Assembly: GCA_943704525.1 (NCBI GenBank)
Contig: CALSCQ010001156.1
Coordinates: 1 to 21,372 of the forward strand
Direction of reading: 5' to 3'
Length of the DNA: 21,372 nucleotides
DNA from: Pigoraptor vietnamica
Taxonomy: Eukaryota > Opisthokonta > Filasterea
A program made the position numbers and the translations under genes. Below are positions 1-21,372 of the stretch, in pieces (positions within the stretch are counted from its first letter, which is position 1; every line of letters begins with the position of its first letter). The notes below the pieces were generated by a model. That model made no database searches. It was not told the DNA's origin and worked only from the letters and a program-made list of their open reading frames with translations.

Positions 1-53
1 GGCAACGACTGCATTGGGACCGTGTCAATTGTGCCATCGTATGAGGAGGGGGT
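1..53 (+). pseudogene. Duplicate fragment of the C2-kinase exon at the contig start
   Basis: These bases equal 15181-15233, the second half of exon 5 of the YPK/SGK-type kinase gene and its GT donor. They encode the same C2 residues (GNDCIGTVSIVPSYEEG) followed by the same intron start. Identity continues through base 68 into the GT repeat, where the copies differ by one repeat unit and then diverge. The fragment starts in mid-exon and no other part of that gene follows. The simplest reading is an assembly misjoin inside a GT repeat; a recent partial duplication is the alternative. It is not treated as a gene. Confidence 0.85.
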
Positions 54-64
54 GAGTATCGGTG

Positions 65-197
<133 letters not shown>

Positions 198-362
198 AGA
201 TCTTCTGCGTGGGAAGGTTGGGAGAGAGTAGGAGCGTGTCACTTTTTTAATCATGAAGTTGCAAGCGTATTTTGCGCTGAGCGTCGAACCTGCCACACTT
301 CAGTTGTTCTTCGTTCCCATCTCTTATTGTCCTTCCTTTTGTACGCCTTGCGAACCGAGCAG

Positions 363-1152
363 AGTCGATGCGATGCCAGCGCGAGGGCACGTGCGTAAGC
401 GGTCCTCTAATGTGTGAGATCATCGGGCCCTGCGAGCCCTGCGAAGGCTTTCAAAAAGTGGGTGGCGCTTTTTGCGGCGGGAGTGCCTGTGCATGTGTCG
501 TTGACTTCATGTCCACATCTCGCGCGTGCTATTCGTCGCAGAAAGCCAAGCCGTTCTGCATGCGTTTTGGCAACGCGGAGCGAATCTCTTGTTTGCGCAC
601 GAATGGGACAACAACCCACCTGCAACAAGGGCGAGTATCTATCGGCTGCGCGTGTGTGCGAATGAGCGGAAGAGGAGAGAGGGAGGAGAGAGAGGAGGTG
701 GAGGAGACGGGGATGAGGGAAGGAGGTTGAATTGTGAAGCTTGGTGGGAAAGTCAGCGCGACATCCGATCCGAATAGTTTTTCCTTCGAACTGTGCCGTC
801 CTCAACGTCGCTCTCAATCCACAGGTGCCCCCGAGCCGTGCAGCTCCAGCGACACCGATTTCTTGTGTTCGAGGTGAGCCCTCCGCGCTCAAGGACGCGT
901 TGTTAGCATTGCCTCTGCCGTCGAAAAATAGTCCCTCGTGTGTGATTTCGTTATTTGCGTGCATCTTCCCGGTGCATTACGATTGACAGAGCACCATGTT
1001 CTCCTCTGAGTTCCCATTAACTCGTTGTGCGGTTTGCGTAGCTCTTCAATATCATCCTGCTCGCGGGTTCCTCCATGATCATCTACTACCGACGAAGAGT
1101 GATTGAAGCGCGCGTGCACTCTCGAATCCAACGCCACATTGGAAATCCGTGA
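363..1152 (+). CDS. JTB: JTB-like transmembrane protein (5' partial)
   Basis: Four exons with consistent phases: 363-457, 542-651, 825-873, 1042-1152, ending in TGA. The spliced product carries C-E-P-C-E-G-F-Q-K-K-A-K-P-F-C then E-R-I-S-C. This matches the spacing of the human JTB cysteine domain recalled from memory (C-S-P-C-S-N-F-R, P-E-C, E-K-I-T-C; 26 residues in both). After a further Cys comes a QR..F..FE segment, a hydrophobic span (LFNIILLAGSSMIIYY) and a basic tail with RRRVIEAR and RIQRHI, as in JTB. JTB is a small single-pass membrane protein linked in animals to mitochondria, mitosis and TGF-beta response; its molecular role is unsettled. The linker between the last cysteines is longer than in human, and the donor could be 652 or 654. 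No signal-peptide exon is visible upstream, so the 5' end is taken as missing. Confidence 0.72.
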
Positions 1153-2005
1153 TGCAATAGCTGAATATCGTTGCGTGTGTGCGTGGCGTGCACTGGCGGC
1201 TGCGTGCTTGGCGCGTGCGTATTTTTTTACACCGTGGGTCGTGCGTTAAATCAATTCACTTTTGCACTTGCGCGAGAGTCCCTTGCTAGAAAGCCCTGTC
1301 TCAGTCGGACTGAATCTGTCGATCTCGAGCCTTTGCAGTCTCCATTTATTTCAGGAAGAGAAGTGGCGATGACGAAAACACGTGTGTTGCGTCCTATTCT
1401 CAGCGACCCCAACACAGCATCGGTCCTTCAGTGTCTGCATGCGCTGGAGCGTCGTTCTGCTGCATGATGCACGCACCATTGTTGGCTTATGCACCCCTAT
1501 CTGGGGTGTCAAAAATTTTGTAATTGGCAAACGTATGGACGGCTTCGAGGCGACGGGTCCAGGACACAGGCAATTACACAGACACCAACGCACGCGTCTG
1601 TCGCTTCAGTCACTCTCTTGCCCTGACGCTTACACGCGTGTTTGCTCTTACAGTACAAACCAGCAGTCTCCGTGAGAAGGCATCTTTCGTGGCGCCGGGG
1701 ATTTTCTCATACGAGAACGAAGACCGCCGCGGCCGGGTCAATCCGCCACTCTCGACAATGGCTGTTGTGCGCCGAGAGGAGCAAGTCTAAATCCAAGTGC
1801 TGTTATTGTGCGCTTGGCCTTCCAACGAGCGCACCAGAGCCCCTCCTACCACGCGTCTTTGCGACCTTACACCAACTAGACCCCATCGACGATGTCGGTG
1901 ATCTCGGACCGGGTGACTGGCCCTGGACCCCACCGGAGACGCGCCGGGCCTGGAGCTTACCGGAGTGCTCGAAGTCTCTCATTGTGTATTAATACTTGGC
2001 TAAAA
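1153..2005. other. Intergenic, JTB 3' end to receptor kinase start
   Basis: About 850 bases of mixed composition with no convincing exon in either strand. It should hold the 3' UTR of the JTB-like gene and the promoter and 5' UTR of the receptor kinase. No canonical polyadenylation signal or TATA box stands out. An in-frame ATG at 1892 would lengthen the receptor by 38 residues but would push its signal peptide inward, so it was not used. Confidence 0.6.
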
Positions 2006-5000
2006 ATGCGCCGGCGAGCGAATGTGCGGCCTTCCGCATGCGCAAGTGGTGGGGTTTCTCTGCGTGCACTTGCCCTCCTGCTATTCTCCCTCTGCCTTTG
2101 TGTCGCTGCGGGTGCGTCGGCGGGCGGTTTCGTCGAATACGTCAGTGAATTTGCGGCGCATCCGTCCCAAACAACAACGACTATCTCGGCAATACGCGCG
2201 TGGGCGGAAAGCAGTGCTTCGTCGACAGGCGACATCGATCTCTCCGTCACAGCCGACGCGTTGCTCAGCGTTGACTTGCGCGGGGCCACTCTTAGCTGTG
2301 CCCGCGCGGTCACACTGCGGCTGGTGGGCGGGCACCTCGCGCTTTCCAACGCTGTCGTCGAGGGCTGTGCGACGGCGGACGGTTCGTCGGCTTCTGCGCC
2401 CCTCTTTGAACTGTTGTCCAGCGCCACGCTTACGCTCACAGACGTCACGTTTCGTAACCTTGCGGACGTGCGGGTCGCAAGCGCGGGCGGTTCGGCGTCC
2501 GTCTTCATGCGACACGTGACCCTGACGTCCGCAAGTTCGAGCGACAGCGTCGGCGGCGTGTTGCTGCGGTTGTCCGACGGCGCCTGTGCGTCACTCACGT
2601 CCGTTCGCGCGGAGGACGTCCACTGCGCTCTGTGCAGCGGCGGCCTCTTCTCCGTTTCCGGCAGCGCACGCCTCAACGTCACGGCGGACTCGGCGGTTGC
2701 GCAGGGGAGCGAAAATTCAGACGGAGGCGGCGGGTTGTGGGCTCGCAATGTAGCGACGCTGGACGGCGGGGTCGTCCTCGCCGCCGATCAAGCGCACGTG
2801 TCACTGGAGGCGTGCCGCGTGGCGGGTATCTCTGTGCTCGGCGACGGCGGCGTAATGCACGCGAGCGGATCTGCGACTGTGGAAGCGGTTGCCTGGCACG
2901 CGGACGACTTGAGCGCCGCGTGGGGCGCGTTTGCGCGCGTCATCGACGATGCCCACGTGACATGCGCGCTGTCGCATTTCGGGCCTGCCATCGGGACCAA
3001 CGCAATCGGCGCTATCACCGCGGTCCATGGCGGCGGACTCTTTGCTGCGAGCGGACACGCGACCATTCACGTGACCGACGCGACAGTGAACGGCGACGCG
3101 CTCGCTCTCACCGGTCCGGGGTCGTTTGCGCTGCTTCGCGACGGCGCGAGCATGGCGCTCTCGCGTGTCAGTGCGAGCAGTGTGCGCGCGTGCGAGGGAG
3201 CGGACGGCATCGAAGCGAACGTGTTCCAAATTGAAGATGGCGCGTCGCTTGACGCGAGGGACGTTAACATGACGGGCGCGGCGATGGACTCTGCGGCGAT
3301 GAACCTTGGCGTTCAGTGCTCCGTCATACGCGGAATGGGACGCGGACACGTGGCCCTGACCCGTGCGGTTATTCACGACCTTTGGACGGGTGCCTTCGCG
3401 CTGCTCACCAACGTTTCTTCTGCGTCGCTCGAGACGATCGACTTTGCGAACATCGACGGAAGCATAGTGACCGCCCGCGACAACGCGACGGTGAGCGCGA
3501 CGTTGGTGACTGCCACGAACGTCCAGGCGAAACACACGGCGTTCTACGTCGAGAGACATCCCCAGACAGGCTACCGACACCTCTGCGGATTCGCATTCGC
3601 CGGAAGTGCCGTCGGCGTTTTGCGCAGCCTGCGTGTTTCCTCGGTGGCGGTCAACACATTTTCCGCGGAGCTCTACGTGGCGTGCGCAATCGACTCGTCA
3701 AGCCTCTCCGTTGCCGACGCGCGGTTCGAATCCCCCCCGCTGCGCGTCATCCTCGTGCACGGCAGAAGCGCCCTCCACATAGAATCCGCGGAGTTGGTTG
3801 CGTGGAGCGTCGACCCTTTCCGACTCCTCAACGAAGACCGGCTGGCCTTCATCTACGCCGAAGACATAATTCCGAGCGATGAGCCGCCGAGACTCGACGC
3901 CCATGGCTTCCCAATCGTCGACCTTTCCGTCCACGTCCGCGTGTCCGTGTCGGAGTTTCGACAGGTCGGCGGGTACAAGTTTGCGTACATGCAGATGGGC
4001 TCGCTCGCCGTTCGCAACAGCTCGTTCGAGGACGCAATCGGGTTCGTCTTTCTCAAAGGATTGACGCAGCGCGCCGAATTCGTCGGAATCACGCTCCGCC
4101 GCGTGAAATACACGGGATCCCAAGGTCAACCGCTTGCGTTGGCGCCGGCTGTAGTCGACGTGAATGGGCCCTATGTCGACTGCGTGATCGAATCGTCCAC
4201 CGTCGAGGGAGTCGCCATCGCGGACGGCGTTTACGACATTGAGCGCGCGGGCTTCGTGTTCAGCGCGTTCTCGCGCATTAGAGAGGCGGGCGGTAACATA
4301 ACTGTGCGCCATGCGACCCTTCGCGACATTGTTGGCGGGATGGCGGGCGCAGTCTTCGGTACGAGCGCCCAGAATGCGGGCCACTTCGTTTTCGAACACA
4401 GCGAAGCGATCGGCGTCCACCTCGCGACGCCGCCATTTGACGAGCTCATTGCCCTATTGTCGCAGTTCCAGCAGTTGCCGCCGCCTTTGTACCTCGTGCC
4501 TGGCGGCGCGTTTGTGTCGGTTGTCGATATGGGGTTCACCGACCCCGGCGTGGCGGCCACGGTCGTCGTACGGCACTCGCGAATTGCCGACGTCTCGGCC
4601 AGAAACAGTGGAGCTGTCATCCTGACGTCGTCGCGTTATGCGAAGGTCGAAGTGCGCAACACGACCGTCTCGGGGGCAAGCGTGTCCAAGTGCGGCGGTT
4701 TTCTCAGAATGGACTCGGGAATCGCGACAATCGAAAACCTCGCGCTGGAGAATGCGTCCGCGGGAACAGCAGGCGGCGGCGCGTTCTGCCTCAGCGGCGA
4801 CGCGGAGCTATCGGTGAGTTCGGCCCGCCTGCGCAACGTGTTCACCAGAGGACCTGGCGGCGTCCTCGTGGCACGTGACATGGCGCGGGCGACCCTCACG
4901 AACGTCGTAGTGGACGACATCGAGGCCCAGAACGGCGGTGCCATATATCTCGGCGACACGTCCGCAGCGGACGTCTCCGACAGCAGCGCGGCGCAGATTC

Positions 5001-8000
5001 GCGTGGCAAACGCGGGTGGGTTTGCTTACGTCGATGCAAAGGCGCGCCTCGCGGCATCGAACGTCACCGTCGTGTCTGCGGCGGCTCAGAACGGCGGCGT
5101 GCTCGCCCTGTACAACGACATGGGGAACGATTGCTACGGCGCCTTCGCAGCATTCAACGTCACCGTCTCACAGGACGGGGGCTTCGCACTTGCCGAGGGT
5201 GGTGGCGTGCAGTGCTTTGTAAACGTTTCCCTGCTGAACGTGTCTGCGACGGCGCGTGGCGGCGGGTTTTACGTCACGAGAGGCGCATCCGTCATTGCGA
5301 AGGCCGTTGCGTTCGACGGCGTATCGGCGACGAATGGCGGCAGCTTCGCGGTCGACACGACGGCGACGCTTGTAATCGAACGCGGCACAATACGAAACGC
5401 ATGGGCGACCTCGGGCGGGGCGTTGTCGGTGACCGGCAGCGCGCACGTGACCGTCGCTCCGGGACCGGTGACGTTTGCGCAGTGTGAGGCCGAGTTCTCG
5501 GGCGGCGTTGCCCAGGTAGCCGTCCAAGGCGCGCTGTCAGTCGAGAACATTGTCGTGGACGGCGCGACGGCGACGAGCGGCGGAGCGTTCGGGATCGCGG
5601 ACGCGGCCACGGTGACAGTGACGTCGAGCGCGATTCGCTTCGCCCAAGCCGAAGACAGCGGGGCGGTGGCCCACCTTGCCCAGCGCGCGCGGCTGACGGT
5701 TACCGGCACCACCGCGTCCGGCTGCCACGCCGCGGAAAGCGGCGCAGTGTACGCGTTCGACTCTGCCATCGCGAACATCGACGGGGCGTCGTTCGAGAAT
5801 GTCAGCGCGGGTGCCATGGGCGGCGCGGTGTATGCGGGTGCCGAGGCAGCCGTGACAATCGCAAGCACCATCGTCAAGAACGCCACGGCCGGCGTGTCGG
5901 GAGGCGCGGTCGCCGTGTTTGGCGCGGCCCTCGTGCTACTATCGGACAGCACAATTGCCAACGCGCGCGCACAGAGTGGCGGGTGCCTGTTCGCGGACGG
6001 CGGCAACGCCGTAGTGGATGGAGGGTCTCTTGTCCGCTGCGTGGCAAGAGGGGCCAGTCTCGCGACGTCTGTGGGGGGCGTCGCGTACGTGTCGGCGGGC
6101 GCCACTCTGCACTTTGTGCGGCCGGTGAACATCTCGTCACCGTCGGCAGTATTGGGACCCGGCGTCTTCTCGCAGCTGCCGGTCGACGCGGCCACTCGGG
6201 CGAACTTTGCGCTTGCCGACGCCCTCGTGCTACCCGCCAACATCGCCGACCTGAACGGGTGGGAAGCCGGCGGCGCGTTCACCGGAGAACCGGAAAGCGT
6301 CGCCGTCACGAACACTGGGACGAATGCAGACGTGGCTGCGGCGCCCCTCTACACAACCAGCGGGGCGGCGCTTCCGTCGTTCACGGTGCGCGTCGTGGAC
6401 AAGTACGGCCAGTCCATATCCCTCGGGTCGCGCCGCCAGCTGTCGTTGCGCGTCTTCTCGGACGATGGCAGCGTCCTCGTCGGCGATGTCGAGCACAGTT
6501 TCGGAACAGAATCCAAGGTTCTCTTCACGTCTGTGCGCGTGCACGTCTCCAAGCCTGGCACGTACGCGCTTCGCATCCGATCGGCGAATCCGTTCGTGTA
6601 CGGCGATTACGACGAGCCGAGCGGTTTTCGCGCGAACATGGAGACGTATCGCATACCCGTGGTCGTTGGAGAGTGCGCCGCGGGACAGGTGATCGCCGCT
6701 GCCGACGGACTGCCGCAATGCGTGCAGCTGCCCGCGTCAGGGTCGGCCGACCACATCGTTGCGATTGTGGTACCAACGACGGTCGTGGGAGGGTGTGTCG
6801 TTGTTGCGGCGATCGTCGCCTTTATCCTCTGGCGGCGGTCCGTGCACCGGTTGAAGATGAGCCTCGCAACCCACCGCCAATTCCTTGAGAAGCACGTGGC
6901 GCAGAGCGACGCCCTCGGCAAGCTCGAACTACCCCGCGACGCGATCGAGCTGTTGGAGACGCTTGGCGAGGGCGAATTTGGGGTCGTCTGCCGCGCGAGG
7001 GTGGTCCTCGACGACGGCCGACCGCGGGTGTGTGCGGCCAAGATGATGAAGCCTGGGGCGTCGTTCGAGGCGCGCTGCGACTTCGTGTCGGAGGCAACCG
7101 TGATGCACGGGTTGAGCCATCATCCGCACGTCGTTTCGCTCGTCGGCGTCGCGCTGCAGGAGGAGCCCATGCTTATAATGCTCGAGTTTGTGCCCTACGG
7201 CAGCCTCCTCTCGTTCGTTCGTGAGATCCCGGCAGCACAGCGACACGCGGGGTCGGCGACCCTCCGCATGCTCGAGACGTTCTGCCGTCACATCGCGATG
7301 GGCATGGCCTATCTCGCGACTGTCGGCGTCGTGCACAGGTGAGTGAGGTGCCTGCGTAAGCGTTGCGGTCGCATGAGGCGGCGCATGTGACTGACATGCG
7401 CACAAACCACTCACGTCTCACAGAGACCTCGCTGCACGCAACTGCATGGTCGGTCAAGACGCGTTCGGAGAATACCTCGTCAAGGTCGCTGACTTTGGGC
7501 TGTCGGGCGTCATGGCGGAGAAGGACTACTTCCGAAAGGGGCGCGCGAAAGAGAAGCTTCCTGTCAAGTGGATATCCCCGGAGGCCATCGAGCAACGCAA
7601 GTTCACCGAGGCGTCGGGTTCGTCACGCGTTGCGTGTGCAGTGCAAGGAGTACGTGCGCGTGTTGTTGGCCGTGTGCGCCGCGCTGTTGTCGCAAGGTGA
7701 GCCAGAGGTTGCTCACGTGAGACAAGCTATCTGATGGTTTGGTTGCGTGCGACTGCAGACGTGTGGGCTTTCGGTGTGACGGCGTGGGAGACGCTGTCGT
7801 TTGGGGAAGTGCCGTACGGTGAGCGACGCCCTTCGTTCACCACATTTGCTATCGGTTCAGGTTCCGCGCCATGTTAGCGGACACACTTCGTGGACACACT
7901 AGCAACTCACTATGTGTTCGCACGCAGCGGGCCTCTCGGGTGCGGCCGTCCTCGAGTTCGTTCGAAGCGGCGGACGCCTCGACAAGCCGCCGAACTGCGC

Positions 8001-8466
8001 CACGGACTTCTTCGGCGCTGTGATCGAGCCGTGTTGGAATGTGGAACCGCGCGATCGCCCGTCTTTCTCTGAGATCGCCAATTCTACGATCCCCGACCTC
8101 CATTCGCTGCGCCTCGCAACCGCCGGTTTCAGGCCCGTCGCTGGCTCGCAGAATCCAACGAACGGCAGCTACGCGAATCTGTTCGCTCGACGGTCACCAG
8201 GTCCGCAGACACCTGGGGGTGCGCTCAAGAGCTCCAATCGTCTCCCTTCATTGGTGCGACTCGGTTTTCCCTCACCAAAGCCGCGACCGAGCAACAACGC
8301 GGAGGCGACACGACAGGACGGTGGCTACGACAACCTCGAAGTCGGCCCCAACATACCGCCGACCATCAGCCCATACGACGGCGTCGAGATGGCGAATGTC
8401 AGCGCTATCGACGTGGTAATCGACCACCCGTACGAAAATCCGCTGCCGGACGAGTCTGTTGTGTGA
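2006..8466 (+). CDS. Receptor tyrosine kinase with Pmp-like beta-helix ectodomain
   Basis: Exons 2006-7338, 7424-7617, 7759-7818, 7928-8466; 2041 residues. A signal peptide (about 1-39, ending in A-S-A) starts at the ATG chosen here. The ectodomain to about residue 1450 is built of G-G-A-type rungs repeating every 26-27 residues in its best region, resembling chlamydial Pmp repeats, so a right-handed beta-helix is inferred. An Ig/filamin-like stretch and a Cys pair follow, then one membrane span (about 1584-1607). The kinase (about 1647-1915) has a GEGEFG loop, Lys1679, HRDLAARN (Asp1779), DFG (1801-1803), activation-loop Tyr1813 and LPVKWISPEAI, all typical of active tyrosine kinases. Introns lie only in the kinase part; the junctions restore HRD, EASDVW and VPYAG. 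The 125-residue tail has YANL (Tyr1944), YDNL (1996), YDGV (2012) and YENP (2031). It should sit in the plasma membrane and phosphorylate tyrosine in cytoplasmic targets; the ligand is unknown. Confidence 0.93.
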
Positions 8467-9050
8467 CGAACCGGGGCTTAATCGATGGAGTGAGCGCATG
8501 CACAAGGGGCCATAAAACGAAGAAGAGCCCAAAACCAAAACAAAACTGCACAGCAAGCAACAACTGGGCTTTCAAACGACGGAGTAACGTCCGGTTACGC
8601 CCAAGGGTGACAGCTCGGCATGATTTAGACTGAATTTCCCCCTTCTTTTTCCTCTTTTTTTCTCACAGTTCTCCAATTCACGCCGTTCCGGGTGAGTCCG
8701 TCAGTCGATTTCCCAAAAAGGCACTATTCGTCAGACACGCACCTGCCTTTCTCGGCGCTGTGTCTGTTTCGGTGTTTCCCCGCCACCCCGACGTCCCCTC
8801 CCTCCTCCTTCTCAGTCTTCCCGCAGCGACGCGCGTCTTCGATTTCGTTTTTTTCCCTGTCGTTGCACGCGCATAGCACAGAGAAAGGCTCGTCGTCGAA
8901 CTTTTGCGTGCTCGCAGTGTTTCGTCCCTCAGCTGAACCACACCGTGCGAGCGACCGAAGCGACCTCTGTTGGTACTTCAATTTTCTCGTTTCGCCTTCT
9001 GCGTGTTGGGTTTCTTCCTCTTGTACTCTCCCAGTGGCCACGCTGCCGCC
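8467..9050. other. Intergenic with probable KIBRA 5' UTR intron
   Basis: The left part (8467 to about 8630) is likely the receptor kinase 3' UTR and contains A-rich CATAAAA near 8511. At 8638-8668 a strong pyrimidine tract ends in TCTCACAG, and 23 bases later a consensus donor GTGAGT begins at 8692. A second pyrimidine tract ends in CTCTCCCAG at 9034. The pair 8692 and 9034 would form a 343-base 5' UTR intron of the KIBRA gene. No coding exon was seen. Confidence 0.45.
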
Positions 9051-9083
9051 ATGGGGACGCGTAGCAGCTCGTCTCCGCCGTGA
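9051..9083 (+). promoter_or_regulatory. Upstream ORF before KIBRA, strong initiation context
   Basis: The ATG at 9051 sits in GCCGCCATGG, the textbook Kozak consensus. It opens a 10-codon frame (MGTRSSSSPP) that stops with TGA at 9081-9083, 68 bases before the KIBRA ATG and in another frame. It lies just after a good 3' splice site, so it should be in the mature leader. A regulatory uORF damping or conditioning KIBRA translation is inferred. Confidence 0.5.
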
Positions 9084-9151
9084 AGGCCTGCGCCGCGCAC
9101 TGAGTGCGCTGCAGTGACCATTATTTGCGGACGTCTTTAAAAGGAACGAAG

Positions 9152-12097
9152 ATGAGTGCAACAGCCGAATACCGCGCCCCGCCCGCGTACGTCGGGATGC
9201 CACTTCCGCAAGGGTGGGAAGAGGCGTGGGATGCCGAGCGCGGGAAAAAGTATTACATTGACCACAACACGTGCACGACGACATGGGTCGACCCGCGCGA
9301 CAAATACACAAAGCCGCTGACGTTTGCCGAGTGCGTCGGCGACGAGCTTCCGTATGGGTGGGAGCGGGACTTTGATCGCTCTGTCGGCGTGTTCTTCATC
9401 GACCACAACACGCGCACGACGCAGCTCGAGGACCCGCGCGGATCGTGGTACGCCGTGCAGCAGGAAATGCTGCGCGAGTTTCTCGAGACGACGAAGCGGT
9501 CGCTCGAGGCCAAGAAGGAGATGCTCGCCCTCAAGCAGCGGCGGCTCGGCATTGCGGAGGAGGAGGTTGCAATGCTCACGAAGCAGCTGGCACGCGGGCC
9601 GGGCCCTGCGCTGACGTCATTTGACCCGGAGAGCATCAAGCGGGACATTGCGGCGGCCAAGGCGCGCGTCACGCGGTTGCGCAACGAAATGGAGTCGTTG
9701 TCGGACGCGGTGGAATACGAGCAGGAGGGAATGCAGATCCTGCAGGGTGTCAACATGCGGATCGAGTCGAACCCGTCGTACCGCATCGAGGACGCGCGGG
9801 CGGCGCTTGCCGAGCTGCAGCGCATGCGGGATGCCCTCGAGCAGCACGAGCAGGAGAAGGAGGACCTTCGCGTGCTCTTGAATGAGCTCCGCAGCGAGAT
9901 TGCCGGGGGAGCGCACCCGCACGGCATGACAGTGAACGGAACGTTGACAATGCGTAAGCGCAAGTTCAAGACGATTGCGACGGTTCGGCTCGGGCCGAGC
10001 GCGTCGTCGAGCCTCATCGACGACCTTACGGAGGAAGAGTACGCGTTCAACGAGCTCGAGCGCATGCGCGTGAAGCGTCAGGTGCTCCGGTGGCTTGGCG
10101 ACAATGCGACGGAGATGCAGAAGGAGTTTGGGCCGCAACTCGCGCGCGTCCTGCAGGTGTACGCGGAAGACAGAGAGGTAAGCGTGGCAAACTGGCGCTG
10201 GTTCGTCTGTGCGGATAGGGCCAGCGTCAATAGATTATTCCCGCACTTGCGCTGAAGGCAATTGGCCAGAAATTGAACTGTGGTTTGACCGTTTTCTTTT
10301 GTTTTTCGCAGATGACGCCTGACCTCGACTTGCTCTCGGATATCGCGGCGACACTGTGGCCGGGCGTGGCGCAATTCGACGCGCTGCTGGAACTGCACGA
10401 GAAGGAGGAGGAGCAGTTGCGAGATCTCGCCCAGCTGGCGGTGGGCGACGGCGTGCCCGTGGACCCCATCCGGGGCATTTTTGAGAAGCGGTCGCTGGCG
10501 ACGGGGACAATCACGAAGCACCACCAGCAGCAGTTTGCGGCGATGATGCGCAAAGCGAGCGTCTCTCAGCTGCCCATCGTGCAGGCGCCAACGACGCCGC
10601 AGCAGGCCTCGCCCGCGTCTGCGTCCCAGTCGGTCGTGCAGCGCGCGCAGGCCTTCTCGCTCGAAATTATGCGCAAGCACGACCTCGAGCTGAAGAGGGC
10701 CATTGAGAACTGCCGCGAGACGGTGTCCAAGGACGTCCTCGCGGCCATTCTCAAGGATTGCCAGCGCTCCAAGGCAGAGCTCCGGAAGGGCATGCGCGAG
10801 ACCGCGCGCGACATGGTTCACGCAGCAGTCGCCTATCTGCCGCACCTGTTTGAGGTCGCGGCGGGCGAGAGCAGCACAGCGGCGTCGCGATCGAGCAGCA
10901 CGAAGAGCAACGCGAGTGCATCGGGGCGCGACGCCGAGCCGGAGTTGCCCGCGCCGCTGGACAGGCGAATGTCGTTCACCGGCACGCCCGCGCACCCGGA
11001 GTTTGCTGCGCTGGCACACCAACAGGAGAGGCGGCGGTCTGCCGTGGAGGGATCCGGCATCACGAGCGCGCAATTCTCGCCCGGGTCCGTCCGCTCGAGC
11101 GCAGGGTCGCCCAACTCCCGACGAGCGAAGCGGCTGCCTCCCCCGCCGCCGACGGACGCGCTGCCACCGTCGCCGATCATTCCGCCGCCGTCTGCGTTTG
11201 CGGAGTCGGACGAACTCGGCGACCTTCCCCCGCCGCCCCCCGAATTCCTTGCGGCCACGGCACCGGCGGGCGCCGGCGTCTTCGACCTGTCGGGTCTGCC
11301 GGAGTCGAGCCTGTCGACGTCGACTCCTATTCATTCGCGTGCGAAGATTGCGCCGCCGGCACCCCCTCCCGTCTCGACGCCGTTTTCGCCGCAGAGCACT
11401 TCGGGATCGTTGGCCAGCGCTTCGTCACAGAGCGTGGATGTGACGGTAGTGAGGGCACCGCCGGCACCCGTGCCGCCCGTGCAGCCCAAGCCACCGCAGC
11501 CGCCGGCACCTGCGGCAGCGCAGCCGCAGCCTAGCGCCCAGCAGCCGACTGGGGAACGCCGGACGTCGCAGCAGACGCGCCTGGACATTGAGCTTGAGCT
11601 TGCGATGATTCGGAGGGACTTTGAGAAGGCCAAGTCGGAGATGGCCCACCTCGAGAGCGTGCGCCAGAAGCTGCTCGCCGAGAAGGTGCGTGGGAAACTG
11701 TTCTCGGGAATCCTGACGTACCATTGCGTCTCATGGCGATGTGTGTGCGTGTGTGTGTGTGTGTGTGTGTGGTTGTGTCCGTTTCGATTACTCTCTTTCA
11801 GTCGTTGACGCCCATGCACTGCACTGTTAATTTGTGTCCCATTTTAAAGTCCCATCGCGTTCTGGTGCCGTTGCACGCGCGCAGGTCAAGCTGGAGCAAC
11901 TGCCCGAGTGGATGGAGGATCCTAACATTCAGGCCATGCTTGAGGTCGACCCGTCCAAGTGCCGCACCAAGAACACGCTCCGACGCACGTCCCTCGTGCG
12001 CGTCTCCGAGCTCCGCGAGAAACAGAAGGCGACGACGGACCAGCTGAGCTTCCGTGAGAAGATTGCGTTCTTCACAACCTACGGACTGGGCCCCTAG
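9152..12097 (+). CDS. WWC1 (KIBRA): KIBRA/WWC family protein, two WW domains, no C2 domain
   Basis: Exons 9152-10177, 10312-11685, 11885-12097, all phase 0; 870 residues; ATG in good context. WW1 spans residues 17-48 (Trp22, Trp45). WW2 spans 64-95 and has Leu92 where the second Trp should be, an atypical WW2 that human KIBRA also has (Ile). The inter-WW linker [16 protein letters not shown] is nearly the human one. Long coiled coils follow (about 100-260 and parts of 343-500), then Ser/Pro-rich stretches (about 590-640 and 720-757). The C-terminus keeps two KIBRA blocks: TRLDIELEL with its helix (763-800), matching the human aPKC-binding region, and [11 protein letters not shown] (854-864). 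The central C2 domain of animal KIBRA is not seen. In animals KIBRA acts with Merlin at the cell cortex to activate Hippo/Warts and binds aPKC. The same role here is inference. Confidence 0.92.
11740..11777 (+). repeat. (GT)n in KIBRA intron 2
   Basis: A run of GT with one GC interruption inside the last intron (11686-11884), in the sense orientation, about 110 bases before the 3' splice site. Confidence 0.95.
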
Positions 12098-12421
12098 GCG
12101 CGCCGTTTGTGATGCGTGTATGTTTGATGTTTGAGGCGTGTTTTGCGTGCTTGTGTGTGCGTGCGTGCGTGCGTGCGTGTCCGAGCGGGCTGTGTCATTG
12201 CGCCGTTTTCGCTGCGTGGTTGGGTCGACAAATGTACAGAAGATAGTGAAACACAAAGGCCAGAAAGTGTGGTTGCTAGAGCATGTACACATACTAACCC
12301 AAATCTGTCCATGACGAGCCATTCAAACAACTTTCTATAGGCAAGGCCAACGCGCAGACGCACCAACGCAGCGACACGCAATTCGCACGCACGCACGCAG
12401 CGACACTCAAACCCGTCTCGG
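12098..12421. other. Convergent 3' ends of KIBRA and ankyrin-FYVE genes
   Basis: A 324-base gap between two stop codons facing each other, shared by both 3' UTRs. It includes a TGCG tetranucleotide run at about 12150-12180. No AATAAA was seen on either strand; no other gene was found. Confidence 0.7.
12150..12180. repeat. (TGCG)n short tandem repeat
   Basis: Six or so copies of a TGCG/GTGC unit at the end of a GT-rich patch in the convergent 3' region. A matching GCAC-rich stretch on the same strand at 12385-12405 (cgcacgcacgcac) could pair with it in a transcript crossing both. Confidence 0.85.
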
Positions 12422-13453
12422 TCATCGCGAGTCGTTTGGACCACGCATGTCGTTGGCCGCCTGCACCACGGGGGCGCACTGGCTGCACACGCGGCACTTG
12501 TCCCCTATTCCGAACTTCAGGATGGGTAGTGGCGGGGCGCTGCACGACTTGTTATCACATATCACGCGCCCGCAGTGCCGGCAGTGGTGCTGCGCGAAAC
12601 AGAGACAATCGCATTAGAGAGACCGCAATTACGAGAATAAGACAAAGGCACGTGGTGCAATTCCTGCGCACGGCTGTCAGTGAAAGACCACGCGCGCACA
12701 CGCCAGCCGCGACACGACGGAATTCTCACCCTTCGATAGAGCGCAGTGAACGAGTTGCCGCAGAGCTGGCAGGCCGGGGCCATCCCGTCCTCCACCCACG
12801 TCGGCGCCGACTCGATGTGCTCCAGTACAATGTTCCGCAGCGACGGCTCAACGTCCAACGGACTTTGCCGATACGCATTCAATACGTTCACAATTGCGCC
12901 TCCCTTCATGAGAAGAAGCAGCGCCTCTGTGTTGTGTCGGTGCGTGGCGAGGTGGAGGGCCGTCTGTTCGAGATGAACAATTAATGCCCCGCCCCACCAA
13001 ATACCAACTGACTTCGCTGGACAAATCATCCGCGCTCTTCCATTTCAGCGCCCAAATACGACGAACAGTAGGACACACACGCAACCACAACATTAGCCAG
13101 ACAACACACACGGATTTGCACACCTGGCCCATGTCGTCCTGCACGTTCACAAGCGCGGGCTTCAGATCGACAAGAAATCGCACCATTTCGGTGTGCGTAA
13201 TCGCAGGTCCCGTCACCGCAGCGTGAAGCACCGTTCGGCCGGCGCAGTCCCGCGTCATCACGTCAAAGCCGCCGTCAATGTCAGACCGCAGACCTGCCAA
13301 ATCGCCCACGAGAACGCCTCGCCACACGTCAATCACAGGCCGTCGCGCCGCCAACTGCGCATCTCCGCGAGATCGCGCAGAGTCGCCCCTTTCCTTCCCC
13401 ACGGACTCCAAGGGCGGACTTCCTCCGCTGGCGCTTGGAGGCCGCGCTGACAT
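12422..13453 (-). CDS. Ankyrin-repeat protein with C-terminal FYVE zinc finger
   Basis: Minus-strand exons 13124-13453, 12730-12963, 12422-12589, phase 0 junctions; 243 residues. Two or more ankyrin repeats lie at about 40-145 (GRTVLHAAV and GQTALHLAT are the signature turns; the second is rebuilt exactly at the first splice junction). A FYVE finger follows at about 166-230: W166-V-E-D (the WxxD element), C175-x-x-C178, RRHHCRHCG at 187-195 (rebuilt at the second junction), CDNKSC, and the RVC motif with its final C-x-x-C. All hallmark PI3P-binding elements and zinc ligands appear present, so recruitment to early endosomes or other PI3P membranes is expected. The architecture is a compact form of larger ankyrin-FYVE proteins such as rabankyrin (ANKFY1); orthology is not claimed. 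The start ATG has A-rich context. It is divergent from the kinase gene to the right. Confidence 0.88.
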
Positions 13454-13792
13454 TTTAGCGGCACCGATTTGCGCGGACAGCGACGATGGGCCTTTCGACC
13501 CGTTCGACGATCAACACATCTGCTGTCCTTCACACACGGCGTCGCAAGACTGTGGAGTAGTGTGCCGTTGCAGCGCAGCGCTCTTTCTCCCACTGCTCTT
13601 TTGCCGCGCGCGGATATCACAACAACCTGTGTGAGCACTTCGCGAGGGAGTTCACACCCCGGATGAAATAAGGGCGTCAGAATACATGTTCTATGAAAAT
13701 GTGAGAATTGCCACCCCGTATCTTCATGACACGAAGGCGAAAACATGAGCCCCACTGCAAATGTAGTACCACGGGAAGGTTGGAAGTGTCAG

Positions 13793-13839
13793 ATTGAAAA
13801 GTGCATCCTTTTTGCGCAAATTTGCACTGCCTTTTCAAT
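13793..13839. repeat. Imperfect inverted repeat
   Basis: The left arm ATTGAAAAGTGCA (13793-13805) is complementary to the right arm TGCAC...CTTTTCAAT (13823-13839), with a four-base insertion in the right arm and a 17-base loop. It could form a cruciform or RNA hairpin, or be a two-part binding site. Confidence 0.6.
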
Positions 13840-13980
13840 TTGTGACCCCCACAACTGTCCGCGGTTATTCCGGGTGCGCACCGTTGTTGGGGTCCCAAAA
13901 TAAAGGCCGTTGACTATGGAAAATCTACTGCGCCGATTGTCCGAAATAAAGCACTTGCAAAACCCAAACAACAGACGCAG

Positions 13981-14052
13981 CGAGAGAGAGGAAGGGGGAG
14001 AGAGAGACAGAGAGAGAGAGCGAGAGAGAGAGAGAGTGCGAGGAGAGAGAGG
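13981..14052. repeat. GA-rich purine tract
   Basis: About 70 bases of nearly all purine, mostly (GA)n with G-rich interruptions, in the divergent promoter region upstream of the C2-kinase gene. Such tracts can act as GAGA-type promoter elements or form triplex DNA; function here is unknown. Confidence 0.9.
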
Positions 14053-14276
14053 CAGACTAGAAGGCGCTTTCTCTCTTCTGCGCATTGTGTGCAATCGCAT
14101 GACAGTCGCCTGTTATTGGGTTAGATTACGCACTATTGGGGCTCCGTAATTGACGGCATAGGACGATCGTGTGGGCAACGGTTGTGCAGTCGTTCCTTTG
14201 GCCGCCGGCGAAAGCGCGCATTTCGAGTGAGGGATCCGCGCGGCTAAGCCGAGCGCGTCCCTAGCGAGCGGCAAAA

Positions 14277-15244
14277 ATGTTCCTCAAGAAGAGCAAAGGT
14301 GGATTTCGTCGCGATTCGCTCAAACCTGCTTGAAATCGTTTGGCCACTGCGCACAAGGGCTGCACCCTTTTTGGGGATTGGTTGGGCGCGACCGTCGTGT
14401 TTGCCCTTTATTTATGCGGTGTTTTCGCTCTGTTTTCGTGCAGACAAGGACAAGTCCGAGAAGTCATCGTCCAAGACAGACCTCCGCTCTTCGAGTGGGT
14501 GTGGCCACAACTGGCCGCTTTGTGTGTGCGAGCGTCGTCGGGCTGTGGGCCATGCCTGCGTGCGCTCTATTGTATGGTGTTCTCGGAGACACTTTGTGCG
14601 GTGCTTTCTCATTCGCAGAGTTGCGCGTTGCAATTGTGGATGCGTTGCTGATGGTATTTCGCTGCGATTGGCAGAGGATGTCGAAGGCAAGATGGCAAAG
14701 ATGCGGATCTCGGGAGACCGCTACGTGAGTGAAGTTGTGGCGCCCGTTCGCAATCGATATTGCGCGTATAGATGTATATTTGCTTATGCATACTCTCTCA
14801 AATCTGCAGATCCTCGGGGACGGTGCGCCGCTGGACGGTGGCGGCAAGCTGTTCGTGCGCATCGTGGAAGGCCGCGAGATTTATTCCAAGAAGAACGGCG
14901 ACGCCGTGAAGCCGTTTTGCATGGTCGAATTCGAACACAATCAGATTCTGACGCCGTCGTCCGAGGGCCCGAAGCCCAAGTGGAACCACGAGTTTCACTT
15001 GTGAGTTTGAGCGTCCCACTTGTTCGCGTCAGATGAGGGTTTCTGCATGTAGTGGTAGTTGAGTGTCTCTTACGCACAATCTGATGGCGGCGGCGTCCCT
15101 TTGCAATTTGTCGCAGCGACGTGACCGAGCCAGATGGCGAGCTGCAGTTTATTGTGTACGACCGGGCGGCGCTCAAGGGCGGCAACGACTGCATTGGGAC
15201 CGTGTCAATTGTGCCATCGTATGAGGAGGGGGTGAGTATCGGTG

Positions 15245-15284
<40 letters not shown>

Positions 15285-16646
15285 GTGTTTGTGTGTGTGT
15301 GTGTGTGTGCCTGCCTGTGTGCTTGTGTGTGTTGTGTATTTTGTGTGGATTGTGGCGAAAGAAACGACGTCGCTTACGCATATGTGTGCTATTGTAGCGC
15401 CTGTACGACGACTGGTTCGATCTCCGGTTGCGGGAGGGTGCGGAGAAGTCGGACGCCAAGCTGCACATTCAAATATCGTTCAAGAAGCAGGATGTGGGTG
15501 TCGTGTCCCTGGCCCGGAATGACTTAGTCGTGTAATTGTGCCGCGGCTAAAAGCTTTCAATTTTCGTCTTTGCCTGAGCAGTCGAAGGGCCTCACGATCA
15601 ACGACTTTGAGCTTCTCAAGGTCATCGGCAAGGGCAGCTTCGGAAAGGTGCGGCTGTGTTTTCAGATGCCTCGAGTTGTCTGGGTGCTGCTGCAATTCAG
15701 CAGTCCCTGCTCACGCATTAAACCCACGTGACGTTTTGCAGGTCATGCAAGTCCGGAAGAAGGACACGAAGCGCATCTACGCGATGAAGATTCTCACCAA
15801 GAGCCACCTCGTGGAGAGGGACGAGGTCGCACACACGCGCTCCGAGCGCAAAATTCTCGCGAAGAACACGAACCCCTTCCTCGTCGGCCTCAAGTTTTCG
15901 TTCCAGACGAAGGAGAAGATCTACCTCGTGCTCGACTACATCAACGGCGGCGAGCTTTTCTTCCACCTTCAGAACGAGGGCAAGTTCCCGGAGCCCCGCG
16001 CCAAGTTTTACGCCGCGCAGCTCGTGCTTGCGATTGAGGACCTACACAGGATGAGCATCATCTACCGGTGCGTTTGTCTCTCTGCGTCTGTTGTGAATGC
16101 ACACATAGGCTGTGTGTTGCGGGGGTGCTAACGGGGCCGGCTGTTTGCGCATTTGCAGCGATCTCAAGCCCGAGAACATTCTCGTCGACTACAGCGGCTA
16201 CATTGCGCTCACTGATTTTGGCCTCTGCAAGGAGGACGTTCAGTACAACGAGACGACCAACACATTCTGCGGCACGCCCGAGGTACGTTTAACCGGGGCG
16301 GATTTACAATTGGCATTCCAACGCACACGAATTTGTGCGAATGGCGGAGGGAAATCGCCTAATGACGTGTCTCCCCGATTCTACTTGCAGTACATGGCGC
16401 CGGAAGTGTTGCAGCAGAAGGGTTACGGCCCGCCGGTCGACTGGTGGACGCTCGGCATTCTCCTCTATGAAATGCTCACGGGCCTCCCGCCGTTTTACGA
16501 CGAGAACACGAACCAGATGTACCACAAGATTTTGTTTGGCGACCTCACGTTCACGGACGAGGTGTCGTCCAAGGCTCGCTCTCTCATCACTGGGGTGGGT
16601 AGCTGCCCATAGCGTGTCCGTTTTGCCTACGCAGTAGCACGCACGC

Positions 16647-16731
<85 letters not shown>

Positions 16732-17205
16732 GCAAAACTCTGCGTAAACCCATTCGATACTGGAACGATGGCCTGATGAATGTGTGCGGTGGTCGTGTGC
16801 AGCTGCTCCAGCGCGATCCGAAGAAGCGCCTCGGCAGCGGACGGACGGACGCCGAGGACGTCAAGAAGCACCCATTCTTTGCCGACATTGACTGGGATGA
16901 ACTGCTCAAGAAGAAGATCAAGCCGCCGTGGAAGCCGCAGCTGGTGCGATGCGCGTTTTCGTCGCTTGTTCTCCTTAGACGGGCATTCCTTGTCCAGTGC
17001 TCTTACCGGCTATTGGCCTTCTTCTCACCTCGGTCACGATTGCTCGTTGCAGGATTCGAAGCTCGACACGAGCAACTTTGACCCCGAATTCACCGAGATG
17101 ACACCGAAGGACTCGATGGTGCAGAGCTCGCATCTCAGCAAGACGGTGCAGGATCAGTTCAAGGGCTTCACGTACGTCGACGACTCGGAACTCTCGCGCG
17201 ATTGA
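14277..17205 (+). CDS. YPK/SGK: C2-domain AGC kinase, YPK/Gad8-SGK type
   Basis: Twelve exons: 14277-14298, 14444-14494, 14675-14724, 14810-15000, 15117-15231, 15398-15493, 15582-15647, 15742-16067, 16159-16282, 16391-16594, 16803-16943, 17053-17205; total 512 residues with every phase consistent. A Lys/Ser-rich N-terminus (starting MFLKKSK) leads into a C2-like domain at about 42-170. The kinase starts near 183 with INDFELLKVIGKGSFGKV, which closely matches yeast Ypk1. Key residues: Lys213, RDLKPEN (Asp307), DFG at 325-327, T-loop TFCGTPE (Thr341), turn-motif TP (Thr479), hydrophobic motif F498-x-x-F-T-Y (Thr502). The kinase looks active and should be phosphorylated by PDK1 at Thr341 and by TORC2 at the tail, as in YPK/Gad8/SGK. 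An N-terminal C2 rather than a PH domain separates it from animal AKT and fits fungal Ypk/Gad8. Introns 5 and 10 carry large GT and CA repeats. Confidence 0.94.
15248..15336 (+). repeat. (GT)n in C2-kinase intron 5
   Basis: A GT-rich microsatellite directly after the donor of the intron at 15232-15397. Its start matches the repeat that begins at base 68 except for one repeat unit. Confidence 0.95.
16639..16729 (+). repeat. (CA)n in C2-kinase intron 10
   Basis: About 90 bases of nearly perfect CA inside the intron at 16595-16802. On this strand it is CA, whereas the repeat in intron 5 of the same gene is GT, so the two could pair within the pre-mRNA. Confidence 0.96.
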
Positions 17206-17449
17206 GAGTGAGAGTCGCGCGCGCCACCCCACTGTGCTTCACACCCGCCGCGTCTGCTATTGCACCACGTCTCGTTGTTCTCTGGATACTGCGCATCCGC
17301 CGCGCCCAAATTTTGTATGCGTACGCCGTGCAACCGCAATGCGTAAAGTCGACTGCCTCTCACTTTGTGGTTTCAAATGTTGTTGTATTTTATGGACGCG
17401 CGCGCTATGTACAGTCGCCAGTACGCTGTGAGAGGGGTACAACCCCTGC

Positions 17450-17716
17450 TCACCAAATAGTCTCTGTCACGACGGTGCCGTAAGGCGTACTTTGCGCGAC
17501 GATGGTATCGCCCCAAATGTCGCGCTCGACGACTGTTGTGCCGTAGGGACCGACGTACGCGGCCGCGCCGACAATGGGCCCCGGCATAATGGGAGGCGGC
17601 ATCATTGGGGCCATGGGAGGAGGCATCATCGGCATCATCGGCGGCGCCATCATGGGGGGAGGCGGCATGTAGACCGGCGGGGGCATGTAGACGGGCGGGG
17701 CAGCGTAGTAGCTCAT
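17450..17716 (-). CDS. Small Pro/Met/Tyr-rich protein with a PYGT repeat
   Basis: An 88-residue frame read from the ATG at 17716 (MSYYAAPPVYMPPPVYMPPP...). The first half is almost only Pro, Met, Ala, Tyr and Val with MPPP, MMAPP and MAPMM units. The second half has two copies of PYGT-(T)-VV-x-x-x-IW, one at the middle and one at the very end. The frame stays open upstream for 70 more codons, but that part looks noncoding and changes composition. No domain is recognised. Short repeats of this kind occur in secreted, coat or scaffold proteins with little fixed structure. No signal peptide or membrane span is seen. The repeat structure and clean stop favour a real gene, but a recent annotation shadow cannot be excluded. 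Confidence 0.6.
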   Translation of the reverse strand: MSYYAAPPVYMPPPVYMPPPPMMAPPMMPMMPPPMAPMMPPPIMPGPIVGAAAYVGPYGTTVVERDIWGDTIVAQSTPYGTVVTETIW

Positions 17717-18652
17717 TGTGACTGGTGATGGCCGGCGGCTGCCTGGTCGTTCGCTTGACTGCTTGTTGCACTTGTCCTCACTTGTTGAGGCGATTGCTTT
17801 GCTGTCTTCTCCACAAGAGAGGCAGTTGCCGCTATTTGTACCTGAACGACAAAGCTGTGTGTGTGTCTGTCTGTGTGCGTGCAGGCGGCCGCTGTTCCGG
17901 TTTGTGCAGGCGCTTTGTTGGCACACGGGTGTCCAAAAATAACCCGCACGTTTCCCACCTCCGTATTACCAAAAGAATCCTAGAAACGACCTTTATTCCA
18001 TATGGGGCTATATAATGATCCACAAATACTTTATATGGATTATCGGGAACTTACATACTATCTATGGCAATACTGTATTGCTGCACGTGATGTCACATGA
18101 CAGCCCTGGATACGGCCGTCTATTTTTAGTGCCCGTCTCAACGAAGAGAGAACGGCAGGGAAAATAAAAAAGCTGCCATAGAAATCGCATACAAAATAAA
18201 AGCGACCACCCAATCAGCCGGCGATTCCCCTCCATCGCACACGCACACACACACACACACCACACACACACACACCTCTCGCACAGTCCACTCTTCGTGC
18301 CCTTTCACGCACACGCAAAAGAGCCGGGCAATTCACCGGAGTAAATGCTGTGTGTGCTCCGTGGAGGCTGTGGACTGTCGCTGTTGCACATCACGAAGGT
18401 TACACTCACGTGTGGTCTGTGGCGGGAAAAGTGGTGACGCCGTCTTGTTGCATCTCGCCGGCTGTTTGTGGGCGTTAAAGTCGGCGCGGAACCAACAAGA
18501 CACTTAGTCGGGTGTGTATCCCTTCGCATTCCTTGCTCTCCCCTGCGCGCCCGTGAGGTGCATGCGCGGCGGCAGTGGCACACGCGCGCGTCTTGAGATT
18601 GACACAGATTCCCGCTCTCTGCAGACCCGCCCTGGTTAGGAAGGTCGCTTTT
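17717..18652. promoter_or_regulatory. Divergent intergenic region, Pro/Met-rich gene to ODF3-like gene
   Basis: A 936-base spacer between diverging starts. About 17930-18200 is clearly more AT-rich than the rest of the window and includes CTATATAA at about 18008, a CACGTGATGTCA stretch near 18085 (an E-box core beside a near-CRE) and several A-rich runs. A CA repeat follows at 18238-18275. A possible 3' splice site (CTCTCTGCAG, about 18614-18623) hints at a 5' UTR exon of the ODF3-like gene. No coding exon was found and no clear ciliary X-box was recognised. Confidence 0.5.
18238..18275. repeat. (CA)n microsatellite
   Basis: About 38 bases of CA with two interruptions, in the intergenic region 5' of the ODF3-like gene. 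Confidence 0.95.
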
Positions 18653-19862
18653 ATGTGTGCTGACGTCGACATGGCGAAGCTCAAGGCTTACGTTCAGGTT
18701 ACGAAGGACTCTGGTGAGTGTCGCGGTCGCGCTCTTCATTAGCCCACGGCTTGCACTGACCCCATCTTCCTGCCATTAGGCCCCGGCCCCGCCTGCTATG
18801 GCCTCCCTTCGACGATTGGCAGCCCCGGCAAGCAGTCGGTGGACGTGTCTATGAAGTACAGCCCGGCGTACACGTTCGGCATGCGCCTGGATATGGGCGG
18901 TGCTGTCGGTGGGTTGCGTGCCTGTGGCTGTGAGTTGGCGCTTGGCGATGTGTGGTGATGTCCAACTTGACCATTCGCTTTTTTCGCGCACAGGCCAGAA
19001 GTCCGTGAGCCCTGGCCCCGCGGCCGTGCTGCCCATGGTCGACCGCAACGGCAACAAGGGCGGCCAGCCTGCGTACTCTATCCAGACACGCAAGATTAGC
19101 TTTGTGACGAAGAGTGGGTGCTTCGGCCAAGCAATTGGGCACATGTGCATCCGCTTTCAAAAAGTTCGCTCTTCATATATCTTTGCGCGCATTCCTGACG
19201 AGTGCGCTCCTTGTTGTGCAGACGCGACGTTCGTGCCCGGCCCCGGCGCATACTGCCCCGAGAAGTCGCTCATTCCCAAGGAGCGCCACGCCCCCGCGTA
19301 TTCTTTCGGCGCGCGCCTCAACGACTCGAAGAGTGAGTGTCAGAGCCGTTTGCTTACAAATCACGCCGGCATCATCTCACGCACGCACCCCTCTGTTCTC
19401 CCGCAGTGACGGACGGCCCTAGCCCGAACACGTTCAACCTCCCCAGCCTGATTGGGCCCAAGACGTTTACGTCGCGGATTCGCTCTGCCCCGGCGTTCTC
19501 GATGGGCTCGCGCCACAAGCCGCTGATTAGCCTCACGACGCCCGCGCCGGGTGCGTACCGGGACGTCGACCCCAACACGTTCAAGAAGAAGGCGCCGACC
19601 ATTTCGCTGTCGCCGCGCTACAAGGCCGAGCGTGGTGAGTTGGCTTTTGAAGTTGCCCCACGGCATTACACAATTTCGCAAATTTCCTTCATATACTTAC
19701 TTGACGTGTGTGTGTGTGTGTGTCCGCGCAGACTTCAACGCCGTGCCTGGGCCTGGCGCGTACAACCCCGACTTTGCTGCGACGTTCGCGAAGGCGCCGC
19801 GGTCGTCGCTCGGCATCCGCCACTCCGAGTACATGATCAACTTTGTCGACGAAGAGTTCTAA
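18653..19862 (+). CDS. ODF3 (CIMAP1): SHIPPO/ODF3 (CIMAP1)-type ciliary microtubule protein
   Basis: Six exons: 18653-18713, 18780-18908, 18994-19113, 19222-19332, 19407-19634, 19732-19862; 259 residues. The ATG at 18671 has better context (GACATGG) and would give 253, close to the 254 of human ODF3; the first ATG is used here. The protein is made of sperm-tail PG-rich (SHIPPO) repeats: GPGPACYG, SPGPAAV, VPGPGAYCP, GPSPNTF, APGAYRD, VPGPGAYNP, each followed by a PAYSF/PAFSM-like segment. The end GIRHSEYM resembles the human ODF3 end GIKHSDYM recalled from memory. Members bind in or on axonemal microtubules and are found in motile cilia and sperm flagella, so the organism very likely builds a flagellum. 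All five introns are phase 1 and fall just before PG motifs. Confidence 0.93.
19706..19722 (+). repeat. Short (GT)n next to a 3' splice site
   Basis: Eight GT units ending nine bases before the exon at 19732 in the last intron of the ODF3-like gene. It takes the place of a normal polypyrimidine tract. Confidence 0.9.
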
Positions 19863-20261
19863 AGGCACCCGGACACCGTCGCCATGCCCCGCGTGCGCCC
19901 GTCTTCTCGCGTCGCCTTGTTTTTTTTGTGCTTCTTTTTCTCTCGCTCTTGTATCGAACATATTCCAGCGTAAGAAACCCAACGGCCGCGTGCAGCTGCG
20001 CACAACACCCCTGGCGAATGTCTGGCGCGCGAGTGCGACGCCGATGTCTCCTGGCTGGTGCTTCCGCAATGCCGTGCCTCTGCGTGCGTGCAACAGCGCT
20101 TTCATCTCCTTTCTTCTTAGAAAACACAAAACACACATTCACCGTCGTTTCCCGCGCCGTGCGTTCGCGATTGATTAAATCGATTGAAAACCACCGCCTC
20201 TACGCCGTCAGCGCATGCACAAATTCGCTGGCCCAATAGAGACGTCGCCATCGCGTTTACT
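19863..20261. other. Convergent 3' region, ODF3-like and MetRS genes
   Basis: A 399-base gap between facing stop codons. It holds a T-run near 19919 and pyrimidine-rich sequence, and should contain both 3' UTRs. No gene, repeat or canonical AATAAA was seen. Confidence 0.65.
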
Positions 20262-21323
20262 TCAGCCCGCGCGGGCCGTCGCCGATGCAGCAGCAGCCTT
20301 CTTCGCGTCGCCCTTCGCGAAAGTCCCCAACTTCGCAAACTTCGGTGGCGTGGGCCCAAAGCGATGGTGTCGCGCGGCCATTGACAAATGCGCGTGCGCG
20401 AGGCCACGCTCGTTCCCCGGGACGCCCAGAAAGTCCAGTATTCGCTGCGTCTCCGAGGGCATCACCGGCTGCAACAGAATGGCGCCAATGCGCACAGACT
20501 CAAACACAATGTGCAGCGTGCGATCAAGGCGCCGCTTGGCGTCGTCGCTCACAGGGACCCCTTTTTTCACGAGGGACCACGGCGCAATCACCGTCACGAA
20601 CCGATTCGCCTCGCGAAACATGGCCGCGATTTCGTCCAATCCGCGCCCAAACGCAAACGAGTCGTAGGCCTCCGAGACGACCCCTTGCAGCGAAGCGAGC
20701 GCCGACACCATTGTCTGCTCTTCCGGCAACGCAGCACTCCCGTCGAGACCCTGCGATGGCCACGCGCCAGACGCGGAAATGGCAGGCGCCGCACAGCGCG
20801 ACAGGAGATTCCCGATCGAGTCGGCAAGCTCCCCGTTGAGAAGCGCCGTGACCCGTCGGTCCGTGTAGTCGCTGTCGGCCGCCGGTACCCCATCCCGCAG
20901 CAGAAAGTACCGGAATACGTCGACGCCGTACGTGCGCGCCTTCTCGGCCGGGTCCACGACGTTCCCCACGCTCTTGCTCATTTTTTTGCCGTCTCGCGTC
21001 CAGTGCCCATGCGCAAAGACCATGCGCGGCGGCTCAAGCCCCGCGGCCATGAGAAACGCCGGCCAGTAAACCGCGTGAAACCGCAGAATGTCCTTGCCAA
21101 CGACGTGGATATCGGCGGGCCACGCACGCGAGCGCACGTCGCCGCAGTCGAAGTGGTCGGGATAACCGACGACGGTGAGGTAATTTGTGAGTGCGTCGAG
21201 CCAGACGTACATTGTGTGCGCCGGGTCGTCGGGAACCGGGATGCCCCACTGCAGGCGGTCGCGCGTGCGGGAGACGGAGAGGTCTTCTCCGCTCGATTCA
21301 ATGTGGTGGATGAAATTGCGCAC
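20262..21323 (-). CDS. MARS2: Mitochondrial-type methionyl-tRNA synthetase, C-terminal exon
   Basis: A 353-residue exon that begins after an AG acceptor (21324-21325 on the plus strand) and ends in TGA; earlier exons lie past the window. It charges tRNA-Met with methionine, most likely in the mitochondrion. Family hallmarks in order: VRNFIHH, WGIPVPDDPAHTMYVWLDAL, LTVVGYP, HVVGKDILRFHAVYWPAFL, the catalytic KMSKS loop (residues 114-118 of the exon; 20970-20984), VDVFRYFLLRDGVP, DSDYTDRRV, LNGELADSIGNLLSR and the anticodon-domain helices. The order and wording match human MARS2 recalled from memory, and there is no cytosolic-type C-terminal extension, only an Ala/Lys-rich tail. The N-terminal HIGH motif and any targeting peptide are outside the window. 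The ODF3-like gene runs toward it. Confidence 0.94.
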   Translation of the reverse strand: MRNFIHHIESSGEDLSVSRTRDRLQWGIPVPDDPAHTMYVWLDALTNYLTVVGYPDHFDCGDVRSRAWPADIHVVGKDILRFHAVYWPAFLMAAGLEPPRMVFAHGHWTRDGKKMSKSVGNVVDPAEKARTYGVDVFRYFLLRDGVPAADSDYTDRRVTALLNGELADSIGNLLSRCAAPAISASGAWPSQGLDGSAALPEEQTMVSALASLQGVVSEAYDSFAFGRGLDEIAAMFREANRFVTVIAPWSLVKKGVPVSDDAKRRLDRTLHIVFESVRIGAILLQPVMPSETQRILDFLGVPGNERGLAHAHLSMAARHHRFGPTPPKFAKLGTFAKGDAKKAAAASATARAG

Positions 21324-21327
21324 CTAT

Positions 21328-21372
21328 GTGCGTGTGTGTGTGTGGGGGGGGTGGGGGGGGGGGGGGGGGGGG
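21328..21372. repeat. (GT)n and poly-G at the window end
   Basis: GT units pass into a near-pure G run of about 28 bases, inside the intron upstream of the MetRS exon (CA and poly-C on the gene strand). The run ends the window and may be a sequencing or assembly artefact. Confidence 0.9.

Follow-up and report, generated by a model that had tools for sequence, protein, structure and literature searches.

The window is the complete 21,372-base contig (C465) of a 32.5-Mb draft genome with 1395 contigs. Several genes surround the KIBRA-like gene that is described here. A tyrosine kinase gene, receptor-type by eye, occupies positions 1880–8466. Well over 1000 residues of beta-helix-like repeats precede the kinase in one exon, and Pfam detects the kinase only. 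Just downstream of the KIBRA-like gene, and tail to tail with it, an ankyrin-repeat gene lies on the minus strand (12565–13510; Ank below the Pfam cut-off); it ends in a Cys-rich stretch that resembles a zinc finger. The AGC kinase at 15523–17202 is Akt/SGK-like by eye and carries a C-terminal Pkinase_C extension. Just upstream of it, an open frame (15085–15519) is C2-like by eye; Pfam finds no C2 in this frame. Frames with sperm-tail PG-rich (SHIPPO) repeats are located at 18855–20236 and suggest that the organism has a flagellum.

The KIBRA-like gene (9152–12097) consists of three exons and encodes 870 amino acids, with the stop codon at 12095–12097. Its features are as follows.

9152–10177, plus strand: exon 1 (aa 1–342), WW pair and N-terminal helices; GT donor at 10178
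9161–9190, plus strand: N-terminal PY pair (aa 4–13) with two-residue spacing
9203–9295, plus strand: WW1 (aa 18–48)
9347–9436, plus strand: WW2 (aa 66–95), second Trp replaced by Leu92
9434–9595, plus strand: long predicted helix following WW2 (aa 95–148), matching the αC extension of KIBRA
9626–9907, plus strand: further predicted N-terminal helices (aa 159–206 and 212–252), probable coiled coil
10178–10311, plus strand: intron 1, 134 bp, GT-AG, phase 0
10312–11685, plus strand: exon 2 (aa 343–800), the entire middle, with no C2 and no predicted strand
10876–11580, plus strand: Pro/Ser/Ala-rich stretch (aa 531–765), mostly low confidence, at the position of the C2 and the aPKC site in animals
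11551–11682, plus strand: predicted C-terminal helix (aa 756–799), with LDIELEL at 11581–11601
11686–11884, plus strand: intron 2, 199 bp, GT-AG, phase 0, containing a TG repeat
11885–12097, plus strand: exon 3 (aa 801–870 and stop), with LPEW at 11900–11911 and SFREKIAFF at 12047–12073

Searched against its own genome, the gene gave ten matches among those listed (20 candidates scored), namely its own three exons and seven WW stretches elsewhere. It is intact and, among the matches listed, probably single-copy. The GC3 value is 0.73 in the first 60-codon bin and 0.75–0.90 in the rest (15 bins), and the total GC of the introns is 0.50–0.53. By this composition the Pro/Ser-rich middle looks coding, as does the rest of the gene.

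Pfam assigns two WW domains to the protein (E 6.9e-21). The best PDB match is human KIBRA, which aligns with residues 12–141 at E 2.5e-46 and 162 bits; the next match is a NEDD4-type ligase with 76 bits. The alignment takes in WW1, the inter-WW linker, WW2 and some 40 residues of the following helix; 70 of the 129 aligned residues are identical (54%). The protein has the combination that marks KIBRA/WWC proteins, namely two N-terminal WW domains, the KIBRA linker and a helix after WW2. Both the conserved WW pair and the degenerate second WW domain, which the initial annotation had recognized in the letters, are borne out by these matches. Most WW domains have a second Trp at the position of Leu92, and human KIBRA has an Ile there. 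The first 142 residues have no relative in viral or prokaryotic contig collections, which is uninformative on eukaryotes.

Ligand binding by human KIBRA is weakened by I35D, F47A, L57D or W88A and by loss of the helix after WW2 (accessible text of PMC6744271). The equivalent residues are V46, F58, Y68 and W99, two of which (F58 and W99) are identical; Y68 is a Tyr as in the ELPYGW motif of MAGI2. Because of the KIBRA alignment, the residues at the ligand-binding positions and Leu92 in WW2, we infer that the WW pair forms a rigid unit of the KIBRA type that would prefer two PY motifs placed two residues apart.

An AlphaFold2 model of exon 1 alone, calculated from the single sequence, contains six WW strands (mean pLDDT 60.4). 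Its helices comprise residues 95–148, 159–206 and 212–252 (block-mean pLDDT 33–90) and, with breaks, residues 285–339. Foldseek places KIBRA on top of 13 matches with E ≤0.001. The TM-scores normalized by query length are low (0.09–0.15); thus, it is the sequence match that carries weight for the identification as KIBRA.

In the middle, Pro (47), Ser (37) and Ala (34) make up 50% of the 235 residues from 531 to 765, and neither Tyr nor Trp occurs there, in agreement with the Ser/Pro-rich character noted earlier. At E ≤10, Pfam finds no C2, whether the whole protein or exon 2 is searched; as a positive control, the isolated human KIBRA C2 is detected at 5e-7 in the same library. phmmer was run with its filters off on the spliced protein and on 340 stretches from the six-frame translation of the contig. 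Here, the human KIBRA C2 scores E 20 with the spliced protein, E 19 with the frame containing exon 2, and at best E 0.64 elsewhere on the contig, for an upstream stretch (5856–6011). The synaptotagmin C2 matches neither the spliced protein nor the exon 2 frame at E ≤1000. C2 domains are common in the genome (at least 33 matches), and none of those listed is on the contig of the KIBRA-like gene. The human KIBRA C2 found nothing when compared with the whole genome; this query had no positive control, missed the C2 genes that the domain matches show and weighs little.

In the exon 2 model (AlphaFold2 without homologues, mean pLDDT 51.7) not a single residue is assigned to a strand. Helices are predicted up to about residue 532, followed by a short one at 574–584 and a confident one at 756–799 (pLDDT 81–92 in the last four blocks). 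The model is otherwise mostly of low confidence. Low pLDDT without homologues would be expected for disorder, and likewise for a poorly predicted region. Since residues 531–765 are half Pro, Ser and Ala and lack both Tyr and Trp, they are very unlikely to adopt a C2 fold. The introns of 134 and 199 bp are too short for a C2 exon, since the solved human C2 has about 128 residues. Pfam, phmmer and the exon 2 model agree with the lack of C2 proposed in the initial annotation, and neither a C2 in the middle nor a hidden exon encoding it was found.

The C-terminal blocks LDIELEL (residues 766–772) and SFREKIAFF (855–863) are present as described before. The human tail used for comparison is a provisional sequence, except for the aPKC-docking peptide, which is printed in a paper. 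Aligned with it, the tail of the protein scores 98. Shuffled versions of this tail average 36 (sd 6.6) and, in 2000 trials, score no higher than 79. LDIELEL, LPEW and SFREKIAFF follow each other in what we take to be the order in human KIBRA. Compared with the PDB at E ≤10, the tail yields three unrelated matches and no KIBRA chain.

The human aPKC-docking peptide is FVRNSLERRSVRMKRPS, as given in the accessible part of PMC12997682. Nowhere in the 870 residues is there a match to the pattern F-x-R-x4-[RK]-x-[ST]-x-[RK], even when other hydrophobic residues are allowed for Phe. Its closing portion, [RK]-x-[ST]-x-[RK], is found at residues 504 and 829 (the latter KNTLR, inside the tail), so that a weaker or relocated contact with aPKC is conceivable. 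In animals, the docking site is followed by four conserved helices that are placed by models in or between coiled coils, and the first of them is modelled as pairing with an N-terminal helix (PMC13282866, available text). By its position, LDIELEL corresponds to this first helix after the site and is therefore not the docking site itself. The block had been read earlier as being of the aPKC type, an assignment that has to be given up. Nor do the data support the idea that the C-terminus already contacted aPKC before animals arose, as the animal docking motif is absent, though an aPKC-type kinase is encoded. By eye, the protein ends with TYGLGP and has no PDZ-binding tail; every mammalian WWC protein carries a PDZ ligand (PMC13339755, in the part accessible).

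The likeness to KIBRA/WWC1–3 includes the WW tandem with its linker and following helix, an aliphatic residue at the second Trp position of WW2, the predicted N-terminal helices and, by the provisional human tail sequence, the C-terminal LDxELxL, LPxW and SFREKxAFF blocks. Human KIBRA is longer (about 1113 residues compared with 870 here) and has an ADDV-type tail. In contrast to KIBRA/WWC1–3, the KIBRA-like protein has no C2, no F-x-R-x4-R-x-S-x-R aPKC site and no tail of the ADDV type. If WWC proteins are defined strictly by WW plus C2, this one does not fully belong to them. Judged by its sequence, it is a homologue of KIBRA with a variant architecture and very probably works like KIBRA through the WW pair. 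A tightly coupled WW pair is also found in MAGI2 and MAGI3 (PMC6744271, accessible text), and the ELPYGW before WW2 is common to MAGI2. However, MAGI2 scores only 71 bits compared with 162 for KIBRA, and the KIBRA-like protein has no Pfam domain above cut-off other than WW. A study of 24 metazoans (PMC3620549) offers, in its accessible part, context for animal Kibra only. No report of a C2-less KIBRA was found in the accessible open-access literature, which is a weak indication.

The pathway setting for KIBRA appears largely to exist in this genome, although Merlin proper, Salvador and Mats are not among the parts identified. TEA domains are present in two genes. One SARAH match was found, and the kinase exons of the same gene are MST/Hippo kinase by eye. 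The Warts-type kinase (contig C422) shares 78% and 53% identity with a provisional human LATS1 sequence over two exons. The stretch before this kinase resembles, by eye, the primer arm of Capsaspora Warts. No paired PY motif is present in a 1521-base part of the Warts region. A candidate gene on C1268, which we take to be Yorkie-like from its general features, scores 116 bits in its WW with NEDD4-type ligases and 81 bits with YAP (whole sequence).

FERM_C was found in one gene of the genome (C824, L024), which by its sequence is a member of the ERM/Merlin family. Its identification as Merlin was dropped, as the stretch compared scores 95 bits with ezrin/moesin/radixin and 71 bits with Merlin. 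This single gene may stand for both ERM and Merlin. Its tail, KYKTLRMIKKGTAKERIAFFENL, is ERM/Merlin-like by eye. The absence of aPKC from the genome was also considered and dropped. A kinase on C74 (L054, G000:C74:25500–29627) has protein kinase C iota as its best PDB match in both exons compared (79 vs 64 bits in one, 261 vs 222 bits in the other). The contig ends upstream of this aPKC-type kinase, and a PB1 domain may or may not lie beyond its end. The genome has three PB1 matches, none of which was seen joined to a kinase. Animal aPKC has a Glu in the hydrophobic motif, which occurs in none of 11 AGC-kinase tails. The hydrophobic motif of the C74 kinase is GFSCLNP, with Ser at the position of this Glu, and its upstream C1 stretch resembles the diacylglycerol-binding type by eye. 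Perhaps this kinase shows a mix of PKC features that predates the split into subfamilies. Probably, aPKC is present in the genome, yet the KIBRA-like protein lacks the docking motif that is known to hold it. The genome check proposed in the initial annotation thus turned up a Hippo-type kinase, Warts and an aPKC-type kinase; in the case of Merlin it led to the FERM_C gene that is nearer to ERM. The genome is not that of Capsaspora owczarzaki. Primer arms published for its Hippo, Warts and Yorkie genes have no 16-mer in common with the loci compared, the Warts arm has none in the Warts stretch of this genome either, and the Hippo proteins of the two differ at the Hippo arm. The tyrosine kinase gene on the contig, the Hippo set and the sperm-tail repeats would suit a single-celled relative of animals that has, or once had, a flagellum. 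A search for Wnt gave no hit here, nor in any of the controls, and is uninformative as to whether the organism is an animal.

The protein is probably a PY-binding scaffold of the KIBRA type in which the two ends belong to one core and the C2, the aPKC site and the PDZ tail are separable additions. The WW pair would behave as a single rigid clamp for partners, Warts for example, that present two PY motifs close together. The C-terminal helices would fold back onto the N-terminal coils, so that both ends form one conserved core, and the middle would be a loop with a content that varies between lineages. This arrangement is based on published models of animal KIBRA and on the helices from exons 1 and 2, which were folded separately. 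It is the simplest account of the conservation of the two ends but not of the middle. Without a C2, the protein might reach the cell cortex via partners (an ERM/Merlin-type protein or Pro-rich ligands) instead of by its own lipid binding, and there it could help to assemble the Hippo-Warts cassette.

The interaction partners of fly Kibra include Salvador, Merlin, Warts and, by way of Salvador, Hippo, according to the accessible text of PMC7895526. The same text reports that losing both WW domains weakens Warts binding and that WW1 is required for pathway activation (PMC7895526). Removal of the C-terminal third leads to smaller wings, which was read as higher activity (PMC7895526). Transformants with a ubiquitin-promoter transgene lacking the C2-like domain were sterile and could not be maintained (PMC7895526, same part), so dropping the C2 may not be neutral. 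By analogy, it is plausible that a C2-less KIBRA scaffolds Warts through its WW pair, although the results in flies are no evidence that the C2 can be dispensed with.

As to the origin of this form, the chances are about even that the C2 was lost secondarily. The ancestor shared with animals would then have possessed a C2, and this lineage would have exchanged the C2, the aPKC site and the PDZ tail for a Pro/Ser linker and a plain end. Capsaspora owczarzaki, a unicellular relative of animals, has been reported to encode Kibra (PMC10959527, accessible part). The survey that called the Capsaspora pathway intact used WW plus C2 as the test for Kibra, but its accessible text does not say which species' Kibra passed (PMC7035326). 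The Capsaspora Kibra and this criterion hint at a C2 that existed before animals, and we therefore lean towards loss over late gain. Loss is also consistent with the abundance of C2 domains in the same genome and with the fact that the three missing features, all located in the loop or tail, are gone together.

It seems rather unlikely that the architecture is ancestral, with a first KIBRA that was a WW and coiled-coil scaffold and with C2, aPKC docking and PDZ tail gained towards animals. The conserved ends are complete without a C2, and the three features are missing at loop and tail sites where insertion would be easy. However, these points come from a single genome with no outgroup. Quite doubtful is a founding KIBRA that had no C2, in which the N- and C-terminal helices built a single core about a WW pair that grips PY motifs, and to which the animal lineage later added lipid binding, aPKC docking and PDZ binding by insertion. 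Within this reading, the protein of the present organism may also contain a ligand for its own WW domains. The N-terminal PY pair, with a two-residue spacing that suits KIBRA tandems, could then give rise to dimers or to self-inhibition that is relieved by partners.

A C2 exon that is missing through misassembly or a faulty gene model is very improbable: the assembly is a draft and the gene model was made without transcripts, but the middle is one open exon of 1374 bp with coding composition throughout, the introns are short, and the gene finds no second copy in the genome among the matches listed. It is extremely unlikely that the protein belongs to another kind with a WW tandem and is like KIBRA at its ends only by coincidence. 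The MAGI2 tandem matches too (71 bits), but KIBRA aligns with 162 bits over WW1, linker, WW2 and about 40 helix residues and has a collinear tail (by the provisional human sequence).

A survey that requires a C2 (such as the one in PMC7035326, as far as its accessible text describes it) would miss this KIBRA-like gene, so the occurrence of upstream Hippo regulators beyond animals may be underestimated. The C2-less gene separates a conserved scaffold core from parts that can be absent. A natural KIBRA without C2 also provides a means to test the function of this domain.

The N-terminal PY pair is translated only if Met1 (9152) and not Met16 is the start. Its spacing is exactly two residues, as preferred by the WW tandem of human KIBRA, and we know of no N-terminal PY pair in human KIBRA. 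PY pairs with two-residue spacing, a pattern chosen post hoc, occur at only two places in 241,684 bases in six frames (the window and other loci, partly overlapping). The second place is an open frame of 88 residues on the minus strand of the same contig (17450–17716), which is rich in Pro and Met (MSYYAAPPVYMPPPVYMPPPP...), contains PPVY-MP-PPVY and has no Pfam match. This small protein is a candidate ligand for the WW pair of the KIBRA-like protein.
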